From contig NZ_JYNX01000062.1 of assembly GCF_001044255.1 (NCBI RefSeq), forward strand, positions 19,866 through 83,865: a stretch of DNA of 64,000 bases, written 5' to 3'. The stretch is from Mycolicibacterium chubuense (lineage in GTDB: Bacteria; Actinomycetota; Actinomycetes; Mycobacteriales; Mycobacteriaceae). Below, piece by piece: positions 1 to 64,000 of this stretch (position 1 is the stretch's first letter; each line of letters opens with the position of its first letter). The notes under the pieces were generated by a model. It was given only the letters and a program-made list of their open reading frames with translations, made no database searches and had not been told where the DNA came from. Both the position numbers and the translations under genes were made by a program.

Positions 1-669
1 GACCACGCGGATCGACTGCAGGCCCTCCTCCGCCACCGCGACGATGTCCGATTCCCGTCTGCGCACTTCGTGAGTCGCGGCCTTGACGGCCTTGCGGATG
101 CGGGAGACGAACAGCAGCAGCAACGGGGCCACGGCCAGCGCGACCAGCGTGAAGTCCCACTGCAGGTACAGCATCAGGCCGAGCATGCCGACGATGGTCA
201 GCAGGTCGGTCGCGATGCCCAGCGTCGACGCCGACGCGAAGTCCTGGATCGTGTCGACGTCGTCGGTCAGCGTGGACAGGATCGGCCCGACGCGGTGGGT
301 GTCGAAGTAGCTCAGGGAGAGCTGCTGCAGATGGTGGTAGGCGCGGGTGCGCAGATCGTTGCCGACCTTCTGGCCGACCGTCTCGGTCAGGTAATTGGCG
401 ACGTAGGTGGCGATCGCGGCGATCACCGCGATGACGATCACCATGATCGCGGCCAGGCCGGCGATGTGCATCCGGCTCTCCCCGCCCAGGATGGGCTGCA
501 GCAGCCCGTGCAGCCAGGGCGGCAGCGGGTGGTTTCCCACGACGCTGTCGAGCACCACCTTCAACGGCCACGGCGCCGCGAGACCCATGGCGATCTGCAC
601 GCACAGCACCGCGAAAATCCCGGCAACCAGCCACCGGTACGGGCGGAGCAGTTCAAGGATCAGTCTCAC
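1..669 (-). CDS. ABC exporter, membrane domain (C-terminal part outside window)
   Basis: N-terminal 223 residues of an ABC-type exporter half-transporter. The visible part is the transmembrane domain: hydrophobic helices near residues 10-30 and 60-85, then the intracellular-loop signature 'TETVGQKVGNDLRTRAYHH', the 'LSYFDTHRVGPILSTLTDDV' loop typical of MDR/MsbA-type exporters, a helix pair, and the start of the loop before the nucleotide-binding domain. The ATPase domain lies beyond the window edge. The start is GTG at 669, because the upstream ATG frames hit stops. The substrate cannot be read from this part. It is divergent from the membrane protein on its right. Confidence 0.85.
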   Translation of the reverse strand, partial: MRLILELLRPYRWLVAGIFAVLCVQIAMGLAAPWPLKVVLDSVVGNHPLPPWLHGLLQPILGGESRMHIAGLAAIMVIVIAVIAAIATYVANYLTETVGQKVGNDLRTRAYHHLQQLSLSYFDTHRVGPILSTLTDDVDTIQDFASASTLGIATDLLTIVGMLGLMLYLQWDFTLVALAVAPLLLLFVSRIRKAVKAATHEVRRRESDIVAVAEEGLQSIRVV

Positions 670-788
670 GGCGTGGCTGCCTCGCTGTCGATGTCATCGA
701 TGGAGCGGAGAAACAGTACATCGTGGAGGTTGCCGGCGGGCGTCGACGCGGTAGGGTCGCACACACTCTGCCCGGGGGTGTCAGCAAC

Positions 789-1634
789 GTGAACACGACC
801 GTCCGTCGATACCTCGGCGCTGCCTCCCGGTCGATGGCGCGGGCGGGGGCGCCGCGCCCGTTCACCGCCCGACGCGCGGCGGCCGATTTCCAGCTGCCGC
901 TGCTGCGGTCCGTGGCCGCGGAGATCCGCTGGATGTTCACGCCGCCCCGCACCTGCCTGATGGGGGTGTGGACCAACACGGTGCTGGCGGCGCTGTGGCT
1001 GCTGGTGCAGCCGGTGACGCGGCACGGCGCGCACGACGACCTGATCGTCGTCGTGGACACCTACTTCGCGTCGTTCATCCTGGCCGACGTCACGACGACG
1101 AATCTGCTCGGCGCGGACCACCACCGGGTGAACGCAGCGTGGTCGGCGGGCACGCCGATGTGGCGCATCCTGCTGGTGAAGAACGCGGCACTGTTAGTCA
1201 TCGTCGGCCTTCCCACGCTCGCCGCGGCGGCGGCGTTCACCGTCACGCTCGATCACCCGTCGCGGCTGCTCAGGACGGTGCCCAACGTGCTGGTGCCCGT
1301 GATCTCCTGGCTCGGCGTCGGCAATCTCGTCTCGGTGCTGCTGCCGGTCGCGGCGGTGCCACTGCTGCGGCGGTGGCGGCGCCGCCACGACCGGGCGAGC
1401 CTCACGGTCTGGGCGGCGGCACTCGCGCTGCCCTACGCGCTGTACTACGTCGCGGATCCGATCGGCAGTGTGGAGCACCAGCTGTTCTGGAACCGGTTAC
1501 CGGCCGCGATCGGCCCGCTGCTGGGGCGCGACACGAAGACCTTCGTCCACCTGGCGGTGGCGGCCACGGTCTGGGTGGTCGGCACCGCGGCGGCGGTGCT
1601 GTGGGTGCGGCGGCGCGGCCTACAGATGCGGTGA
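789..1634 (+). CDS. Integral membrane protein of unknown function
   Basis: About 281 residues with a basic, polar N-terminus and roughly six hydrophobic segments (around residues 58-72, 88-105, 128-150, 165-190, 205-222, 255-278). The pattern resembles an ABC-2-type permease or other polytopic protein, but I do not recognise a family. The stretch 'VVVDTYFASFILADVTTTN' is a distinctive internal motif. Start uncertain: GTG 789 follows a GGGGGTG Shine-Dalgarno-like run; an in-frame GTG at 723 would add 22 residues with no good ribosome-binding site. Divergent from the ABC exporter, with which it could work, although the sequence does not prove this. Confidence 0.6.
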   Translation: MNTTVRRYLGAASRSMARAGAPRPFTARRAAADFQLPLLRSVAAEIRWMFTPPRTCLMGVWTNTVLAALWLLVQPVTRHGAHDDLIVVVDTYFASFILADVTTTNLLGADHHRVNAAWSAGTPMWRILLVKNAALLVIVGLPTLAAAAAFTVTLDHPSRLLRTVPNVLVPVISWLGVGNLVSVLLPVAAVPLLRRWRRRHDRASLTVWAAALALPYALYYVADPIGSVEHQLFWNRLPAAIGPLLGRDTKTFVHLAVAATVWVVGTAAAVLWVRRRGLQMR

Positions 1635-1643
1635 GGGCTCGAG

Positions 1644-2612
1644 TCAGCGCACAGCCTGCTCGGGGTAGCGGCCGCCCTTCACCAGGTCGCTGAGGGGTTG
1701 CAGTTCAGCCAGGGCGTCGTCGTCGAGCTGGACGTCCAGGGAGGCCACGTTCTCGTCGAGGCGATGCGCGTGCCGGGTCCCGGGAATCGGCACCACCGAA
1801 ACGCCCAGCCGGTCCGCCTGGGCATACACCCAGGCCAACGCGACCTGCGCCGGTAGCACGCCGAGCCGCTCGGCGACGGCGCGGACGGTGTCGGCGATGA
1901 CTTGGTTCTGTTCACCGGCTTCACCGGTGAACCGCGGGTTGCGGGCACGGAAGTCCTTGGGGTCCAACGACGATGTCTGCACCGCCCCGGTCAGGAATCC
2001 CCGTCCCAGCGGGGCATAGGGCACGAGGCCGACGCCCAGTTGGGCCATCACGGGAGTGACCTCTTCGACATCCCTTGTCCACAGCGAATATTCGCTCTGC
2101 ACCGCGGCGATCGGATGCACCGCGTGGGCGCGGCGAAGGAGATCGGCGCCGACCTCGCTGAGACCCAGGTACCGGACTTTGCCTTCGCGCACCAGTTCGG
2201 CCATCGCCCCGACGGTGTCCTCGATCTCGGCGTTCTGCGGGGGCCGGTGCAGGTAGTAGAGGTCGATGTGGTCGACCCCCAACCGCAGCAGCGAGGCCTC
2301 GCAGGACCGCTTCACGTATGGCGGATCGCCGCGGTGGAGCCGGTTCTCGTCACCGCCACTGCGGTCGATGCCGAACTTCGTGGCGATCTGGACGTCGTCG
2401 CGCCTGCCGACGATCCCGCGACCCACCAGTACTTCGTTGTGGCCCGAGCCGTACTGGTCCGCTGTGTCGAGGAGAGTGACGCCGACATCGATGGCATGGT
2501 GCAGCGTTTCGATGCTGGTGTCCCAGTCCGACGCGCCGTAGTACTCGCTCATCCCCATGCACCCCAGGCCCTGAGCCGAGACGCCGAGACCGCCGAGAGT
2601 GGTTCGCTTCAC
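1644..2612 (-). CDS. Aldo/keto reductase
   Basis: 322-residue NADPH-dependent aldo/keto reductase. The AKR catalytic tetrad is visible: Asp49 ('LLDTADQYG'), Tyr54, Lys79 ('IATKFG') and His122 ('YYLHRPP'). The C-terminal cofactor motif is 'VVPIPGTRHAHRLDEN'. The GTG at 2612 was chosen because the product then begins 'KRTTLGGLGVSAQGLGCMGM', the usual AKR start, and GGAAAGGA sits about 7 nt upstream; a longer in-frame extension to 2744 has no homology-like content. It lies 85 bp downstream of the XRE regulator on the same strand, so co-transcription or regulation by it is plausible. The physiological carbonyl substrate is unknown. Confidence 0.92.
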   Translation of the reverse strand: MKRTTLGGLGVSAQGLGCMGMSEYYGASDWDTSIETLHHAIDVGVTLLDTADQYGSGHNEVLVGRGIVGRRDDVQIATKFGIDRSGGDENRLHRGDPPYVKRSCEASLLRLGVDHIDLYYLHRPPQNAEIEDTVGAMAELVREGKVRYLGLSEVGADLLRRAHAVHPIAAVQSEYSLWTRDVEEVTPVMAQLGVGLVPYAPLGRGFLTGAVQTSSLDPKDFRARNPRFTGEAGEQNQVIADTVRAVAERLGVLPAQVALAWVYAQADRLGVSVVPIPGTRHAHRLDENVASLDVQLDDDALAELQPLSDLVKGGRYPEQAVR

Positions 2613-2697
2613 GATCAATCCTTTCCGACAACTGCTCCCGGTATCGACGGTAATCAGACGCTGCGCGACGACAAGGGGTGCAGTACACCCAGGGACG

Positions 2698-3513
2698 TCA
2701 TCCGGTCGCTGCCCAGGAACACAGCACCGACAAGGCCTCGGCACTCGGCGAGCCGGGTTCTGCGTGGTAGACGACCAACTCCTGACCAGGGCTGGATCGC
2801 ACGTCGAAGGTCTGCATCGTCAACGTCATGACCCCCACCACCGGATGCCGGAAGGTCTTGTTCTGCAGAGATTTCCGCCGGGCATCGTTGCGGGTCCACA
2901 GTTCGGCGAAGGCGGGGCTGGCCTCGAGCAGCTCGTCCCGGACGGTGCGCAGCCGTACGTCGTTGGGCGCCAACCCGAAGCCGTGCCGGAAGCCGGCCAC
3001 CGCATCCTCGGCGACCACCGACCAGTTGCAGTAGAACGTCTGGGCGTCGGGCTCGGTGAAGATCACGTGCATCAGGTTCTTCGAATGCGTCCACTTGAGG
3101 AACATGGCATCGGCGATCTGATTGCTGGCGAGGACGTCGAAGGCTCGGTTGTAGACGAACGCAGGATTGAACGGCCACATGTCGAGCAGGTCGAGCAGCG
3201 CCGGGTCGACGCGGGTGCTGACACTGCCGCGTTCCTGGGGGCTCAGCCCCGCCAGCCGGAACAGGTGCTCGCGCGCGTCGTCCGGCAGTTGCAGGACGGC
3301 GGACAACGCATCGATGACCTGGGGCGAGGGGCGACGCTCGCGACCCTGCTCGAGCCGTGTGTAGTAGTCGACACTCATACCGGCCAGCAGCGCCACTTCT
3401 TCTCGCCGCAGTCCGCTGACGCGGCGTAACCCGTCGCTCGGCAGTCCCACGTCGCCGGGGGCCACCCGGGCGCGGCGTGCTCGCAGATAGTCGCCGAGGC
3501 CATCACTGCCCAT
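2698..3513 (-). CDS. XRE-family regulator with MmyB-like ligand-binding domain
   Basis: 271 residues. The N-terminal helix-turn-helix (about residues 10-75) contains 'LRREEVALLAGMSVDYYTRL' and 'EQGRERRPS', typical of the XRE/MmyB class. The remainder matches the PAS-like MmyB ligand-binding region ('DMWPFNPAFVYNRAFDVLASN', 'LMHVIFTEP', then a C-terminal 'MTLTMQTFDVRSSPGQELVV'). In this class the C-terminal domain is thought to bind a small hydrophobic or fatty-acid-like ligand. It usually sits next to a short-chain dehydrogenase or aldo/keto reductase that it controls, matching the reductase just downstream. The ATG start gives the usual family length. Confidence 0.88.
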   Translation of the reverse strand: MGSDGLGDYLRARRARVAPGDVGLPSDGLRRVSGLRREEVALLAGMSVDYYTRLEQGRERRPSPQVIDALSAVLQLPDDAREHLFRLAGLSPQERGSVSTRVDPALLDLLDMWPFNPAFVYNRAFDVLASNQIADAMFLKWTHSKNLMHVIFTEPDAQTFYCNWSVVAEDAVAGFRHGFGLAPNDVRLRTVRDELLEASPAFAELWTRNDARRKSLQNKTFRHPVVGVMTLTMQTFDVRSSPGQELVVYHAEPGSPSAEALSVLCSWAATG

Positions 3514-3638
3514 GCCCGCCAGCTTATGGTGCCCCGTCGGCGCGTTCCTGGTTGCAGCGCACCCACCGAAGGCTCGTACTGGGCCGCCTGAGCCCGTAGG
3601 TTGGCAGATGACGGATCCCCGGGCGAGAGGTGCACACC

Positions 3639-4652
3639 GTGTCCAACCACTTCACCGGACTGAGCCTCGGGCCTCCCCTCGGCGATCAGCGCCTGGACCT
3701 GTGCGACCTGTATGCGTTTCAGTCACCGGCCGACGACGCGCGAACGGTGTTGATCCTGAACGCCAATCCCAATGCCGACGCACTGCATCCCGACGCGGTG
3801 TACCGGTTGGCGGTCGACACCGACGGAGACCTGCTCAACGACATCGCGTTCACATTCGTCTTCTCCGAGCCGCAGGACGGCCGTCAGACCGTCGACGTGT
3901 ATCTCGCCCGCGGTGCGGAGTCGCGGGATCCCGAGCCGGCCGGCGAGAAGATCTTCTCCGCGGTGGAGGTGTCGTTCACGGCCGATCCCAACATCTTGCG
4001 GGCAGGCGACATCACCTTCGCCGCCGGCGCGCGCAGCGACGCGTTCTTCTTCGACTTCGACGGCATCAAGGCGCTGTTCGACACCTCGGGTAAGCGCAAC
4101 TTCACCGAACCCCATCTGGGTGATCTCGGCGGAACGTCGCCGTGGACGGGCCAGGACTCCAACCTGACCGCCAACGTCTGCTCGATGGCGGTCGAGGTCC
4201 CGACGAGCATGTTCGGTGCGCAGGGACCGATCCGGATCTGGGGGCGGTGCAGCGTGCGGGACAACGGCGAGCTGCGCCACGTCGACCGGGCAGGGCACCC
4301 GTCGGTCAGCAGCTTCTTCAACACCGACGACACCAAGCTCGAGTACAACGCCAGCGAGCCGGTGCACGACTGGGACCGCTGGCTGGACCAGTTCGTCCAC
4401 CTGCTCGGCCACACCGGCGGATACAGCCGCGAGGACGCGATCGCCGTGATCGAGGCCGAGGGCACATTGCCCGACATGCTGACCTTCGATCCGGCGCTGC
4501 CCGCGCGGTATCCCAACGGCCGGACCTTCACCGACGACGTCATCGACTACCGGCTGGGGTTCCTCACCAAGAACGAGTGCCCACCGTCGGGCCTGTCGCC
4601 GCACACCGACACGTTGGACGAATTCCCGTACCTCGGCCCGCCGCATCCGTGA
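3639..4652 (+). CDS. DUF4331 family protein
   Basis: 337 residues matching the DUF4331 family, whose members begin with a '(S)NHxxG...D..D.Y.F.SP' pattern. Here the start is 'SNHFTGLSLGPPLGDQRLDLCDLYAF', then 'VLILNANPNA', a repeated acidic-aromatic segment ('AFFFDFDGIK'), 'DSNLTANVCSMAVEVPTSMF' and a C-terminal 'DDVIDYRLGFLTKNE'. No signal peptide or membrane segment is seen, so it is probably cytoplasmic. Biochemical role unknown. Start: GTG 3639 has GAGAGG about 8 nt upstream and is preferred to the in-frame GTG at 3630. No obvious operon partner. Confidence 0.8.
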   Translation: MSNHFTGLSLGPPLGDQRLDLCDLYAFQSPADDARTVLILNANPNADALHPDAVYRLAVDTDGDLLNDIAFTFVFSEPQDGRQTVDVYLARGAESRDPEPAGEKIFSAVEVSFTADPNILRAGDITFAAGARSDAFFFDFDGIKALFDTSGKRNFTEPHLGDLGGTSPWTGQDSNLTANVCSMAVEVPTSMFGAQGPIRIWGRCSVRDNGELRHVDRAGHPSVSSFFNTDDTKLEYNASEPVHDWDRWLDQFVHLLGHTGGYSREDAIAVIEAEGTLPDMLTFDPALPARYPNGRTFTDDVIDYRLGFLTKNECPPSGLSPHTDTLDEFPYLGPPHP

Positions 4653-5059
4653 GGACCGTCGCTAGGCGTTAGCCTCTCCCTCAGTCGCCCTCCGGGACCA
4701 TCGGCTCCCTGCACGAGGACTTTCGCTATTTTCGGGCAACCCGAGTGCCGATTAAATTGGCAGCATGGCGGACTGGACGCCGATCAAGCCTTCAGTACGA
4801 CACGGGGCAGAAGACTTCGAGGTATTTGGAATCACCTGCTGCCCTTCGACTTTCGATAGACTTGCATCTCACACGTGAGTGCTCGTCACCGCCGAGTCCC
4901 TGCCGATGTACGGCTAACCCAAAGACGCGAGGGATAGTTGCCCACATCGTTTCTGCGCCAGAGATTTTCGCGATAATGCCGATATCCCAGCGTGGCATCG
5001 GCTATAATTAGAATTCGTCGTCTAATCGGGGCCTCGAATGTCGATCAATTCGAGGAACA
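4653..5059. other. 407-bp AT-richer intergenic gap
   Basis: No convincing gene. An 88-codon ORF on the + strand has a composition unlike a protein and no ribosome-binding site. The stretch is visibly poorer in G+C than its neighbours (for example the segment around 4955-5010). It contains a consensus -10 hexamer near the right end. A GCTA...TAGC dyad near 4671 could be part of a weak terminator for the DUF4331 gene. Confidence 0.6.
5003..5008 (+). promoter_or_regulatory. Consensus -10 element (TATAAT)
   Basis: A perfect TATAAT lies 51 bp before the start of the flavin split-barrel gene. No good -35 hexamer is visible at 16-18 bp, which is common in mycobacterial promoters. It is the best promoter candidate for that gene and implies a leader of roughly 45 nt. 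Confidence 0.5.
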
Positions 5060-5521
5060 ATGGCGAAACAACGCGAACGCGATGGCGCTACCTATCATGG
5101 CAACCGACTGGCGCACGTCGACGGAGATCATGCCGAGCTGACCCGAGTCGAGGCTGTCCGGCTTCTCGCCAGTGTCCCCTATGGGCGGGTCATTTTCACT
5201 CTCAATGCACTACCAGCAGCCCGTCCGGTCAACCATGTCATCGACGACGGCCAGGTCATCATCTGCGCCTGGCTGAACCCGAAGATCTCGGCTGCGGAGC
5301 GATCGACCGACGGCGTCGTCGTCGGCTACCAAGCCGACAGTCTCGATGCCCGGAGACAGACCGGCTGGAGCGTCTCGGTCACCGGACGTGCGCACACACT
5401 GACCGATCCTGAACAGGTATCGCGCTACGAACGCATGCTCGATCCCTGGCTCCATCGCGCCGACACCTTCGTCTCCATCGACCCCGCCATCGTCAACGGC
5501 TTCCGAATCAGCCAGGAGTAG
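5060..5521 (+). CDS. Pyridoxamine-5'-phosphate-oxidase-like flavin/F420 split-barrel protein
   Basis: 153 residues with the PNPOx-like split-barrel pattern: '[20 protein letters not shown]' at the first strand, '[18 protein letters not shown]', then a '[13 protein letters not shown]' strand and a conserved '[20 protein letters not shown]' helix. Relatives bind FMN, heme or F420; several in M. tuberculosis are dormancy (DosR) regulon members, but I see no convincing DosR box here. The ATG has GAGGAAC just upstream. Single gene, followed by a GC-rich hairpin. Cofactor and substrate cannot be decided from sequence. Confidence 0.82.
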
Positions 5522-5522
5522 C

Positions 5523-5548
5523 CGGCCGCGCGCCTCGTCGCGCGGCCG
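5523..5548 (+). terminator. GC-rich hairpin after split-barrel gene
   Basis: Perfect 10-bp inverted repeat (CGGCCGCGCG / CGCGCGGCCG) with a 6-nt loop starting 2 nt after the stop codon. There is no U-tract, as is usual for mycobacterial terminators. Confidence 0.6.
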
Positions 5549-5647
5549 ATACCGGGGCGATCTCGTTTCTCCGCGGGACATCGTTGGCACGCTGACGCCC
5601 GCTTTCCCTTGCCGTGACAACCCGTGGAGATTCCACCCCCAAACGCG

Positions 5648-5673
5648 TCAGGCCCCCTCGAAAGGGGGCCTGA
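5648..5673 (-). terminator. Terminator after tRNA-Tyr
   Basis: Perfect 11-bp stem (TCAGGCCCCCT / AGGGGGCCTGA) with a CGAA tetraloop, located 6 nt beyond the tRNA 3' end on the minus strand. A very stable hairpin and the obvious terminator of the tRNA transcript. Confidence 0.85.
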
Positions 5674-5679
5674 CCAGCG

Positions 5680-5762
5680 TGGCAGGTACTGGATTCGAAC
5701 CAGTGTAGGCGTAAGCCGACGGATTTACAGTCCGCTCCCATTGGCCGCTCGGGCAACCTGCC
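5680..5762 (-). tRNA. tRNA-Tyr (anticodon GUA)
   Basis: 83-nt class II tRNA. The acceptor stem GGCAGGT pairs with ACCTGCC at the other end, with discriminator A. The anticodon loop reads CTGTAAA, giving GUA. A long variable arm follows, as expected for bacterial tRNA-Tyr, and the T-loop GGTTCGAATCC is intact. CCA is not fully encoded. Confidence 0.96.
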
Positions 5763-5901
5763 GGTGACGCGAAGAGCGCGCACAGCAGGATACAACGAGG
5801 ACATACCCCGAGAACAAATCGCCAGGGTGGTGTGGCCTCCGCTCGCAGCTGTCGGCCAAGATGGGACCAAGAACTGACACCTACGAAGGAGGGACGGGTC
5901 C

Positions 5902-6393
5902 ATGGCGGATTCATCGTTCGACGTCGTCAGCAAGGTCGACCGGCAAGAGGTCGACAACGCGCTCAACCAGGCCGCCAAGGAGCTGAGCACCCGCTTCGAC
6001 TTCCGCGGCACCGACACCACCATCGCCTGGAAGGGCGACGAGGTGATCGAGCTGGTCAGCTCCACCGAGGAGCGGCTCAAGGCCGCCGTCGACGTGTTCA
6101 AGGAGAAGCTGGTCCGGCGCGACATCTCGATGAAGGCGTTTGACGCCGGTGACCCCCAGCCCAGCGGTAAGACCTTCCGGCTCACGGGCACCCTCAAGCA
6201 GGGCATCAGCAGCGAGGACGCCAAGAAGATCACCAAGCTGATCCGCGACGAAGGGCCCAAGGGCGTCAAGGCTCAGATCCAGGGCGAGGAGATCCGCGTC
6301 AGCTCCAAGAAGCGCGACGACCTGCAGGCCGTCATCGCGCTGCTCAAGGGCGCCGACCTGGACGCCGCGCTGCAGTTCGTCAACTACCGCTGA
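5902..6393 (+). CDS. YajQ-family nucleotide-binding protein
   Basis: 163 residues, the full length of the YajQ family. It has the two-ferredoxin-fold pattern with '[20 protein letters not shown]' at the N-terminus, '[14 protein letters not shown]', '[20 protein letters not shown]' and a C-terminal '[20 protein letters not shown]'. YajQ proteins bind nucleotides; some are cyclic-di-GMP effectors and others bind RNA. The H37Rv counterpart is Rv0566c. Strong ribosome-binding site GAAGGAGGG 8 nt before the ATG. Convergent with the lipoprotein gene, with a palindrome between them. Confidence 0.93.
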
Positions 6394-6396
6394 GAT

Positions 6397-6459
6397 CGTT
6401 GAGACTGCGTCTACGGCGGGTTTTTCTCCACTTTCGCCGCCCTAGGCGCAGTCTCAACG
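6397..6459. repeat. Dispersed palindrome family 1, copy A (likely bidirectional terminator)
   Basis: Two 23-nt arms (6397-6419 and 6437-6459) match with 2 mismatches around a 17-nt T-rich loop. The arms begin CGTTGAGACTGCG. A second, related copy is at 23916-23968. The right arm contains the TGA stop codon and last Arg codon of the minus-strand lipoprotein gene. Between two convergent genes it is well placed to terminate both. Confidence 0.8.
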
Positions 6460-6966
6460 CAATTCGGGGGTGATGTCGACCGGGCCGTCGGACCCGTGGT
6501 CACCCATGTTGCGGCACTCCCCGTAGATCTGCAGCGCGCCGTAGCCGGGGTCGGCGACGCGCGGCCCGACGGCGGCCGTCACGCCGTCGCGGTGGAGCGA
6601 GTCGCCGTGCACGACCTGCCCGGCCGGCGCGCCGCTCGCCCAGCCCTGCGCGACGAGCGCGTCGCGGATCTGCGCGTACACCGCGCCCGGGTCGGCAGGC
6701 AGCTTGAACGCCACCTCGACCCGGCCCTGGAACGGCGGCTCACCCTGGTCGTTGCACGATCCGAACGAGAAGCCGCCCGTCACATCGTCCAGTTTCACGG
6801 CGCGGACCACGGCCACCGCCGGGTCGACGACCTGCGCGCGGGTCTGCTCGTCGGACAGCGTGTTCTCCGGCTCGTCGTACGGATTGTCTTGGGCCGGGCC
6901 GGAATCGGACATGTGGCAGCCTCCCAGGGCGAGCGCGATCAGCAGCGTGGACAGCAGTCGGGTCAT
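6454..6966 (-). CDS. Secreted lipoprotein of unknown function
   Basis: 170 residues. The start 'MTRLLSTLLIALALGGC' is a lipoprotein signal peptide with lipobox LGGC (Cys17). The mature part is Pro/Asp/Glu-rich ('NPYDEPENTLSDEQT'), then a compact alpha/beta-looking domain with 'GGFSFGSCNDQGEPPFQGRV' and two further cysteines. Its ATG is 2 nt after the stop of the upstream DUF1023 gene, so the two are co-transcribed. The last two codons lie inside a dispersed palindrome. Function unknown; export by Lgt/LspA is expected from the lipobox. Confidence 0.82.
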   Translation of the reverse strand: MTRLLSTLLIALALGGCHMSDSGPAQDNPYDEPENTLSDEQTRAQVVDPAVAVVRAVKLDDVTGGFSFGSCNDQGEPPFQGRVEVAFKLPADPGAVYAQIRDALVAQGWASGAPAGQVVHGDSLHRDGVTAAVGPRVADPGYGALQIYGECRNMGDHGSDGPVDITPELR

Positions 6967-6968
6967 CA

Positions 6969-8807
6969 CTAGATGGGTCTTCCGTCGAATCGGTGGTCGG
7001 AGGTGACCGCGCCGTTGTCGCGCGGCGCCTCGGGGTCGAGGATCGCCGGCCCCAGCGGAATATCGGTGTGCGGCAACGGGATGTCGCCGAACGGAGTCGG
7101 GATCCGATCGGGCGTGCTGACGGTCGGCGCGGCCCGCCCGTCCGCCAGCATGCCGAGTTCGCCGAGCGCATCCCCGTGCCCGGATGCGATCGCGGACATG
7201 CTGTACAGCGACTCGCTGCCCATCGTGTAGTAGTACGAGTGGTCGTCGAAGTCCGGCAGGTTGGAGCCGGGCACCTCCGCATGGAACCGCACGGCGCCGA
7301 ACGACTCCGCCGACGCGTCGTCGCCCAACCCCACCGACACACCCAGCGGATCGGCCAGCGGGCCGTTGAGCACGTCGGCCGCCATGTCGCTGGCACCGAT
7401 CCAGCCGACCGGATCGGTCGAGGCGTTGCCGACGTACACCTGCCCGCCCTGCAGGTTGAAGTCCGCCGCCGAGTGCGCCAGATCCGTTCCCGGACAACCG
7501 ATCAGCACCGCATTGGTGGCTTTCATCCCGCTGCCGGCGAACGCGTCGGCAACCGTCGTCGACCCGTAGGAGTGGCCGAGCACGGTGATGTTCGGCTGTC
7601 CGGCCCCGGTGTGCGTGACGTGCAGGCTGTTGACGTCGCCGGCCAGCAGCGCGCCACCGGCGCGGGCCAGCTCGGGGTTGGCGATACGCGGATCGGTGAA
7701 GCTATCGGGCGCGTCGTAGCCCATCCACATGATGACCGCGTTCTGCTTGGTCGGGTCAGCCTTGCCCATCTGGTCGAGCAGGTTGATGCCGTCATTGCGG
7801 CCGCTGTTGAGCCAGTCCGATTCCAGGCTGCTGCCGGTGCCCGGCACGATCACCCCGATGTTGTCGGCCGTGTCGGGGTTGCCCAGTGCGATGGCCGCGG
7901 TGCCCTGACCGTTGTACGCCAGCGGGTCGTAACCGAACAGGTAGGTCTTGCGCGGCCGCGCCGGGTTGTCGCCCTCGGCCTGATGCTTGAGCCCTTGGCG
8001 GGCCTTGAGCCCGTTCTCATAGGCGATGGCGTCCGCGCGATTGAGCCCGTAGCGCTCCGGGTGGGCAGCCACCTCGTCGGCGCCGACCCCGTTGGCGCTC
8101 GCGGCGTGCTCCACCCGCGCGATGTCACGGTCCATCACCGTGCGGTTGAGCTGGTCACGCACCTCGACGGGCAGCCCGTCGAGATTGCCCAGCCCGCGGG
8201 GCGCGGCATCGGTCAGTCGTTTCCGGTCGGCGTCGCTGAGCGAGTCCCACCACTGCTTGACCTGCTCGGCCGATGCCCCGGGCGGCGGCGGTGCCGGCAG
8301 CGGCGTGCCAGGCGGCGTGGCCGGCGGGACGCCGCCGATCGCGGTGCGCACCGCGCCCGCGGTGGCGGCGTCGATCCGATCGAACAGCTGGAGCAATCGC
8401 TGGATGACCGCGGTGAAGCCGGGTTCGAACTGCTTGAGCAGCGGCGGGAAGATCGGCGCGATCGCGCGACCGTCGTCGGTGACCGTCCACCCCGCGGCCC
8501 GCAGCGTCCCGACGATGCCCACCAACGCGTCGCGGGTGGCCTCGAGTTGAGAGCCTCCGGCGGCCAGCGCCGCCCGCACCGACTCCAACCGAGCCTTCAG
8601 CTGCAGCTGCTCGGTGAGATTCTGCTCGGCCTTGGCGATCGCCGCGTCGCCCGCCGTTCCCCGCCATGCGGCGCGCATCCGGTCCAGTGCTCGGCGCTGC
8701 TCGGTGATCGCGCCGTCGAGATCGGCGATCGTGCCGCCGAGTCGATCCGCGGCCGTCGTCAGGCCCTGCGGATCGGATGCCTCGACCGTCGATACCGTGA
8801 CCGACAA
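6969..8807 (-). CDS. DUF1023 alpha/beta-hydrolase with WXG100-like N-terminus
   Basis: 612 residues. Residues 1-150 are helical, with a central W-x-G ('MRAAWRGTAGDAA', near residue 50) resembling an ESX WXG100 helical hairpin. A Pro-rich linker follows ('PPATPPGTPLPAPPPPGA'). Residues about 280-560 form the DUF1023 hydrolase with 'VIVPGTGSSLESDW' and the nucleophile elbow 'VLGHSYGST' (GxSxG). The family is actinobacterial, thought to contain esterase/lipase-like enzymes, some exported by type VII systems. No Sec signal is visible. The lipoprotein gene follows 2 nt downstream. Confidence 0.85.
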   Translation of the reverse strand: MSVTVSTVEASDPQGLTTAADRLGGTIADLDGAITEQRRALDRMRAAWRGTAGDAAIAKAEQNLTEQLQLKARLESVRAALAAGGSQLEATRDALVGIVGTLRAAGWTVTDDGRAIAPIFPPLLKQFEPGFTAVIQRLLQLFDRIDAATAGAVRTAIGGVPPATPPGTPLPAPPPPGASAEQVKQWWDSLSDADRKRLTDAAPRGLGNLDGLPVEVRDQLNRTVMDRDIARVEHAASANGVGADEVAAHPERYGLNRADAIAYENGLKARQGLKHQAEGDNPARPRKTYLFGYDPLAYNGQGTAAIALGNPDTADNIGVIVPGTGSSLESDWLNSGRNDGINLLDQMGKADPTKQNAVIMWMGYDAPDSFTDPRIANPELARAGGALLAGDVNSLHVTHTGAGQPNITVLGHSYGSTTVADAFAGSGMKATNAVLIGCPGTDLAHSAADFNLQGGQVYVGNASTDPVGWIGASDMAADVLNGPLADPLGVSVGLGDDASAESFGAVRFHAEVPGSNLPDFDDHSYYYTMGSESLYSMSAIASGHGDALGELGMLADGRAAPTVSTPDRIPTPFGDIPLPHTDIPLGPAILDPEAPRDNGAVTSDHRFDGRPI

Positions 8808-8924
8808 ACGCCAACCCCCTCAGCAAAGTCGTTCTCATTATGCCCACTCCCGCACACCCGTCGGCGCACCGATCGGTCCGAAACCGGCCCTCGAGCCTCC
8901 GCCGCCGCCCTAATGTGGTCACTC

Positions 8925-9950
8925 ATGGCACCTGCACAGCGCGAACCCAAAGTCGTCGTCCTCGGGGGCGGATCCTGGGGCACCACCGTGGCGTCCATCT
9001 GCGCGCGGCGGGGTCCGACGCTGCAGTGGGTGCGTTCGCAGGAGACCGCCGATGACATCAACAACCACCACCGCAACACGAAATACCTCGGCAACGAGGT
9101 GGAGCTGGCGGACACCCTGAAGGCGACCACCGACTTCGTCGAGGCCGCCGAGTGCGCCGACGTCATCGTGATGGGGGTGCCGTCGCACGGATTCCGCGGT
9201 GTACTCACCGAACTCGCGTCGACGCTACGGCCGTGGGTGCCGGTGGTGTCGCTGGTGAAGGGGCTGGAACAGGGCACGAACTACCGGATGAGCCAGGTGG
9301 TCGACGAGGTACTGCCCGGCCATCCGGCCGGAATCCTGGCCGGCCCCAACATCGCCCGGGAGGTAGCCGAGGGCTACGCGGCCGCCGCGGTACTGGCCAT
9401 GCCCGACCAGCATCTGGCCGCGAACCTGGCGAACCTGTTCCGCACCAAGCGTTTCCGCACCTACACCACCGATGACGTGGTAGGCGTCGAGATGGCGGGG
9501 GCGTTGAAGAACGTCTATGCGATCGCGGTCGGCATGGGCTACTCACTGGGCATCGGGGAGAACACCCGCGCGATGGTGATGGCCCGCGCCGTGCGCGAGA
9601 TGTCGAAGATGGGCGAGGCGTTGGGCGGGCACCGCGACACCTTCGCCGGGCTCGCCGGCATGGGCGACCTGATCGTGACGTGCACCAGCCAGCGCAGCCG
9701 CAACCGGCACGTCGGCGAACAGCTGGGCGCCGGAAAGCCGATCGACGAGATCATCTCCTCGATGAACCAGGTGGCCGAAGGGGTGAAGGCGTCCAGCGTG
9801 ATCATGTCGTTCGCCGAGGAGCTCGGCATCTCGATGCCGATCGCGCGCGAGGTCGACGGCGTGGTCAACCACGGCTCGACGGTCGAGGACGCCTACCACG
9901 GGCTGATGGTGGAGAAGCCGGGCCACGAAGTCTTCGGGTCCGGCTTCTGA
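8925..9950 (+). CDS. gpsA: Glycerol-3-phosphate dehydrogenase [NAD(P)+]
   Basis: 341 residues. Reduces dihydroxyacetone phosphate to sn-glycerol-3-phosphate for phospholipid synthesis. Rossmann motif 'VVVLGGGSWGTTVA' at the N-terminus; family motifs 'KGLEQGTNYRMSQV', 'LAGPNIAREVAEG', 'EMAGALKNVYAIAVGMGYSL' (catalytic Lys), 'GDLIVTCTSQRSRNR' and a C-terminal helix. The ATG at 8925 gives the normal length; an ATG 12 nt earlier is possible. The same reading frame stays open nearly 2 kb upstream, antisense to the DUF1023 gene; that is a high-GC artefact. Its stop forms TGAGTCA with the stop of the convergent gene. Confidence 0.97.
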   Translation: MAPAQREPKVVVLGGGSWGTTVASICARRGPTLQWVRSQETADDINNHHRNTKYLGNEVELADTLKATTDFVEAAECADVIVMGVPSHGFRGVLTELASTLRPWVPVVSLVKGLEQGTNYRMSQVVDEVLPGHPAGILAGPNIAREVAEGYAAAAVLAMPDQHLAANLANLFRTKRFRTYTTDDVVGVEMAGALKNVYAIAVGMGYSLGIGENTRAMVMARAVREMSKMGEALGGHRDTFAGLAGMGDLIVTCTSQRSRNRHVGEQLGAGKPIDEIISSMNQVAEGVKASSVIMSFAEELGISMPIAREVDGVVNHGSTVEDAYHGLMVEKPGHEVFGSGF

Positions 9951-9951
9951 G

Positions 9952-10494
9952 TCAGTTGAAAAAGGGGTTGGTGCCGTCAGGGCGGGCCAGCAGCGGGTTG
10001 ACCTCGTTGACGATCCAGGACGCCGACGGGCTGACCACGAAACCGGATTGGTTGCGGTTGTCGACGCATGCCGTGAGGGTGCCGTCGCCGCCGCAACTGA
10101 CGTCGCCGAAGCTGAGCCGGGTGTTCGGCGGCAGCGCGTTGACGGGGCCGCCGTAGATCGGGGCGGGCGCCACCGAGAAGCCGGGCACCCCACCGGCCGA
10201 ACCGCTGACCAGGTTGGCGCCCTCCGGGGCGCCGGGCAGCACACCGTTGCAGCCGTAGCCGCCGGAGCGCTGCAGCATGCAGGTCAGGCCGTTGGCGCTG
10301 AACGCGTAGGCGGCGCCGTCGAAGACCGCGTAGTTCTTCGGGTTGGCGGGCGCCCACGCGTTCACGTTAGGGGCCGGCGGCGTCGGCGGCGGAGTGGGCG
10401 GCGCGGGCTGGGCGCCCGCGAGACCGGACGCACTGAGGACACCGGCCGCGGCGACGCACGCAGCACCGAGGAAAGCTCTGCTCGACACGGTCAC
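9952..10494 (-). CDS. Secreted protein, paralog A of a tandem pair
   Basis: 180 residues. Signal peptide 'SRAFLGAACVAAAGVLSAS' with likely cleavage after AGA, then a Pro-rich linker ('PTPPPTPPAP'). The globular part has four cysteines in the pattern 'TCMLQ...YGCNGVLPGAPEGAN' and 'SCGGDGTLTACVDNRNQSGF', suggesting two disulfides. The next gene upstream encodes a clear paralog with the same cysteines and 'YGCNG.LPGAP.GAN' motif. Function unknown; predicted extracellular. Confidence 0.8.
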   Translation of the reverse strand: MTVSSRAFLGAACVAAAGVLSASGLAGAQPAPPTPPPTPPAPNVNAWAPANPKNYAVFDGAAYAFSANGLTCMLQRSGGYGCNGVLPGAPEGANLVSGSAGGVPGFSVAPAPIYGGPVNALPPNTRLSFGDVSCGGDGTLTACVDNRNQSGFVVSPSASWIVNEVNPLLARPDGTNPFFN

Positions 10495-10537
10495 AGCCTA
10501 GATGTCGCCGGAAGGGCCGGCCGCGTTAGCGAGGACC

Positions 10538-11008
10538 TCAGTACGCGTAGCTGCCGGTCGGGCTGATGACGAAGCCGGACTGGTCGACGGTGTTCGTGCA
10601 GGAGGTGATGACGCCGTCGGTGCCGCAGCTGACGGTGCGGAAACTCATCCGGGTGTTGGCCGGCAGCGGCAGCGGGTTGGCCGTCGTGCCGTACATCGGC
10701 CCGTTGGCGTGCCCGAACCCCGGCGGCCCGCCCGCCCAGCCGGTGACGACGTTCGCGCCGCCCGGCGCACCCGGCAGCGATCCGTTGCACCCGTAGCTGC
10801 CGGTCTGGCGGTCCATCACGCACGTCACACCCCCGGGCGCGGCGAACGAGTACCAGGCGCCGTCCGGCGAGGCGAACGGCTGCGGATTGATCGGCGGCAG
10901 CGCGTTGACGTTGAGCGGCGACGGATCGGCGGAGGCGACGGCGGGCGCGGCACACACGGCGGCGGCCGCGACGCCGATCAGGATTCTCGTCAGCACGTCG
11001 CACACCAT
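10538..11008 (-). CDS. Secreted protein, paralog B of a tandem pair
   Basis: 156 residues with signal peptide ('LTRILIGVAAAAVCAAPAVA', cleaved near ASA-DP). The mature domain shares 'TCVMDRQTGSYGCNGSLPGA', 'PPGFG', 'LPANTRMSFRTVSCGTDGVI' and 'QSGFVISP' with the downstream gene, so the two arose by tandem duplication. It lacks the long Pro-rich linker. ATG at 11008; a GTG a few codons in is an alternative. The 43-bp gap to its paralog suggests one transcript. Function unknown. Confidence 0.8.
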   Translation of the reverse strand: MVCDVLTRILIGVAAAAVCAAPAVASADPSPLNVNALPPINPQPFASPDGAWYSFAAPGGVTCVMDRQTGSYGCNGSLPGAPGGANVVTGWAGGPPGFGHANGPMYGTTANPLPLPANTRMSFRTVSCGTDGVITSCTNTVDQSGFVISPTGSYAY

Positions 11009-11061
11009 AAGCGGGTGGCCCCCGGGCGCGCATCGTCAGGGGAGAAAGTCTGACGGTCCCG

Positions 11062-11940
11062 TCAGTACTGGCCGGGCCCCCGACCGGCCATGGCCTCCAG
11101 GCGGGCGATGCGGTCGGCGATCGGCGGGTGGGTCGCGAACAGCTTGCCGATCTTCTCGCCGGAGCGGAACGGGTTGGCGATCATCAAGTGCGCCTGGTCG
11201 GCCAGCTGCGGCTCGGGCGGCAGCGGCGCCCGCTCCACCCCGGCGCTGATCTTGCGCAGCGCGCTGGCCAACGCCAACGGGTCGCCGGTGAGCTCGGCGC
11301 CGGACTGGTCGGCCTGGTACTCCCGCGAGCGGGACACCGCCAGCCGGATGACCGTCGCCGCGATCGGGCCGAGCAGCGAAACCAGAAGGATTGCAAAGGG
11401 ATTCGCGCCGCCCTCGCGGTTGCCGCCGAACATGCTCGCGAAGAACGCGAGGTTGGCCAGCGCGGTGATCACCGACGCCATCGCCCCGGCCACACAGCTG
11501 ATCAGGATGTCGCGGTTGTAGACGTGGGAGAGCTCGTGACCGAGCACCGCGCGCAACTCGCGCTCGTTGAGCATGCCCAGGATGCCCGTCGTGCAGCACA
11601 CCGCGGCGTTGCGCGGGTTGCGACCGGTGGCGAACGCGTTGGGGGCGGCGGTGTCGCTGATGTAGAGCCGCGGCATCGGCTGACGTGCCGTCGTGGCCAG
11701 CTCCCGCACGATCCGGTACATCACCGGCGCCTGCATCTCGGTGACCGGCTGTGCGTGCATTGCGCGCAGCGCCAGCTTGTCGCTGTTGAAGTACACGTAG
11801 GCGTTCATGCCGAGGGCGAACAGCACCGCCAGGAACATGATGTTGCGCCCGAACATCGCGCCGACAGCAACGATCAGACCCGAGAAAACCACCAGCAACA
11901 GGAACGTCTTGGCCCTGTTGGCGTGCGGATGCCAGGTCAT
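11062..11940 (-). CDS. htpX: Membrane zinc protease HtpX
   Basis: 292 residues. M48 integral membrane metalloprotease that degrades misfolded membrane proteins. Two N-terminal transmembrane helices (about residues 11-50), the zinc site 'LGHELSHV' (His135, Glu136, His139), then two hydrophobic segments (about 150-205) and the third-ligand region '[13 protein letters not shown]'. The active site faces the cytosol in characterised homologs. The start at 11940 is fixed by GAGGAGGAA about 8 nt upstream; a 10-residue N-terminal extension is less likely. Corresponds to Rv0563. Confidence 0.96.
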
Positions 11941-12019
11941 CGCGGGTTCCTCCTCACCACACCTGCACAACTCATTCGCTCATTCAACGCTCGGGGACGC
12001 CGCGCAGGTTCCGCAGTAC

Positions 12020-13027
12020 TCAGCCGTGCCGGTTGATCGTGTAGTCGACCAGCGTGGCCAGCGCCTGACGGCCGGGGCCGTCGGGCAGCGCGGCGAGCTC
12101 CTCCTCGGCCTGCCGGGCGTACCCGGCCACCGTCTCCTTGGCCCTGGTGATGCCCTGCGAGGAGCGCAGCAGGCGCAGCGCCTCGGCCACGTCGGCGTCG
12201 TCGTCGAGTGGACGGGCCAGCAGTTCCCGCAGCCGGTCGGCGTCGGGCCCCGTCTCGCGCAGCGCGTAGAGCACCGGCAGCGTGTGCACGCCCTCCCGCA
12301 GATCGGTGCCGGGGACCTTGCCGGACTCGTCGGGGTCGCTGTCGATGTCGATGATGTCGTCGGAGATCTGGAACGCGGTGCCGACGATCCCGCCGAGCCG
12401 GCTCAGCCGCTCGATCTGATCGTCGTCGGCGCCCGAGAACGTCGCACCGAAGCGGCCCGACGCCGCGATCAGGCAGGCCGTCTTCTCGTAAACCACCTTC
12501 AGGTAGTGCTCGACCTCGTCGACGTGCTCGGCGACGCCGCGGGTCTCCCGCATCTGGCCCGTGACCAGCAGCGCGAAGGTGTCGGCGATGATCCGCACGG
12601 CGTCCGGGCCCAGCCTGCTGACCAGGCGTGATGCCGTCGCGAACAGGTAATCCCCCGCCAGGATCGCGATGTTGTTGCCCCACCGGGCGTTGGCGCTGAC
12701 CGCCCCGCGACGCACCTGCGCCTCGTCCATGACGTCGTCGTGGTACAGCGTCGCCAGGTGCACCAGCTCGATGACCGCGCCCGCGACGGTGACCTGCCAG
12801 GCGTCCGGTTCCGGGCCGAGCTGGGCCGACAACACCGTGAACAGCGGGCGGAACCGCTTGCCGCCGGCCTCGAACAGATGCGTGACGGCCTCGGCCATCA
12901 ACTCGTCGGCGCGGCCGAGTTCCTCCGACATGAGCGTCTCGATCCGGGCCACTCCGTCACGGACGTCCTGGGCGAACTCGGCATCGCCGAAGTCCACTCC
13001 CGCCACCACGTTCGCCGGTGTCCTCAC
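12020..13027 (-). CDS. grcC1: Polyprenyl diphosphate synthase (GrcC1-type)
   Basis: 335 residues. Trans-isoprenyl diphosphate synthase: both aspartate-rich motifs are present, 'DDVMD' (about residues 97-101) and 'DDIIDID' (about 225), with 'GGKRFRP' for isopentenyl diphosphate binding. It sits head-to-head with menJ at a distance of 21 bp, and in H37Rv the neighbour of menJ is likewise grcC1 (Rv0562). Supplying the menaquinone side chain is therefore the likely role, though chain length cannot be judged from sequence. The GTG start gives the family N-terminus, and upstream in-frame codons are antisense to menJ. Confidence 0.92.
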   Translation of the reverse strand: MRTPANVVAGVDFGDAEFAQDVRDGVARIETLMSEELGRADELMAEAVTHLFEAGGKRFRPLFTVLSAQLGPEPDAWQVTVAGAVIELVHLATLYHDDVMDEAQVRRGAVSANARWGNNIAILAGDYLFATASRLVSRLGPDAVRIIADTFALLVTGQMRETRGVAEHVDEVEHYLKVVYEKTACLIAASGRFGATFSGADDDQIERLSRLGGIVGTAFQISDDIIDIDSDPDESGKVPGTDLREGVHTLPVLYALRETGPDADRLRELLARPLDDDADVAEALRLLRSSQGITRAKETVAGYARQAEEELAALPDGPGRQALATLVDYTINRHG

Positions 13028-13033
13028 ACAGCC

Positions 13034-13041
13034 AACATACT
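13034..13041. promoter_or_regulatory. Overlapping divergent -10 elements for grcC1 and menJ
   Basis: Only 21 bp separate the two start codons. CATACT (13036-13041, + strand) ends 7 nt before the menJ ATG. TATGTT (13039-13034, minus strand) ends 6 nt before the grcC1 GTG. Both spacings fit leaderless mycobacterial transcripts starting at the first base of the codon. The two -10 boxes overlap, so transcription in the two directions may be mutually exclusive. Confidence 0.5.
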
Positions 13042-13048
13042 GGGAGTC

Positions 13049-14269
13049 ATGGAGACGAGCGCTGACCTGGTCGTCGTCGGCGCCGGGCCGGCTGGTTCGT
13101 CGGCCGCGGCGTGGGCCGCGCGCGCCGGGCGCGAGGTACTGGTCATCGACGCGGCGTCGTTCCCGCGCGACAAGGCGTGCGGCGACGGCCTGACCCCGCG
13201 GGCGGTGGCCGAGATGCGGCGGCTGGGCCTCGGCGGGTGGCTGGACGGCCGGATCACCCACCACGGTTTGCGGATGTCGGGCTTCGGCGCCGACGTGGAG
13301 ATTCCGTGGCCGGGTCGGTCGTTCCCGCCGCTGTCGAGCGCAGTGCCACGCACGGAACTCGACGAGCGTATCCGGCTGGTGGCCGTCGACGACGGCGCGA
13401 AGATGAAGTTGGGCGTCAAAGCGGTTGACGTGCAGCGCGATTCGACTGGCCGGGTGTCGGCGGTGATGCTCGACTCCGGTGAGGTGGTGCGCTGCGCGGA
13501 CCTGATCGTCGCCGACGGGGCACGGTCGACACTGGGCCGGGCGCTGGGCCGCGAGTGGCACAAGGACACCGTCTACGGCGTCGCGATCCGCGGCTACATC
13601 GCGACCCCGCGGCACGACGAACCGTGGATCACGTCGCACCTGGAGCTGCGCTCACCGGCCGGCGAGGTGCTGCCCGGTTACGGCTGGATCTTCCCGCTCG
13701 GTACCGGCGAGGTGAACATCGGCGTCGGCGCGCTGGCGACGTCGAAGCGGCCCGCCGACGCGGCGCTGCGGCCGCTGATGAACCACTACACCGCGCTGCG
13801 TCGCGACGAGTGGGGCTTCGACGGTGATCCACGGGCCGGGCGCTCGGCGCTGCTGCCGATGGGCGGCGCGGTGTCCGGCGTGGCCGGGCCGAACTGGATG
13901 CTGATCGGGGACGCCGCGGCGTGTGTGAACCCACTCAACGGCGAGGGCATCGACTACGGCCTGGAGACCGGGCGGCTGGCCGCGGAGATGCTGGGCTCGG
14001 GCGACTACTCGCAGGCCTGGCCGGCAGTACTGCATGCGCACTACGCGCGTGGCTTCTCGATCGCGCGCCGGCTGGCGCTGCTGCTGACGTTCCCCCGGTT
14101 CCTGCCGGCCACGGGACCGGTCGCGATGCGGTCGTCGGCGTTGATGACGGTGGCCGTGCGGGTGATGGGCAACTTCGTCACCGACGAGGACGAGGACGTG
14201 GTGGCCCGGGTGTGGCGCGGCGCAGGCCGGCTGTCGGGCCGCGTGGACGCCCGCCGCCCGTTCACGTGA
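13049..14269 (+). CDS. menJ: Menaquinone beta-isoprene reductase MenJ
   Basis: 406-residue flavoprotein of the geranylgeranyl-reductase family. MenJ (Rv0561c) saturates the beta isoprene unit of menaquinone-9. Visible: N-terminal FAD site 'DLVVVGAGPAGSSAAAWAA', 'FPRDKACGDGLTPRAVAEM', the second flavin motif 'WMLIGDAAACVNPLNGEGID' and 'GYGWIFPLGTGEVNIGVG'. The C-terminus has a hydrophobic helical part, consistent with membrane association. Likely leaderless from a shared divergent promoter with grcC1. The small downstream gene overlaps its stop by 4 nt. Confidence 0.93.
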   Translation: METSADLVVVGAGPAGSSAAAWAARAGREVLVIDAASFPRDKACGDGLTPRAVAEMRRLGLGGWLDGRITHHGLRMSGFGADVEIPWPGRSFPPLSSAVPRTELDERIRLVAVDDGAKMKLGVKAVDVQRDSTGRVSAVMLDSGEVVRCADLIVADGARSTLGRALGREWHKDTVYGVAIRGYIATPRHDEPWITSHLELRSPAGEVLPGYGWIFPLGTGEVNIGVGALATSKRPADAALRPLMNHYTALRRDEWGFDGDPRAGRSALLPMGGAVSGVAGPNWMLIGDAAACVNPLNGEGIDYGLETGRLAAEMLGSGDYSQAWPAVLHAHYARGFSIARRLALLLTFPRFLPATGPVAMRSSALMTVAVRVMGNFVTDEDEDVVARVWRGAGRLSGRVDARRPFT

Positions 14270-14676
14270 CGTCCGTGTACCGGGCGCCGATGCGGTCGCG
14301 CCGAGACGACATCGACGCGCACGCGGGGGTGGAGCGCGGCCTGCGGGAGGGTCTGTGCGGGTTCGGCCGCTTCGACGTCCCGGCGCGGCGGGTGTCACGC
14401 TTCGCCGAGGTGCCCGACGGGTCGTTCGTGTGGACCCGCGACGGCGACGGGCTGTTCTGGCTGGGCCGGCTGACCGGACCGTACGTCTACGACGCCGACG
14501 GCGAAGACGTCGACCTCGTGCACGTCCGGCCGTGCCGCTGGCGGGATACGCCGCTGGTCGAAATGCGCTGTCCGTCGGCTGTTCTCGCGACGTTCGCCCG
14601 AGGCGGGCGCAACTTCCAGCAGATCCACGACGCAGACGTCGGCGTGGAATCGGCGCGCCTGTGGGAGCAGGACTAG
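14266..14676 (+). CDS. Conserved small protein coupled to menJ
   Basis: 136 residues, not recognised with certainty. The sequence is rich in beta-strand-like stretches: 'GSFVWTRDGDGLFWLGRLTG', 'VDLVHVRPCRWRDTPLVEM' and 'VLATFARGGRNFQQIHD'. These recall PUA/EVE-like barrels, but that is an impression only. The GTG start overlaps the menJ stop as GTGA, so it is translationally coupled and may serve the quinone pathway or merely share the transcript. No signal peptide or membrane helix. Its stop shares CTAG with the convergent esterase. Confidence 0.7.
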   Translation: MTSVYRAPMRSRRDDIDAHAGVERGLREGLCGFGRFDVPARRVSRFAEVPDGSFVWTRDGDGLFWLGRLTGPYVYDADGEDVDLVHVRPCRWRDTPLVEMRCPSAVLATFARGGRNFQQIHDADVGVESARLWEQD

Positions 14677-15737
14677 CCGCTCCTCAACGAGTGGGCGAAG
14701 CCGCTGACGTCGCGGACGCTGGCGGCGAATACCTCCGGCATCGCGCTCGCCAGCAACAGATCTCCCCCGTGGCAGGTACCCGCGACCACCCGCCCGACGG
14801 TCGGCACGCCCGCCCGCAGCAGCCTGCGGTAGTACTGCAGCCCCTCGTCGCGAAGCGGGTCGAGTTCGTTGACCGAGATGACATGCGGTGGCAGTCCGGC
14901 CAACTCGTCGTCGGTCGCCACGTACGCCCAGCACGCCGCGTCGTCGACATGGCGCCCGTCCGGATCGTACAGCGAGCCGAGGATGGCCAACTGCTCACGG
15001 CTGATGAAGTATTCGTCGTTCTCCACCAGCGACGGCAGCTCGTCGCCCGCGTCGAGCCACCGGTTGGAGATGAACGGGCACTGCGCGTAGAAGCCCGCGA
15101 TCCGGTCGATCCATCCCTCGCGTTTCGCCTTGTGCGCCAGGGTCAATGTCAGGTTCCCGCCGCCGGATTCTCCGGAAACCACGATGTGGCCGACGCCGAG
15201 TTCGCCGCGCTGCTCGTCGACCCAGCGAGCGGCCGAGGCGCAGTCGTTGAGACCCGCCGGGTACGGGTGCGGACCGAGTTTGCCGCCGGAGTTGCGGAAT
15301 TCGACGCCGATGACGACGAGGCCCGTCGCGGCCAGATGCTCGCGCAGCCGGACGTACGGCATATCGGCGGCGCTGGCGATCGCCATGCCGCCACCGTGCA
15401 GATGCACGATCGCCGGCAGCGGACCGGACGCGTCGGTTGGCCGGCTGATGAAGAGCGTGACGTCGTTGCCGTCGGCGCCGGTGATCGTCGTCGTGATGGT
15501 CGTGACGCCCGCCGGCGGCGCGATGTCCTGGGCGAGGGCGTCGAAGATGGCGCCGATGCCCTGCTCGCTCATCGTCGCGTAGGCGAGGCGCTCCGCCAGC
15601 GGGGAGTCGACGCCGAGGCCGGACGACGGCAGCCGCTCGGTCAGACCGAAAGCGGCCAGGGCGGCGACCATCCGCGGATCGGAGCGGGGGTCGGTGGCGA
15701 GGGTGGCATCGGGATCGGCGCGGCGTCCGTGCAGCAT
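14673..15737 (-). CDS. HSL-type alpha/beta-hydrolase (esterase/lipase)
   Basis: 354 residues of the hormone-sensitive-lipase (Lip) family common in mycobacteria. Oxyanion motif 'HLHGGGMA', nucleophile elbow 'VSGESGGGN' (Ser), catalytic Asp in 'NELDPLRDEG' and His in 'AGTCHGGD'. No signal peptide. The ATG at 15737 is preferred over upstream in-frame codons because the region further up forms a dispersed palindrome. Probably hydrolyses short acyl esters or a xenobiotic; the natural substrate is unknown. It is downstream of menG on the same strand, 134 bp away. Confidence 0.9.
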   Translation of the reverse strand: MLHGRRADPDATLATDPRSDPRMVAALAAFGLTERLPSSGLGVDSPLAERLAYATMSEQGIGAIFDALAQDIAPPAGVTTITTTITGADGNDVTLFISRPTDASGPLPAIVHLHGGGMAIASAADMPYVRLREHLAATGLVVIGVEFRNSGGKLGPHPYPAGLNDCASAARWVDEQRGELGVGHIVVSGESGGGNLTLTLAHKAKREGWIDRIAGFYAQCPFISNRWLDAGDELPSLVENDEYFISREQLAILGSLYDPDGRHVDDAACWAYVATDDELAGLPPHVISVNELDPLRDEGLQYYRRLLRAGVPTVGRVVAGTCHGGDLLLASAMPEVFAASVRDVSGFAHSLRSG

Positions 15738-15787
15738 GGTCGTGACGCTAACGGGAATGGGTGTGCGGCCGGGCGGCTTTCGCGGGG

Positions 15788-15850
15788 CGCGAACGTGCGC
15801 GAACTCGCGGAAATGGGCGGCGTGTTGCCCGCAGACACGCACGCTCGCGG
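15788..15850. repeat. Dispersed palindrome family 2, copy A
   Basis: Imperfect inverted repeat. The right arm 15831-15850, GCAGACACGCACGCTCGCGG, is identical over 20 nt to the right arm of the copy at 34277-34338. The left arm is GCGCGAACGTGCGCG. It lies in the gap between menG and the esterase gene. Confidence 0.7.
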
Positions 15851-15870
15851 AGAGAGGTGAGGGGTCTCCG

Positions 15871-16557
15871 TCAGGGTTTGGTGGCGGCGTGCAGCGCCAC
15901 GATGCCGCCCGTCAGGTTGCGCCAGGCGACATCGGTCCAGCCGGCGGCCTCGATACGACGGGCCAGCTCGGCCTGATCGGGCCACGCCCTGATGGACTCC
16001 GCGAGATAGACGTAGGCGTCCGGGTTCGACGACACCGCGCGGGCCATCGCCGGCAGCGCCTTCATCAGGTACTCCTTGTACACCGTCGCGAACGGTCCGT
16101 TCGTCGGCGTGGAGAACTCACAGACCACCAGCCGGCCGCCCGGCCGCGTCACGCGTGCCATCTCCCGCAGCCCGGCGACGTGGTCGACCACGTTGCGCAA
16201 TCCGAAGCTGATCGTCACCGCGTCGAACACGCCGTCAGCGAACGGCAGCTTGGTCGCATCGCCGGCCACCTTGGGCACCGGCCGCGCGGCACCCGCGGCC
16301 AGCATGCCGACCGAGAAGTCCGCCGCCACGCACCACGCCCCCGACGTCGCCAGCTCGGCGGTCGACACCGCGGTGCCGGCCGCCAGGTCGAGGACCTTGT
16401 CCCCGGGCGCGATTCCCAGCGCCTCCCGGGTGGCCCGCCGCCAGAACCGGTCCTGCCCCAACGAGAGCACGGTGTTGGTCAGGTCGTAGCGCCGCGCCAC
16501 GCCGTCGAACATCGACGCCACCTCATGGGGGTCCTTCTCCAGCGACGCGCGGTTCAC
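15871..16557 (-). CDS. menG: Demethylmenaquinone methyltransferase
   Basis: 228 residues, UbiE/MenG family. Performs the last core step of menaquinone synthesis, SAM-dependent C-methylation of demethylmenaquinone. '[20 protein letters not shown]' is the UbiE signature 1. SAM-binding motif I reads '[15 protein letters not shown]', followed by '[10 protein letters not shown]'. Signature 2 is '[11 protein letters not shown]' with '[20 protein letters not shown]'. Start GTG at 16557, since upstream codons do not match the family. Corresponds to Rv0558 (also called menH/ubiE). Confidence 0.96.
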
Positions 16558-16650
16558 AGGGCCGAACGTATCACCGGTCCCGCCTGGCAGGTTTCTGTGC
16601 AGATCCCGGCGCCGGGAATGCCCGCGGGGTCGACGGCCTTGACCTAGGAC

Positions 16651-17475
16651 ATGAGTGAAAAAGTCTGGTTCATCACCGGTGCGTCGCGCGGCTTCGGGCG
16701 CGAGTGGACGATCGCGGCGCTCGAGCGCGGCGACAAGGTCGCCGCCACCGCCCGAGACCTGTCCACCCTCGACGACCTCACGACCAAGTACGGCGACGCG
16801 CTGCTGCCGATCCGCCTCGACGTCACCGACCGCGACGCCGACTTCGCGGCCGTCCAGCAGGCCCACGACCACTTCGGCCGGCTCGACATCGTCGTCAACA
16901 ATGCCGGCTACGGGCAGTTCGGGTTCATCGAAGAGCTCTCCGAGCAGGAAGCCCGCGATCAGATCGAGACCAACGTGTTCGGGGCGCTGTGGGTCACCCA
17001 GGCCGCGCTGCCGCTGCTGCGCGCCCAGCGCAGCGGGCACATCATCCAGGTGTCGTCGATCGGCGGCATCACCGCGTTCCCCAACGTCGGCATCTACCAC
17101 GCCTCGAAGTGGGCGCTGGAGGGCTTCTCCCAGGCGCTCGCCCAGGAGGTCGCCGACTTCGGCGTGCACGTCACGCTGATCGAGCCGGGCGGTTTCTCCA
17201 CCGACTGGGCGGGCCCGTCGGCCAAGCACGCCGAAGAACTGCCCGATTACGCCGAGATCCACGCGAAGGCCGCCGAGTGGCGGGCGTCGCGCAGCGCGAA
17301 GCCGGGCGATCCGACCGCCTCGGCGCGGGCCATCCTCAAGGTCGTCGACGCCGACGAGCCGCCGCTGCGGGTGTTCTTCGGCGAACTGCCGCTGGAGCTG
17401 GCCAAGGCGGACTACGAGAAGCGGCTGGCCACCTGGGAGCAGTGGCAGCCGGTCGCGGTGGAAGCGCAGGGCTGA
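16651..17475 (+). CDS. Short-chain dehydrogenase/reductase
   Basis: 274-residue classical SDR. '[14 protein letters not shown]' holds the NAD(P) glycine motif TGxxxGxG, and 'RDLS' after strand 2 suggests NADPH. '[14 protein letters not shown]' is the NNAG motif. Catalytic Ser is in '[10 protein letters not shown]'; Tyr and Lys are in '[10 protein letters not shown]' (YxxxK). Upstream spacing suggests AGGAC as a weak ribosome-binding site. Substrate unknown. Its stop and that of the convergent methyltransferase form TGAGTCA. Confidence 0.93.
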
Positions 17476-17476
17476 G

Positions 17477-18103
17477 TCAGATCGCGGCGAGCTCGGCCAT
17501 GCCGCGCTCGCCGATGATCTCGACGTCCTTGAGGCGCAACGACACTCGCTGACCGAACTCCTCGACCGCGTCGAGGCCGACCGACGCCCACTCGAACCAG
17601 GGACCGACCTCGTCGTCGGTTTCCAGGCGGACCATCGTGGTCGTCGAGCCGGTGACGGCCGGATCGAATTCGACGACGCAGTGTCCGCCGTCGCGCAGCA
17701 GCGCCCGGCAGCGGTTGAACAGCCGCATCGGGTCCCCGCCGATGCCGACGTTGCCGTCGGCCAGCAGCACGGTCTGCCACCAGCCCTCGCGCGGCAGCAT
17801 GTCGAACACGTCGCCGCGCAGCGCCCGGGCACCGCGCTGCTCGGCCAGGTGCACCGCGACGGCCGACTGGTCGATCCCGACAGCGGGGATGCCCTGGCGG
17901 GCCAGCCACGCCGCGAAACGTCCCGGTCCGCACGCCAGGTCGACGGTCGGGCCTTCGGCACGGGCGGCCAGCGCGGCGTCGAACGGATCGTCGTCACACT
18001 CGCCGAGCCACCGATCGACGGGCAGCACCCGGGTCTGATAGTCCGCACCGCGGATCCAACATCGCCGGCCGGTCAGAGCGGCGTCGTACAGGGCACCGAT
18101 CAT
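17477..18103 (-). CDS. Class I SAM-dependent methyltransferase, paralog 1
   Basis: 208 residues. SAM motif I '[14 protein letters not shown]', acidic end of strand 2 '[18 protein letters not shown]', then the distinctive '[20 protein letters not shown]' and '[13 protein letters not shown]'. A clear paralog lies at 60061-60690 in an operon with a molybdopterin oxidoreductase and shares all these stretches. No orthologous function is known to me, and the substrate is unknown. Downstream (same strand) of the LCM-type methyltransferase with a 114-bp gap. Confidence 0.85.
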
Positions 18104-18217
18104 GAAATCCTCGCTCTCCGCTGAGCCGTCGACACATTGCTGCGCCGCCGTCAGATCCCAGCAGCAGAGCCATCGGCTCTGTACCCGCGCAGGCCGCCGG
18201 CAAACCCTGCGCGGTCC

Positions 18218-19051
18218 TCAGCCGAACTCGAGCAGGGTGTAGGAACCGCGGTGGTTCCTCACCGGCCTCCACGCCCAGAACGTCGGGAACACCCGCTCGA
18301 AGAAGAAGCCGCGTCCGCGGGGCATCGGCAGATCGTGCACGGCCGTGATCCCCGGCACGGTGTCGACCAGCGCCGCCAGCTGCGCGGCGGACAGGCTGAA
18401 CGGCATCGGCGGCACCCGGTAGCGCGAGGACGAGCGCATGCCTTTCGGCGCGAGCTTCTTCACCATCACAGGCGGCAGGTCGAAGATCATCTGGCCGCCG
18501 GGGAACCGCTGCGCGCACGCGGTGATCAGGCGCATCGCCTCGTCGGGTTGCAGGTACATCAGCAGGCCCTCGGCGGTGATGACCACGCCCTGGCTGGTGT
18601 CGACCGCGTCCATCCAGCTGAATTCGAGAGCCGATTGCGCGAGGGCGGTGATGCGCGCCGACGACGGCAGCAGACGTCGACGCAACGCGATGATCGGTTC
18701 GAAATCAATTGTCAGCCATCGGAATCGGGGATCGGGCAGCGCGGCGTCGAGGCGCCAGAAGGTGGTCTGCAGCCCCTCGGCGAGGGCGACGACCATCGCC
18801 GACGGATAGCGGGACAGATACGCCGTGGTTGCGCGATCGAAAGCCAGTGAGCGCAGCGCCATCTCCTGACCCTTGCGACGACCGAACTTGTCGAAGTCGA
18901 AGTCGATCGCATCGACCAGGCGGATGGCCATCGGGTCGTCGAGGATGGCATTCGGAAGCCGCGCCTGGTGCGCTCGTCCGTTGAGCGTCAGAAGGGCTGT
19001 TTCGGAGACGCCTGTCAGCGCGCCGGCGTCGATCTTCTGCTCGGGGTGCAC
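18218..19051 (-). CDS. LCM/polyketide-type O-methyltransferase
   Basis: 277 residues resembling the leucine-carboxyl-methyltransferase-like (COG3315) O-methyltransferases. N-terminal 'LTGVSETALLTLNGRAHQAR', then 'DPMAIRLVDAIDFDFDKFG'. The SAM-binding part includes 'SAMVVALAEGLQTTFWRLD' and 'WLTIDFEPIIALRR', with 'VVITAEGLLMYLQPDEAMRL', a hallmark of this family. GTG 19051 gives the family start; a 15-residue extension would nearly reach the mgtA stop. It is 10 nt downstream of mgtA, so probably in the same transcript. Substrate unknown. Confidence 0.83.
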   Translation of the reverse strand: MHPEQKIDAGALTGVSETALLTLNGRAHQARLPNAILDDPMAIRLVDAIDFDFDKFGRRKGQEMALRSLAFDRATTAYLSRYPSAMVVALAEGLQTTFWRLDAALPDPRFRWLTIDFEPIIALRRRLLPSSARITALAQSALEFSWMDAVDTSQGVVITAEGLLMYLQPDEAMRLITACAQRFPGGQMIFDLPPVMVKKLAPKGMRSSSRYRVPPMPFSLSAAQLAALVDTVPGITAVHDLPMPRGRGFFFERVFPTFWAWRPVRNHRGSYTLLEFG

Positions 19052-19061
19052 AGCCCCCAAG

Positions 19062-20189
19062 TTACGCGGCGCGCGCTCCGCGCCTGCCTGCCACATCGTC
19101 GTAGTGGCCGAGCAGTTCGTCGCAGATCACCGGCCAGGTGCGGCCCACCACACTGCGCCGCGCCGCCACCGCGTAACGCCGCCGCTCGGCGACGAGGTGG
19201 TGCACCGACGCCGACAACCGCTCGGTGAACTCGGGCACAGGCAACAACAGCCCGGTGCGGTACGGGGCGACCAGGTCACGCGGGCCGCCGGCATCGGGCG
19301 CGATGACCGGCACACCGGAGGCCATCGCCTCCTGCACCGCCTGGCAGAACGTCTCGTGCTCGCCGGGATGGACGAACACGTCCATGCTGGCGTACGCCGC
19401 CGCGAGATCGGCGCCGTACAGCGCGCCGGTGAAGACGGCACCCGGCAGCGCCGCCTCCAGCTTCGGCCGGTCGACCCCATCCCCCACGACGACGACCTGC
19501 ACGTCGTCCCGCGCGGCCAGCACCGCAAGCCGTTCCACGTGCTTCTCCGGGGCCAGCCGACCGACGAACCCGACGACGGGCTTACCATGCGGCGACCACG
19601 ACCGGTGCAGGCGCTCGTCGCGCGCAGAGGGAGCGAAGCCGGTGACGTCCACTCCGCGCGCCCACTTGTGTACGCGCGGAATGCCATGGCTGACAAGGTC
19701 GTCCATCGCCGCCGTGGACGGCGCCAGGGTGCGGTCGGCCTTGCTGTGCAGGCGTCGGGTCCATGTCCACGCGGCGCGCGACATGACGCCGACGCCGTAG
19801 CTCTGGGCGAACCCGGCAATGTCGGTTTGGAACACCGCGACGGTCGGCACCCCGAGATGACGCGCGGCGTGCACCCCGCCCCAGCCCAGCAGGGCGGGAG
19901 AGGCCAGATGCACGACATCGGGGTCGAAGCCGCGCAACACCCCCACCATCCGCGGCCGCGGGACGCCCAGCGGCAGCGAGGTCACCTTGGGGAACATCAT
20001 CGACGGCACCCGGTGCACCCGGATCCCGTCGTGCACCTTGTCGGCCGCGGGCTGGCCGCGCGGCGTGTCCGGGGCGATCACGAGCACCTCGTGCCCGGTG
20101 CGACGGAGATGCTCCATCACCCGAAGCACCGAGTTGGTGACGCCGTTGACATTCGGGAGGAACGATTCTGCGACGATGGCGACGCGCAC
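19062..20189 (-). CDS. mgtA: GDP-mannose-dependent alpha-mannosyltransferase (GT4)
   Basis: 375 residues, GT-B fold, GT4 family; corresponds to Rv0557 (mgtA, earlier called pimB). In mycobacteria and corynebacteria this enzyme mannosylates a glucuronosyl-diacylglycerol lipid, a possible lipomannan precursor. Start '[20 protein letters not shown]' is the classic GT4 N-terminus. The donor-binding C-terminal half has '[20 protein letters not shown]' and the EX7E-type motif '[20 protein letters not shown]'. GTG at 20189 chosen to match that start. First gene of a likely unit with the O-methyltransferase. Confidence 0.93.
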
Positions 20190-20280
20190 ACGATGACGGT
20201 GACATCGCCACCTGTCCCGGAGGTTGCCGACAGGGATATGTCGCACGAACTGCGGGTTCTGCGGCGTTATTCTTCGGGAC

Positions 20281-20970
20281 ATGCGCAGAACGCGGACGGT
20301 GCTCGCTGTCGCGGCGATCGGGCTGATGCTCGGCGTCGGCGGCTGCTCGAAGGACGTCACCGGCACCGCCCGGCCCGATCCCGCCACCGCGCCGCTGGCC
20401 CTGTCCGACGACGGGTTCGGCATCGTCGCCGGCTACGACGACGCCCCGGGGCACATCGAGATCTTCACCGAGCCGCAGTGCACCCACTGCCACGAGCTGC
20501 AGCAGCAGTTCGGGGACCAGATCGCGTACTACGTGACCGTGGGCGGTCTTCAGGTCACCTACCGTCCCCTGACGTTCCTCGACCAGGACACTGAGAGCGG
20601 CTATTCGGCGACGGTGGCGAACGCGATGTTCGTCGCCGCCGAGCCGACCGGAGACGCGACCACCACCGGCACGCAGTTCCAACACTTCGTCGAAGAGCTG
20701 TGGGCGCAGCAGGATCCGGGCGGTCCGGCGTTCACCGGTGACGAGCTGCGCGACATCGCCCGGGGTGCAGGTCTACCAGAAGCAGTGGCCGACAACGTGT
20801 CCCGCGATCAAGAGGCGGTCGACGTCGCGGCGATGGAGGAGGCGAACTTCAGCCTGCTCTACGACGTCGACCCGGTCAGCACCGGAACCCCGACGGTCGT
20901 CGACCTGAAGACCGGCGAGAAGATCGACCTGTCCGACGACACCTGGCTCGATCAGCTCGTCGCGTCCTGA
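20281..20970 (+). CDS. Thioredoxin-fold (DsbA-like) lipoprotein
   Basis: 229 residues. Lipoprotein signal '[20 protein letters not shown]' followed by the lipobox VGGC. The mature domain has a redox motif C-T-H-C in '[20 protein letters not shown]', the DsbA/DsbG-like arrangement with a helical insertion ('[20 protein letters not shown]') and a cis-Pro region '[14 protein letters not shown]'. Predicted to act outside the membrane in disulfide formation or isomerisation. It sits alone on the + strand, in the position between mgtA and the Rv0556-type gene. The last 19 nt overlap the convergent DUF3592-like gene. Confidence 0.87.
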
Positions 20971-21479
20971 GGAACCGCCCCGGAATCGATGCGGCGCTGC
21001 ACCAAGGCGGTGACACCCAGGGCGGCCCCGGCCACCAGCCAGCCGACCACCGCGATCGATGCCGCGGGGATGATCGCCAGCGACGCGTCACGGTCCTGCA
21101 CCCGCACCAGATCCGGGTTGTTGACGTCGTATTCGACGTAGATGCGCATACCGTTCTCCAATTCGGAGGGGTACAGCACACCGAGCTCGGGCCGGTAGGT
21201 CACCCGGTCGGGCGTGACGAACTCGATCGTCGACCGCCGCGGTCCCGCGTCGAGCACGGTGGCCTCCGCCACACCCATGTGGCGCTCGATCTGGCGGTCG
21301 TTGCGCCACGCGCCGACCATCAGCAGCACCGACTGCAGGGTCACCAGACAGGCCGCCACCACGATGCCGATCCTGATCCTGCGCAGGACCCGGCCGCGCC
21401 GCGTCTCCCCCGGCTCCCCGTAGAGATGCGGAATAACGAACTGCCACAACGCCTTCAGCCGCGCGAGCAGTGCGCTCAC
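20952..21479 (-). CDS. DUF3592-like membrane protein (Rv0556-type)
   Basis: 175 residues. Two hydrophobic segments (about residues 33-52 and 138-160) flank an extracytoplasmic beta-rich part with '[20 protein letters not shown]' and '[20 protein letters not shown]', the pattern seen in DUF3592 proteins. The GTG start overlaps the menD stop as GTGA, so it is translationally coupled to menD, an arrangement conserved with Rv0555-Rv0556. Role unknown; the coupling suggests a link with menaquinone or the membrane. Confidence 0.82.
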
Positions 21480-23107
21480 AGCACCGCCTTGATCGACGCG
21501 TGCAGCGCCCGCAGCGACGACCGGTCGGCTTTGACCTCGAGCACCCGCATCCCGTCGTGCGGTTCCTCGAGCGCCGCGGGCAGCTCGGCAGCCTCGATCT
21601 GCCGGCTCTCCACGTGGTAGGCGCGGCACAGCGCACCGACGTCGACGTCGTGCGGGGTGCCGAAGATGCGGGAGGACACGTCGGTGAACCGCGGATCGCC
21701 CTGTTCGAGCAGTTCGAAGATGCCGCCGCCGTTGTCGTTGGACACCACGATGGTCAGGTCGGCGGGCATCGGCTCCGTCGGCCCGACCAGCAGGCCCGAG
21801 CTGTCGTGCACGAACGTCAGATCCCCGATCAGCGCGATCGTGCGGCCCCGGTGCGCCAGCGCCGCCCCGATCGCCGTCGACACCGTGCCGTCGATGCCGG
21901 CCACGCCGCGGTTGGAGCGCACCTTGACCTCGGCGGTGTTGAAGCCCACCAGCGCGATGTCGCGCACCGGGTTCGAGGCGCCGAGCACCAGCTGGTCACC
22001 GGGTCGGACCGCGTCGGCCACCGCCGCGGCGACGTGCAGCCCCGTGGTCAGTGGGTGGGCGGCCAGCTGACCGCGCACCGCCTCGCAGGCGTGCCGGTGG
22101 GCCTCGGCGCAACGATCGAGCCAGTCCGGCGCCGGCGCGCCGGAGGTGACCGCCCGCGTGCCCGTCGCCTGCGAATTGCCCGACACGTCCGGCCAGCGCG
22201 GGCCCGTCGTCAGCGCGTACACCGGGATCGACGGATCGGCCAGCAGCGCCGACACCGGGCGGTGCAGCGTCGGACGGCCCAGCATGATCACCTGTTTGGG
22301 CCGAATCAGGTTGAGCGCCAACGGATGCAGCGGAGTACGCGCGTAGGGCGCCGTCGGCTCGGCGACGGTGGGCAGATGCGCGAGATTCGGATGCACGCCC
22401 GCGCCGTGCCCGGCGATGACGACGGTGTCGGGCGTCAGATCGATGTCGAGCGGCTGATCGAAGGTGACCGGCGGGGTGATCGTCCACGGCCGGCCGTCGG
22501 GGCGACCCTCCGGCGCGTACGCGGCGCCCGGCTCGTCGACCGGGGGCACCAGCGGCTCGCGCAGCGGGATGTCGAACTGCACCGGCCCGGCGTTGGCGGA
22601 GCGAGCGCCCGTCGCGGCGACCACCACCCGGCACGTCGCCGACCGCCACTGTGCGTTGAGGGATGCCATCTTCTCGGGGGCGTCCTCCGCGAGACCGAGG
22701 CTGATGTTGGCGCGCATCTGGGTGCCGAAGTAGCCGAGCTGCTCGAAGGTCTGGTTGGCGCCGGTGCCGAGCAGCTCATAGGGCCGGTTCGCCGACAGCA
22801 CGATCAACGGCACGCGGGCGTAGTTGGCCTCCACCACCGCGGGCCCCAGGTTGGCCACCGCGGTGCCCGACGTCATCGCCACGCACACCGGCGCACCTTC
22901 GGCGACCGCCAGGCCGATGGCCAGGAAGCCGGCCGTGCGTTCGTCGATGCGCACATGCAGGCGCAGCCGGCCGGCGCGGTCGGCGTCGTGCAGCGCGAAG
23001 GCGAGGGGGGCGTTGCGCGAGCCGGGGCACAGCACGACGTCGCGGACGCCGCCGCGCACCAGTTCGTCGACGACCACCCGGGCCTGCGCCGTCGAGGGGT
23101 TCACCAC
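21476..23107 (-). CDS. menD: SEPHCHC synthase MenD
   Basis: 543 residues. ThDP-dependent enzyme that joins 2-oxoglutarate to isochorismate, the first committed step of menaquinone synthesis. N-terminal pyrimidine domain '[20 protein letters not shown]' with '[11 protein letters not shown]' and '[15 protein letters not shown]' (catalytic Glu). The central domain has '[16 protein letters not shown]'. The C-terminal diphosphate-binding domain has '[14 protein letters not shown]' and '[16 protein letters not shown]' followed by '[14 protein letters not shown]' (GDxxxxxDxxxxxNDNGG-type site). Its GTG overlaps the stop of the bpoC-like gene by 1 nt, and the next gene overlaps by GTGA. Confidence 0.97.
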
Positions 23108-23889
23108 TACAGCGTATCGGCGAAGAAATTGAGGATCGCGGTGTTGACCACCTGCGGCTTCTCGATGAAGCCGAGGTGGCCGGTGCCCGGAATCTCGAGG
23201 AACGTCGCGTTGGGCATCGCGTTGGCGACCTCGCGGCCGAGGTAGGAGGGCAGCACGACGTCATCGGCGAACCCGATCACCAGAGCCGGGGTCTGCACGT
23301 TCTGATAGGCGGCCAGCCGGCTGCTCTGCGGCGCGATCGACAACTGCGTGCGCATGCCGGGCGTCGGCTTCTGCGGCCACATCGTGAACATGTCGATCCA
23401 GTCGCGGATGGCATTGTCGTCGTTCAGGGTCTTCGGCGAAAAGCTCTCCAGCAGGCGCACTTTCGCCTCGAACTCAACGGGGAGTTCGATCCCGGAGTCG
23501 GCCAGCGCCTGCTCACCCTTCCAGAAGAAATCGCGGGTGCGGTCGTGGCGGCCGCGGGTGGCCATCAGCACTGCCGAGCGCACCAGTTCGGGGCGGGCGA
23601 CCATCAGCTCCTGGGCGATGTAGGAGCCCATCGACAGCGCGACGATCCGCACCGGAGCGAGACCGAGCTGCTCGATGATGTCCACGACGTCACCGACCAT
23701 GGTCTCGGTGGTGAAGCCGTCGGCGTTCTCGGTCGCGCCGACCCCGCGGTTGTCGAACGTCACACATCGGTAGCCCGCGCGGGCGAAGACGGGCACCTGA
23801 TGCAGATGCCAGGTGCGACCGGCGCCCCCGCGACCAGCGATGAAGAGCACCGGATCGCCGGTGCCGCGGTCGTCGTAGGCCAAATTCAC
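23107..23889 (-). CDS. bpoC: Alpha/beta-hydrolase (BpoC-like)
   Basis: 260 residues. Alpha/beta-hydrolase corresponding by position and sequence style to Rv0554 (bpoC), annotated as a non-heme peroxidase but biochemically a hydrolase. '[20 protein letters not shown]' provides the oxyanion loop. The nucleophile elbow is '[14 protein letters not shown]' (Ser), the acid is in '[17 protein letters not shown]' and His is in '[14 protein letters not shown]'. In other bacteria MenH sits here next to menD, and whether this hydrolase acts as MenH is untested. GTG 23889 is preferred, because a start at 23928 would run into a dispersed palindrome. Confidence 0.82.
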
Positions 23890-23915
23890 CCCGACGAGGC
23901 TACTGGAGTCCGTCC

Positions 23916-23968
23916 AGACTGCGTCCACGGTGGCGATTCGCCCGAAAATGCCGCCCTGGGCGCAGTCT
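23916..23968. repeat. Dispersed palindrome family 1, copy B
   Basis: Arms 23916-23934 and 23950-23968 (19 nt, 3 mismatches), sharing AGACTGCGTC in the left arm and GGCGCAGTCTC in the right with the copy at 6397-6459. The right arm ends 5 nt before the stop codon of the DJ-1 gene, so as in the other copy it directly follows a minus-strand stop. Confidence 0.72.
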
Positions 23969-23973
23969 CGGCG

Positions 23974-24690
23974 TCAGCGGCGACCGCGGCGAACGCGCGC
24001 GAGCGCCGCGTCCCACATCAGGCCGCCGGCCGCCGCGAGCGAGGCGGGTTTGGCCAGGTCGCGGGCCATCAGCGCGGTGGCGGCGGCCTTGGTCGACGCC
24101 GACGCCTTCGACATGTGCCCGGAATCGAACGGCGGCTGTGGGTCGTACTCCATCGACAGCTGGATGGCCTTGGCCTTGGCCTCTCCGCCGATGCGGCCGG
24201 CCAGCCACAGCCCGAGGTCGATCCCCGCCGACACCCCTGCACAGGTGACGAGGTGGTCGTCGGCCGGCACGATGCGCTCGTCGCCGACCGGCACCGCCCC
24301 GAACGTCCGCAGCACCGGCAGCGCCGCCCAGTGCGATGTCGCCCGCTTGCCGTCGAGCAGACCCGCGGCGGCCAGGATCACCGACCCCGAGCACACCGAC
24401 GCGGTCCACGTCGACGTCGCGTGCGCGCGCCGTACCCAGTCGAGCACTGTTTTGTCGCGGGCGTGCTCGAGCGTGGTCATCCCCCCGGGGATCAGCACGA
24501 TGTCCGGCGACGGGGTCTCGTCGAAACTGTGCGTGGCCCCGACGAGCAGCACCTGGGAGTCCGCGGCGATGGGACCCGGCTGGTGCCAGACGAAACGGAC
24601 CTCGGTCTCGGGCAGCCAACGCAAGCACTCGTACGGGCCGATGAAGTCCAGGGCGGTGAACCCGGGATAGAGCACGATCGCGACCTGCAT
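23974..24690 (-). CDS. DJ-1/PfpI family protein
   Basis: 238 residues. N-terminal 'MQVAIVLYPGFTALDFIGPY' and the nucleophile elbow 'TWTASVCSGSVILAAAGLL' with Cys, the DJ-1/PfpI glutaminase-like fold. 'KRATSHWAALPVLRTFG' and 'VTCAGVSAGIDLGLWLAGRI' are typical of the isonitrile-hydratase/ThiJ branch. It is downstream of a GlxA-type regulator whose sensor half has the same fold, only 13 nt away, so the two form one unit. Substrate unknown. Together they interrupt the menC-bpoC-menD order. Confidence 0.87.
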   Translation of the reverse strand: MQVAIVLYPGFTALDFIGPYECLRWLPETEVRFVWHQPGPIAADSQVLLVGATHSFDETPSPDIVLIPGGMTTLEHARDKTVLDWVRRAHATSTWTASVCSGSVILAAAGLLDGKRATSHWAALPVLRTFGAVPVGDERIVPADDHLVTCAGVSAGIDLGLWLAGRIGGEAKAKAIQLSMEYDPQPPFDSGHMSKASASTKAAATALMARDLAKPASLAAAGGLMWDAALARVRRGRR

Positions 24691-24703
24691 GGCCGATCTC
24701 CTT

Positions 24704-25666
24704 TCAGGCGAACGTCTTTCGATACCGGTCGGGCGAAACGCCGAGACGGCGGACGAAGTTGCGGCGCAGCGTCTCCGAGGAGCCGAACCCGCAGCGCGCG
24801 GCGATGACGGCGACGGGGTCGTCGGTCTCCTCGAGCTGACGGCGGGCCGCCTCGACGCGCACGCGCTCGACGTAGGCGCCGGGCGCCTCGCCGACCTCCT
24901 CGGTGAACACCCGGGTGAAGTGCCGCGGGCTCATCGCGGCGCGGCGCGCCAGCTCGGCGATGCTGTGAGCGCCGCCGGGTGCGGCCTCGATGGCCTCCTG
25001 CACGTCGCGGATCGGGGTGCGCCGCGCGCGCGGCATCCACACCGGCGCGGCGAACTGCGTCTGCCCGCCCGGCCTGCGCAGATACATCACCAGGTAGCGG
25101 GCTACCGTCTGCGCGGCCTCGGTGCCGAGGTCGTCCTCGACGAGTGCGAGCGCCAGATCGATTCCGGCGGTGACGCCCGCGGCCGTCCACACCTTCGACG
25201 AGCTGCGGACGAAGATCGGATCCGGGTCGACGGTGACCGCGGGGAACTCCGAGGCCAGCTGCGGCGCGAACGCCCAGTGCGTGGTGGCGACGCAGCCGTC
25301 GAGCAGGCCGGCCTGCGCGGCCAGCACCGCGCCGGTGCAGACGCTGACCACGCGGCGGGCGTGCGGGGCCACGGCGGCGATCCAGTCGATCAGGTCGGGG
25401 TCCTTGCGCGCAGTCTCGGTGCCGTAGCCGCCGGGCAGCACGACGGTGTCGACCGGCCCGCCAGGATCGGGCAGTGGGTCGGCGACGAGCGTCAGCCCGG
25501 TGCCGGTGCTGACCGGCGCGCCGTGTGCCGAGACGACGCGGACGTCGTAGCCGTCGGCGTGGTGGGCGTGCGCGTACAGCGTCGCCCCCGTGAACACCTC
25601 GAACGGGCCCACCATGTCGAGCGCCTGGACTCCTTCGAAGCCGAGGATCAGCACCCGTTGCGCCAT
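24704..25666 (-). CDS. GlxA-type AraC regulator with DJ-1 sensor domain
   Basis: 320 residues. Residues 1-190: DJ-1/PfpI-like domain ('RVLILGFEGVQALDMVGPFE', 'VVSVCTGAVLAAQAGLLDG', 'HWAFAPQLASEFP'). Residues 215-320: AraC DNA-binding domain with two helix-turn-helices ('SIAELARRAAMSPRHFTRVF', 'VIAARCGFGSSETLRRNF'). GlxA-family members regulate amine or quaternary-ammonium catabolism in other bacteria; the ligand here is unknown. Start ATG 25666 by homology, as the frame extends upstream without signals. It probably controls its own operon with the DJ-1 protein. Confidence 0.9.
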   Translation of the reverse strand: MAQRVLILGFEGVQALDMVGPFEVFTGATLYAHAHHADGYDVRVVSAHGAPVSTGTGLTLVADPLPDPGGPVDTVVLPGGYGTETARKDPDLIDWIAAVAPHARRVVSVCTGAVLAAQAGLLDGCVATTHWAFAPQLASEFPAVTVDPDPIFVRSSSKVWTAAGVTAGIDLALALVEDDLGTEAAQTVARYLVMYLRRPGGQTQFAAPVWMPRARRTPIRDVQEAIEAAPGGAHSIAELARRAAMSPRHFTRVFTEEVGEAPGAYVERVRVEAARRQLEETDDPVAVIAARCGFGSSETLRRNFVRRLGVSPDRYRKTFA

Positions 25667-25719
25667 GTCCTCAGTGTCAGCGACCACCGCGATGGCGTCC
25701 AGGCCATGCACCCCACAGA

Positions 25720-26685
25720 TCAGGACACGAGTGGGTGGCACTCCCGGACGCGCTCGATCCACCACTGCCGGCGTGCGGGCGGTGCCGCCAACGCCGCGAT
25801 CCGGGCCGGGTCGGGGGCCGCCGCGGCCGCGGGCAGGAAGCCGTCGACCGGCACCAACGGGCCGGCGACGTCCTCGACGAACAAGCCGCCGGTGCCGAGC
25901 CCGCAGGCGTGCCTCAGCTCGGGCAGGCATCCCGCGGCGACGAGTCCGGCGCCGATGCCGACCGCCGAGTCCAGCGCACTCGACACCACCACCGGGATGT
26001 CGATCTGCGCGGCGATCGCCAGCATCGCGCGCACCCCGCCCAGCGGCGCCACCTTGAGCACCGCGACGTCGGCCGCACCCGAGCGCACCACATGTAGCGG
26101 GTCATCGGCCTTGCGGATGCTCTCGTCGGCGGCGACCGGGACGTCGACGCGGCGGCGCACCTCCGCCAGTTCGGGCACCGTCGCGCACGGCTGCTCGAGG
26201 TACTCCAGCGGCCCGTCGGCGGTGAGTGCCGCGGCCGCGGTCACGGCGTCCTCGACGCTCCAGCCGCCGTTGGCGTCGACCCGCACCGTCGGGACGAGGG
26301 CGCGGACGGCGTTGACGCGCGCGACGTCATCGGCCAGCGACTGCCCGGCTTCGGCCACCTTCACCTTGGCGGTGCGCGCGCCGGGGAACCGGGCGAGCAC
26401 CTCGGGGACCTGCGCGGCCGGCACGGCGGGGACGGTCGCATTGATCGGGACCCGGTCGCGCAGTGTCGACGGCATCGGCTGGTACGCGGCCTCGAGACCC
26501 GCGGCGAGCCAGTGCGCGGCCTCGGCGGGTCCGTACTCGACGAAGGCCCCGAACTCGCCCCAGCCGGCCGGGCCGTCGATCAGCGCCACCTCCCGCGTGG
26601 TGATCCCGCGGAAGCGCACCCGCATCGGCAGGGCGACGACGTGCAGGCGGTCGAGGATGTCGGCGAGGTCCATCGCTCCGATCAT
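25720..26685 (-). CDS. menC: o-Succinylbenzoate synthase MenC
   Basis: 321 residues, enolase superfamily. Dehydrates SHCHC to o-succinylbenzoate. 'PMRVRFRGITTREVALIDGP' at the N-terminus; catalytic Lys pair in 'ARTAKVKVAE' (KxK); metal ligands in 'VRVDANGGWSV' (Asp), 'LEYLEQPCA' (Glu) and 'PVAADESIRK' (Asp/Glu); second-base Lys in 'VAVLKVAPLGG'. Corresponds to Rv0553. ATG at 26685 overlaps the stop of a truncated MarR gene as ATGA; an in-frame ATG at 26673 is an alternative. Confidence 0.95.
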   Translation of the reverse strand: MIGAMDLADILDRLHVVALPMRVRFRGITTREVALIDGPAGWGEFGAFVEYGPAEAAHWLAAGLEAAYQPMPSTLRDRVPINATVPAVPAAQVPEVLARFPGARTAKVKVAEAGQSLADDVARVNAVRALVPTVRVDANGGWSVEDAVTAAAALTADGPLEYLEQPCATVPELAEVRRRVDVPVAADESIRKADDPLHVVRSGAADVAVLKVAPLGGVRAMLAIAAQIDIPVVVSSALDSAVGIGAGLVAAGCLPELRHACGLGTGGLFVEDVAGPLVPVDGFLPAAAAAPDPARIAALAAPPARRQWWIERVRECHPLVS

Positions 26686-26985
26686 CCGGCAGCCGACGGT
26701 TGCGCCTGCGCGAACGCGGCCGTGATCCGGCCGAGCCCCCGCACCAGCGCGCGGCGGTCACGTTCGCTGAGAGCGGCGCCGGCCGCGGCGACAGCCTGGC
26801 CAAGGGGCCGGTAGATCTCGGCGAGTGCGCGCCACGTCGGATCGCGCAGGGCCACGAGCACACTGCGCCGATCCCGCTCGGCGGCGCGGCGCTCGACCAG
26901 GCCTGCAGCTTCGAGCCGATCGACGAGTGCGGTGACGGATCCGCGCGACAGACCGAGGTATTCGGCCAGCGAGGCCGCACCACTG
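26682..26985 (-). pseudogene. 5'-truncated MarR-type regulator
   Basis: About 100 C-terminal residues of a MarR regulator: winged-helix core 'ASLAEYLGLSRGSVTALVDR' then 'LEAAGLVERRAAERDRRSVL', and a C-terminal helix ('LSERDRRALVRGLGRITAAF'). Reading upstream, the frame hits TGA 24 nt before this core with no start codon between. The first 40 or so residues that a MarR protein needs for dimerisation are absent. The stop still overlaps the menC ATG as ATGA, so the gene was once coupled to menC. The neighbouring sequence is the tail of a different gene on the other strand. Confidence 0.75.
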
Positions 26986-26988
26986 CCG

Positions 26989-27099
26989 CCGGGCCTGCGT
27001 CACCTGGTCGAGGCTGCCATGAGCCGCCGGGTGCGCTCCCTGCACGTCAAGGACCTCGACCAGCTCAAGGCGCACGTGGAATCACGCGCCGCGCACTGA
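26989..27099 (+). pseudogene. C-terminal remnant of an unidentified gene
   Basis: About 36 codons in the + direction ending in TGA read 'PGLRHLVEAAMSRRVRSLHV' then 'KDLDQLKAHVESRAAH', which looks like the amphipathic C-terminal helix of a real protein (it reminds me of SRPBCC-type proteins, not certain). Upstream of about 26989 the frame runs antisense into the MarR remnant. The two partial genes meet within roughly 26981-26995, consistent with a deletion junction. Confidence 0.55.
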
Positions 27100-27126
27100 T
27101 GTCCTTTTCCGTGCGTCCCGTTCGTC
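27100..27126 (+). promoter_or_regulatory. Candidate ECF42-type promoter for YCII gene 1
   Basis: TGTCCT (27100-27105), 17-nt spacer, CGTC (27123-27126). ECF42 promoters described in Streptomyces have TGTCGA at -35 and CGA/TC at -10. The -35 box here has two mismatches, while the -10 box and spacing match the second copy at 31099-31125. Confidence 0.5.
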
Positions 27127-27134
27127 TTCCTGTT

Positions 27135-27156
27135 GTGATCCCAACAGTGGGATCAC
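27135..27156. promoter_or_regulatory. Perfect inverted repeat in YCII gene 1 leader
   Basis: GTGATCCCA - ACAG - TGGGATCAC: 9-bp perfect arms, 20 nt before the YCII start codon and just after the candidate -10. It could be an operator for a repressor (for example a MarR or GntR type) or a hairpin in the 5' leader. Confidence 0.55.
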
Positions 27157-27175
27157 CCCAACAAAGGAGAACACG

Positions 27176-27529
27176 ATGCCTCAGTACGCCGCCATCAACT
27201 ACGCCGCCGACGTCGACTGGACGGCGCCCGAGCACGCCGCCGAGATGGCGGAGTACGGCGAGTTCGGCGCAACGCACGGCGCGTCGATCCGTGGTGGCGC
27301 CGCGCTGTACCCGACCTCCACTGCGACCACGGTGCGGGTTCGCGGCGCCCGCGGCGGAGAGGTCGTGCTCAGCGACGGCCCGTACGCCGAGACCAAGGAG
27401 GCGCTGACCGGCTTCTACCTCATCGAAGCCGCCGACCTCGACGAGGCCCTGCGCATCGCCGCGGACATCCCCGCAGCCTGGGGTGGTGGGGCGGTGGAGG
27501 TCCGTCCGGTCATCGACTTCGGCGGGTGA
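27176..27529 (+). CDS. YCII (DGPF-type) protein 1
   Basis: 117 residues of the YCII-related family whose members carry the DGPF motif; here it is 'VVLSDGPYAETKEALTGFYL' with DGPY. The C-terminal 'DLDEALRIAADIPAAWGGGA' helix is typical. Members are nearly always linked to ECF42 sigma factors; function unknown, possibly a small enzyme with a ferredoxin-like fold. AAAGGAG lies 7 nt before the ATG. The sigma gene starts at GTGA across its stop. Confidence 0.9.
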   Translation: MPQYAAINYAADVDWTAPEHAAEMAEYGEFGATHGASIRGGAALYPTSTATTVRVRGARGGEVVLSDGPYAETKEALTGFYLIEAADLDEALRIAADIPAAWGGGAVEVRPVIDFGG

Positions 27530-28749
27530 CCTCAGTCGATCAGCAGGTCGCCGAGACGATCCGGGCCGAGGGTGCGCGCATCCTGGCCACCCTGGTCCGG
27601 ATCGTCGGCGATCTGCACATCGCCGAGGACGCGGTCCAGGAGGCCGCGATGCGGGCGCTGCGGCAGTGGCCGGTCACCGGCATTCCCGACTCACCGCGGG
27701 CATGGCTGACCGTCACCGCCCGACGCGCCGCCATCGACGTCCTGCGCCGCGAAGGCTCCCGGACCACGAAGGAACGTGCCGCCATGGACCTGCGTGTCGA
27801 CGAGGACCCTCCCGAGCCGGTGGTCCACGACGACCTGCTGCGGCTCATCTTCACCTGCGCCCACCCCGCGCTGTCGCTCGACGCTCAGGTGACCCTCGCG
27901 CTGCGGGTGCTGTGTGGGCTGTCGACGGCGCAGATCGCCTCGGTGCTACTGAGCTCCGAGGCCGCCGTGGCCAAGCGGCTGACCCGCACGCGCGCCAAGA
28001 TCGCTCGCGCCGGTATCCCCTACCAGGTGCCGTCGGCCGCCGAACTTCCCCAGCGGCTCGCCGCGGTCTGCGCGGTCGTGTACACGCTGTACACCAGCGC
28101 CCACACCGCGACGTCGGGTCCGGACCTCAGCGACGTGGACGGCTGCCGGGAGGCGATCCGGCTCGCCCGGCTCGTGCTCGACCTGATGCCCGACGAGGGC
28201 GCGCCGATGTCGGTGCTGGCGCTGCTGTTGCTGACCGAGGCCCGCCGCGGCGCGCGCACCGACCCAGAGGGTCGTCCGATCGTGCTGGCCGAGCAGGACC
28301 GCCAGGCCTGGGACCGGGCCTCGATCGCCGAGGGGTGCCGTCTGCTCGACGCATCGCTGCGCCGCTCCGATGGAATCGCCGACCCCTATCAGTTGCAGGC
28401 CGCCATCGCCGCCGAGCATGCCCGCGCCGCGACCTACCGCGACACCGACTGGGCGGAGATCGTCCGGCTCTACACGCTGCTGGTCGACGTGCAACCGACC
28501 TCGGCCGGCCGACTGGCGCGCGCGGTCGCCGTCGCCGAACACGCGGGACCGGCCGCCGGCCTGGCTGCGTTGGCCGAGCTGGAGCCCGACCACCGCTGGC
28601 ACGCCGTGCGTGCGGAGATCCTGGCCCGGGACGGGCGCCACCGCGAGGCCATCGACGCGATGACGGCTTCGCTGGCCGGGCCCGTCAGCGAGGCGGAGGC
28701 CGCGCACCGGCGATCGCTGATCGCGCAGTGGGCCCAGCCTGCGCCGTGA
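27526..28749 (+). CDS. ECF42-type RNA polymerase sigma factor 1
   Basis: 407 residues. N-terminal sigma region 2 ('LATLVRIVGDLHIAEDAVQE', 'ALRQWPVTGIPDSPRAWLTV') and region 4 ('LALRVLCGLSTAQIASVLLS', 'EAAVAKRLTRTRAKIARAGI'). A long C-terminal extension of about 200 residues ('RLAAVCAVVYTLYTSAHTAT', 'ALLLLTEARRGARTDPEGRP') with TPR-like helices defines ECF42. No anti-sigma gene is adjacent, as usual for this group, where the extension is needed for activity. Translationally coupled to YCII gene 1, so it probably autoregulates from the upstream promoter. Confidence 0.93.
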   Translation: MTSVDQQVAETIRAEGARILATLVRIVGDLHIAEDAVQEAAMRALRQWPVTGIPDSPRAWLTVTARRAAIDVLRREGSRTTKERAAMDLRVDEDPPEPVVHDDLLRLIFTCAHPALSLDAQVTLALRVLCGLSTAQIASVLLSSEAAVAKRLTRTRAKIARAGIPYQVPSAAELPQRLAAVCAVVYTLYTSAHTATSGPDLSDVDGCREAIRLARLVLDLMPDEGAPMSVLALLLLTEARRGARTDPEGRPIVLAEQDRQAWDRASIAEGCRLLDASLRRSDGIADPYQLQAAIAAEHARAATYRDTDWAEIVRLYTLLVDVQPTSAGRLARAVAVAEHAGPAAGLAALAELEPDHRWHAVRAEILARDGRHREAIDAMTASLAGPVSEAEAAHRRSLIAQWAQPAP

Positions 28750-28860
28750 TGGCGTTCGGGGTGCGCTGCCGCCACCCATCCGGAGACGTCATGGCGACGA
28801 AGAAAGGTTGCGTCGAGCTCGGTGCGGGTAGCCGCCCGAGGTGAGAAGGAGGATGAGCCC

Positions 28861-29481
28861 GTGGTCAATCGCATCGTCAAGTTCGCCGGCCAGCTCGGGG
28901 AGTCCGCGCTGTCGATCGTTGGTGTGCGGACCGTCGAGGAGCCCCACTACATCAAGCGCCCGCTGACCGACACCGTCGAGATCCGGCAGTACGGCTCGCG
29001 GATCGCCGCCGAGACCACCGTCAGCGGTGACAAGCAGAAAGCCCTCAACACCGGGTTCCGTCGGCTCGCGGGTTACATCTTCGGCGGCAACCACCGCGAC
29101 ACCGAGATCGCGATGACTGCGCCGGTGAGCCAGCAGTCCGCCAAGGAGGAGATCGCGATGACCGCGCCCGTCTCCCAGACGGGCAGCGCCGAGGACGGCT
29201 GGACGGTGCGGTTCTTCATGCCGTCGAAGTGGTCGATGGAGACCCTGCCCGAACCCGACGACGAGAACGTCCGGCTGGTGACCGTGCCGCCCCAGACCGT
29301 CGCGGTGCTGAAGTTCACCGGTGACCGCAGTGCGGCCGCGATCGCCAGGCGTGGCGAAGAGCTGCGCACGACGTTGCGCGACAAGGGCATCGAGCCCGTC
29401 GGTGAGACGACCGCGTGGTTCTACGATCCGCCGTGGACGCTGCCGTTCCGCCGCCGCAACGAGGTCGCCGTCGGCATCTAG
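28861..29481 (+). CDS. SOUL heme-binding family protein
   Basis: 206 residues. SOUL/HBP family: 'VEEPHYIKRPLTDTVEIRQY' and 'GSRIAAETTVSGDKQKALNT' at the N-terminus, then the repeated family motif 'EIAMTAPVSQ' twice, separated by a short linker, and 'VRFFMPSKWSMETLPEPDDE'. The C-terminal 'TTAWFYDPPWTLPFRRRNEV' is the conserved ending. The family binds porphyrins or other hydrophobic ligands; no signal peptide is visible. GTG start with GAAGGAGG upstream. Its TAG shares CTAG with the stop of the convergent acyl-CoA synthetase. Confidence 0.92.
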   Translation: MVNRIVKFAGQLGESALSIVGVRTVEEPHYIKRPLTDTVEIRQYGSRIAAETTVSGDKQKALNTGFRRLAGYIFGGNHRDTEIAMTAPVSQQSAKEEIAMTAPVSQTGSAEDGWTVRFFMPSKWSMETLPEPDDENVRLVTVPPQTVAVLKFTGDRSAAAIARRGEELRTTLRDKGIEPVGETTAWFYDPPWTLPFRRRNEVAVGI

Positions 29482-31040
29482 ACCGTCGCGCGGTCCCGGC
29501 CGTCCCAATGCGGTTTGCGCAGTTCCTTTTTCAGGACCTTGCCGGTGGGGTTACGGGGTAGCTCGTCGGTGATGTCGACGGACTTGGGGCACTTGTAGGC
29601 GGCCAACCGCTCGCGTGCGAACGCGATCAGGTCCTTCTCCGAGACCTCCGATTCGACCACGACGACCGCTTTGACGACCTCGCCCCACTTGTCGTCGGGC
29701 ACACCGATCACCGCGACCTCGACCACCGCCTCGTGCTCGGCGAGCACCCGCTCGACCTCGATCGAGTAGATGTTCTCTCCGCCGGAGATGATCATGTCCT
29801 TGAGCCGGTCCTCGACGAAGATGTAGCCGCCGTCGTCGACGCGGCCGATGTCACCGGTGCGGAACCAGCCGTCCTCGGTGATCGCCTCGGCGGTGGCCTC
29901 CGGCTTGTTGTGGTAGCCCTTCATCAACTGCGGTGTCTTGAACCACAATTCGCCCTGCTCACCGGTGGGCACGTCCTCGAGGGTGTCGGGGTCGACGACC
30001 CGCACCTCGGCGTTGGGGACCAGCGTGCCCGCGCTCGAGAGCCGCTCCTCGCGGCCGGGATCGCGGTGCGCCTCGGGCAGTAGATGGCTGATCACACCGC
30101 ACACCTCGGTGAGCCCGTAGGCCTGGATGAAGTCGGTGTCCGGCCACGCCTGCAACGCCTGCCGCAGCAGGGGCAGCGGCATGGGCGACGCCCCGTAGGC
30201 GTAGGTCTTCAGCGCGGCGAACAGCTTGACCGCGTCCTCGCCCGACTCGAGCACCTTGGCCAGCACCGCCGGCACCAGGAAGGTGCGGTTGGCGCCCTTG
30301 AGGATCGCCCCCGCCAGCGCCGCGCCGTCGACGTCACGGGTCATCACGCTCGGGAAGCCGTCGTGAATGCCGAACTGCACGTAGGACGAACCGCCGACGT
30401 GGAACAGCGGCATCGACACCATGTTCTTGTCGCCCTCGTCGAACTCGAAGCCCTCGTGGGCGTTCACGGTGTGGGCGATGATGTTGGCCTGCGTGAGCTC
30501 GACACCCTTGGGCCGGCCGGTGGTGCCCGACGAGTACATGATGATCGCCACGTCGCCCGGTTCCACGTCCTCGGAACGCTGCACCGGCGTCGACGCGGCG
30601 AGAATCTGTTCGTACTCGTCATCGCCTTCCGGTGTCACGGCGATGACGTGCTCGATGTTGGTCAGCTTGTCGCGGATCCGGTCGATCGAGGACATGAACT
30701 CCGCGCCCACGATCAGCACCTTGGCGCCGGAGTCGTTGAGCACGTAGTCGAGTTCGTCGGCGGCCAGCCGGAAGTTGATGATCGCGGTGGCGGCGCCCAG
30801 CGACGCGGCGGCGATCGTCGTCTCGACACACGCGGGATGGTTCTTGTCGAGAAACGCCACCACATCCCCGCGCCCGACGCCGCGTTCGGTCAGCGCCCCG
30901 GCCAGCCGTCGGATCCGGTCGTCCCACTGCGCCCAGGTCCAGTTGCGGTCGAAATAGTCCATCGCCTCGGCGTCGGGGGTGGTGGCCGCCCAGTGGGCGA
31001 CTCGTTCGTCGAGGAAGCGGGGTTCGGGCAGATCGGCCAT
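29478..31040 (-). CDS. Acyl-CoA synthetase (FadD-type)
   Basis: 520 residues, ANL superfamily. Activates a carboxylic acid to acyl-AMP and then acyl-CoA. AMP-binding P-loop 'IIMYSSGTTGRPKGVELTQA' (A3); 'YGLTEVCGV' (A5); 'GWFRTGDIGRVDDGGYIFVE' (A7); 'DRLKDMIISGGENIYSIEVE' (A8); C-terminal catalytic Lys in 'PRNPTGKVLKKELRKP' (A10). Start ATG 31040 ('ADLPEPRFLDERVAHWA'). FadD-numbered homolog not assigned; substrate probably a fatty or aromatic acid. Divergent from YCII gene 2, with a 153-bp gap that holds the ECF-type promoter. Confidence 0.93.
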   Translation of the reverse strand: MADLPEPRFLDERVAHWAATTPDAEAMDYFDRNWTWAQWDDRIRRLAGALTERGVGRGDVVAFLDKNHPACVETTIAAASLGAATAIINFRLAADELDYVLNDSGAKVLIVGAEFMSSIDRIRDKLTNIEHVIAVTPEGDDEYEQILAASTPVQRSEDVEPGDVAIIMYSSGTTGRPKGVELTQANIIAHTVNAHEGFEFDEGDKNMVSMPLFHVGGSSYVQFGIHDGFPSVMTRDVDGAALAGAILKGANRTFLVPAVLAKVLESGEDAVKLFAALKTYAYGASPMPLPLLRQALQAWPDTDFIQAYGLTEVCGVISHLLPEAHRDPGREERLSSAGTLVPNAEVRVVDPDTLEDVPTGEQGELWFKTPQLMKGYHNKPEATAEAITEDGWFRTGDIGRVDDGGYIFVEDRLKDMIISGGENIYSIEVERVLAEHEAVVEVAVIGVPDDKWGEVVKAVVVVESEVSEKDLIAFARERLAAYKCPKSVDITDELPRNPTGKVLKKELRKPHWDGRDRATV

Positions 31041-31098
31041 GGTCGACAAGCGTGCCACGCCCACGCGTGCCCCGAGGCGAAACTTTTCTTCCCGCTCG

Positions 31099-31125
31099 TG
31101 TCGATTTGCGCCCGCGCCGATCGAC
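31099..31125 (+). promoter_or_regulatory. Candidate ECF42-type promoter for YCII gene 2
   Basis: TGTCGA (31099-31104), 17-nt spacer, CGAC (31122-31125). This agrees exactly with the -35 TGTCGA / -10 CGA/TC pattern known for ECF42 sigma factors. It implies a leader of about 60 nt before the YCII start codon. Confidence 0.65.
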
Positions 31126-31193
31126 GAGTGGGTGAAGGGCATCCTGAACAAGACCTGACGAGCCCTTCCCACCGAGAAAGAAGGAGAGAGACC

Positions 31194-31613
31194 ATGACCC
31201 GCTACATGCTGATCCTGCGGTCCACCCCCGAGGCCGAGAAGGCCATGGAGAACGTCGACTTCAACGAGGTCATCGCCGCGATGGGCCGCTACAACGAGGA
31301 GCTCCTCAAAGCCGGGGTGCTGCTCGCAGGAGAAGGCCTGGCAGGGCCCGAGGAGGGTTTCGTCGTGAACTTCGACGCCGAGACGCCGGTGATCACCGAC
31401 GGCCCGTACACCGAGGCCAAGGAACTGTTCAACGGCTTCTGGATCCTCGGAGTGTCGTCGATCGAGGAAGCCAAGCAGTGGGCGTTGAAGTGCCCGCTGG
31501 GCCACGGCGCGCGGCTCGAGGTGCGGCGCATCACCGAGACCGAAGAGTTCCCGCAGGACAACGAGTGGGTGCAGAAGGAGATGCAGTGGAAGAAGGAGGG
31601 CTACCCGGGCTGA
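31194..31613 (+). CDS. YCII (DGPF-type) protein 2
   Basis: 139 residues. 'MTRYMLILRSTPEAEKAMEN' start and the family motif 'VITDGPYTEAKELFNGFWIL' (DGPY), followed by 'SIEEAKQWALKCPLGHGARL' and a Glu/Lys-rich tail. Second member of the YCII family in the window. Unlike gene 1 it has no sigma gene directly after it; the second ECF42 gene lies 2.7 kb away beyond fadD8. Strong ribosome-binding site GAAGGAGAG. Ends in a hairpin shared with the convergent secreted protein gene. Confidence 0.9.
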   Translation: MTRYMLILRSTPEAEKAMENVDFNEVIAAMGRYNEELLKAGVLLAGEGLAGPEEGFVVNFDAETPVITDGPYTEAKELFNGFWILGVSSIEEAKQWALKCPLGHGARLEVRRITETEEFPQDNEWVQKEMQWKKEGYPG

Positions 31614-31625
31614 GCCCCCAGCGCC

Positions 31626-31659
31626 CCGGCATGGCGGCCCGTGCGGACCGCCATGCCGG
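31626..31659. terminator. Bidirectional hairpin terminator
   Basis: Perfect 12-bp arms (CCGGCATGGCGG / CCGCCATGCCGG) with a 10-nt loop, between the stops of convergent YCII gene 2 and the secreted protein gene. Confidence 0.75.
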
Positions 31660-31667
31660 CGCGGCGG

Positions 31668-32444
31668 TCAGACGTCCTGTTCGACGTGGCCGAATTCGAC
31701 GTTCTTGCCGTTGAAGTCGCCCTTGCAGGACACCGTCACGTGGTAGGTCGACAGCGGCGGCGGCGGGAGCACCGGGAAGCTGGTGCTGCCGTTCGGGCCG
31801 ATCGAGAACGTCTTGTTGACCCCCGGCAGCACCGGGTTCGTCGCGACGTAGGTGCACGTGCCGGCCAGCGCCGAGGTGTTGGTGATGTTCACCGTCCAGC
31901 TGGTCAACCCCCGGTCGAACGCCAACCGGATCGCGTCGGTGGGAGCGACGGGGTCGGGCTTCGGGGGGTCCGGCACAGCGACGGGTGCGGGCGCCGGGTT
32001 GGCGGCCGGTGCCGGGGCCGCCTCGACCGGCTTCGCCGGGGCGCCCAGCACGATCGTCACCACGTCGACCTCCCGATCCTCGTGCCGGACGAAGCCGACA
32101 CCGAAGTCGGTGAAGTCGCAGTTGGTGATCACCCCGCCCGCACCGCGCGAATACGCGCTGGTCGTCGCCGCGGCCTGCGGATCACCGGACCCGAGGAACG
32201 CGAGCGTCCGCCCGTTGTATCCGGCGGGCTGTCCGTCGACCGGGTTCTCGGAGCGCGCATAGGTCTGAGCAGCGCCCTCGAGGACGCCTCTGTCGTACTT
32301 CAGCGCCGGGCAGCGCGCCGGACGGTCCTTGTTGACGGTGTTGATGATCGCGTCCAGCGGGTCGGCGTGCGCGACGGGCATCGCTGCGAGCGAGCCGGCG
32401 AATGCGGTGGCCAGGGCCAGCGAAACGGCAGTTCGGGTGGTCAT
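31668..32444 (-). CDS. Secreted protein with CAP-like N-domain and Pro/Ala linker
   Basis: 258 residues. Signal peptide ('TAVSLALATAFAGSLAAMPV', cleavage near AHA-DP). Residues 30-130 resemble a divergent CAP/SCP-type domain ('ARCPALKYDRGVLEGAAQTY', 'RGAGGVITNCDFTDFGVGFV'). A Pro/Ala linker ('EAAPAPAANPAPAPVAVPDP') follows. The C-terminal 100 residues form a small beta-rich domain with two cysteines ('GTCTYVATNPVLPGVNKTFS', 'YHVTVSCKGDFNGKNVEFG'). Function unknown; exported. The long upstream in-frame extension is antisense to fadD8. ATG 32444 has GGGGAGAA upstream. Confidence 0.8.
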   Translation of the reverse strand: MTTRTAVSLALATAFAGSLAAMPVAHADPLDAIINTVNKDRPARCPALKYDRGVLEGAAQTYARSENPVDGQPAGYNGRTLAFLGSGDPQAAATTSAYSRGAGGVITNCDFTDFGVGFVRHEDREVDVVTIVLGAPAKPVEAAPAPAANPAPAPVAVPDPPKPDPVAPTDAIRLAFDRGLTSWTVNITNTSALAGTCTYVATNPVLPGVNKTFSIGPNGSTSFPVLPPPPLSTYHVTVSCKGDFNGKNVEFGHVEQDV

Positions 32445-32594
32445 CAGAAGTTCTCCCCTCGGTGTCGGCCGGCGCTCTGCCTGCCGTCGAGGAAAGTGTT
32501 TCGGCTGCAGTATTTGCGATCGCGCGTAGTCGACTACGCGACTTAAGCGGCCCCCGCCGTCGTCGCCCCGGGTACCGGGCCTGGTGACTAAAAT

Positions 32595-32608
32595 TGGAAC
32601 ACGTTCTA
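32595..32608. promoter_or_regulatory. KstR-type operator
   Basis: TGGAACACGTTCTA matches the KstR consensus TnnAACnnGTTnnA at every fixed position. It lies 11 bp before the fadD8 start codon, in the gap between fadD8 and the divergent secreted protein gene. KstR is the TetR repressor of cholesterol catabolism genes. Confidence 0.65.
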
Positions 32609-32619
32609 GTCTGTAGCGC

Positions 32620-34221
32620 ATGAGTGATCTGCTGCGGCATCCCCTGCACTCCGGCCACCTGACCGTCGGCGCGCTGAAGCGCCACCGGGACCGGCCCGTG
32701 CTGTTCCTCGGCGACACCACGCTCACCGGCGGTGAGCTGGCCGATCGCATCAGCCAGTACATCCAGGCCTTCGAGGCGCTGGGGGCCGGCACCGGCGCCG
32801 CTGTCGGACTGCTGTCGCTGAACCGGCCCGAGGTGCTGATGATCATCGGCGCCGGCCAGACCCAGGGCTACCGCCGGACGGCACTACACCCTCTGGGATC
32901 GCTGGACGACCACGCCTACGTGCTCGCCGACGCCGAGGTGACCTCGCTGATCATCGACCCCAACCCGATGTTCGTCGAGCGGGCGCTGGGTCTGCTGGAC
33001 AAGGTGCCGTCGCTCAAGCAGATCCTGACCATCGGTCCGGTTCCTGCCGAGCTGGCCGACGTCACCGCCGTCGATCTCAGTGCCGAAGCCGCGAAGTACA
33101 CGCCCCAACCGCTGGTGGCGGCCGATCTGCCGCCCGATCACATCGGCGGGCTGACGTACACCGGCGGAACCACCGGCAAGCCCAAGGGTGTGATGGGCAC
33201 GACGCAGTCGATCACCACGATGACGACGGTGCAGCTGGCCGAATGGGAGTGGCCGGAGAACCCGCGCTTCCTGATGTGCACGCCGCTGTCGCATGCGGGC
33301 GCCGCGTTCTTCACACCGGTCATCGTCAAGGGCGGCGAGCTGATCGTGCTGACCAAGTTCGACCCGGCCGAGGTGCTGCGGGTGATCGAGGAGCAGAAGA
33401 TCACCGCGACGATGCTGGTGCCGTCGATGATCTACGCGCTGATGGACCACCCCGACTCGCACACCCGCGACCTGTCGTCGCTGGAGACCGTCTACTACGG
33501 GGCCTCGGCGATGAACCCGGTGCGCCTGAAGGAGGCGATCCGGCGGTTCGGACCGATCTTCGCGCAGTACTACGGCCAGTCCGAGGCGCCGATGGTGATC
33601 ACCTACCTGGCCAAGAAGGATCACGACGAGAAGCGGCTGACGTCATGCGGACGGCCCACGTTGTTCGCGCGGGTGGCGCTGCTGGGGGACGACGGCCAAC
33701 CGGTGCCTCAGGGCGAGGTGGGAGAGATCTGCGTCTCCGGCCCGCTGCTGTCGGGCGGGTACTGGAAGCTGCCGGACGCCACCGCCGACACCTTTCGGGA
33801 CGGGTGGATGCACACCGGGGACCTCGCCCGGGAAGACTCCGACGGCTTCTACTACATCGTCGACCGCACCAAGGACATGATCGTCACCGGTGGCTTCAAC
33901 GTGTTCCCGCGTGAGGTGGAAGACGTTGTGGCCGAACACCCCTCGGTCGCACAGGTGTGCGTGATCGGTACGCCCGACGAGAAGTGGGGCGAGGCGGTGA
34001 CGGCCGTGGTGGTGCTGCGACCCGATGCGGCGACCGACGAGGCCGCGGTCGATGCGATGGTCACGGAGATCCAGGTGGCGGTCAAGGAGCGCAAGGGCTC
34101 GGTGCATGCGCCGAAGCAGGTGATCGTCGTCGACTCCGTGCCGGTGACCGCGCTGGGTAAGCCGGACAAGAAGGCGGTGCGGGCGCAGTTCTGGGAGGGC
34201 GCGGGGCGTTCAGTCGGCTGA
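32620..34221 (+). CDS. fadD8: Acyl-CoA synthetase FadD8
   Basis: 533 residues. ANL superfamily. From memory the sequence follows Rv0551c (FadD8) closely, starting 'HSGHLTVGALKRHRDRPVLF' and 'QAFEALGAGTGAAVGLLSLN'. A3 P-loop 'GLTYTGGTTGKPKGVMGTTQ'; 'YYGQSEAPMVI' (A5); 'DGWMHTGDLAREDSDGFYYI' (A7); 'DRTKDMIVTGGFNVFPREVE' (A8); catalytic Lys in 'VTALGKPDKKAVRAQF' (A10). Acid substrate unknown; the KstR-like palindrome before the start points to sterol or fatty-acid catabolism. ATG fits the family N-terminus. Confidence 0.92.
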   Translation: MSDLLRHPLHSGHLTVGALKRHRDRPVLFLGDTTLTGGELADRISQYIQAFEALGAGTGAAVGLLSLNRPEVLMIIGAGQTQGYRRTALHPLGSLDDHAYVLADAEVTSLIIDPNPMFVERALGLLDKVPSLKQILTIGPVPAELADVTAVDLSAEAAKYTPQPLVAADLPPDHIGGLTYTGGTTGKPKGVMGTTQSITTMTTVQLAEWEWPENPRFLMCTPLSHAGAAFFTPVIVKGGELIVLTKFDPAEVLRVIEEQKITATMLVPSMIYALMDHPDSHTRDLSSLETVYYGASAMNPVRLKEAIRRFGPIFAQYYGQSEAPMVITYLAKKDHDEKRLTSCGRPTLFARVALLGDDGQPVPQGEVGEICVSGPLLSGGYWKLPDATADTFRDGWMHTGDLAREDSDGFYYIVDRTKDMIVTGGFNVFPREVEDVVAEHPSVAQVCVIGTPDEKWGEAVTAVVVLRPDAATDEAAVDAMVTEIQVAVKERKGSVHAPKQVIVVDSVPVTALGKPDKKAVRAQFWEGAGRSVG

Positions 34222-34276
34222 CGATGCGGCGAGGGACGAGCCGAGGAGGAAGCCGACAATCAGGCACGGTCGGCTG

Positions 34277-34338
34277 ACGAGCGTGCGCGTTCTCGGGATT
34301 TCTCGCGGCGTGGCGGCCGCAGACACGCACGCTCGCGG
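34277..34338. repeat. Dispersed palindrome family 2, copy B
   Basis: Left arm ACGAGCGTGCGCG pairs imperfectly with the right arm 34319-34338, GCAGACACGCACGCTCGCGG, which is identical to the right arm of copy A at 15831-15850. Lies between fadD8 and the second ECF42 gene, ending 17 nt before the latter's start codon. Confidence 0.7.
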
Positions 34339-34354
34339 GGACGAAAATGGCGGC

Positions 34355-35608
34355 GTGGCCGACCCCGATGTCCAGCGCACCGTCGACGCGGTGTGGCGTA
34401 TGGAGGCCGCGAAGATCGTCGCGACGCTGACCGCCGCGGTCGGCGATGTCAGCTTCGCCGAAGACATGGCCGCCGAGGCCCTGGTCGACGCCCTCACCCA
34501 GTGGCCCGAGCGCGGGGTGCCGCGCAATCCCGGCGCGTGGCTGACCACCGTCGCCAAGCGCAAGGCCATCGACCACTGGCGCCGCAGCGACAACCTCGAC
34601 GCCAAATACGCGGTGCTGGCCCGCGAACTCGAGACCGTCACCGACAGCGCCTGGGATCCCGACCGCATCGACGACGACGTGCTGCGGCTCGTCTTCATGG
34701 CCGCTCATCCGAGCCTGCCGCGGGAAAGCCAGATCGCCCTGACGCTGCGCCTGGTCGGCGGCCTGACCACCGACGAGATCGCCGCCGCCTTCCTCGTCCC
34801 GAAAGCCACCGTCGCACAACGTATCGTCCGTGCCAAGAAGGCGCTCACCGGCGTACCGTTCGACATCCCCGACCGCTCCGACCACCCCCAGCGACTGTCC
34901 GCCGTTCTCAGCGTGATCTACCTGGTCTTCAACGAGGGCTACTCGGCATCCTCCGGCGACCGTTGGATCCGCGACGAATTGTGCAGCGAGGCAATGCGTC
35001 TCGGGCGGGTACTGGCAGCCCTGCTCCCCGACGAGGCCGAGGTGGCCGGCCTGCTGGCGCTGATGGAGTTCCAGTCTTCGCGCCTGGGCGCCCGCACCCG
35101 CGCCGACGGAACGCCGATCCTGCTCGAGGACCAGGACCGCACCCGCTGGGACCGCGCCGCCATCGGGCGTGGCGTCGCCGCGTTGAGCCGGGCCTCGGAG
35201 ATACTGCAGCGCAACGAGATCGGATGGGGCTGGTACACGCTTCAGGCCGCACTGGCGGAGTGTCACGCCGTCGCGCCGACCGCCGCCGACACCGACTGGG
35301 CCCGCATCGTCTCCCTCTACGACGCGCTGCGCCGACTCGCCCCTTCCCCGGTGGTGGAGGTCAACCGTGCGGTGGCCGTGGCCATGGCCGACCCGGCGGC
35401 CGGCCCCGCCGCGGCGTTGCGCCTGATCGACGACGTCCGCGGCCTCGAGGGCTCCTACCTGGTGCCCAGCGTGCGCGCAGAACTGCTGTCGCGGATGGGC
35501 AGGCACGCCGACGCGGCCGGCGAGTTCGACCGCGCCGCGCAGTTGGCGGACAACGAGGCCGAACGGAAGGTGCTGCAGGACAAAGCGATGCGCGCTCGCA
35601 ATGGCTAA
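34355..35608 (+). CDS. ECF42-type RNA polymerase sigma factor 2
   Basis: 417 residues. Sigma region 2 ('ATLTAAVGDVSFAEDMAAEA', 'GVPRNPGAWLTTVAKRKAID') and region 4 ('LTLRLVGGLTTDEIAAAFLV', 'KATVAQRIVRAKKALTG'). The C-terminal extension includes the ECF42 hallmark 'RLSAVLSVIYLVFNEGYSAS' and 'LAALLPDEAEVAGLLALMEF', ending in TPR-like helices ('PVVEVNRAVAVAMADPAAGP'). GTG 34355 preferred, as the earlier frame lies inside a dispersed palindrome. It is separated from its presumed YCII partner (31194-31613). No anti-sigma gene. Its TAA overlaps the TAG of the convergent methyltransferase. Confidence 0.92.
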   Translation: MADPDVQRTVDAVWRMEAAKIVATLTAAVGDVSFAEDMAAEALVDALTQWPERGVPRNPGAWLTTVAKRKAIDHWRRSDNLDAKYAVLARELETVTDSAWDPDRIDDDVLRLVFMAAHPSLPRESQIALTLRLVGGLTTDEIAAAFLVPKATVAQRIVRAKKALTGVPFDIPDRSDHPQRLSAVLSVIYLVFNEGYSASSGDRWIRDELCSEAMRLGRVLAALLPDEAEVAGLLALMEFQSSRLGARTRADGTPILLEDQDRTRWDRAAIGRGVAALSRASEILQRNEIGWGWYTLQAALAECHAVAPTAADTDWARIVSLYDALRRLAPSPVVEVNRAVAVAMADPAAGPAAALRLIDDVRGLEGSYLVPSVRAELLSRMGRHADAAGEFDRAAQLADNEAERKVLQDKAMRARNG

Positions 35609-36228
35609 GCGCCGGGTACCGCCGTGCGCTCGGCGACCGATGCCGCGCTCGCCGTGTCGAACACGTCGATGACCACGTCTGTGTCCCGGTAGCCGCCCAG
35701 GAGGTGCAGCCCGGAGGTCTGTGAGATGACGTCGTTGGCCGTGTCGCCGCTCATCGGATAGTCGTCGACGGCGTGCCGCCAGTGCGCGGCGACGACGGTG
35801 GCCGACGGCGCCAGCCGGGGCACCTCGCGGTCGAGCACCTGCCGCAACGTCTCGGGCTGCAGGTAGTAGCACAGTTCCGACAGCACCACGAGGTCGAACG
35901 GGCCGTCCGGCCACGGCTCGTCGAACGAACCACGGAGCAGTCGGACCCGGTCGGCCACCCCGGCCGCCGACAGACGCCGATGCGTGGCGTCCAGCGCCGC
36001 GATGCTGACGTCGGTGCTCGTGACGCGGTCACAGCGCCGGGTCAACAGTGCGGTGAGCACGCCGACCGAGCAGCCGGGCTCGAACGCGTGCCGGTATCGC
36101 CGGTACGGCAGCACGGCTGTGGTGATCGCGTACTTTCGCTGTTCGTACCACCGCGTCCCCAGCGACCACGGGTCGTCGGCGCCGGCGTACATCCGGTCGA
36201 AGTAGGCGTCGGGCAACCGGGCACTCAC
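35605..36228 (-). CDS. NodS-like SAM-dependent methyltransferase
   Basis: 207 residues. Class I methyltransferase resembling NodS (N-methylation of amino sugars): 'YFDRMYAGADDPWSLGTRWY' and 'EQRKYAITTAVLPYRRYRHA' at the N-terminus, SAM motif 'FEPGCSVGVLTALLTRRC', 'DRVTSTDVSIAALDATHRRL', then 'FDLVVLSELCYYLQPETLRQ'. Last gene of a four-gene unit; its GTG overlaps the PIG-L stop as GTGA. Fusions of PIG-L and this type of methyltransferase are known elsewhere, which supports action on the same molecule. Substrate unknown. Confidence 0.87.
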   Translation of the reverse strand: MSARLPDAYFDRMYAGADDPWSLGTRWYEQRKYAITTAVLPYRRYRHAFEPGCSVGVLTALLTRRCDRVTSTDVSIAALDATHRRLSAAGVADRVRLLRGSFDEPWPDGPFDLVVLSELCYYLQPETLRQVLDREVPRLAPSATVVAAHWRHAVDDYPMSGDTANDVISQTSGLHLLGGYRDTDVVIDVFDTASAASVAERTAVPGA

Positions 36229-36992
36229 CGGAATGCCACCTCGCCGACGGTCAACAGCCGGTGCACGACCGCGGGTGGAAGTACCGGTTCGCCGCCGGGA
36301 GTCGGTGCGGTGAACTGACTTTCGAAGCACCGCGCCGCACGTTGCTTGCGTTCCAGCGCCGCTTCCGTCAGACGCGTCATCTGGGCACGCCCCCAGGGCA
36401 CCGCCGTGTCGCCGGGCCGCGCCCAGTGCCACATCCACACCGGATACTCCACCAGCACCGCCCCGGTCTGCTCGACCGCGACCGCGGCCGCCCTGCCCAC
36501 CGCCTCGTGATCGGGATGACCGTCGCCCCGCCACGGCGCCGCGCACCACGTGCCGGGCGGCTTTCCGTCGAGGATCTCGACGAGCAGATCGGCGAGTCGC
36601 TGCTGGTGCGCCGCCACCTGCCCGTCGGGGAGGCCGAGGCTGACCGGCGCATACAGGCCCAGCACGCCGGCCGCGCGCCTCAGCTCCTCCCGTCGCGTCT
36701 GCTCGAGCCGATACCGTTGCAGCAGAGACAGTTCCGGGTAGGCCGCGCCGCCGTCGGTGGCCGACACGATCTGCGCGCGCACCCCGGACTCCGCGAGCAG
36801 CGCCGCCGTCGCACCGAAACCCAGTGTCTCGTCGTCGGGATGGGCACCGACGACCACCAGCTCGCGACAGGTCGTCAGATCCAGTTCCGGCAACTGCAGC
36901 CCGGCGTCGACCCAGGTCTGCGTCGGGGTGCCGCCGTCGGGGACGGGCTGCGCCGACAGCCGCGCACCATTTCCCACCTGCGCGGCCGTCAC
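36225..36992 (-). CDS. PIG-L family deacetylase
   Basis: 255 residues. Zinc-dependent LmbE/PIG-L fold that removes N-acetyl groups from amino sugars. Zinc ligands are visible: 'VVGAHPDDETLGFG' (His51, Asp54) and 'WRGDGHPDHEAVG' (His162). It is not MshB or Mca by its surroundings: the partner genes are a GT2, an acyl-CoA dehydrogenase-like protein and a NodS-like methyltransferase, all overlapping by 4 nt. The N-terminal 35 residues are poorly conserved-looking. The product of the pathway is unknown. Confidence 0.9.
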   Translation of the reverse strand: MTAAQVGNGARLSAQPVPDGGTPTQTWVDAGLQLPELDLTTCRELVVVGAHPDDETLGFGATAALLAESGVRAQIVSATDGGAAYPELSLLQRYRLEQTRREELRRAAGVLGLYAPVSLGLPDGQVAAHQQRLADLLVEILDGKPPGTWCAAPWRGDGHPDHEAVGRAAAVAVEQTGAVLVEYPVWMWHWARPGDTAVPWGRAQMTRLTEAALERKQRAARCFESQFTAPTPGGEPVLPPAVVHRLLTVGEVAFR

Positions 36993-37930
36993 GCCGACGC
37001 TCCGGCGAGCACACCGAGTCGTTCCAGATCCCGTTCGGCGTGGCTCTGTCGTACATAGACCGAGAGGTCGGCCACCCGCCGCGCGTGCTCGGGATCCAGG
37101 CACAGCGGCGCCGGCCCCAGCGCGCGACCCGTCCGCGAGATCGCCTCGTCCACCGCGGTCTCCACCACCGCGCGAGCCCGACGGGCCAGCAGTTCTGCAC
37201 GCCCGGAACGGTTTTCGGGATCCGCGTCGACGTCGCCGGCCACCGCGGTCAGCGTCGCCTCCGCGCCGGCCAGCGCCGCGTCGACCGCGCCCAGGTGCGC
37301 CAGCGCGTGTGCGTCGGCCTTGTCCGCGGCCGCCCGTGCATACAGCGGCGCGGCGATCGCGCGTGCGCCACCGAGCCAGCACGCCGCCACACCCGCTCCG
37401 CCCTGCCAGAACCCGGGCCGGGTCAGGTACTCGCCCGGCCCGCCGACGGCGACGGCCGGGGTGTCCTCGAAGCGCACCGACCGGGTGTCGGAGTCGGCCA
37501 TGCCGGCGTTGCGCCAGGTGCTGGGCAGCGGCCGGACACCCGGCGCGCGGAGATCGACGGCGAAGAGTCCCCGCTCCCCCGACGGCAGCTGCGCGGTGAC
37601 CAGAGCGTGCGAGCACAGGGCCGCGCCTGAACACCAGGCCTTGGTTCCCGACAGCCGGACCCCGCCGTCGTCGTCACGCGCCGACAACACCGCGTCGGGG
37701 CCCTCCGCGGCCCACACGCCCCACCACTGGCCCTGCTCCGGACGGGGACCGCCGAGCTCGGCGAGAATGGCGACCGCGTCTGCATGCGCCTCGGCGAGCC
37801 GTCCTGCGGTGACGTCCACCTCCGCCATCGCCGTCAGCCGCTGCCAGCGCAGGGCGGTCGCCCCGCGGCCCGGCAGCGGCAGGTCGAGCTCACCCGAGAC
37901 CAACCACTCCTTGACCAACCCTGTGCTCAC
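36989..37930 (-). CDS. Acyl-CoA dehydrogenase-like protein (short)
   Basis: 313 residues, against about 380 for normal acyl-CoA dehydrogenases. The middle beta domain is recognisable ('VRLSGTKAWCSGAALCSHAL', 'GVRPLPSTWRNAGMADSDTR', 'SVRFEDTPAVAVGGPGEYLT'), followed by the helical C-domain ('FWQGGAGVAACWLGGARAIA'). The N-terminal helical domain is shortened, and the classical C-terminal FAD/catalytic-Glu signature is not clear, so the chemistry may differ (for example oxidation of an amine or sugar-bound acyl group). GTGA overlaps on both sides place it firmly in the GT2/PIG-L/methyltransferase operon. Confidence 0.8.
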   Translation of the reverse strand: MSTGLVKEWLVSGELDLPLPGRGATALRWQRLTAMAEVDVTAGRLAEAHADAVAILAELGGPRPEQGQWWGVWAAEGPDAVLSARDDDGGVRLSGTKAWCSGAALCSHALVTAQLPSGERGLFAVDLRAPGVRPLPSTWRNAGMADSDTRSVRFEDTPAVAVGGPGEYLTRPGFWQGGAGVAACWLGGARAIAAPLYARAAADKADAHALAHLGAVDAALAGAEATLTAVAGDVDADPENRSGRAELLARRARAVVETAVDEAISRTGRALGPAPLCLDPEHARRVADLSVYVRQSHAERDLERLGVLAGASA

Positions 37931-38628
37931 GAGGCCGCTTTTCGCGACAATCCCCTGAGGTGGCCGGCGAATCCGTTGGGGGCGCGCCCCTCGGCGCGAT
38001 CGGAGGTCGCCACCGACAGGCTGCTGTCGCGGTGGACCTGCAGGCCCGCGGCCTTGAAGCGGTCCACGAGGTCGACGTCCTCACCGGTCTCGAGTGGGCG
38101 GAACCCACCGACATGCCAGTAGGCGTCGGCGCGGAAGCCCATGTTGGCGCCGTGCACGTGGTGATGGCCGGGCCCGCCGGATCTGTAGGCGCTCAGGTAG
38201 CGACGGACGACAGCCATCGAGAAGTTGCGCCACGACGGCACCCGGACCACCCCGAGCACCATGTCGGCTCCCGGCGCCGTCATCCGCACCAGCCAGTCGG
38301 CGTCGACCTGACTGTCGGCGTCCGTCGTCGCGTACCAGGTCGCCGCGTCGCCGTCGTGGATCCCCCGCGCATAGGCGAAGCCGGCCGCACGCGCCGCACC
38401 GACGTTGCCGGCCTCGACCGAGACGAAGTGCACGTCGGGACCGAACTCCCCCGCCAACCGTTCGCTGCCGTCGTCGCAGCTGTCCAGCACCACGACCGTG
38501 AGGACCGGGGCGGAGACGGCCAGCGCCGCGGTGGCCAGCGCACGAAGGCAGGCGGGCAGGTGAGCGGCTTCGTTGTGGGCGGGCACCACGACGACGATCT
38601 GCGACGGAGCCGTCGCGGAGAAGCGCAT
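37927..38628 (-). CDS. GT2 family glycosyltransferase
   Basis: 233 residues, GT-A fold. 'IVVVVPAHNEAAHLPACLRA' start, 'VVVLDSCDDGSERLAGEFG' (nucleotide-sugar contact), 'TWYATTDADSQVDADWLVRM' (DxD), and 'HGANMGFRADAYWHVGGFRP' then 'LETGEDVDLVDRFKAAG' (acceptor and catalytic ED). No membrane anchor, so cytosolic. First gene of a four-gene unit with overlapping stops and starts; a TAATTA -10 lies 6 nt before its ATG, indicating a leaderless message. Sugar donor and acceptor unknown. Confidence 0.9.
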   Translation of the reverse strand: MRFSATAPSQIVVVVPAHNEAAHLPACLRALATAALAVSAPVLTVVVLDSCDDGSERLAGEFGPDVHFVSVEAGNVGAARAAGFAYARGIHDGDAATWYATTDADSQVDADWLVRMTAPGADMVLGVVRVPSWRNFSMAVVRRYLSAYRSGGPGHHHVHGANMGFRADAYWHVGGFRPLETGEDVDLVDRFKAAGLQVHRDSSLSVATSDRAEGRAPNGFAGHLRGLSRKAAS

Positions 38629-38634
38629 GGCCCT

Positions 38635-38640
38635 TAATTA
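38635..38640 (-). promoter_or_regulatory. -10 element of the GT2 operon
   Basis: TAATTA six nucleotides before the ATG of the GT2 gene on the minus strand, the spacing of a leaderless mycobacterial promoter. The -35 region (TGTGAA-like) is weak. AT-rich islands this clear are rare in the window. Confidence 0.55.
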
Positions 38641-38679
38641 GCCGTTCAGCGACGTTTTCACACCTGGCACGATGGGGAC

Positions 38680-39387
38680 GTGGGCGACGCCGTGACAGAT
38701 CTGCAAGCTGTGCTGTTCGACTTCTCGGGCACCCTGTTCCGTCTCGAGGAGGACGAGAGCTGGTTCGCGGGCATGGAGCTCGACACCCCCGACAACCGTG
38801 AGGTGGACGAACACGTGCAGGCCGAGCTGGTGCGCCGGCTGACCGCCCCCACCGGCCGCTCGGTGTCGATGACCCCCGAGGCGCTGCAGGCCTGGGTCAA
38901 CCGCGACCTCGCCCCGCACCTTCATCGGGAGGCGTACCTGCACGTGCTGCGTGAGTCCGGGCTGGCCCGTCATCACGCGGAAGCGTTGTACGCCAAGGTG
39001 ATCGACCCGGCGTACTGGACGCCCTACCCGGACACCGCGACCGTGCTCGCCGGCCTGCGCCAGCGCGGAATCAAGACCGCGGTGGTGTCCAACATCGCGT
39101 TCGACATCCGGCCGGCGTTCGAGAGGATCGGCGTGGCCGGCGACGTCGACGCGTTCGTGCTGTCCTTCGAAGTCGGCGCCGTCAAGCCCGACCCGGCGAT
39201 CTTCACCGCGGCGCTGGAGCAGGTCGGGGTGCCCGCCGAGCGCGCGCTGATGGTCGGCGACAGCGACGAGGCCGACGGCGGCGCCCGCGCGCTGGGCTGC
39301 GCGTTCACACTCGTCGATCCGCTGCCGACGCGGGAGCGCCGCGACGGGCTGGTCGCGGCGCTGTGGCCCCACGGCATCCAGATCTGA
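38680..39387 (+). CDS. HAD-superfamily hydrolase
   Basis: 235 residues. HAD phosphatase: motif I 'LFDFSGTLFRLEEDESW' (the second Asp of DxD is replaced by Ser in DFSGT, an unusual feature, as general acid/base is normally Asp); motif II 'VVSNIAFD'; motif III Lys in 'GAVKPDPAIFTAAL'; motif IV 'MVGDSDEADGGARALGC'. GTG 38680, or a GTG 12 nt downstream, may be the start. Divergent from the GT2 operon with 51 bp between, so possibly functionally tied to it. Substrate unknown. Confidence 0.85.
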   Translation: MGDAVTDLQAVLFDFSGTLFRLEEDESWFAGMELDTPDNREVDEHVQAELVRRLTAPTGRSVSMTPEALQAWVNRDLAPHLHREAYLHVLRESGLARHHAEALYAKVIDPAYWTPYPDTATVLAGLRQRGIKTAVVSNIAFDIRPAFERIGVAGDVDAFVLSFEVGAVKPDPAIFTAALEQVGVPAERALMVGDSDEADGGARALGCAFTLVDPLPTRERRDGLVAALWPHGIQI

Positions 39388-39407
39388 TTTCGCCTACCGT
39401 CGAGACC

Positions 39408-39848
39408 ATGGCCGATCCCCAGCCGCCGTGGTGGCTCAAGCCGTTGAACAAGGTGCTGATCGCCGGGTCGCGCATCGGGCTGATCAAAGACGGACCGATG
39501 GTGCTGACCGTGACGGGCCGCAAGTCCGGTCAGCCGCGGTCCACCCCCATCACACCGTTCGAGGTCGACGGGAAGCGTTACGTCGTCGGCGGCTTCCCCG
39601 GCGCCGACTGGGTGCGCAACGCGCAAACCAACCCGGACGCGGTGCTGACGCGCGGCAAGGTGCGCGAGCCGGTGCGGATGGTCGAGCTGCCCGCCGAGGA
39701 GTCGCGCCCGCTGCTGCGGCAGTTCCCGATCCTGGTGCCGACCGGGGTGAGCTTCATGAAGAACGCCGGACTGGTCACCGGACCGAACCCCGACGAGTTC
39801 GAGGCGCTGGCCGGGCGCTGCTCGGTGTTCCGGTTCGATAGCGTCTGA
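39408..39848 (+). CDS. F420-dependent nitroreductase (Ddn-like)
   Basis: 146 residues. Deazaflavin (F420)-dependent split-barrel family that includes Ddn: 'PWWLKPLNKVLIAGSRIGLI' at the N-terminus, the hallmark 'MVLTVTGRKSGQPRSTPITP' (phosphate-binding K/R) and 'RYVVGGFPGADWVRNAQTNP' then 'DAVLTRG'. Family members reduce quinones and nitroimidazoles with F420H2. The stop is 5 nt from the menB start, so it is probably in one operon, which makes a quinone-related role plausible, though this is inference. Confidence 0.9.
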   Translation: MADPQPPWWLKPLNKVLIAGSRIGLIKDGPMVLTVTGRKSGQPRSTPITPFEVDGKRYVVGGFPGADWVRNAQTNPDAVLTRGKVREPVRMVELPAEESRPLLRQFPILVPTGVSFMKNAGLVTGPNPDEFEALAGRCSVFRFDSV

Positions 39849-39851
39849 CGG

Positions 39852-40751
<900 letters not shown>

Positions 40752-40754
40752 AGC

Positions 40755-40803
40755 GATTTCGGCGTCGTTGGTCGCGCTGAGCGAGACCAAGTACGCCGAA
40801 ATC
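40755..40803. repeat. Dispersed palindrome family 3
   Basis: A 49-bp imperfect palindrome: 24-nt arms with 3 mismatches and almost no loop. The arms begin GATTTCGGCGT and end in the complementary ACGCCGAAATC, with TTGGTC/GACCAA inside. It begins 4 nt after the menB stop and ends 15 nt before the next start. Its right end could pair as a terminator or act as a binding site. Confidence 0.7.
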
Positions 40804-40818
40804 ACGAGAGGACGACCC

Positions 40819-41706
40819 ATGGCGAGCAGGAACCCGTTGCGGCGGCTGGCCGAGCAGGTGGTGCTGACCAGCATGCGGCCGCCGCTGATCCCGACCCTGC
40901 TGCAGTACCGTCCCGACCGGGAGATCATCGACCTGAAGGGCAAGCGGATCCTGCTGACCGGCGCCTCGTCGGGCATCGGGGAGGCCGCGGCGGAGAAGCT
41001 GGCCCGCCGGGGCGCGACCGTGGTCGTGGTCGCCCGCCGTGAGGACCTGCTGGACGCGCTGGTCACCCGGATCACCGACGCCGGCGGCGACGCCCGCGCC
41101 CATGCGTGCGACCTGTCCGACCTGGACGCGATCGACGCGCTGGTCGCCACGGTCGAGGGCGAGCTCGGCGGCATCGACATCCTGGTCAACAACGCCGGCC
41201 GCTCGATCCGGCGCCCGCTGGCCGAATCGCTGGACCGCTGGCACGACGTCGAACGCACGATGGCGCTGAACTACTACGGCCCGGTGCGGCTGATCCGCGG
41301 GCTGGCGCCCGGCATGCTCGAGCGGGGCGACGGCCACATCATCAACGTCTCGACGTGGGGCGTGAAGACCGAGTCGCCGCCGCTGTTCGGCGTCTACAAC
41401 GCCTCCAAGGCGGCGCTGTCGTCGATCAGCCGGATCATCGAGACCGAGTGGAGCGACCGCGGCGTGCACTCCACGACGCTGTACTACCCGCTGGTGAAGA
41501 CCCCGATGATCGCGCCGACCCGCGCGTACGACGGGCTGCCCGGGCTGTCGGCGGAGGAGGCCGCCGGCTGGATCATCACCGCCGCCCGGCACCGGCCGGT
41601 GAGCATCGCCCCGCGCATCGCGGTCACCGCGCACGCGATCAACAGCATCGCCCCCGCCGCGGTCGACACGATCATGAAACGTCAGCGCATGCAGCCGCGG
41701 GACTGA
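40819..41706 (+). CDS. Short-chain dehydrogenase/reductase (Rv0547c-type)
   Basis: 295 residues. An N-terminal amphipathic extension (about 35 residues) precedes the SDR core: 'RILLTGASSGIGEAAAEKLA' (TGxxxGxG), 'GIDILVNNAGRSIRRPL' (NNAG), 'HIINVSTWGVKTESPP' (Ser), 'FGVYNASKAALSS' (YxxxK). The chromosomal position next to menB matches Rv0547c. The extra N-terminal segment may associate with membranes or lipid carriers. The substrate is unknown; an acyl or carbonyl lipid is likely from family behaviour. Confidence 0.9.
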   Translation: MASRNPLRRLAEQVVLTSMRPPLIPTLLQYRPDREIIDLKGKRILLTGASSGIGEAAAEKLARRGATVVVVARREDLLDALVTRITDAGGDARAHACDLSDLDAIDALVATVEGELGGIDILVNNAGRSIRRPLAESLDRWHDVERTMALNYYGPVRLIRGLAPGMLERGDGHIINVSTWGVKTESPPLFGVYNASKAALSSISRIIETEWSDRGVHSTTLYYPLVKTPMIAPTRAYDGLPGLSAEEAAGWIITAARHRPVSIAPRIAVTAHAINSIAPAAVDTIMKRQRMQPRD

Positions 41707-41770
41707 TAGTGATCCACAGCGTCCCCGGAGGCCGTCACCCGCAGACCGTGACGCTGGGGCGCCGTCGAGC

Positions 41771-41803
41771 ACTTGAGTATGCCCTTACGTCCGGGTGTTC
41801 CAT
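41771..41803 (+). promoter_or_regulatory. MerR-type promoter/operator, copy 1
   Basis: Starts with ACTTGAGT and continues ATGCCCTTACGTCCGGGTGT; 22 of the first 28 bases equal those of copy 2 at 44882. TTGAGT serves as -35 and a 19-bp spacer, the hallmark of MerR-controlled promoters, leads to a poor -10 (TTCCAT). The element begins exactly 39 bp before the GTG of the first S9 peptidase, as in copy 2. Confidence 0.65.
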
Positions 41804-41809
41804 GGCGGG

Positions 41810-44119
41810 GTGACGACCGACGACGCGACCCAGGTGACGGATTCCGACTACGCCCGCGCCGAGCAGATGCTGGCTCCGTACCGGGCGCGGCGGGTGCCCG
41901 GAAGTGCGGTGACACCCCAGTGGCTCTCCCAGGGCAGCCGGTTCTGGTATCAGGTCGGCGGCCGCTTCGTCGTGGTCGATCCGGGTGAGGGCACCCGCCG
42001 CGACGCGTTCGACCACGACCGGTTGGCCGCCGCCCTGTCCGCGGCCTCGGGACACGCGGTGACCGCCGGGGATCTGCCCATCACCGCGGTCGAGATTGCG
42101 GAGTCGATCGAATTCACCGCCTTCGGGTCGCGGTGGCGGTGGTCGGACAGCACAGGCACGTGCACGCCGCTGGACGACGCGCCACCGGCTGTCCTCGGCG
42201 GGGTGACGTCCCCGGACAAGGAGTGGGTGGCGTTCGGGCGGGACGGCGACATCTGGGTCCGGCGGGCAGGAGCGAAGCGACCCGGGGAATCGGATCGGCG
42301 GGCAGGAGCGAAGCGACCCTCGGACGACGTGGAGGAATTCCGTCTCACCGACGATGCCGAGCCGCTGTTCGACTACGGCGGAGTCCCGGACGCGACCGGG
42401 GCGAGAGCGCTGATGCGAATGCTCGGCCTGCCGCCGCTGTTCCACGTGTCGTGGTCACCGGACTCGACCCGAATCCTGGCGCAGCGCATCGACCAACGTG
42501 ACCTGCCCGAGTTGGTGCTCGTCGAGTCCGCCCCCCGCGACGGCGGCCGCCCGGTGGAGCACCGCACCCGCTACCCGATGGCCGGGGAGGAAGCGCAGGC
42601 GACGATGTCCTGGACCGTCCTGGACGTCGACTCGCGCACCGTCGTCCGCCAGCAGCACGAGCCGGTGGCGATCACGCACCCGACCGCCATCGTCTATGCC
42701 TGGTGGTCCGGAAAGTCCGGGGAGGCGGTGCACTTCCTGCACCAGACGCGCGATGCCCGCACCCTGGAGCTCCGTCGACTCGACCCGACGTCCGGTGAGA
42801 CCACGACGGTGCTCACCGAGACCGGGCAAACCCGGGTCGATCCGACCCCGCAGCTGGGCGAACCGGGAATGGTGCGGGTGCTGGAGTCCGGGGAGATCCT
42901 GTGGTGGTCCCAACGTGACGGCTGGGGACATCTCTATCTGTACTCGGCCGACGGCCGGCAGGTCACCCAGGTCACCATGGGGCAGTGGCTGGTACGCAGC
43001 CTGCTGTGGGTCGACGAAGACCGGCGGCAGGTGTGGTTCCTGGCCGGCGGCCTCCTCGAGCACGACCCGTATGTGCGCCAGATCTGCCGAATCGATCTCG
43101 ACGGATCCGGGTTCACCCGATTGACCGACGACCACCTCGACCACGACGCCGTGAGTCCACCCGAGGGTGGCTACATCGTCGACCGGGCCTCGACGTCGAG
43201 CCGGCCGCCTCACTCGGTGGTGCTGGACGGCGACGGAAAGGTCCTCGTCGAGCTGGAATCCCCCGGCACGCAGCAATTGGAGGCCCTCGGTTGGAGTCCG
43301 CCCGAACGGTTCCGGGCCACCGCGGCCGACGGGAAGACCCCGATCTACGGCCTGCTGTGGCGGCCGCACGGGTTCGACCCGCAGCGCCGCTACCCGGTGA
43401 TCGAGCACATCTATCCCGGGCCGCAGAACTTCCGGGCCGGTCCGTCGTTCGACGAGCCGCACTTCGGTGAACCGGAAGCGTATGCCGCGCTGGGTTTCGC
43501 CGCGGTCGCGATCGACGGGCGCGGTACTGCGGGGCGCAGCAAAGCCTTTCACGACCACTCCTACGGTGACCTGGGCAACGCCGGCGCCTTGGACGACCAC
43601 ATCGCCGCGATCCGCGAACTGGGACACCGGTATCCCTGGCTCGACACGAGCCGGGTCGGGATCACCGGCCAGTCCGCAGGCGGTTTCGCCGCCGCCCGCG
43701 CGGTGCTGCGGCATCCCGAGTTCTACCGGGTCGCCGTCGCGGTCTCCGGCAATCACGACAACGCGGTGAACCTGGCCATGTGGGCGGAGAAGTACCACGG
43801 CGACCTCAGCGACGAGGGCAAACAGGCGATCTCGAATGTGCCGCTGGCCGGCAATCTGCAGGGAAAGCTGTTGCTCATCCACGGTGAGCTCGATGACAAC
43901 GCGCACCCGTACCACACCATGCGACTCGTCGATGCCCTCATCGAAGCGGACAAGGACTTCGACATGGTCATCATCCCCGGAGCCGAACACGCCCTGATCG
44001 GGCGCATGCATTACCTGTACCGCCGCACCTGGGACTACTTCGTCCGGCACCTGCACGGCACCGAGCCGCCCGGCTATCGCCTGGCGCCGCTGCCGCTGCC
44101 GGGCCTGTCAGCGGGCTGA
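41810..44119 (+). CDS. S9 family peptidase 1 (DPP IV-type)
   Basis: 769 residues. N-terminal beta-propeller (about 1-510) and C-terminal alpha/beta-hydrolase. Catalytic Ser in 'RVGITGQSAGGFAAARAVLR', Asp in 'LLIHGELDDNAHPYH', His in 'IIPGAEHALIGRMHYLY'. 'IYPGPQNFRAGPSFDEPHFG' leads into the catalytic domain. DPP IV-type enzymes clip dipeptides from N-termini; substrate here unknown. No signal peptide. The propeller carries an in-frame tandem 36-nt repeat. GTG 41810 chosen because the shared MerR-type element sits at the same distance from it as from peptidase 2; GTG 41795 is possible. 3' end overlaps the MerR gene by 12 nt. Confidence 0.9.
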   Translation: MTTDDATQVTDSDYARAEQMLAPYRARRVPGSAVTPQWLSQGSRFWYQVGGRFVVVDPGEGTRRDAFDHDRLAAALSAASGHAVTAGDLPITAVEIAESIEFTAFGSRWRWSDSTGTCTPLDDAPPAVLGGVTSPDKEWVAFGRDGDIWVRRAGAKRPGESDRRAGAKRPSDDVEEFRLTDDAEPLFDYGGVPDATGARALMRMLGLPPLFHVSWSPDSTRILAQRIDQRDLPELVLVESAPRDGGRPVEHRTRYPMAGEEAQATMSWTVLDVDSRTVVRQQHEPVAITHPTAIVYAWWSGKSGEAVHFLHQTRDARTLELRRLDPTSGETTTVLTETGQTRVDPTPQLGEPGMVRVLESGEILWWSQRDGWGHLYLYSADGRQVTQVTMGQWLVRSLLWVDEDRRQVWFLAGGLLEHDPYVRQICRIDLDGSGFTRLTDDHLDHDAVSPPEGGYIVDRASTSSRPPHSVVLDGDGKVLVELESPGTQQLEALGWSPPERFRATAADGKTPIYGLLWRPHGFDPQRRYPVIEHIYPGPQNFRAGPSFDEPHFGEPEAYAALGFAAVAIDGRGTAGRSKAFHDHSYGDLGNAGALDDHIAAIRELGHRYPWLDTSRVGITGQSAGGFAAARAVLRHPEFYRVAVAVSGNHDNAVNLAMWAEKYHGDLSDEGKQAISNVPLAGNLQGKLLLIHGELDDNAHPYHTMRLVDALIEADKDFDMVIIPGAEHALIGRMHYLYRRTWDYFVRHLHGTEPPGYRLAPLPLPGLSAG
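42260..42319 (+). repeat. In-frame tandem repeat in S9 peptidase 1
   Basis: Two identical 24-mers (42260-42283 and 42296-42319) with a 36-nt period, containing GGCAGGAGCGAAGCGACC. They encode RRAGAKRP twice, a basic insertion in an otherwise acidic propeller region between 'DIWV' and 'VEEFRLTDD'. It looks like a mobile mini-repeat that entered the gene in frame. Confidence 0.75.
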
Positions 44120-44857
44120 GTCGGCGCCGGTCTCGTTGGCGCGCATGATCTCCTGCGATCGACGGAGCACATCGAGTTGCGCTTCGTTGTACAGCTCCGA
44201 CATGGCCTCGGCGATCGTCTGGTCGGCGAAGCGCTCCCCTCTGGGTGCGTCCACGCGCAACTCGCGGAGGCCCGGGTGTGCCGCATGAAGCGCGCGGATG
44301 TAGGGGACGAGCAGTTCGGCCATCTCCTGGCGCGTGGCGTCATCGGCGTCGGGCCCCAGGTCGTCGAACGCCGCGATCGAGGGTTCGTCGGGCGCGTTCT
44401 GGATCAGGTCGGCATAGACCTGCAGACCCCGCGGGCCCAGCACCCGGGTCAGGACGACGACGAGAGAGCGGTCGGCGTCGGTCATCTTGGCCACCGCGTC
44501 CGCTGGGACGAACTCCGGCGGCAGGTCGGTGGGCGCGGACTGCTCGAGGATCAGCGCGAGTTCGTTTCGCGCCTGCTGGAGCCGATCGATGCTGGCCGCG
44601 AGTTCTGCGTCGAGGTCCCGTAGCGCCTGCTCGGGATGATCGTCGGTATCGCCCATCGCGGCGATCTGGGGAAGCGAGAAACCCAGGTCGGTGAGTCGCT
44701 TGATACGCACCAGCCGGACGAGGTGCGCGACGCCGTACTCCTTGTACCCGTTGCTGCGGCGGTCGGGTTCGGCGAGCAGGCCGACCTGGTGGTAGTGCCG
44801 CACCGCCCGCACGCTGGTGCCTGCCAGCTCGGCGACTTCGCGGGTGCTCCATGCCAC
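44108..44857 (-). CDS. MerR-family regulator
   Basis: 249 residues. N-terminal winged helix 'STREVAELAGTSVRAVRHYH' and 'QVGLLAEPDRRSNGYKEYGV', followed by 'HLVRLVRIKRLTDLGFSLPQ'; then the dimerisation coiled coil (about residues 75-110). The C-terminal 130-residue helical effector domain is without metal-binding cysteines, so it senses an organic ligand or peptide rather than a metal. It lies between two S9 peptidase genes and is divergent from the second, 63 bp away. Both peptidase genes have the same 19-bp-spacer element upstream, so this protein probably controls both and possibly itself. GTG start by homology. Confidence 0.92.
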   Translation of the reverse strand: MAWSTREVAELAGTSVRAVRHYHQVGLLAEPDRRSNGYKEYGVAHLVRLVRIKRLTDLGFSLPQIAAMGDTDDHPEQALRDLDAELAASIDRLQQARNELALILEQSAPTDLPPEFVPADAVAKMTDADRSLVVVLTRVLGPRGLQVYADLIQNAPDEPSIAAFDDLGPDADDATRQEMAELLVPYIRALHAAHPGLRELRVDAPRGERFADQTIAEAMSELYNEAQLDVLRRSQEIMRANETGADSAR

Positions 44858-44881
44858 TGCTTCATTGTCCACAGCCGGTCG

Positions 44882-44914
44882 ACTTGACTGTGCCGCAGCG
44901 TCCGAGTGTGTCCT
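44882..44914 (+). promoter_or_regulatory. MerR-type promoter/operator, copy 2
   Basis: Starts ACTTGACT and continues GTGCCGCAGCGTCCGAGTGT. TTGACT as -35, 19-bp spacer, TGTCCT as -10. It begins 39 bp before the ATG of the second S9 peptidase and lies in the gap between that gene and the divergent merR gene, so merR can autoregulate from here. Confidence 0.68.
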
Positions 44915-44920
44915 GGAGTC

Positions 44921-46813
44921 ATGGCAACACGCGAACACCTCTCCGTCGAGGACTTCTTCTCCCCGCCCACCCGTACCCAGGCCACGATCTCCCCGGACGG
45001 CACCCGGATCGCCTACCTGGCGCCGTGGAGGAACCGTCTGAACGTGTGGGTCGAGGATGTCGATTCCCGGCGCGCCGCGCGCTGCGTCACCGCCGACGAG
45101 ACCCGCAGCGTGATCGACTACCGGTGGACCGACGATCCGCGGTGGCTGCTGTACACCCAGGACAACGGCGGCGACGAGAACTGGCACATCTACCGCGTCG
45201 ATCTGGACGACCCCTCGGCGCGCGCCGCCGACCTCACACCGTTCCCCGGCGTCAGAACGTACTTCGAGCTGCTGCCCGGATGCCCTGGCAAAGCGATGGT
45301 CGGAATGAACAGGCGGACGCCCGAACTGGTCGACGCCTACGAACTCGACATCGCCACCGGCGAATTGACGCTGCTGGCCGAGAACCCGGGAAAGGTCGCC
45401 GGATGGTTCCCGAGCCGCACCGGTGATCTGTTCGCCTTCTCGTTGACTCCCGGCGGCGACGTCGAGCTGTCGACGTGGGACGCGCCGCAGCAGAGCCTGC
45501 GCTGCCTCGCGGTGTACGACGGCGCCGACTACACACTGAGCATCTGGCCGATGATGGCCACGCCCGACGGTAAAGGCCTGTGGCTCGGTTCGAACCGCCA
45601 CCCGGACAGAACAACGCTGGTGCGTCTGGACGTCGCGACCGGCGAGGAGACCGACGTCGACGGCCATCCGACCCTCAGCATCGACCCGATGGGGGCTCTC
45701 GCCCCCGTGCTACCGCAACCGCTGATCCTGAGCCAGCGGACCGGCGATCTGCTCGCAGTGCGCTATCTCGGCGAGCGACAGGTGATCCGCGCCCTGGATC
45801 CGCAGTTCGCCACGGTACTCGAGAACCTGGAGAACCTGTCCGACGGCGATCTGGCCAAGGTCTCGTCGGACGACAGCGGGCAGCGCTGGGTGGTCAGCTT
45901 CAGCCACGACCGCGAGCCTGGGGTCACCTTCTACTACGACCACAGCACGGGCGAGAGCCGGGAACTGTTCCGGCCGTTCCCGCATCTGAATCCCGAGGCG
46001 CTGGCGACGATGAGCCCGGTCACCATCCGGTCTCGCGACGGACTGGATCTGCATTCGTACCTGACGCGGCCGACGGGCGTGCCCGGCCCGGCGCCGCTGG
46101 TTCTTCTGGTGCACGGCGGGCCGTGGGCGCGCGACACCTGGGGTTATCAGCCCGACGTGCAGCTGCTCGCCAACCGCGGATACGCGGTGCTACAGGTCAA
46201 CTTCCGCGGATCGACCGGTTACGGAAAGGATTTCGTCAAAGCGGCGATCGGCGAGTTCGCGGGCAAGATGCACGACGACCTCATCGACGGCGTCACCTGG
46301 GCGGTCGAGCAGGGCTACGCGGATCCCGAACGGGTCGCGATCTTCGGCGGCTCCTACGGCGGATACGCCGCGCTGGTCGGGGTCACCTTCACCCCGGAGG
46401 TGTTCGCCGCGGCCATCGACTACGTGGGCATCTCCAGCCTGGCGAACTTCATGCGGACGCTTCCCGTCGTCGCGCGACCGCACCTGGCCAACAACTGGCA
46501 CCTGTTCGTCGGTGACCCCGACATACCGGAGCAGGAAGCGGACATGCTGGCGCGTTCCCCGATCACCAAGGTGGACCGGATCCGCACACCGCTATTGGTT
46601 GTCCAGGGCGCCAACGACTCTCGGGTCGTGCAGGCGGAGTCCGACAACATGGTCGGAGCGCTGCGCGCGCGGGGCGTCGATGTCGAGTACATGGTCAAGG
46701 ACGACGAGGGTCACGGATTCCTCAACCCCGACAACGTCATCGACCTGTACCGTGCCGTCGATCGCTTTCTCGCCGAGCACCTGGGCGGGCGGCCGGAAGG
46801 ACACGCGGCATGA
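44921..46813 (+). CDS. S9 family peptidase 2 (prolyl oligopeptidase/acylaminoacyl-type)
   Basis: 630 residues. N-terminal beta-propeller ('FFSPPTRTQATISPDGTRIA', 'DNGGDENWHIYRVDLDDPSA') and C-terminal hydrolase: 'LVLLVHGGPWARDTWGYQPD', nucleophile 'VAIFGGSYGGYAALVGVTF' (GGSYGGY, typical of acylaminoacyl peptidases), Asp in 'VVQGANDSRVVQAESD', His in 'DEGHGFLNPDN'. Cytosolic by absence of a signal. Shares its promoter element with peptidase 1 and overlaps the next gene as ATGA. Probably degrades short or blocked peptides in the same pathway as peptidase 1. Confidence 0.93.
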   Translation: MATREHLSVEDFFSPPTRTQATISPDGTRIAYLAPWRNRLNVWVEDVDSRRAARCVTADETRSVIDYRWTDDPRWLLYTQDNGGDENWHIYRVDLDDPSARAADLTPFPGVRTYFELLPGCPGKAMVGMNRRTPELVDAYELDIATGELTLLAENPGKVAGWFPSRTGDLFAFSLTPGGDVELSTWDAPQQSLRCLAVYDGADYTLSIWPMMATPDGKGLWLGSNRHPDRTTLVRLDVATGEETDVDGHPTLSIDPMGALAPVLPQPLILSQRTGDLLAVRYLGERQVIRALDPQFATVLENLENLSDGDLAKVSSDDSGQRWVVSFSHDREPGVTFYYDHSTGESRELFRPFPHLNPEALATMSPVTIRSRDGLDLHSYLTRPTGVPGPAPLVLLVHGGPWARDTWGYQPDVQLLANRGYAVLQVNFRGSTGYGKDFVKAAIGEFAGKMHDDLIDGVTWAVEQGYADPERVAIFGGSYGGYAALVGVTFTPEVFAAAIDYVGISSLANFMRTLPVVARPHLANNWHLFVGDPDIPEQEADMLARSPITKVDRIRTPLLVVQGANDSRVVQAESDNMVGALRARGVDVEYMVKDDEGHGFLNPDNVIDLYRAVDRFLAEHLGGRPEGHAA

Positions 46814-47451
46814 CCGAGACGCAGACCACCGGACAGGAGCCGACGCTGCTCGAGCGGATGGGTGGAGTTTCCGGGCTCGTCTACGCCAGCATCCCTCCGG
46901 TCGCCTACGTCATCGTCAACACGATCGCGGGACTCGTCCCGGCGATCGTGGTGGCCATCGGCGCGAGCGTGGGCCTGATCCTGTTGAGAGTGCTGCGCAG
47001 AGAACCGATCCAGCCGGCTGTCTCCGGATTGCTCGGGGTCGCCGTGGCGTCGTTGATCGCGATCTACACCGGGTCGGCCGAGGGCTACTTCCTGCCCGGC
47101 ATCTGGGTGAGCCTCGTTCTGGCCGTGGTGTTCTCGGCTTCGTTGGTGGTGCGACGACCGTTGGTGGGAGTGATCTGGAACGCGCTGACCAGCGCGGGCG
47201 AGCGGACGGCGTGGCACACCGACAGGAGCACTCTGCGGGCGTTCGACGTGGCGACGGCGGCGTTCGCCGCGGTCTTCGCCGCGAGGTACGTCGTCCAGGA
47301 CTGGCTCTACGACGCAGGGTCGGTCGGCGGGCTGGCATTCGCACGGATCGCGATGGGCTACCCCTTGCTCGCGTTGGCACTTCTGGTGACCTACTGGGCG
47401 GTCCGCCGCGCTCGTGGAAGACTCCAGTCCGCGGCCGGCCCAGGCGGGTAG
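46810..47451 (+). CDS. DUF3159 membrane protein
   Basis: 213 residues with five or six transmembrane helices (about 30-50, 58-72, 82-98, 100-118, 165-180, 185-205). 'TLLERMGGVSGLVYASIPPV' and 'VRRPLVGVIWNALTSAGERT' are typical of the actinobacterial DUF3159 family. Function unknown. The ATG overlaps the S9 peptidase stop as ATGA, so it is expressed with it; it might export or import peptides related to the peptidases, but this is a guess from context only. Confidence 0.82.
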   Translation: MTETQTTGQEPTLLERMGGVSGLVYASIPPVAYVIVNTIAGLVPAIVVAIGASVGLILLRVLRREPIQPAVSGLLGVAVASLIAIYTGSAEGYFLPGIWVSLVLAVVFSASLVVRRPLVGVIWNALTSAGERTAWHTDRSTLRAFDVATAAFAAVFAARYVVQDWLYDAGSVGGLAFARIAMGYPLLALALLVTYWAVRRARGRLQSAAGPGG

Positions 47452-47530
47452 GCGATCTGCCCGAGGATTGCCCCGGACTACGCTGGCCGGGACTCACGCC
47501 ACACACTCGTCGACACTGCCAGGGGACCAT

Positions 47531-49096
47531 GTGACGTCGTCCGCCCGTACAGCGACCACCGTGATCCACAGCGTCGCCGACGTCGTCCGCGTGCACGGCC
47601 GTGATCGCCCGGCCGCGCCGGCCCTGATCGTCGACGACCGCACGATCACCTTCGGCGAGCTCGACCATCTGTCCAACCGGGCCGCGCAGGCGTTCGCCGC
47701 GGCCGGTGTCGGGGCCGGCGACCGGGTGGCGTTCCTCGACCGCAACGGTGCCGAGTTCTTCGTCGTGATGTTCGGCCTGGCCAAGCTCGGCGCGGTCGGC
47801 GTGCCGGTGAACTGGCGGCTGGCGCCACCGGAGATGGCGCACATCATCGGCGACTGCGGGGCCGCCGCGGTGGTCGTCGGCGCCGACTTCGTCGGCCACG
47901 TCGAAGCGATCGAATCCGCCCTGGACGCCCGCGTCGTCGCGATCGGCGCCCACCCCCGCTGGCCGGACCTGCACGACTGGCTGGAGGCGCATCCCGCGGT
48001 CGACCCCGGCGTCGTCACCGGACCCGACGACCTGGTGTTCCTGATGTACACCTCCGGCACGACGGGGCTGCCCAAGGGCGTCATGCTGAGCAACGCCAAC
48101 TACGTCTGCAAGACCAGCGGCGTGGAACGGCCGTGGCGGTTCGACGCCGACGCCGTCAGCCTCGCGGTGATGCCGCTGTTCCACATGGCCGGTTCGGGCT
48201 GGGCGTTCGCCGGACTGTGGCACGGGGCGGTGACGGTCGTGTTGCGCGACGTCGACCCGGCGGCGATCCTCGACGCGATCACCACTCACCGCGTCACCAA
48301 CATGCTGGTGGTGCCCGCGGTGGTGCAGTTCCTGCTCGACACGCCGGGCATCGACGCGGCCGACCTGTCGAGCCTGCGGATCGTCGTCTACGGCGCGTCC
48401 CCGATCAGCGACGACGTCCTGGTCCGCGGGATCGCACGCTTCGGCGGCGTCTTCGCCCAGGTGTACGGGATGACCGAGACCACCGGCTCGATCACCCAGC
48501 TCGGGGGCGACGAGCACTCCCCGGAGCTGATGCGGTCGTGCGGAAAACCGTATCCGTGGGTGCAGATTCGCGTCGTCGACCGGGACGGTGCCCACGTTCC
48601 GACAGGCACCGTCGGCGAGGTCTGGACCCGCTCGGCGCAGAACATGCTGGGCTACTGGGCCAACCCCGACGCGACCGCGGCGACGCTGACCCCCGACGGG
48701 TGGCTACGCACCGGCGACGCCGGCTATCTCGACGCCGACGGCTACCTGTACCTGCACGACCGGATCAAGGACATGATCGTCTCGGGCGGGGAGAACGTGT
48801 ACCCGGCCGAGGTGGAGAACGTCCTGATGACCCATCCCGGGGTCGCCGACGCCGCGGTCATCGGCGTCCCCGACCCGCGTTGGGGAGAGGCCGTCAAGGC
48901 CGTGGTGGTGGCTGCGCCGGGCGCGCATCTGACCGAGGCAGACCTGATCGGGTACGCGCGGGGCAGGCTCGGCGGGTTCAAGCTGCCCAAGACCGTCGAC
49001 TTCGTCGACGCGCTGCCGCGCACCCCCAGCGGCAAGATCCTCAAACGCGCGCTGCGCGAACCCTATTGGGCCGACGCGGATCGCCGCATCGGCTGA
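47531..49096 (+). CDS. Acyl-CoA synthetase (FadD-type)
   Basis: 521 residues. ANL superfamily: A3 'LVFLMYTSGTTGLPKGVMLS', A5 'QVYGMTETTGSI', A7 'DGWLRTGDAGYLDADGYLYL', A8 'DRIKDMIVSGGENVYPAEVE', and A10 Lys in 'LPRTPSGKILKRALREPY'. GTG 47531 is preferred because the family starts close to 'VIHSVADVVRVHGRDRPAA'. The sequence resembles long-chain or aromatic acyl-CoA ligases; substrate unknown. The glyoxalase-like gene follows 19 nt later. Confidence 0.92.
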   Translation: MTSSARTATTVIHSVADVVRVHGRDRPAAPALIVDDRTITFGELDHLSNRAAQAFAAAGVGAGDRVAFLDRNGAEFFVVMFGLAKLGAVGVPVNWRLAPPEMAHIIGDCGAAAVVVGADFVGHVEAIESALDARVVAIGAHPRWPDLHDWLEAHPAVDPGVVTGPDDLVFLMYTSGTTGLPKGVMLSNANYVCKTSGVERPWRFDADAVSLAVMPLFHMAGSGWAFAGLWHGAVTVVLRDVDPAAILDAITTHRVTNMLVVPAVVQFLLDTPGIDAADLSSLRIVVYGASPISDDVLVRGIARFGGVFAQVYGMTETTGSITQLGGDEHSPELMRSCGKPYPWVQIRVVDRDGAHVPTGTVGEVWTRSAQNMLGYWANPDATAATLTPDGWLRTGDAGYLDADGYLYLHDRIKDMIVSGGENVYPAEVENVLMTHPGVADAAVIGVPDPRWGEAVKAVVVAAPGAHLTEADLIGYARGRLGGFKLPKTVDFVDALPRTPSGKILKRALREPYWADADRRIG

Positions 49097-49115
49097 CGTG
49101 GTAGACACTGAAGCC

Positions 49116-49502
49116 ATGGAGATCCTGGCCAGCCGGGTGCTGTTCCGTCCCGCGGACTACCACCGATCGCTGGCCTTTTACCGCGACGGGCTGGGGCTCG
49201 CGATCGCCCGCGAGTACTCCGGGGGAACGGTGTTCTACGCCGGGCAGTCGCTGCTCGAACTCGCCGGCCACGGCGCCCCGGCCGCCGGCGGGCCGCCGTT
49301 CCCGGGGGCGCTGTGGCTACAGGTTCGCGACCTACACGCGACACAGAACGCGTTGCGGGAGCGGGGAATCCAGATCGCGCGCGAGGCGCGTCGGGAGCCG
49401 TGGGGGCTGTTCGAGATGCACGTCACCGATCCCGACGGCGTGGACCTGATCTTCGTGCAGGTGCCCGAGGACCATCCGCTGCGTCGCGACGTGCGCGACT
49501 AG
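49116..49502 (+). CDS. Glyoxalase/VOC-fold protein (Rv0546c-type)
   Basis: 128 residues, the same length as Rv0546c. VOC fold: 'SRVLFRPADYHRSLAFYRDG' at the first beta-alpha-beta unit, 'GALWLQVRDLHATQNALRER', and 'FEMHVTDPDGVDLIFVQVPE' with a Glu near the usual metal position. No metal-binding His is obvious at the first strand, so activity as methylglyoxal lyase is unproved. ATG 49116 matches the family start; GTG 49098 is an alternative. Its stop shares CTAG with the convergent DUF3349 gene. Confidence 0.85.
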   Translation: MEILASRVLFRPADYHRSLAFYRDGLGLAIAREYSGGTVFYAGQSLLELAGHGAPAAGGPPFPGALWLQVRDLHATQNALRERGIQIAREARREPWGLFEMHVTDPDGVDLIFVQVPEDHPLRRDVRD

Positions 49503-49798
49503 CGGACCGGCGCCGCCAGCGGCCACCCGACCGAGGCCAGGCGGGCCGCCACCTGGTGCATCTCCTCCGGGTTGGGCTCCTTGTCGGTCACCAGGTGGAT
49601 GGCCGCGTGAATCTCCTCGGGCGTGACGGTGTCGGAATCAGCGCGCTTGAGCACCGTCTGCGCCACCTTGACGACCTCCTCCTCGGACAGCGTCCGGGCC
49701 AGCAGCGCCAGCAGCGGGAAGTAGTCGGTCTGTGGAACACCTTGGGGGTAGCCCTCGTGGAGCCACCCGAGAACGTTGTTGAGGACGTTCTGGGTCAT
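49499..49798 (-). CDS. DUF3349 protein (Rv0543c-type)
   Basis: 99 residues, matching Rv0543c in length and position. All-helical: 'VLGWLHEGYPQGVPQTDYFP', 'LLALLARTLSEEEVVKVAQT' and 'LASVGWPL' at the end. A paralog with the same landmarks lies on the other side of pitA at 51598. Function unknown. Follows the small membrane protein (Rv0544c-type) by 12 nt and is probably part of the pitA transcript. Confidence 0.9.
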   Translation of the reverse strand: MTQNVLNNVLGWLHEGYPQGVPQTDYFPLLALLARTLSEEEVVKVAQTVLKRADSDTVTPEEIHAAIHLVTDKEPNPEEMHQVAARLASVGWPLAAPVR

Positions 49799-49810
49799 CA
49801 GCGTGTCAGC

Positions 49811-50098
49811 TCACTTCTTGGGGAGGAAGGGGAACAGGTCGATGCCGGTGTGGTGAATGATCGTCGTGCGGGTGATCCACAGGACCGCGGTCACGATCAC
49901 CCAGCCGACGAACACGAACAGCGCCACACCGAAGAACTTGAGGGCCGGATTCGGCGCGACGGCGGCGGTGCCGTCGGTGCCGTCGTCACCCGCACCGCGT
50001 GAGAACGCCACCAGGCCGGTGGCGAAGATCGCCGGCAGGCCCGCGCCGAGAACGAGACCGATGACGAGCACCTTGAGGATGCTCTCCAGGTAAGTCAT
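49811..50098 (-). CDS. Small membrane protein (Rv0544c-type)
   Basis: 95 residues with two transmembrane helices (about 10-35 and 55-78) and a Gly/Asp-rich loop between. Conserved position downstream of pitA. GAAGGAAA lies 6 nt before the ATG. Function unknown; the location suggests an accessory role for the phosphate transporter. The DUF3349 gene follows. Confidence 0.85.
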   Translation of the reverse strand: MTYLESILKVLVIGLVLGAGLPAIFATGLVAFSRGAGDDGTDGTAAVAPNPALKFFGVALFVFVGWVIVTAVLWITRTTIIHHTGIDLFPFLPKK

Positions 50099-50124
50099 GG
50101 GATTTCCTTCGCTGTCGGCGTCGG

Positions 50125-51384
50125 TCAGACCGCGGCGGCCGGCTTGGACTCTGCGGGCGGGGCGTCGCGCACCTCGGCCGGGACCACCGAGTTGGTAGAG
50201 GTATCCCAGTCGGCGTTGACATTGCGGTGGTCCACCTTCTGCTGCTGCGCCCGCCACCACATGTAGAAGGAAAGGCCGACCAGGATCAGGAAGATCAGGC
50301 CGTCACCGGCCAGCGCCGCGCCGGTGAGCCTTTCGACGACATGGGACAGCCAGAACGCGAGCGCGCCGACCAGTGCGGCTGCGGGCAGCGTGACCAGCCA
50401 CGCGACCGCCATCCGGCCCGCGACCGCCCAGCGCACCTCGGCACCCGGCTTTCCGACGCCGCTGCCCAGGATCGACCCGGTCGCGACGTGCGTGGTGGAC
50501 AGCGCCATGCCGGCGGCGCTGGAGCTCAGGATGATCGCGGCCGACGACGCCTCGGCGGCCAGGCCCTGCGGGGACTCGATCTCGACCAGGCCCTTGCCCA
50601 GCGTGCGGATGACCCGCCAGCCACCGATGTAGGTGCCCAGGCCGATCGCGACGGCGCAGCTGAAGATGATCCAGAACGGCAGCCCGTTCGCCTTCACATC
50701 GCCGGTGAGGTGGCCCGTGGTGATCAGCGCCAGCGCGATCACGCCCATGGTCTTCTGCGCGTCGTTGGTGCCGTGCGAGAGCGCCACCAGCGAGGCGGTG
50801 GCGATCTGGCCCCAGCGGAAGCCCTGCTCGCGACGGTTCTTCATCACCTTGCGGGTGATCCGGTAGACCAGCCAGGTGCCGCACGCGGCGACCAGGCACG
50901 CGATCACCGGAGCGGCGACGGCGGGGATCAGCACCTTCTGGGTGACGCCGGTCCAGTTGACGCCGTTCAGCCCGACCGCGGCGAGGCCCGCGCCGATCAG
51001 ACCACCGAACAGGGCGTGCGAGGAACTCGACGGGATGCCGAACAGCCAGGTGAGCAGGTTCCACAGGATGCCGCCGATCAGGCCGGCGAAAATGATGGTC
51101 AACCCGGTCGAGGCGTCGATCGACGGCAGCAGCGCGCCGGTCTTGCTGTCCTGGATCTTGAGCACCGACGTCGTGACGGTGACCGCGACCTCGACCGACA
51201 GGAAGGCGCCGACCAGGTTGAGGACGCCGGCGAGCAGCACCGCCGTCTTCGGCTTGAGAGCACCCGTCGCGATCGACGTCGCCATCGCGTTGCCGGTGTC
51301 GTGGAACCCGTTGGTGAAGTCGAACGCCAGTGCTGTGACGATCAACAGCACCAGGATGATGAACTCTGCGCTCATGGCGCTCAT
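50125..51384 (-). CDS. pitA: Low-affinity phosphate transporter PitA
   Basis: 419 residues, PiT family. Transports metal-phosphate with protons across the cytoplasmic membrane. Two signature repeats are visible: 'ALAFDFTNGFHDTGNAMATS' near the N-terminus and 'VALSHGTNDAQKTMGVIALA' in the second half, with about ten hydrophobic helices. A C-terminal hydrophilic tail of about 45 residues ends 'ESKPAAAV'. Start uncertain: ATG 51384 has GGAG upstream, ATG 51375 would remove three residues, and an ATG at 51420 is also in frame. A Pho-box-like direct repeat lies 87 bp upstream. Confidence 0.95.
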   Translation of the reverse strand: MSAMSAEFIILVLLIVTALAFDFTNGFHDTGNAMATSIATGALKPKTAVLLAGVLNLVGAFLSVEVAVTVTTSVLKIQDSKTGALLPSIDASTGLTIIFAGLIGGILWNLLTWLFGIPSSSSHALFGGLIGAGLAAVGLNGVNWTGVTQKVLIPAVAAPVIACLVAACGTWLVYRITRKVMKNRREQGFRWGQIATASLVALSHGTNDAQKTMGVIALALITTGHLTGDVKANGLPFWIIFSCAVAIGLGTYIGGWRVIRTLGKGLVEIESPQGLAAEASSAAIILSSSAAGMALSTTHVATGSILGSGVGKPGAEVRWAVAGRMAVAWLVTLPAAALVGALAFWLSHVVERLTGAALAGDGLIFLILVGLSFYMWWRAQQQKVDHRNVNADWDTSTNSVVPAEVRDAPPAESKPAAAV

Positions 51385-51470
51385 TCTGCTGGTCTCCGAT
51401 TGCTTTTGACTAATCGACATTGACCCGAAACCGAGAGGCCAAAAGGCACTTTTTCTGCTGCAGGCCAGGT

Positions 51471-51492
51471 GTTCATCTGATGTTCATCTTGC
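51471..51492 (+). promoter_or_regulatory. Pho box (RegX3/PhoP-type direct repeat)
   Basis: Two adjacent 11-mers, GTTCATCTGAT and GTTCATCTTGC, 11-bp period. They match the actinobacterial Pho-box unit G(G/T)TCAYYYRSS over the first eight bases, with departures only in the last three positions. Located between pitA (87 bp to its start) and the DUF3349/menE pair (105 bp to its start). Confidence 0.6.
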
Positions 51493-51597
51493 CGCCCGGA
51501 GCCGTTGCCCGCGCACAGCTCTCGTGCCGTGTCGGGCAGGTCCCGGGGCTACTATCGACCTGCCGAAGGCGGATCGCCCGGCGGTCGTTCGTGGGAG

Positions 51598-51930
51598 ATG
51601 GCGTTGACCAAGTTTCTGGCCAAGATCGTGGCGTGGATCTCGGCCGGGTACCCGGAGGGGGTGCCCGGCCCCGATCGCGTCCCGCTGTTGGCGCTGCTGC
51701 GCCGCCGCCTGACCGACGACGAGGTCAAAGCCGTCGTCGCCGAACTCACCGCCCGCGCGGAGTTCGGTGATCCGACGGCCAATGGGATCGACCGCGTGGA
51801 CATCGGGGTGCTGATCACCCAGATCACCGACGATCTGCCCTCCCCCGACGATGTGGAGCGCGTGCGCGAGCGGCTGGCGGCTCAGGGATGGCCGCTGGAC
51901 GACCCCCGCGACAGCGAGGACACCCCATAG
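51598..51930 (+). CDS. DUF3349 protein, second copy
   Basis: 110 residues, paralog of the gene at 49499: 'IVAWISAGYPEGVPGPDRVP' then 'LLALLRRRLTDDEVKAVVAE' and 'RLAAQGWPLDD'. The acidic tail is longer. The ATG was chosen from the GTGGGAG context. menE overlaps its 3' end by 43 nt, so the two are co-expressed. H37Rv has a single copy at this locus as I recall, so this is a local duplication or an ancient second copy. Confidence 0.87.
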   Translation: MALTKFLAKIVAWISAGYPEGVPGPDRVPLLALLRRRLTDDEVKAVVAELTARAEFGDPTANGIDRVDIGVLITQITDDLPSPDDVERVRERLAAQGWPLDDPRDSEDTP

Positions 51931-53075
51931 CCGCGCTGCGCCCCCTCGCCGTCGGTTCAGGCGCCGCGGCGCTGTCCGCGATGAATGCGATCGGCGACGC
52001 GCTCGACGCCCGGGCCACCCTGCTGCCGGTGCCCGCCGACGATCCCGAGCAGTCCGCCGCCACGGCCCGCGCTCTGCGGGCCGGCGAGCCGATCGACGAC
52101 ACGGTGGCCGCCGTGCTGTCCACGTCGGGCACCACGGGCATCCCGAAGGGCGCGATGTTGACCGCGGCAGCGCTGCTCGCCAGCGCCGGCGCCACCCACG
52201 ACCGGCTCGGGGGTCCCGGCCGCTGGCTGCTGGCGCTGCCGGCCTACCACGTCGCCGGATTCCAGGTGCTGGTGCGCAGCGTGGTGGCGGGCACCACCCC
52301 GGTGGCCGTGCCCGCGGGTGCCGGCCCGGCCGAGCTGACGGCCGCGATCGAGACGATGGGTCCAGGCCGCCGGTACGCCTCGCTGGTCGCCGTCCAGCTG
52401 GACAAGGCGCTCGGGGATCCGAGGGCGACCGCGGCGCTGGCCTCGCTGGACGCGATCCTGATCGGCGGCGGCCCGATGCCGGCGACCATTGCCGAAAGGG
52501 CGAGTGCAGCAAAGCTTTCGGTTATTCGGACCTACGGGATGAGCGAGACGGCGGGCGGCTGCGTCTACGACGGGGTCCCGTTGACCGGGGTGCGGGTGTC
52601 GCTCGACGACGCGGGCCGGATCTCACTGGGCGGGCCGACGGTGGCGTCGGGCTACCGGAACCCGGTGACGCCGGACCCGTTCGCCGAACCGGGCTGGTTC
52701 CGCACTGATGACATTGGCGCAGTAAATGATTCGGGTGTGCTGAGAGTGCTCGGTCGGGTCGATGACGCGATCAGCACGGGAGGTCTGACGGTGTTGCCGG
52801 GGCTGGTGGAAGCGGCGGTGGCCACGCACCCCGCGGTGGCCGACTGCGCGGTGTTCGGGGTGGCCGACGAACGACTGGGGCAGCGTGTCGTCGCCGCCGT
52901 CGTTGTCGTGGACGGGGCGACGATCACGCTGCCCGAGTTGCGTTCTCATGTCAGCGCGGCGTTGTCGGCGACGGCGGCACCCCGGGAGGTGCACGTCGTC
53001 GACGAACTGCCGCGGCGCGGGATCGGGAAGATCGATCGCCGCGAGCTCATCCGCCGGTTCGGCGGAGAAGGCTAG
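51888..53075 (+). CDS. menE: o-Succinylbenzoate-CoA ligase MenE
   Basis: 395 residues. ANL superfamily: activates o-succinylbenzoate to its CoA ester. Short MenE form: A3 'AAVLSTSGTTGIPKGAMLTA', 'ALPAYHVAGFQVLVRSVVAG', 'RTYGMSETAGGCVYDGVPLT' (A5), 'GWFRTDDIGAVNDSGVLRVL' (A7), 'GRVDDAISTGGLTVLPGLVE' (A8), Lys in 'RRGIGKIDRRELIRRF' (A10). The N-terminal domain is shortened as in mycobacterial MenE. The ATG at 51888 is the only convenient in-frame start near the homologous region and gives a 43-nt overlap with the DUF3349 gene; start not certain. Confidence 0.94.
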   Translation: MAAGRPPRQRGHPIAALRPLAVGSGAAALSAMNAIGDALDARATLLPVPADDPEQSAATARALRAGEPIDDTVAAVLSTSGTTGIPKGAMLTAAALLASAGATHDRLGGPGRWLLALPAYHVAGFQVLVRSVVAGTTPVAVPAGAGPAELTAAIETMGPGRRYASLVAVQLDKALGDPRATAALASLDAILIGGGPMPATIAERASAAKLSVIRTYGMSETAGGCVYDGVPLTGVRVSLDDAGRISLGGPTVASGYRNPVTPDPFAEPGWFRTDDIGAVNDSGVLRVLGRVDDAISTGGLTVLPGLVEAAVATHPAVADCAVFGVADERLGQRVVAAVVVVDGATITLPELRSHVSAALSATAAPREVHVVDELPRRGIGKIDRRELIRRFGGEG

Positions 53076-53245
53076 CTGGTGAACTTGTCCTTGATGTTCT
53101 CGCCGACCTTCTTGGCGCCCGAGACGCCCTGATCCTTCTTGCCTTCGGCCTTCAGGTCGTCGTTGCCGGTGATGTCACCGACCACTTCCTTGACCTGACC
53201 CACGGCGTCCTCGGCGGCGTTCTTGGCCTTGTCGATGAATCCCAT
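53072..53245 (-). CDS. CsbD-family stress protein
   Basis: 57 residues, hydrophilic and Lys/Gly/Asp-rich: 'MGFIDKAKNAAEDAVGQVKE', 'VVGDITGNDDLKAEGKKDQG', as in CsbD proteins, which are general-stress induced and of unknown function. Last gene of the Asp23 operon. ATG 53245 follows the phospholipase stop by 1 nt, with GAAGGG upstream inside that gene; ATG 53254 overlaps the stop and is less likely. Confidence 0.88.
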   Translation of the reverse strand: MGFIDKAKNAAEDAVGQVKEVVGDITGNDDLKAEGKKDQGVSGAKKVGENIKDKFTS

Positions 53246-53246
53246 G

Positions 53247-54836
53247 TCACTCATCCCTTCTCGTGTTCGCAGCACCCGCTGCGGGTGCCGACACAGGTTG
53301 GTCGTCCCCGGCGTCGCGATCCGAACGCGCCAGGGACGTGATGTGCGACACGACAGCGGGATACACCTGCGACACCGGCCACATCACCAGACCGTGCACC
53401 AGGCTGCCGAAGCCCTCGAGCAGGGAGGAGGGGACGTGGTCGGGATCCATCAGATCGTTCTCCCCGAACGGCCCGGCGTCCCCGGAGACCATGTGCCGGG
53501 TGAACTTCCGCAGCGACCGTCCCGTGCTGCGCAGCGCATTGACGGTGGCCAGGAACGAGCCACGCCGCTCCAGTTCCGCCCGGAAGTCGCTCACCGAGAC
53601 ACCCAGGTGCTCGGACACCAGATCGTCTCGGGCGAGCAGGATTTCGTGGGCGACGTCGGGGCGGTCGCCGGCCTCGACCGCGACGTCGCACTCGCTGTCG
53701 AAGCCGAGTGACCGGTTGTTCAGGTTCGACGACCCGATGCGCAGCAGGCGGTCATCGATCACCATCACCTTGGAATGGACGTAGACCGACATGCCGCCGG
53801 TGGTGACGGGCCAGTAGACGCCGAAGCGGTTGTGCTCGTCGGCTTTCCACAGTTTGCGCAGGAGCCGCTCGCGGGCGCTGTCCATCGACTCCTGCTCGAG
53901 CCGGCTCTCCGAGCTGCGGGGCAGGATGATCACGACCTCGGGGCCGTCAGGCTCGCGCAGCCGCGCGGCGAGCGCGTCGGCCAGCCGCCTCGACGCGAGG
54001 TACTGGTTCTCCAGGTAGATGACCGAGCGGGCCTGCCGGATCGCGGCGAGGTTGAGCGCCTCGACTTCGCGGACCTCCGGGCGGGTGCGCAGCGGGGGCT
54101 GTGTACGGGCGATGGCGACGTCGACGTCGCGCACCGCGGGGTTCAGGCCGCGCGGCCACACCGGCCCCACGGGGCTGACCGGGTGCAGCGTCACACCGGT
54201 CGCATCGTGCCACCGCTGGCGCGCCTGATCGGCCAGCGCTCTGGCCGCGTGGTCGTCGACCACCGCGGCCACCTCGTGCCGAGGACCGTAGGTGTGTCCC
54301 GCCGCCGAACGGCCGTGGTCGTGGCGCTCGTGTTCGCGCCGGTCCCAGCGACCGAGGGTGAGGTCGATGCCGCCGCAGAACGCCACCGCGTCGTCGATGA
54401 CGACGATCTTCTGGTGGTGCACCGCGCCAGTGGGACGGGCGCCGTCGACGGCGAAATGCATGCGCGGCAGGGTCAGCCGGTTCACCAGCGACACCGGGGT
54501 GAGACCGAACCAGAACCCGTCGAGCGCGGGCAGCAGCTTGAGATTGGACTTGAGCAGGTAGATCTCGAGCTCGGGGCGACGCCACACCAGCCAGGTCAGG
54601 AACAGCCCGAGATGGTTGGGGCCGCTCAGCGACGCCCCGGTGGGCTCGAAGGCGGTGCGGGCGTCGAGATCCCAACCGATCAGCATGATCCGCCGGCGCG
54701 CCCCGAGCATGGCCTCTTTGACGTAGTAGAGGTAGTCGGCGCCGTCGACGATGCGGCTGAAGCGCCCGGCGCGTTCCGTGCGCCAGCACGTCACGCCGGG
54801 CACCAGCACCTGGCCGCCCTGCCCGACTGCCGTCAT
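53247..54836 (-). CDS. Phospholipase D-type (cardiolipin synthase-like) enzyme
   Basis: 529 residues with two HxKxxxxD motifs: 'GAVHHQKIVVIDDAVAFCGG' (about residue 140) and 'VYVHSKVMVIDDRLLRIGSS' (about 360), so a complete PLD active site. The N-terminal part has 'RRIMLIGWDLDARTAFEP'. The C-terminal 100 residues are not part of the core fold. Relatives cleave or make phospholipids such as cardiolipin. ATG overlaps the upstream stop as ATGA. It sits in an operon with Asp23/Gls24-like proteins and CsbD, pointing to envelope maintenance under stress. Confidence 0.88.
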   Translation of the reverse strand: MTAVGQGGQVLVPGVTCWRTERAGRFSRIVDGADYLYYVKEAMLGARRRIMLIGWDLDARTAFEPTGASLSGPNHLGLFLTWLVWRRPELEIYLLKSNLKLLPALDGFWFGLTPVSLVNRLTLPRMHFAVDGARPTGAVHHQKIVVIDDAVAFCGGIDLTLGRWDRREHERHDHGRSAAGHTYGPRHEVAAVVDDHAARALADQARQRWHDATGVTLHPVSPVGPVWPRGLNPAVRDVDVAIARTQPPLRTRPEVREVEALNLAAIRQARSVIYLENQYLASRRLADALAARLREPDGPEVVIILPRSSESRLEQESMDSARERLLRKLWKADEHNRFGVYWPVTTGGMSVYVHSKVMVIDDRLLRIGSSNLNNRSLGFDSECDVAVEAGDRPDVAHEILLARDDLVSEHLGVSVSDFRAELERRGSFLATVNALRSTGRSLRKFTRHMVSGDAGPFGENDLMDPDHVPSSLLEGFGSLVHGLVMWPVSQVYPAVVSHITSLARSDRDAGDDQPVSAPAAGAANTRRDE

Positions 54837-55378
54837 CGCACGACGGCCCCGGCCTTGGTGTCGATGTGCAGGATGGTCCGCAGGGCGACGCTGTCGCCCA
54901 GCATGACCGCGGCGGTGCGGGCGGCCTCGTCGGCGGCGCCCACGGCGGCGGGCAGGCCGTGCCGGGCCGGCACCCGCGCGGTCAGGGTGATCGTCGGACG
55001 CCCGCGCAGCACCGAGGCCGCACCGGACGCCTTGGTCACCGCGGCGTCGGCACCCAGCGCGTCGGCTGCCGCGGACGCGACCGATGTGGCGTCGGCGGTC
55101 GACCCGGCGTCACCGGGCAGGCTCACCCGGCTGGCCCTGGCCGCCCACCGGTGCGCGGCCAGCCACCGCAGTGCCAGCAGGATCAACACGATCCCGGCGC
55201 CGCCTGCCGCCCACGGCCACCAGGACGTCGCCATCCAGTCGCCCAGGGGCGTCTGCACGGCGCGGTTCGCGCCGATGACGCCTTTGTGCCAGGCGACGGC
55301 GGCCAGACCCAGGGCGAGCAGGCCCAAGCCGGTCAGAAACGTGACGGTGCGGTCGAAGCCGACGGACATGCGGCTCAT
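54833..55378 (-). CDS. Asp23-operon membrane protein B (AmaP-like position)
   Basis: 181 residues. Two N-terminal transmembrane helices (about 13-30 and 50-70) followed by a cytoplasmic Asp23-like alpha/beta region with 'RGRPTITLTARVPARHGLPA'. The topology matches the membrane anchor proteins that tether Asp23 in Gram-positive bacteria (AmaP). Starts at ATG 55378 overlapping the previous stop (ATGA); an in-frame ATG at 55369 is an alternative. Function inferred from operon only. Confidence 0.78.
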   Translation of the reverse strand: MSRMSVGFDRTVTFLTGLGLLALGLAAVAWHKGVIGANRAVQTPLGDWMATSWWPWAAGGAGIVLILLALRWLAAHRWAARASRVSLPGDAGSTADATSVASAAADALGADAAVTKASGAASVLRGRPTITLTARVPARHGLPAAVGAADEAARTAAVMLGDSVALRTILHIDTKAGAVVR

Positions 55379-55947
55379 GAGGTCTCCTCGGTTCGGGTGC
55401 GGACGACGACTCGGGGCGGGTGCTCGAGCGCACCCAGGGTCTGGGTCACCGCGTCGGTGATGGTGCTGCGCAGCGCGCCGCCGTCGTCGCGGGTGACCCG
55501 GCAGCGCAGCACGACGCGACGCTTGGAGGCGGTCGCCCGCGCGTCGACCACGCCGGCCACGTCGCGGGCGCGGGCGGCGGCCAACTTGGCGATGCCGTCC
55601 ACGCTCAGATAGATCGGCGTCTCGGCGCGCACCGCGACCGCGGTGCGCCGGCGGGGCGACAGCGCGATCACCATCAGCAGCAGGCCGAGCAGAACCAGCA
55701 CCACACCCGCGGGAACCAGCCAGCCGCCGGGGGTGATCCCGTCGACCGTGTCGGCGACCGCGGGCAGCCAGGTGGACCCGGACGCCCAGCCCAGCCCGAC
55801 GACCGCGTCGCGGACGGCGACCCCGCCGGCGGCGGCCAGGACGAGCGCCAGGGCCACCGCGACCTTGCTGGCCCCGGCCGCGGCGACCGGTGTGGGTCCT
55901 GGTCGCAGCGAAACATGCTGCGCTGCAGGTGTTTCCAGCGTTGTCAT
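55375..55947 (-). CDS. DUF6286-like membrane protein
   Basis: 190 residues. Two hydrophobic helices (about 25-45 and 75-95) and a C-terminal cytoplasmic domain with 'TPIYLSVDGIAKLAAARARD' and 'RVVLRCRVTRDDGGALRSTI' that resembles the conserved part of DUF6286/Asp23-like proteins. Overlapping ATGA junctions on both sides. A likely partner of the preceding small Asp23-like protein at the membrane. Confidence 0.77.
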   Translation of the reverse strand: MTTLETPAAQHVSLRPGPTPVAAAGASKVAVALALVLAAAGGVAVRDAVVGLGWASGSTWLPAVADTVDGITPGGWLVPAGVVLVLLGLLLMVIALSPRRRTAVAVRAETPIYLSVDGIAKLAAARARDVAGVVDARATASKRRVVLRCRVTRDDGGALRSTITDAVTQTLGALEHPPRVVVRTRTEETS

Positions 55948-56342
55948 GAGAGTGTCCTTCCGTTCGTGCGCCCCTCGGGGGTGACGATCGCCGCGACGTG
56001 CACGGTGATGCCGTCCACCACGAGCCCCGCGTGATCACGCAGCGCCGTGGTGATCCGGGAGCGCGCGTCCGCCGCCAGGGCCGCCAGCGGGCGGCCCCAC
56101 TCCGCGGCGATCTCCACCTCGGTGCGGACGTGATCGCCGGCGACGACGGCGTCGACGCGCGGCAGATCGTGGCCGATCAGGCCGCTGAGGGCCTTTCCGT
56201 GCCGCCGCACGCCCGGCGTGGTCAGCACGGCGGCCTCCACCAGATGCTCGATCGCGCGGCCGCGCACCTGCAGGCTGCCACGGTCACCGGGGTCGGTGAC
56301 CGGGGCAGCCGCGTCGAGCACGGCCGCGCCGGTCTCAGCCAC
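55944..56342 (-). CDS. Asp23/Gls24-like protein, short
   Basis: 132 residues. 'RGSLQVRGRAIEHLVEAAVL' and 'VDAVVAGDHVRTEVEIAAEW' with 'LRDHAGLVVDGITVHVAAIV' give the alternating strand pattern of Asp23/Gls24 (DUF322) proteins. Its first codons overlap the end of the small membrane protein gene by 8 nt. Together with the longer Asp23 gene at the head of the operon it suggests a hetero-oligomeric layer beneath the membrane. Confidence 0.78.
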   Translation of the reverse strand: MAETGAAVLDAAAPVTDPGDRGSLQVRGRAIEHLVEAAVLTTPGVRRHGKALSGLIGHDLPRVDAVVAGDHVRTEVEIAAEWGRPLAALAADARSRITTALRDHAGLVVDGITVHVAAIVTPEGRTNGRTLS

Positions 56343-56514
56343 GGCGCCGGCCCTGGAACCAGGTGGTCACGTCGAACTCGCCGTCGCGCTGTCCGCCGAT
56401 GACGTAGCCGATCGCGCCCAGGATCAGGGCGACGAGGAAGCCGGTGAAGCCACCCGCGGCCGCCGCCACCCCGAGGAGCACGCCGGCGAGCATGCCGACT
56501 GTTGCAGTGGTCAT
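56335..56514 (-). CDS. Small membrane protein (DUF2273-like)
   Basis: 59 residues with a Gly/Ala-rich helical hairpin ('MLAGVLLGVAAAAGGFTGFL', 'VALILGAIGYVIGGQRDGEF') and a short basic tail 'QGRRRG'. Such two-helix proteins accompany Asp23/AmaP genes. ATG 56514 with an AGGAGAAC ribosome-binding site upstream; a longer in-frame start is unlikely. Function unknown. Confidence 0.8.
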   Translation of the reverse strand: MTTATVGMLAGVLLGVAAAAGGFTGFLVALILGAIGYVIGGQRDGEFDVTTWFQGRRRG

Positions 56515-56549
56515 TGTTCGTTCTCCTCTGACGTTCGTCCGGGCGGCCG

Positions 56550-56990
56550 TCACTCGACCCGGCCGGAGCGATCGTCGGCGTCGTCGCCCTCGTCGGGGAC
56601 GTGGACGTCGTGCACCGTGATGTTCACCTCGACGACCTCCAGACCGGTCATGCGCTCCAGCGCGGAGATCACGTTACGGCGGATCCCCGAGGCGACATCG
56701 GAGATGGACACCCCGTACTCGGCGACGATATCGAGATCGACGGCCGCCTGCTTCTCCCCGACCTCGACCGAGACGCCCTGCGCGTAGTTGGTGGACGCAC
56801 CCGGGATGCGGTCGCGCAGCGCGCCGACCGCCCGGCTGGCATTGCCGCCGAGATCGTGCACTCCGTGCACCTCGCGGGCGGCCAGGCCGGCGATCTTCGA
56901 CACCACGACGTCGGCGATGGTCGTGTTGCCCTGGGTGGTCACCAACGGGCCGGCGGGCTTGGTGGCAACGGCGGTCGTCGAGCTGGTCAT
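56550..56990 (-). CDS. Asp23/Gls24 family envelope stress protein
   Basis: 146 residues. Classical Asp23 pattern: 'GNTTIADVVVSKIAGLAARE', 'VHGVHDLG', 'YAQGVSVEVGEKQAAVDLDI' and 'NVISALERMTGLEVVEVNIT'. Acidic C-terminal tail ('DEGDDADD'). In other Gram-positives Asp23 lines the membrane and affects cell wall genes. First gene of a seven-gene unit; AGGAGG lies 5 nt before the ATG. I looked for SigF/SigB-type promoters in the 214-bp gap upstream and found no clear match. Confidence 0.87.
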   Translation of the reverse strand: MTSSTTAVATKPAGPLVTTQGNTTIADVVVSKIAGLAAREVHGVHDLGGNASRAVGALRDRIPGASTNYAQGVSVEVGEKQAAVDLDIVAEYGVSISDVASGIRRNVISALERMTGLEVVEVNITVHDVHVPDEGDDADDRSGRVE

Positions 56991-57204
56991 GTCAGGTCCT
57001 CCTGTGTGGATGTGTTCGTCTTCGTACACGTCTTCTGTCGTGCGGCCCGACCTGATCCGAATGCCGGATCGGTGTAATCCGGCACACATCCCCACCATGG
57101 AGCAAATAGGCAGCGGTATCCAATACCCTTTGCGGCTCGGCGGGCAAACCCACGTCACCGACGTGTCAGACCTCGTGCCGCGCCCGATCCCTAGGCTGTC
57201 GGAC

Positions 57205-58560
57205 GTGTCTATCGGTCGCAGAGAAACGGTCGCCGTGGCGGTCGGCGCGGTCCTGGTGGTCGCGGCGTTCGTCGTCCCCCGCCTGGATCTTGGCCCCGTC
57301 ACACCGCTGATCAACGCGACACCGGACCGGTTCCGCGACTTCGCCGACACCGCCCCGATCTTCGGCTGGTGGAACGCCCACGTGGGGCCGGGCACCGTCC
57401 CGGCCGTCGCGCTGGCACTGGCCGCCGTGCTGTGGGGACCCGCGCTCGCCCAGCGGCTGCCGTGGCGGTGGCTGCCGTGGACCGCCTGGGCGGTGTCGTG
57501 CGCGTGGGCGTTCAGCCTCGCGATGGTCGACGGCTGGCAGCGTGGCTTCGCCGGCCGGCTCACCGCCCGCCACGAGTACCTGCGTCAGGTCCCGACCATC
57601 GACGACGTCGGCGAGGCGGTGCGCACGTTCGCCGGCCGGATCCTCGACTACCAGCCTGATTCCTGGATTACCCACGTCTCGGGACACCCGCCGGGGGCGC
57701 TGCTGACGTTCGTGTGGCTGGACCGGATCGGACTCGGCGGAGGGGCGTGGGCCGGGCTGCTCTGCCTGCTGGCCGGGTCCAGTGCGGCGGCCGCGATCGT
57801 CGTCGCGGTGCGCGCGCTCGCCGACGAGGACATGGCCCGGCGGGCGGCGCCGTTCGTGGCGGTGGCGCCGACCGCGATCTGGATCGCCGTGTCCGCCGAC
57901 GGCTACTTCGCCGGTGTCGCGGCGTGGGGCATCGCGCTGCTGGCTCTCGCGGTCACGGGCACGACGCGGCTGGCGGTGGCTGCCGCGGCCGGGGCGGGGC
58001 TGCTGCTGGGCTGGGGCATCTTCCTCAACTACGGCCTGGGGCTGATGGCGCTGCCCGCGGTCGCCGTGCTGATCAGCGCACGCACCGGACGAGCCGCCCT
58101 GACCGCGCTGGTGCCCGCCGTGGTGGCCGCACTGCTGGTCGTCGGGGTGTTCGCTGTGGCCGGGTTCTGGTGGCTCGACGGCTATCACCTGGTGCAGGAG
58201 CGCTACTGGCAGGGCATCGCCAACGACCGCCCGTTCGCGTACTGGGGCTGGGCGAACTTCGGATCGGTGGTGTGCGCGATCGGGCTGGGCAGCGTGGCCG
58301 GGCTCGGCCGCGTCTTCGACCTCGCCGCGCTGCGGCGGCGCAGCGGGCTGCACCTGGTGGTGCTCGGGGCGCTGCTGGCGATCGTGGCCGCCGACCTGTC
58401 CCGGCTCAGCAAGGCCGAGACCGAACGGATCTGGCTGCCGTTCATGGTGTGGCTGGTGGCCTCGGCGGCGCTCCTGCCGCGCCGGTCACACCGCTGGTGG
58501 CTGGCCCTCAACGTCGTCGGCGCGCTGGCCGTCAACCACCTGATCCTGACGAACTGGTAG
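57205..58560 (+). CDS. Integral membrane protein (Rv0541c-type)
   Basis: 451 residues, nearly the length of Rv0541c (449). About ten to eleven transmembrane helices and a large extracytoplasmic loop after the first helix containing 'NATPDRFRDFADTAPIFGWW'. 'VSGHPPGALLTFVWLDRIGL' is a conserved loop. The fold is reminiscent of GT-C membrane mannosyl- or arabinosyltransferases (a short Asp-containing loop after helix 1), but no catalytic motif can be fixed. Convergent with the five-gene operon; its last 75 nt overlap the membrane protein gene on the other strand. Confidence 0.87.
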   Translation: MSIGRRETVAVAVGAVLVVAAFVVPRLDLGPVTPLINATPDRFRDFADTAPIFGWWNAHVGPGTVPAVALALAAVLWGPALAQRLPWRWLPWTAWAVSCAWAFSLAMVDGWQRGFAGRLTARHEYLRQVPTIDDVGEAVRTFAGRILDYQPDSWITHVSGHPPGALLTFVWLDRIGLGGGAWAGLLCLLAGSSAAAAIVVAVRALADEDMARRAAPFVAVAPTAIWIAVSADGYFAGVAAWGIALLALAVTGTTRLAVAAAAGAGLLLGWGIFLNYGLGLMALPAVAVLISARTGRAALTALVPAVVAALLVVGVFAVAGFWWLDGYHLVQERYWQGIANDRPFAYWGWANFGSVVCAIGLGSVAGLGRVFDLAALRRRSGLHLVVLGALLAIVAADLSRLSKAETERIWLPFMVWLVASAALLPRRSHRWWLALNVVGALAVNHLILTNW

Positions 58561-58953
58561 CCGCCGCGCCACGAGCAGGTACACCGGGACGCACACCCAG
58601 ACCACCGCGAGCGCGATCCACAGCCCCGCCACGTAGTCACGGTCGAGCACCGTGAGGTTGTCGGGCCGCGCGCCCGGCTTGTCGTAGACCGGGATCGCCA
58701 GCAGGGCCAGCACCACACTGCACAGCGCCGCCACCGCCACCGGTGTCCGCCACGCGGCCGGCACCAGCCGTCGCCCGGCGAAACCCAGTGCCGCGCACAG
58801 TGGCGCGAACACGAAGTCGTGCAGGATGACCGCGGCCGCCGCCCACACCGCGATCCGCACCAGCACCACCGGTGGTTGGTCGAGCAGCAGCACCGCGCCG
58901 TATGCACCGACCGCGAGCCCGGCCACCACCAGGGCGATCCTCAGGATCTTCAC
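58486..58953 (-). CDS. Membrane protein of unknown function
   Basis: 155 residues with four transmembrane helices (about 5-25, 30-50, 70-90 and 105-125). Final gene of a five-gene coupled operon; GTG overlaps the oxidoreductase stop as GTGA. It ends inside the convergent Rv0541c-type gene. The C-terminal 25 residues are hydrophilic and overlap an opposing coding frame, so that tail may be poorly conserved. Function unknown; perhaps a membrane anchor or electron-transfer partner for the oxidoreductase. Confidence 0.72.
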   Translation of the reverse strand: MKILRIALVVAGLAVGAYGAVLLLDQPPVVLVRIAVWAAAAVILHDFVFAPLCAALGFAGRRLVPAAWRTPVAVAALCSVVLALLAIPVYDKPGARPDNLTVLDRDYVAGLWIALAVVWVCVPVYLLVARRLPVRQDQVVDGQRADDVEGQPPAV

Positions 58954-60056
58954 GGCACCACCTCGATCCGGGTCAGCCATTTCGTCTGCAGCACACCGGG
59001 TCTGGTCGGAGCGATGAGTCGGCACGGATAGCCGTGATCGAGGTTCAGTGTCTCACCGTTGATCTTCAGGGCGATCAGCGTCATGTCATCACGGGCGTGC
59101 CGGGCGGGCAGCACGGTCCGCGAGTACGGACCCGGTCCCTCCAGCGAGATCATCCGCACGTCCGAGTCCGGCGACGCCCCCACCTCGGCGATGAGTTGAG
59201 ACAGGGTCACCCCGGTCCACGCGGCCTCGGCGCTCCACCCCTCCACGCATGCGATCGGCAACCGGTGGGTGCTCTGCGGCATCGCGGCGAGCTCGGCGAG
59301 CGTGAACGACGTGCTGCGCTCGCCGTTGGTCACCGTGAGCCGGTACTCCGGCGACCGGGCCGCGGCCACCACGCCCGCGGCCACCGCCGACCGGTTCACC
59401 GGAATGCCTTGCGGCCCCGTGCCCGAACGCGGGGCAAGCACCGAGACGCGACGCAGCAGCGGGATCGTCTGGCCGGCGGTGACGACGGTGGCGACCGCCA
59501 CCGACAGCCATGTCCCGATCAGCACGGTGCGGCGAGTCGGGCCGCCCTGCGGGACATGCGACCCGTCGTCGAGCGGCTCCCCGAGAGCACGCCTGATTAC
59601 GGGCAGCTTCACCCCGATGTGCACGATCACCGCGCCGATGGCCACATAGGCGGCCGCGTAATGCGCTGTGGTGAAGAAGAACCCGAACACGTACCACTGC
59701 GCGGTGTTGAGCAGCCCGGTACTCAGCTGGAAGATCATCGAGGCGACCAGCACCAGAATCGAGATCCGCTCGAGCGCGCGGACCGGACCCCCGAGCAGCG
59801 GACGCTCGAACAGCTTCGGCCAGACCGACCACAGTTTGACCACGAGCAGCGGAATCGCGGCGATGCCGCTGATGACATGCAGGCCCTGCGTGAACCGGTA
59901 CAGCCACACGGGCCGGGTCGGCCACCAGAACCACGGCTGTGGATGCTGGATCAGATGACTGATCAGCCCTGTGGCGAAACAGATTGCGATCGCGACGCCG
60001 AGCGCCATGCCGACGCGGGCGGTGACAGCCGTCCCGCGCAGATACAGGGTGGGCAT
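58950..60056 (-). CDS. Molybdopterin-dependent oxidoreductase with membrane domain
   Basis: 368 residues. N-terminal half has four or five transmembrane helices with 'HLIQHPQPWFWWPTRPVWLY' and a cytochrome b561-like arrangement (His in 'QGLHVISGIAAIP', 'FFFTTAHYAAAYVAIGAVIV'). The C-terminal half is a sulfite-oxidase-type Mo domain: 'HRLPIACVEGWSAEAAWTGV' contains the Cys expected to bind Mo; 'YPCRLIAPTRPGVLQTKWLT' is the family end. A fusion of b-type membrane anchor and Mo-cofactor catalytic domain, probably facing the cell surface. Substrate unknown. Coupled to the methyltransferase upstream (4 nt gap) and the membrane protein (GTGA). Confidence 0.85.
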   Translation of the reverse strand: MPTLYLRGTAVTARVGMALGVAIAICFATGLISHLIQHPQPWFWWPTRPVWLYRFTQGLHVISGIAAIPLLVVKLWSVWPKLFERPLLGGPVRALERISILVLVASMIFQLSTGLLNTAQWYVFGFFFTTAHYAAAYVAIGAVIVHIGVKLPVIRRALGEPLDDGSHVPQGGPTRRTVLIGTWLSVAVATVVTAGQTIPLLRRVSVLAPRSGTGPQGIPVNRSAVAAGVVAAARSPEYRLTVTNGERSTSFTLAELAAMPQSTHRLPIACVEGWSAEAAWTGVTLSQLIAEVGASPDSDVRMISLEGPGPYSRTVLPARHARDDMTLIALKINGETLNLDHGYPCRLIAPTRPGVLQTKWLTRIEVVP

Positions 60057-60060
60057 GTCG

Positions 60061-60690
60061 TCACGCCGCGGCGAGGCTGGCGACGACCCGGTCGCCGATG
60101 CGGCGGATGCCCGCGACCGACAACCCCACCTCGGCGGCCAGCGCCGCCACGCAGTCGATGCCGACCGACGCCCAGCGGAACCACGGGCCGATGGTGCTGG
60201 CCGATTCCAGCCGCACCCAGCCGACGTCGACTCCCGCTGTGTCGGAATCGAATTCGGCGACGCACTGACCGCCGCTGCGCAGCAGCTCGGCGGCGCGGCG
60301 CAGCACCTTGACCGGGTCACCGCCGAGGCCGACGTTGCCGTCGGCCAGCAGCACGGTCTGCCAGCGCCCGGTGCCTGGCAACGGTTCGAACAGGTCACGG
60401 TGCAGTGCCGGCGCACCGCTGCTGCGGGCCAATCGCACCGCCGTCTCCGACAGGTCCACCCCCAGCGCCGGTACCCCGCGCTGCACCAGATGGGCCACCA
60501 GCCGGCCCGGGCCGCAACCGAGGTCGATCGTCGGGCCTTCACACATCTCGACGACGGTGTGGTCGAAGCGCTCGTCGGCGTGCCGGCCGCCCAGCCAGCT
60601 GTGCACCGGCAACTTGCTCACCCGCCCGTCGTCGCGGCGCACCCAACATCGTTCGCCGTCCAGGGCGCGGTCGTAGAGCTGTCCGAACAT
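60061..60690 (-). CDS. Class I SAM-dependent methyltransferase, paralog 2
   Basis: 209 residues. SAM motif 'IDLGCGPGRLVAHLVQRGVP', then 'ALGVDLSETAVRLARSSGAP', '[20 protein letters not shown]' and 'LLRSGGQCVAEFDSDTAG'. Strong paralog of the methyltransferase at 17477-18103. The ATG overlaps the DUF2064 stop by 1 nt (TGATG). The start 'MFGQLYDRALDGERCWVRRD' is identical in style to the paralog ('[20 protein letters not shown]'). Substrate unknown; the context suggests modification of a sugar or lipid product. Confidence 0.87.
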   Translation of the reverse strand: MFGQLYDRALDGERCWVRRDDGRVSKLPVHSWLGGRHADERFDHTVVEMCEGPTIDLGCGPGRLVAHLVQRGVPALGVDLSETAVRLARSSGAPALHRDLFEPLPGTGRWQTVLLADGNVGLGGDPVKVLRRAAELLRSGGQCVAEFDSDTAGVDVGWVRLESASTIGPWFRWASVGIDCVAALAAEVGLSVAGIRRIGDRVVASLAAA

Positions 60691-61355
60691 CAGGCCTCCA
60701 CCGTCGCAGTGATCCGGCTGAATCGTGAGCCGGCCGGGCAGGCGCGACGCACCACGTCGACGTCGTCGATCGTGTCGACGTCGGCGAGCTGCGCGACCAG
60801 TCCCACCGACAGTCCGGTGTGCTGCAGCGCCGACAGCGTTACAGCGCCGGTGTCGGGCGCCGACATCGGCACATCGCGCAGACAGTCGGCGCGCGCCGCG
60901 TCGCGCACCCCGAGCACCCACCATCCGCCGTCACACGCCATGCCGAGTACGGCCTCGTGCTCGGCGAGGCCACGCACACAGTCCGCCAGCAGCTCGGGGG
61001 TCACCTGCGGGGTGTCCATCCCGATCTGCACGACCGCCGCCCCGTCGCTCGCGGCCGCCGCGTCGAGGTGCGCGTTGGCGAGCCGGTCGGCGAACCCGTC
61101 GCCCCGCTGACCGACCACGACGAAGTCGTCGAGGCGGGCCCGGATCTCGGCCGAACGGGCGGCGGCAGCGAGGTCTCCGGTCATCGCGACGACCCGCGTC
61201 TGGGCGGGCGTCGCCGCCACGGCGTCGAGGGTGTCGAGCAGCGCGGCGGCGGCGATGTCGGCGGCCACCGCGTCGCCGAGCGTCGCCGCGAGCCGCGTCT
61301 TCGCCAGCCCGGGCACCGGTGCCTTGGCCACGACCAGTAGGCAGGTTCCCGTCAC
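60690..61355 (-). CDS. DUF2064 glycosyltransferase-like protein (Rv0540-type)
   Basis: 221 residues. DUF2064/TIGR04282 ('transferase 1') pattern: 'LLVVAKAPVPGLAKTRLAAT', 'VQIGMDTPQVTPELLADCVR' and 'LGMACDGGWWVLGVRDAARA'. These are NTP-transferase-like GT-A folds, typically paired with a GT2. Here the GT2 (Rv0539-type) overlaps it by GTGA. In H37Rv these are Rv0539 and Rv0540. The extra methyltransferase and Mo-oxidoreductase downstream extend the pathway. Confidence 0.88.
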   Translation of the reverse strand: MTGTCLLVVAKAPVPGLAKTRLAATLGDAVAADIAAAALLDTLDAVAATPAQTRVVAMTGDLAAAARSAEIRARLDDFVVVGQRGDGFADRLANAHLDAAAASDGAAVVQIGMDTPQVTPELLADCVRGLAEHEAVLGMACDGGWWVLGVRDAARADCLRDVPMSAPDTGAVTLSALQHTGLSVGLVAQLADVDTIDDVDVVRRACPAGSRFSRITATVEA

Positions 61356-62008
61356 GAGATGGCCTTCCAGAAGTCCAGGGCCGCGGTGGCGCTGCCACGC
61401 ACCGAGCCGCTCACCTTCGACGTGCCGCCGGTGCGCGGGCCGTAGGCGACATCGCGTTCGGTCACCGTCCAGCCCGCCTGCGCGGCTCGCACCAGCAGCT
61501 CCAGCGGGTAGCCCGAGCGGCGGTCGGTGACGCCGAGCGCCAGCACCGCGTCGCGGCGGGCCACCCGCATCGGGGCGATGTCGTGGACCTGCAGGCCGTA
61601 GCGGGTGCGCAGCCGCCAGCACACCGCCGCCGTACCGAGGCGGGCGTGCCACGGCCAGGTCAGACCGGGTGTGGCACGCCGGCGTCCGATCGCCATGTCG
61701 GCGCCGCGCTCGACGTCCTCGACCAGGGCCGGCAGCTCCTGCGGGTCCAGCGACCCGTCGCCGTCGAGCACCGCGACGATCGGCGTCGACGCCGCCACCA
61801 CACCGGCGTGCACCGCCGCCCCGTAGCCGGGGGTCGTCTCGGCGACCACGTCGGCGCCGCAACGGCGCGCCACCAGCGCGGTCGCGTCGGTGCTGTTGTT
61901 GTCCACCACCAATGCCCTGTACCCCGCGGGCACGGCGGCCAGAACGCCCGGCAAAGACTCGGCCTCGTTGAGGCACGGCAGGACCACCGTGACGGGACAG
62001 TCGGGCAT
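61352..62008 (-). CDS. GT2 glycosyltransferase (Rv0539-type)
   Basis: 218 residues. 'PVTVVLPCLNEAESLPGVLA', 'ALVVDNNSTDATALVARRCG', 'IVAVLDGDGSLDPQELPALV' (DxD), and 'VHDIAPMRVARRDAVLALGV'. Related to dolichyl-phosphate-sugar synthases; Rv0539 is annotated that way. No membrane helix. ATG 62008 is preferred over the in-frame TTG 9 nt upstream. First gene of the five-gene unit; the response regulator is divergent, 100 bp away. Confidence 0.9.
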   Translation of the reverse strand: MPDCPVTVVLPCLNEAESLPGVLAAVPAGYRALVVDNNSTDATALVARRCGADVVAETTPGYGAAVHAGVVAASTPIVAVLDGDGSLDPQELPALVEDVERGADMAIGRRRATPGLTWPWHARLGTAAVCWRLRTRYGLQVHDIAPMRVARRDAVLALGVTDRRSGYPLELLVRAAQAGWTVTERDVAYGPRTGGTSKVSGSVRGSATAALDFWKAIS

Positions 62009-62108
62009 AGACCGCAACGCTAGGCCAGGCGTGCGAAGGACGCGAGCGGCAAGCCTGACAATTCGATGACATAGCTGCAGGTAGCAGCATTGTAGGGCTA
62101 GCCTCTGT

Positions 62109-62864
62109 GTGGTGACCCGCGTGCTGATCGCCGATGACGATGACGTCGTCCGCGACGTCGTCCGGCGCTATCTCGAGCGCGACGGACTCGTCGTGTCCAC
62201 CGCACATGACGGCACCGAAGCGTTGCGACTCCTGGGTTCCCAGCGCATCGACGTCGCGGTGCTGGACGTGATGATGCCCGGCCCCGACGGCCTCTCCCTG
62301 TGCCGCAGCCTGCGCAAACGCGGCGGTTACGCGGTACCGGTGATCCTGCTGACCGCCCTGGGCGAAGAGGACGACCGCATCGCCGGACTGGAAGCCGGCG
62401 CCGACGACTACCTGACCAAACCGTTCAGCCCCCGCGAACTCGCACTGCGGGTGCGCTCGGTGCTGCGCCGCGCCCCGTCGCCGACCGGCGTGATGCCGAT
62501 GGACCTGCGATCGGGCGATCTGATGATCTCGACAGCGTCGCGCACGGTCACGCTGGCGGGCCGGCCGGTCAGCCTCACCAACCGCGAGTTCGATCTGCTG
62601 CTGTTCTTCCTCACCCACACCGACACCGTGTTCACCCGCGAGGACCTGCTCAAGCAGGTCTGGCACTGGGACTTCGGCGACCTGTCGACGGTGACGGTGC
62701 ACGTCAAGCGCCTGCGGTCGAAGCTCGGCGACCGCCACCGGGTGCAGACGGTGTGGGGCCGCGGCTACATGTGGACCTCCGACGCGTCCGCCGATACGAG
62801 GGCCGACGCTTCCGCAGAACCGAAGCCCGAACCGACCTCCGGACGGCCGGATGCCGACGACTGA
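62109..62864 (+). CDS. OmpR-family response regulator
   Basis: 251 residues. Receiver domain with the acidic pocket 'VLIADDDDVV', phosphoacceptor Asp53 in 'AVLDVMMPGPDG' and Lys104 in 'DYLTKPFSPRE'; DNA-binding winged helix ('SLTNREFDLLLFFLTHTDTV', 'TVHVKRLRSKLGDRHRVQTV', 'GRGYMW'). Acidic and Pro-rich C-terminal tail of about 30 residues. The start is one of three clustered GTG codons (62107, 62109 or 62112). Its stop overlaps the histidine kinase by 14 nt. The regulon is unknown. The promoter region has a possible GCTGC...GCAGC dyad. Confidence 0.94.
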   Translation: MVTRVLIADDDDVVRDVVRRYLERDGLVVSTAHDGTEALRLLGSQRIDVAVLDVMMPGPDGLSLCRSLRKRGGYAVPVILLTALGEEDDRIAGLEAGADDYLTKPFSPRELALRVRSVLRRAPSPTGVMPMDLRSGDLMISTASRTVTLAGRPVSLTNREFDLLLFFLTHTDTVFTREDLLKQVWHWDFGDLSTVTVHVKRLRSKLGDRHRVQTVWGRGYMWTSDASADTRADASAEPKPEPTSGRPDADD

Positions 62865-63870
62865 CTTCTGGGAGACCGTCGGCTGGGCTCTGGCCTGCTC
62901 GGTACCCGTGGTGCTGGTCGGCGCGGCGGTGATCCGGCTGGCGCGGACGTGGTCGCTCGCGGTCAGCATGGTCGCGCTGGTGCTGATTCCCGTGCTCGCG
63001 ACCCTGGCCGGGGTCATCGGGGCCAGCGGGTTCATGATCACGCCGGCGAGCATCGCGGTGGTGTTGGCGGTCGTCTCGGTGGTGACGATCCCCGCCGCGG
63101 TGATGCTGGGCCGCTACCAGGCGCGGCGCACGGTGTGGGAGGCCGAGATCCGCGACTCCGAGCGGGCCGCCGAGCAGTCACGGCGCCGGCTGGTCGCGTT
63201 CGTCAGCCATGACCTGCGCACGCCGCTGGCCGGCATCCGCGCTGTGTCAGAGGCGATCGCCGACGGTGTGGTGCCCGACGACGAGGTGCGGGTGCACGCC
63301 AAGCACATCGAGCACGAGTCGGTGCGCCTGTCGGAGATGGTCGACGACCTGTTCGAGATGTCGAAGATCAACGCGGGCGCGCTGACACCGTCGTTCGACA
63401 AGGTGGCGCTCGACGAGGTGGTCGACGACGTGCTGGCCGCGCACCGGATCGCCGCCGAACGCGCCGGGGTGCAGCTGGAGGCGAACCTGCCCGAGGAGCC
63501 GGTGCGGGTGGTGGGCAGCGACCGCGCGCTGGTGCGGGTGCTGTCGAACCTGGTGGCCAACGCGATCGCGCACACGCCCGAGGGCGGCAGGGTCGAGCTG
63601 GCCTTGGGCGCCGACGAGAACAGCGCGTGGGCCCGGGTGGACGACACCGGCGTGGGCATCGACGAGGCCGACCTGCCGCGTGTGTTCGACGTGGCCTATC
63701 GGGGATCGAACAGCCGTGTGCCGCGGGCGGATTCGTCGCTGCCGAGCGGGTCGGGGCTGGGGCTGGCGATCGCGGCCGGCCTGGTGCAGGCGCACCGCGG
63801 CACGCTGTCGGCGCACAATCTGCCGACGGGCGCCCGCTTCGAGGTGCGCCTCCCGCTGGCCAGCGACTGA
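62851..63870 (+). CDS. Two-component sensor histidine kinase
   Basis: 339 residues. Two or three transmembrane helices in residues 8-88 with no large periplasmic domain, so it probably senses a membrane or intracellular signal. HisKA: His120 in 'AFVSHDLRTPLAGIRAVSEA'; HATPase: N box 'LVRVLSNLVANAIAHTP', G1 'ARVDDTGVGIDEADLPRVFD', G2 'GSGLGLAIAAGLVQAHRG'. Overlaps the response regulator gene by 14 nt, so they form one pair. The partner identity in H37Rv is not assigned. Confidence 0.95.
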   Translation: MPTTDFWETVGWALACSVPVVLVGAAVIRLARTWSLAVSMVALVLIPVLATLAGVIGASGFMITPASIAVVLAVVSVVTIPAAVMLGRYQARRTVWEAEIRDSERAAEQSRRRLVAFVSHDLRTPLAGIRAVSEAIADGVVPDDEVRVHAKHIEHESVRLSEMVDDLFEMSKINAGALTPSFDKVALDEVVDDVLAAHRIAAERAGVQLEANLPEEPVRVVGSDRALVRVLSNLVANAIAHTPEGGRVELALGADENSAWARVDDTGVGIDEADLPRVFDVAYRGSNSRVPRADSSLPSGSGLGLAIAAGLVQAHRGTLSAHNLPTGARFEVRLPLASD

Positions 63871-64000
63871 ATTGTTCTGTCGCGGAATAGCATTCCGGGT
63901 CGCTGCGAGCGCGGCGGATTCATACGGTCACTGCAACATCCGGTGTTCTGGGGGGTTGCTGAGTGGGCAGTGGGCGGCGGTTCGGGTCTGAGGTTCGGCG

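Follow-up and report, generated by a model that had tools for sequence, protein, structure and literature searches.

We propose that the merR gene studied here encodes an activator that induces a regulon of exopeptidases against a peptide-like ligand, an explanation to which, as a whole, we give a probability of roughly 0.8. Its parts differ in firmness. The operator, the membership of the regulon, the promoter spacing and the position of the start codons are well supported by sequence comparison. Activation by distortion of the DNA is what we infer by analogy with the MerR family, and it is only the gene content that points to a peptide nature of the ligand and to a role in detoxification. 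Since the targets are exopeptidases and an MFS protein, they suggest a ligand that is peptide-like, whether harmful or nutritional. The finding is broader than the observation in an earlier note on this DNA, which had described two S9 peptidase genes around a merR gene with one shared promoter element.

In the proposed mechanism, a MerR dimer would sit on a dyad inside the over-long 19-bp promoter spacer. Binding of an intracellular ligand to the C-terminal domain of the protein would lead to distortion of the DNA, such that the -35 and -10 hexamers become usable by RNA polymerase. Transcription would then begin on the ATG or GTG, or no more than one base away from it, and would yield leaderless mRNAs both for pepA and for pepB-DUF3159. 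These would encode a membrane protein along with two serine exopeptidases that probably reside in the cytoplasm, and in relatives the regulon would additionally take in an MFS transporter and S15/S33-type peptidases. The regulon would most likely remove the peptide-like compound that MerR senses, perhaps a peptide antibiotic or a toxic oligopeptide. Should the ligand prove to be a natural product of peptide type, this would constitute an inducible, peptidase-based route of resistance in soil actinobacteria and mycobacteria.

The genes lie close together in the window, by which we mean the whole 64,000-nt stretch of DNA analysed. Two MerR-type promoter/operators are predicted from sequence comparison, A before pepA (41771..41809, plus strand) and B before pepB-DUF3159 (44882..44920, plus strand). 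The pepA gene (41810..44119, plus strand) is overlapped by 12 bp by the 3' end of merR (44108..44872, minus strand; 254 aa), and a divergent gap of 48 bp that contains element B separates merR from pepB (44921..46813, plus strand; ATG start). The DUF3159 gene (46810..47451, plus strand) follows with an ATG at 46810 that overlaps the pepB stop codon as ATGA. The identities given to these genes in the earlier note were borne out, as Pfam confirmed all four, including PF11361 for DUF3159. PepA consists of DPPIV_N and Peptidase_S9 domains, the latter scoring 134.9 bits in PepA and 163.9 bits in PepB against a cut-off of 22.6. Among solved structures, PepA comes nearest to entries for dipeptidyl aminopeptidase IV (2z3w/2d5l and 5yp1), consistent with a DPP-IV-like exopeptidase, and PepB to an amino acyl peptidase (5l8s). 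From Pfam, this structure match and a tree, PepB is judged to be an S9 peptidase nearest the aminoacyl/acylaminoacyl peptidases. No evident signal sequence was seen by eye at the N-terminus of PepA or PepB. Because an in-frame GTG also exists at 41795, within the promoter, the GTG start of pepA at 41810 is a prediction.

Comparison of the two elements confirmed that the sharing is real. Element A begins at 41771, with a -35 of TTGAGT (41773-41778) and a -10 of TTCCAT (41798-41803) ahead of the GTG at 41810; element B begins at 44882, with TTGACT (44884-44889) and TGTCCT (44909-44914) ahead of the ATG at 44921. As had been claimed, the distance from the beginning of the element to the start codon is exactly 39 bp in each, and each has a spacer of 19 bp, which can be read directly in the sequence. 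The first base of the -35 is 37 bp from the start codon in each, the -35 is of TTGA type and the -10 is weak. The near-identity over 28 nt stands as well, with 21 matches instead of the 22 first counted, and 26/39 positions agree over the longer stretch. No third place in the window matched element A at 20/28 or better on either strand. With a degenerate pattern that was composed after the loci of relatives had been viewed, A and B were the only sites with up to 3 mismatches in the whole genome of 5,945,009 bases, in which the reversed control pattern had no match at the same threshold. Element B contains a dyad, ACTGTGCCGC-A-GCGTCCGAGT, with 7/10 half-site pairs; a convincing dyad was not found in element A taken alone. 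A palindromic form of the pattern matched, with up to 3 mismatches, element B and two more sites of the source genome, on contigs C29 and C8. Both were treated as chance matches: the former extends into the 3' end of an ORF on the minus strand, and the flank of the latter resembles coding sequence by eye.

The operator and its targets were followed beyond mycobacteria by a scan of genome contigs that was limited to its best 80 matches and gave a sample of 79 named loci. The genera in this sample include Mycolicibacterium, Saccharopolyspora, Pseudonocardia, Streptomyces, Nocardia and Glycomyces. Outside mycobacteria the operator approximates the palindrome TTGACYRTGCCGYNRCGGCAYRGT, and in those actinobacteria this palindromic form stands in front of merR as well as in front of genes for peptidases of the S9 and S15 families, TAP-like hydrolases and DUF3159 proteins. 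There were 108 regex matches in the 79 sampled loci, 95 of which had a gene start in a loose window: merR in 25, pepB in 24, pepA in 17, DUF3159 in 13, MFS in 3 and others in 13. A family scan of 12 of these 13 others (L169_6846 was left out) returned five TAP-like proteins (L111 and L123, both Mycolicibacterium, and L171, L180 and L182, Glycomyces), two S15 peptidases (L137, L164) and single cases of a beta-lactamase (L162), a GPP34 protein (L179) and a YbaB protein (L169); no family was matched for L171_9897 and L186. A Hydrolase_4 (S33) gene behind an element with 1 mismatch was seen in a MerR-positive genome (L102), with no ATG or GTG at +36 to +38 of that element. At the level of the order, the exact palindrome was present in 5/150 genomes, all among the 19/150 with a MerR homologue, and absent from 14 of those 19, two of which belong to this genus. 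The motif predicts targets across actinobacteria. MerR homologues with 46-56% identity were also observed on 6 of 72,556 plasmid records, from Streptomyces, Prescottella, Pseudonocardia and Tsukamurella.

These targets bear on the possibility that the regulon serves nutrition, with MerR sensing oligopeptides and the exopeptidases supplying amino acids. Such a function agrees with the gene list as well: the recurrent enzyme targets do belong to exopeptidase-type families (S9, S15 and TAP-like), and some enzyme targets outside mycobacteria have N-termini that resemble signal sequences by eye. However, the classified targets include no peptide importer, the transporter among them being an MFS protein that also matches MFS_3, and the distribution is patchy (21/148 genomes of the genus). 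We consider a nutritional function rather unlikely. The MFS match to MFS_3 was found in L029, one of the loci where an MFS gene divergent from pepA has an inverted operator-like site of its own with the start at +37 (L029 9834-11061, L038 10866, L111 13813).

The properties of the sensor were examined with Pfam and PDB profiles. Its N-terminal region is a MerR winged helix-turn-helix (PF13411, 55.5 bits; PF00376, 44.3 bits; both above cut-off), and the MerR HTH was matched in 60/60 family members scanned. In the C-terminal part of about 140 residues, none of the 60 members had a Pfam match that names a ligand domain, and PDB profile matches run from position 1 to 110 of 240 and no further. The operators show the features of the MerR class, namely the 19-bp spacer in A and B and the palindrome in relatives, with a dyad that is weak in A; spacers of 19-20 bp are given as typical of MerR promoters in a review (PMC9909328). 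The best PDB match is the DNA-binding domain of TipA (2vz4). According to the same review, TipA/TipAL of Streptomyces has a thiopeptide ligand. TipA/TipAL and SkgA (PMC7762955) are among the closest known systems, and a peptide-like ligand is plausible for this MerR too. Outside the main mycobacterial group such sites also precede merR, which suggests autoregulation as in the TipA/SkgA group. Unlike TipA, the family showed no TipAS domain when its 60 members were matched to Pfam (E 0.1), and its targets are mostly exopeptidases; membership in the TipA class was rejected on the lack of a TipAS match. The DNA-binding domain and promoter geometry are shared with the metal-responsive proteins CueR, MerR, CadR and ZntR, whereas the C-terminal domain here is long and no metal gene is among the classified targets. 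Assignment to the metal type was also rejected, as the NCBIfam models scored below their cut-offs (for example, 48.5 versus 150.85 bits for MerR).

Comparison can also be drawn with the multidrug activators BmrR, BltR and Mta, which share the long-spacer promoters and, in relatives, a transporter among the targets. A general xenobiotic or stress regulator in the style of BmrR, BltR or TipA would use the hydrolases together with the MFS and DUF3159 proteins to act on diverse small molecules that are not peptides. The recurrence of MFS and DUF3159 proteins as targets and the presence of the TipA and Mta DNA-binding domains among the PDB matches are in keeping with such a regulator. Yet the family differs from BmrR, BltR and Mta in having no known drug-binding effector domain by Pfam, its main enzyme targets here are peptidases, with serine peptidase families the most frequent of these enzymes, and the TipAS domain is missing from the matches of the 60 members. 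A xenobiotic function for non-peptide compounds appears doubtful to us, and the activator of exopeptidases against a peptide-like ligand remains our preferred explanation.

In a more far-reaching form, which we put forward tentatively and at somewhat less than even odds, the protein would represent a new family of MerR sensors in actinobacteria, set apart by an effector domain of a distinct type. It would couple peptide natural products to a dedicated arsenal (DPP-IV-like and acylaminoacyl S9, S15 and TAP-like S33 exopeptidases, plus MFS and DUF3159 proteins) as inducible resistance by hydrolysis, and in mycobacteria the operators would have lost their symmetry and merged with the start codons of leaderless genes. 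PepA and PepB resemble the DPP-IV-type and acylaminoacyl S9 peptidases in their Pfam and PDB matches; they differ from known S9 peptidases in their proposed MerR control, which was not found described among the papers listed. Likewise, no MerR-exopeptidase regulon of this kind was found among the papers listed, which for some searches were a fraction of the matches and which took in few subscription papers, and the terms "mycobacteri" and "peptidase" are absent from the main text of PMC5045206. The proposal provides a testable regulon for a MerR subfamily and a regulatory context for DUF3159, a name that occurs in just two papers of the searched literature.

The distribution of the element in the genus supports the suggestion of the earlier note that these genes form one regulon. 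MerR orthologues (E up to 1e-20) were present in 21/148 genomes, and the element (up to 2 mismatches) in the same 21, an overlap with a hypergeometric probability of 6e-26 when phylogeny is ignored. Since the pattern was drawn from upstream regions of the MerR-positive genomes' own loci, the presence of the element in those genomes is partly by construction; the independent support comes from its absence in the 127 other genomes, from copies located apart from merR and from the test across the order. Two genomes (G147, G084) matched only at 2 mismatches, and the reversed control had one match in the genus scan (G136). With up to 1 mismatch allowed, the palindromic form was found in 10/148 genomes, all within the MerR-positive 21, the match in the source genome being probably due to chance. 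pepA (E up to 1e-150) is present in 15/148 genomes, all of them MerR-positive, and 16/16 pepA copies have the element or a palindromic site. Five of these copies, in G141, G050, G088 and, twice, G092, have the element although they are separated from merR by about 90 kb or more or lie on a different contig. In one genome an additional merR/pepB pair, which is broken and has an element with 1 mismatch, was observed on a different contig from the main copy (L101 5207-6618, G119:C1).

The position of the start codon was analyzed in 71 mycobacterial element-gene pairs with distinct 220-nt contexts (pepA 26, pepB 27, DUF3159 11, MFS 3 and merR 4). An in-frame ATG or GTG occurs at +37/+38 in 67/71 pairs covering five gene kinds, and in all 26 distinct contexts of pepA. 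The exceptions are pepB of L043-L045, with the start at 61-66, and pepB of L121, for which no usable start was called. In many rows the region from +22 to +32, within the promoter, contains further start codons in frame. A T occupies the first and the last position of every -10 hexamer tallied, and the most frequent hexamers are TTGCAT for pepA (11/26) and TGCGAT for pepB (15/27). The +37/+38 offset fits leaderless starts, predicted here for the element-bearing genes of mycobacteria and suggested earlier for both peptidases; being fixed, it makes the prediction checkable to a single base. Start offsets vary outside mycobacteria, and a fixed offset seems to be a mycobacterial trait. A chance likeness or phylogenetic leftover, in place of a MerR operator, could draw on the mere 21/28 matches in the window, the weak dyad in A and a pattern derived from MerR-positive genomes, but it is scarcely credible given the absence of the element from 127 MerR-negative genomes, its copies before distant pepA genes, the fixed offset over five gene kinds and the lack of any reversed-control match in the source genome.

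The symmetry of the operators differs among mycobacterial sites. Most peptidase operators are asymmetric, with a left half of TGCCG and a right half of CGTCCGRGTGT, and the merR and MFS sites are closer to a palindrome. In one mycobacterial subgroup (L043-L046) the operator has stayed palindromic and merR, too, has a site in front of it; the late pepB start at 61-66 was seen in 3/4 of these loci.

The arrangement of genes was compared in 20 further MerR loci. pepB is divergently beside merR in 12/20, three of which (L043-L045) have it about 1.5 kb away, DUF3159 is directly divergent from merR in 6/20, and neither is beside merR in 2/20. pepA is tail-to-tail with merR in 7/20 and within the retrieved stretch in 10/20. 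Strict conservation as a block, which the earlier note had proposed to check, was rejected: the module is variable, since any of pepA, pepB and DUF3159 may be present or missing around merR. Where pepB is missing, DUF3159 itself occupies the +37/+38 position after the element. In L032, from 8944 onward, the DUF3159 frame starts with the apparent first codons of pepB, with promoter and start kept, and this junction is perhaps the scar of an internal deletion. DUF3159 homologues (E up to 1e-10) are near-universal in the genus (143/148 genomes), and the copy linked to the module is therefore an extra paralogue.

PepB is not strictly coupled to the regulator. Its homologues occur in 48/148 genomes, namely all 21 MerR-positive and 27 MerR-negative ones. 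The earlier note had held that peptidase orthologues lacking the element and merR would speak against its proposal, and for PepB this is partly the case in the latter 27/148 genomes. Of 53 PepB matches, the upstream regions of 30 were inspected and 5 had the element. It was absent in 17/17 inspected copies from MerR-negative genomes, and another 8 copies from MerR-positive genomes lacked it as well. A midpoint-rooted tree of 56 PepB rows places element-bearing PepB both on deep branches and within several groups of mycobacteria, its genera being Pseudonocardia, Saccharopolyspora, Nocardia and mycobacteria. The element label requires 5 changes on this tree, one of them perhaps an artefact, as L175 was scored as lacking an element that falls beyond the 140-bp limit used. 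With the root placed at the midpoint only, this history fits an old link to MerR followed by later rewiring.

One mycobacterial PepB clade of 20 rows is without the element, and 6 of its rows have paired TGTCACTWAGTGACA sites instead. In L204, L207-L210 and L215, six rows that form one clade, PepB lies behind paired inverted repeats of the TGTCACTTAGTGACA type, which are probably the operator of a different regulator. A TTGACG-like -35 is located near these repeats in several of the six.
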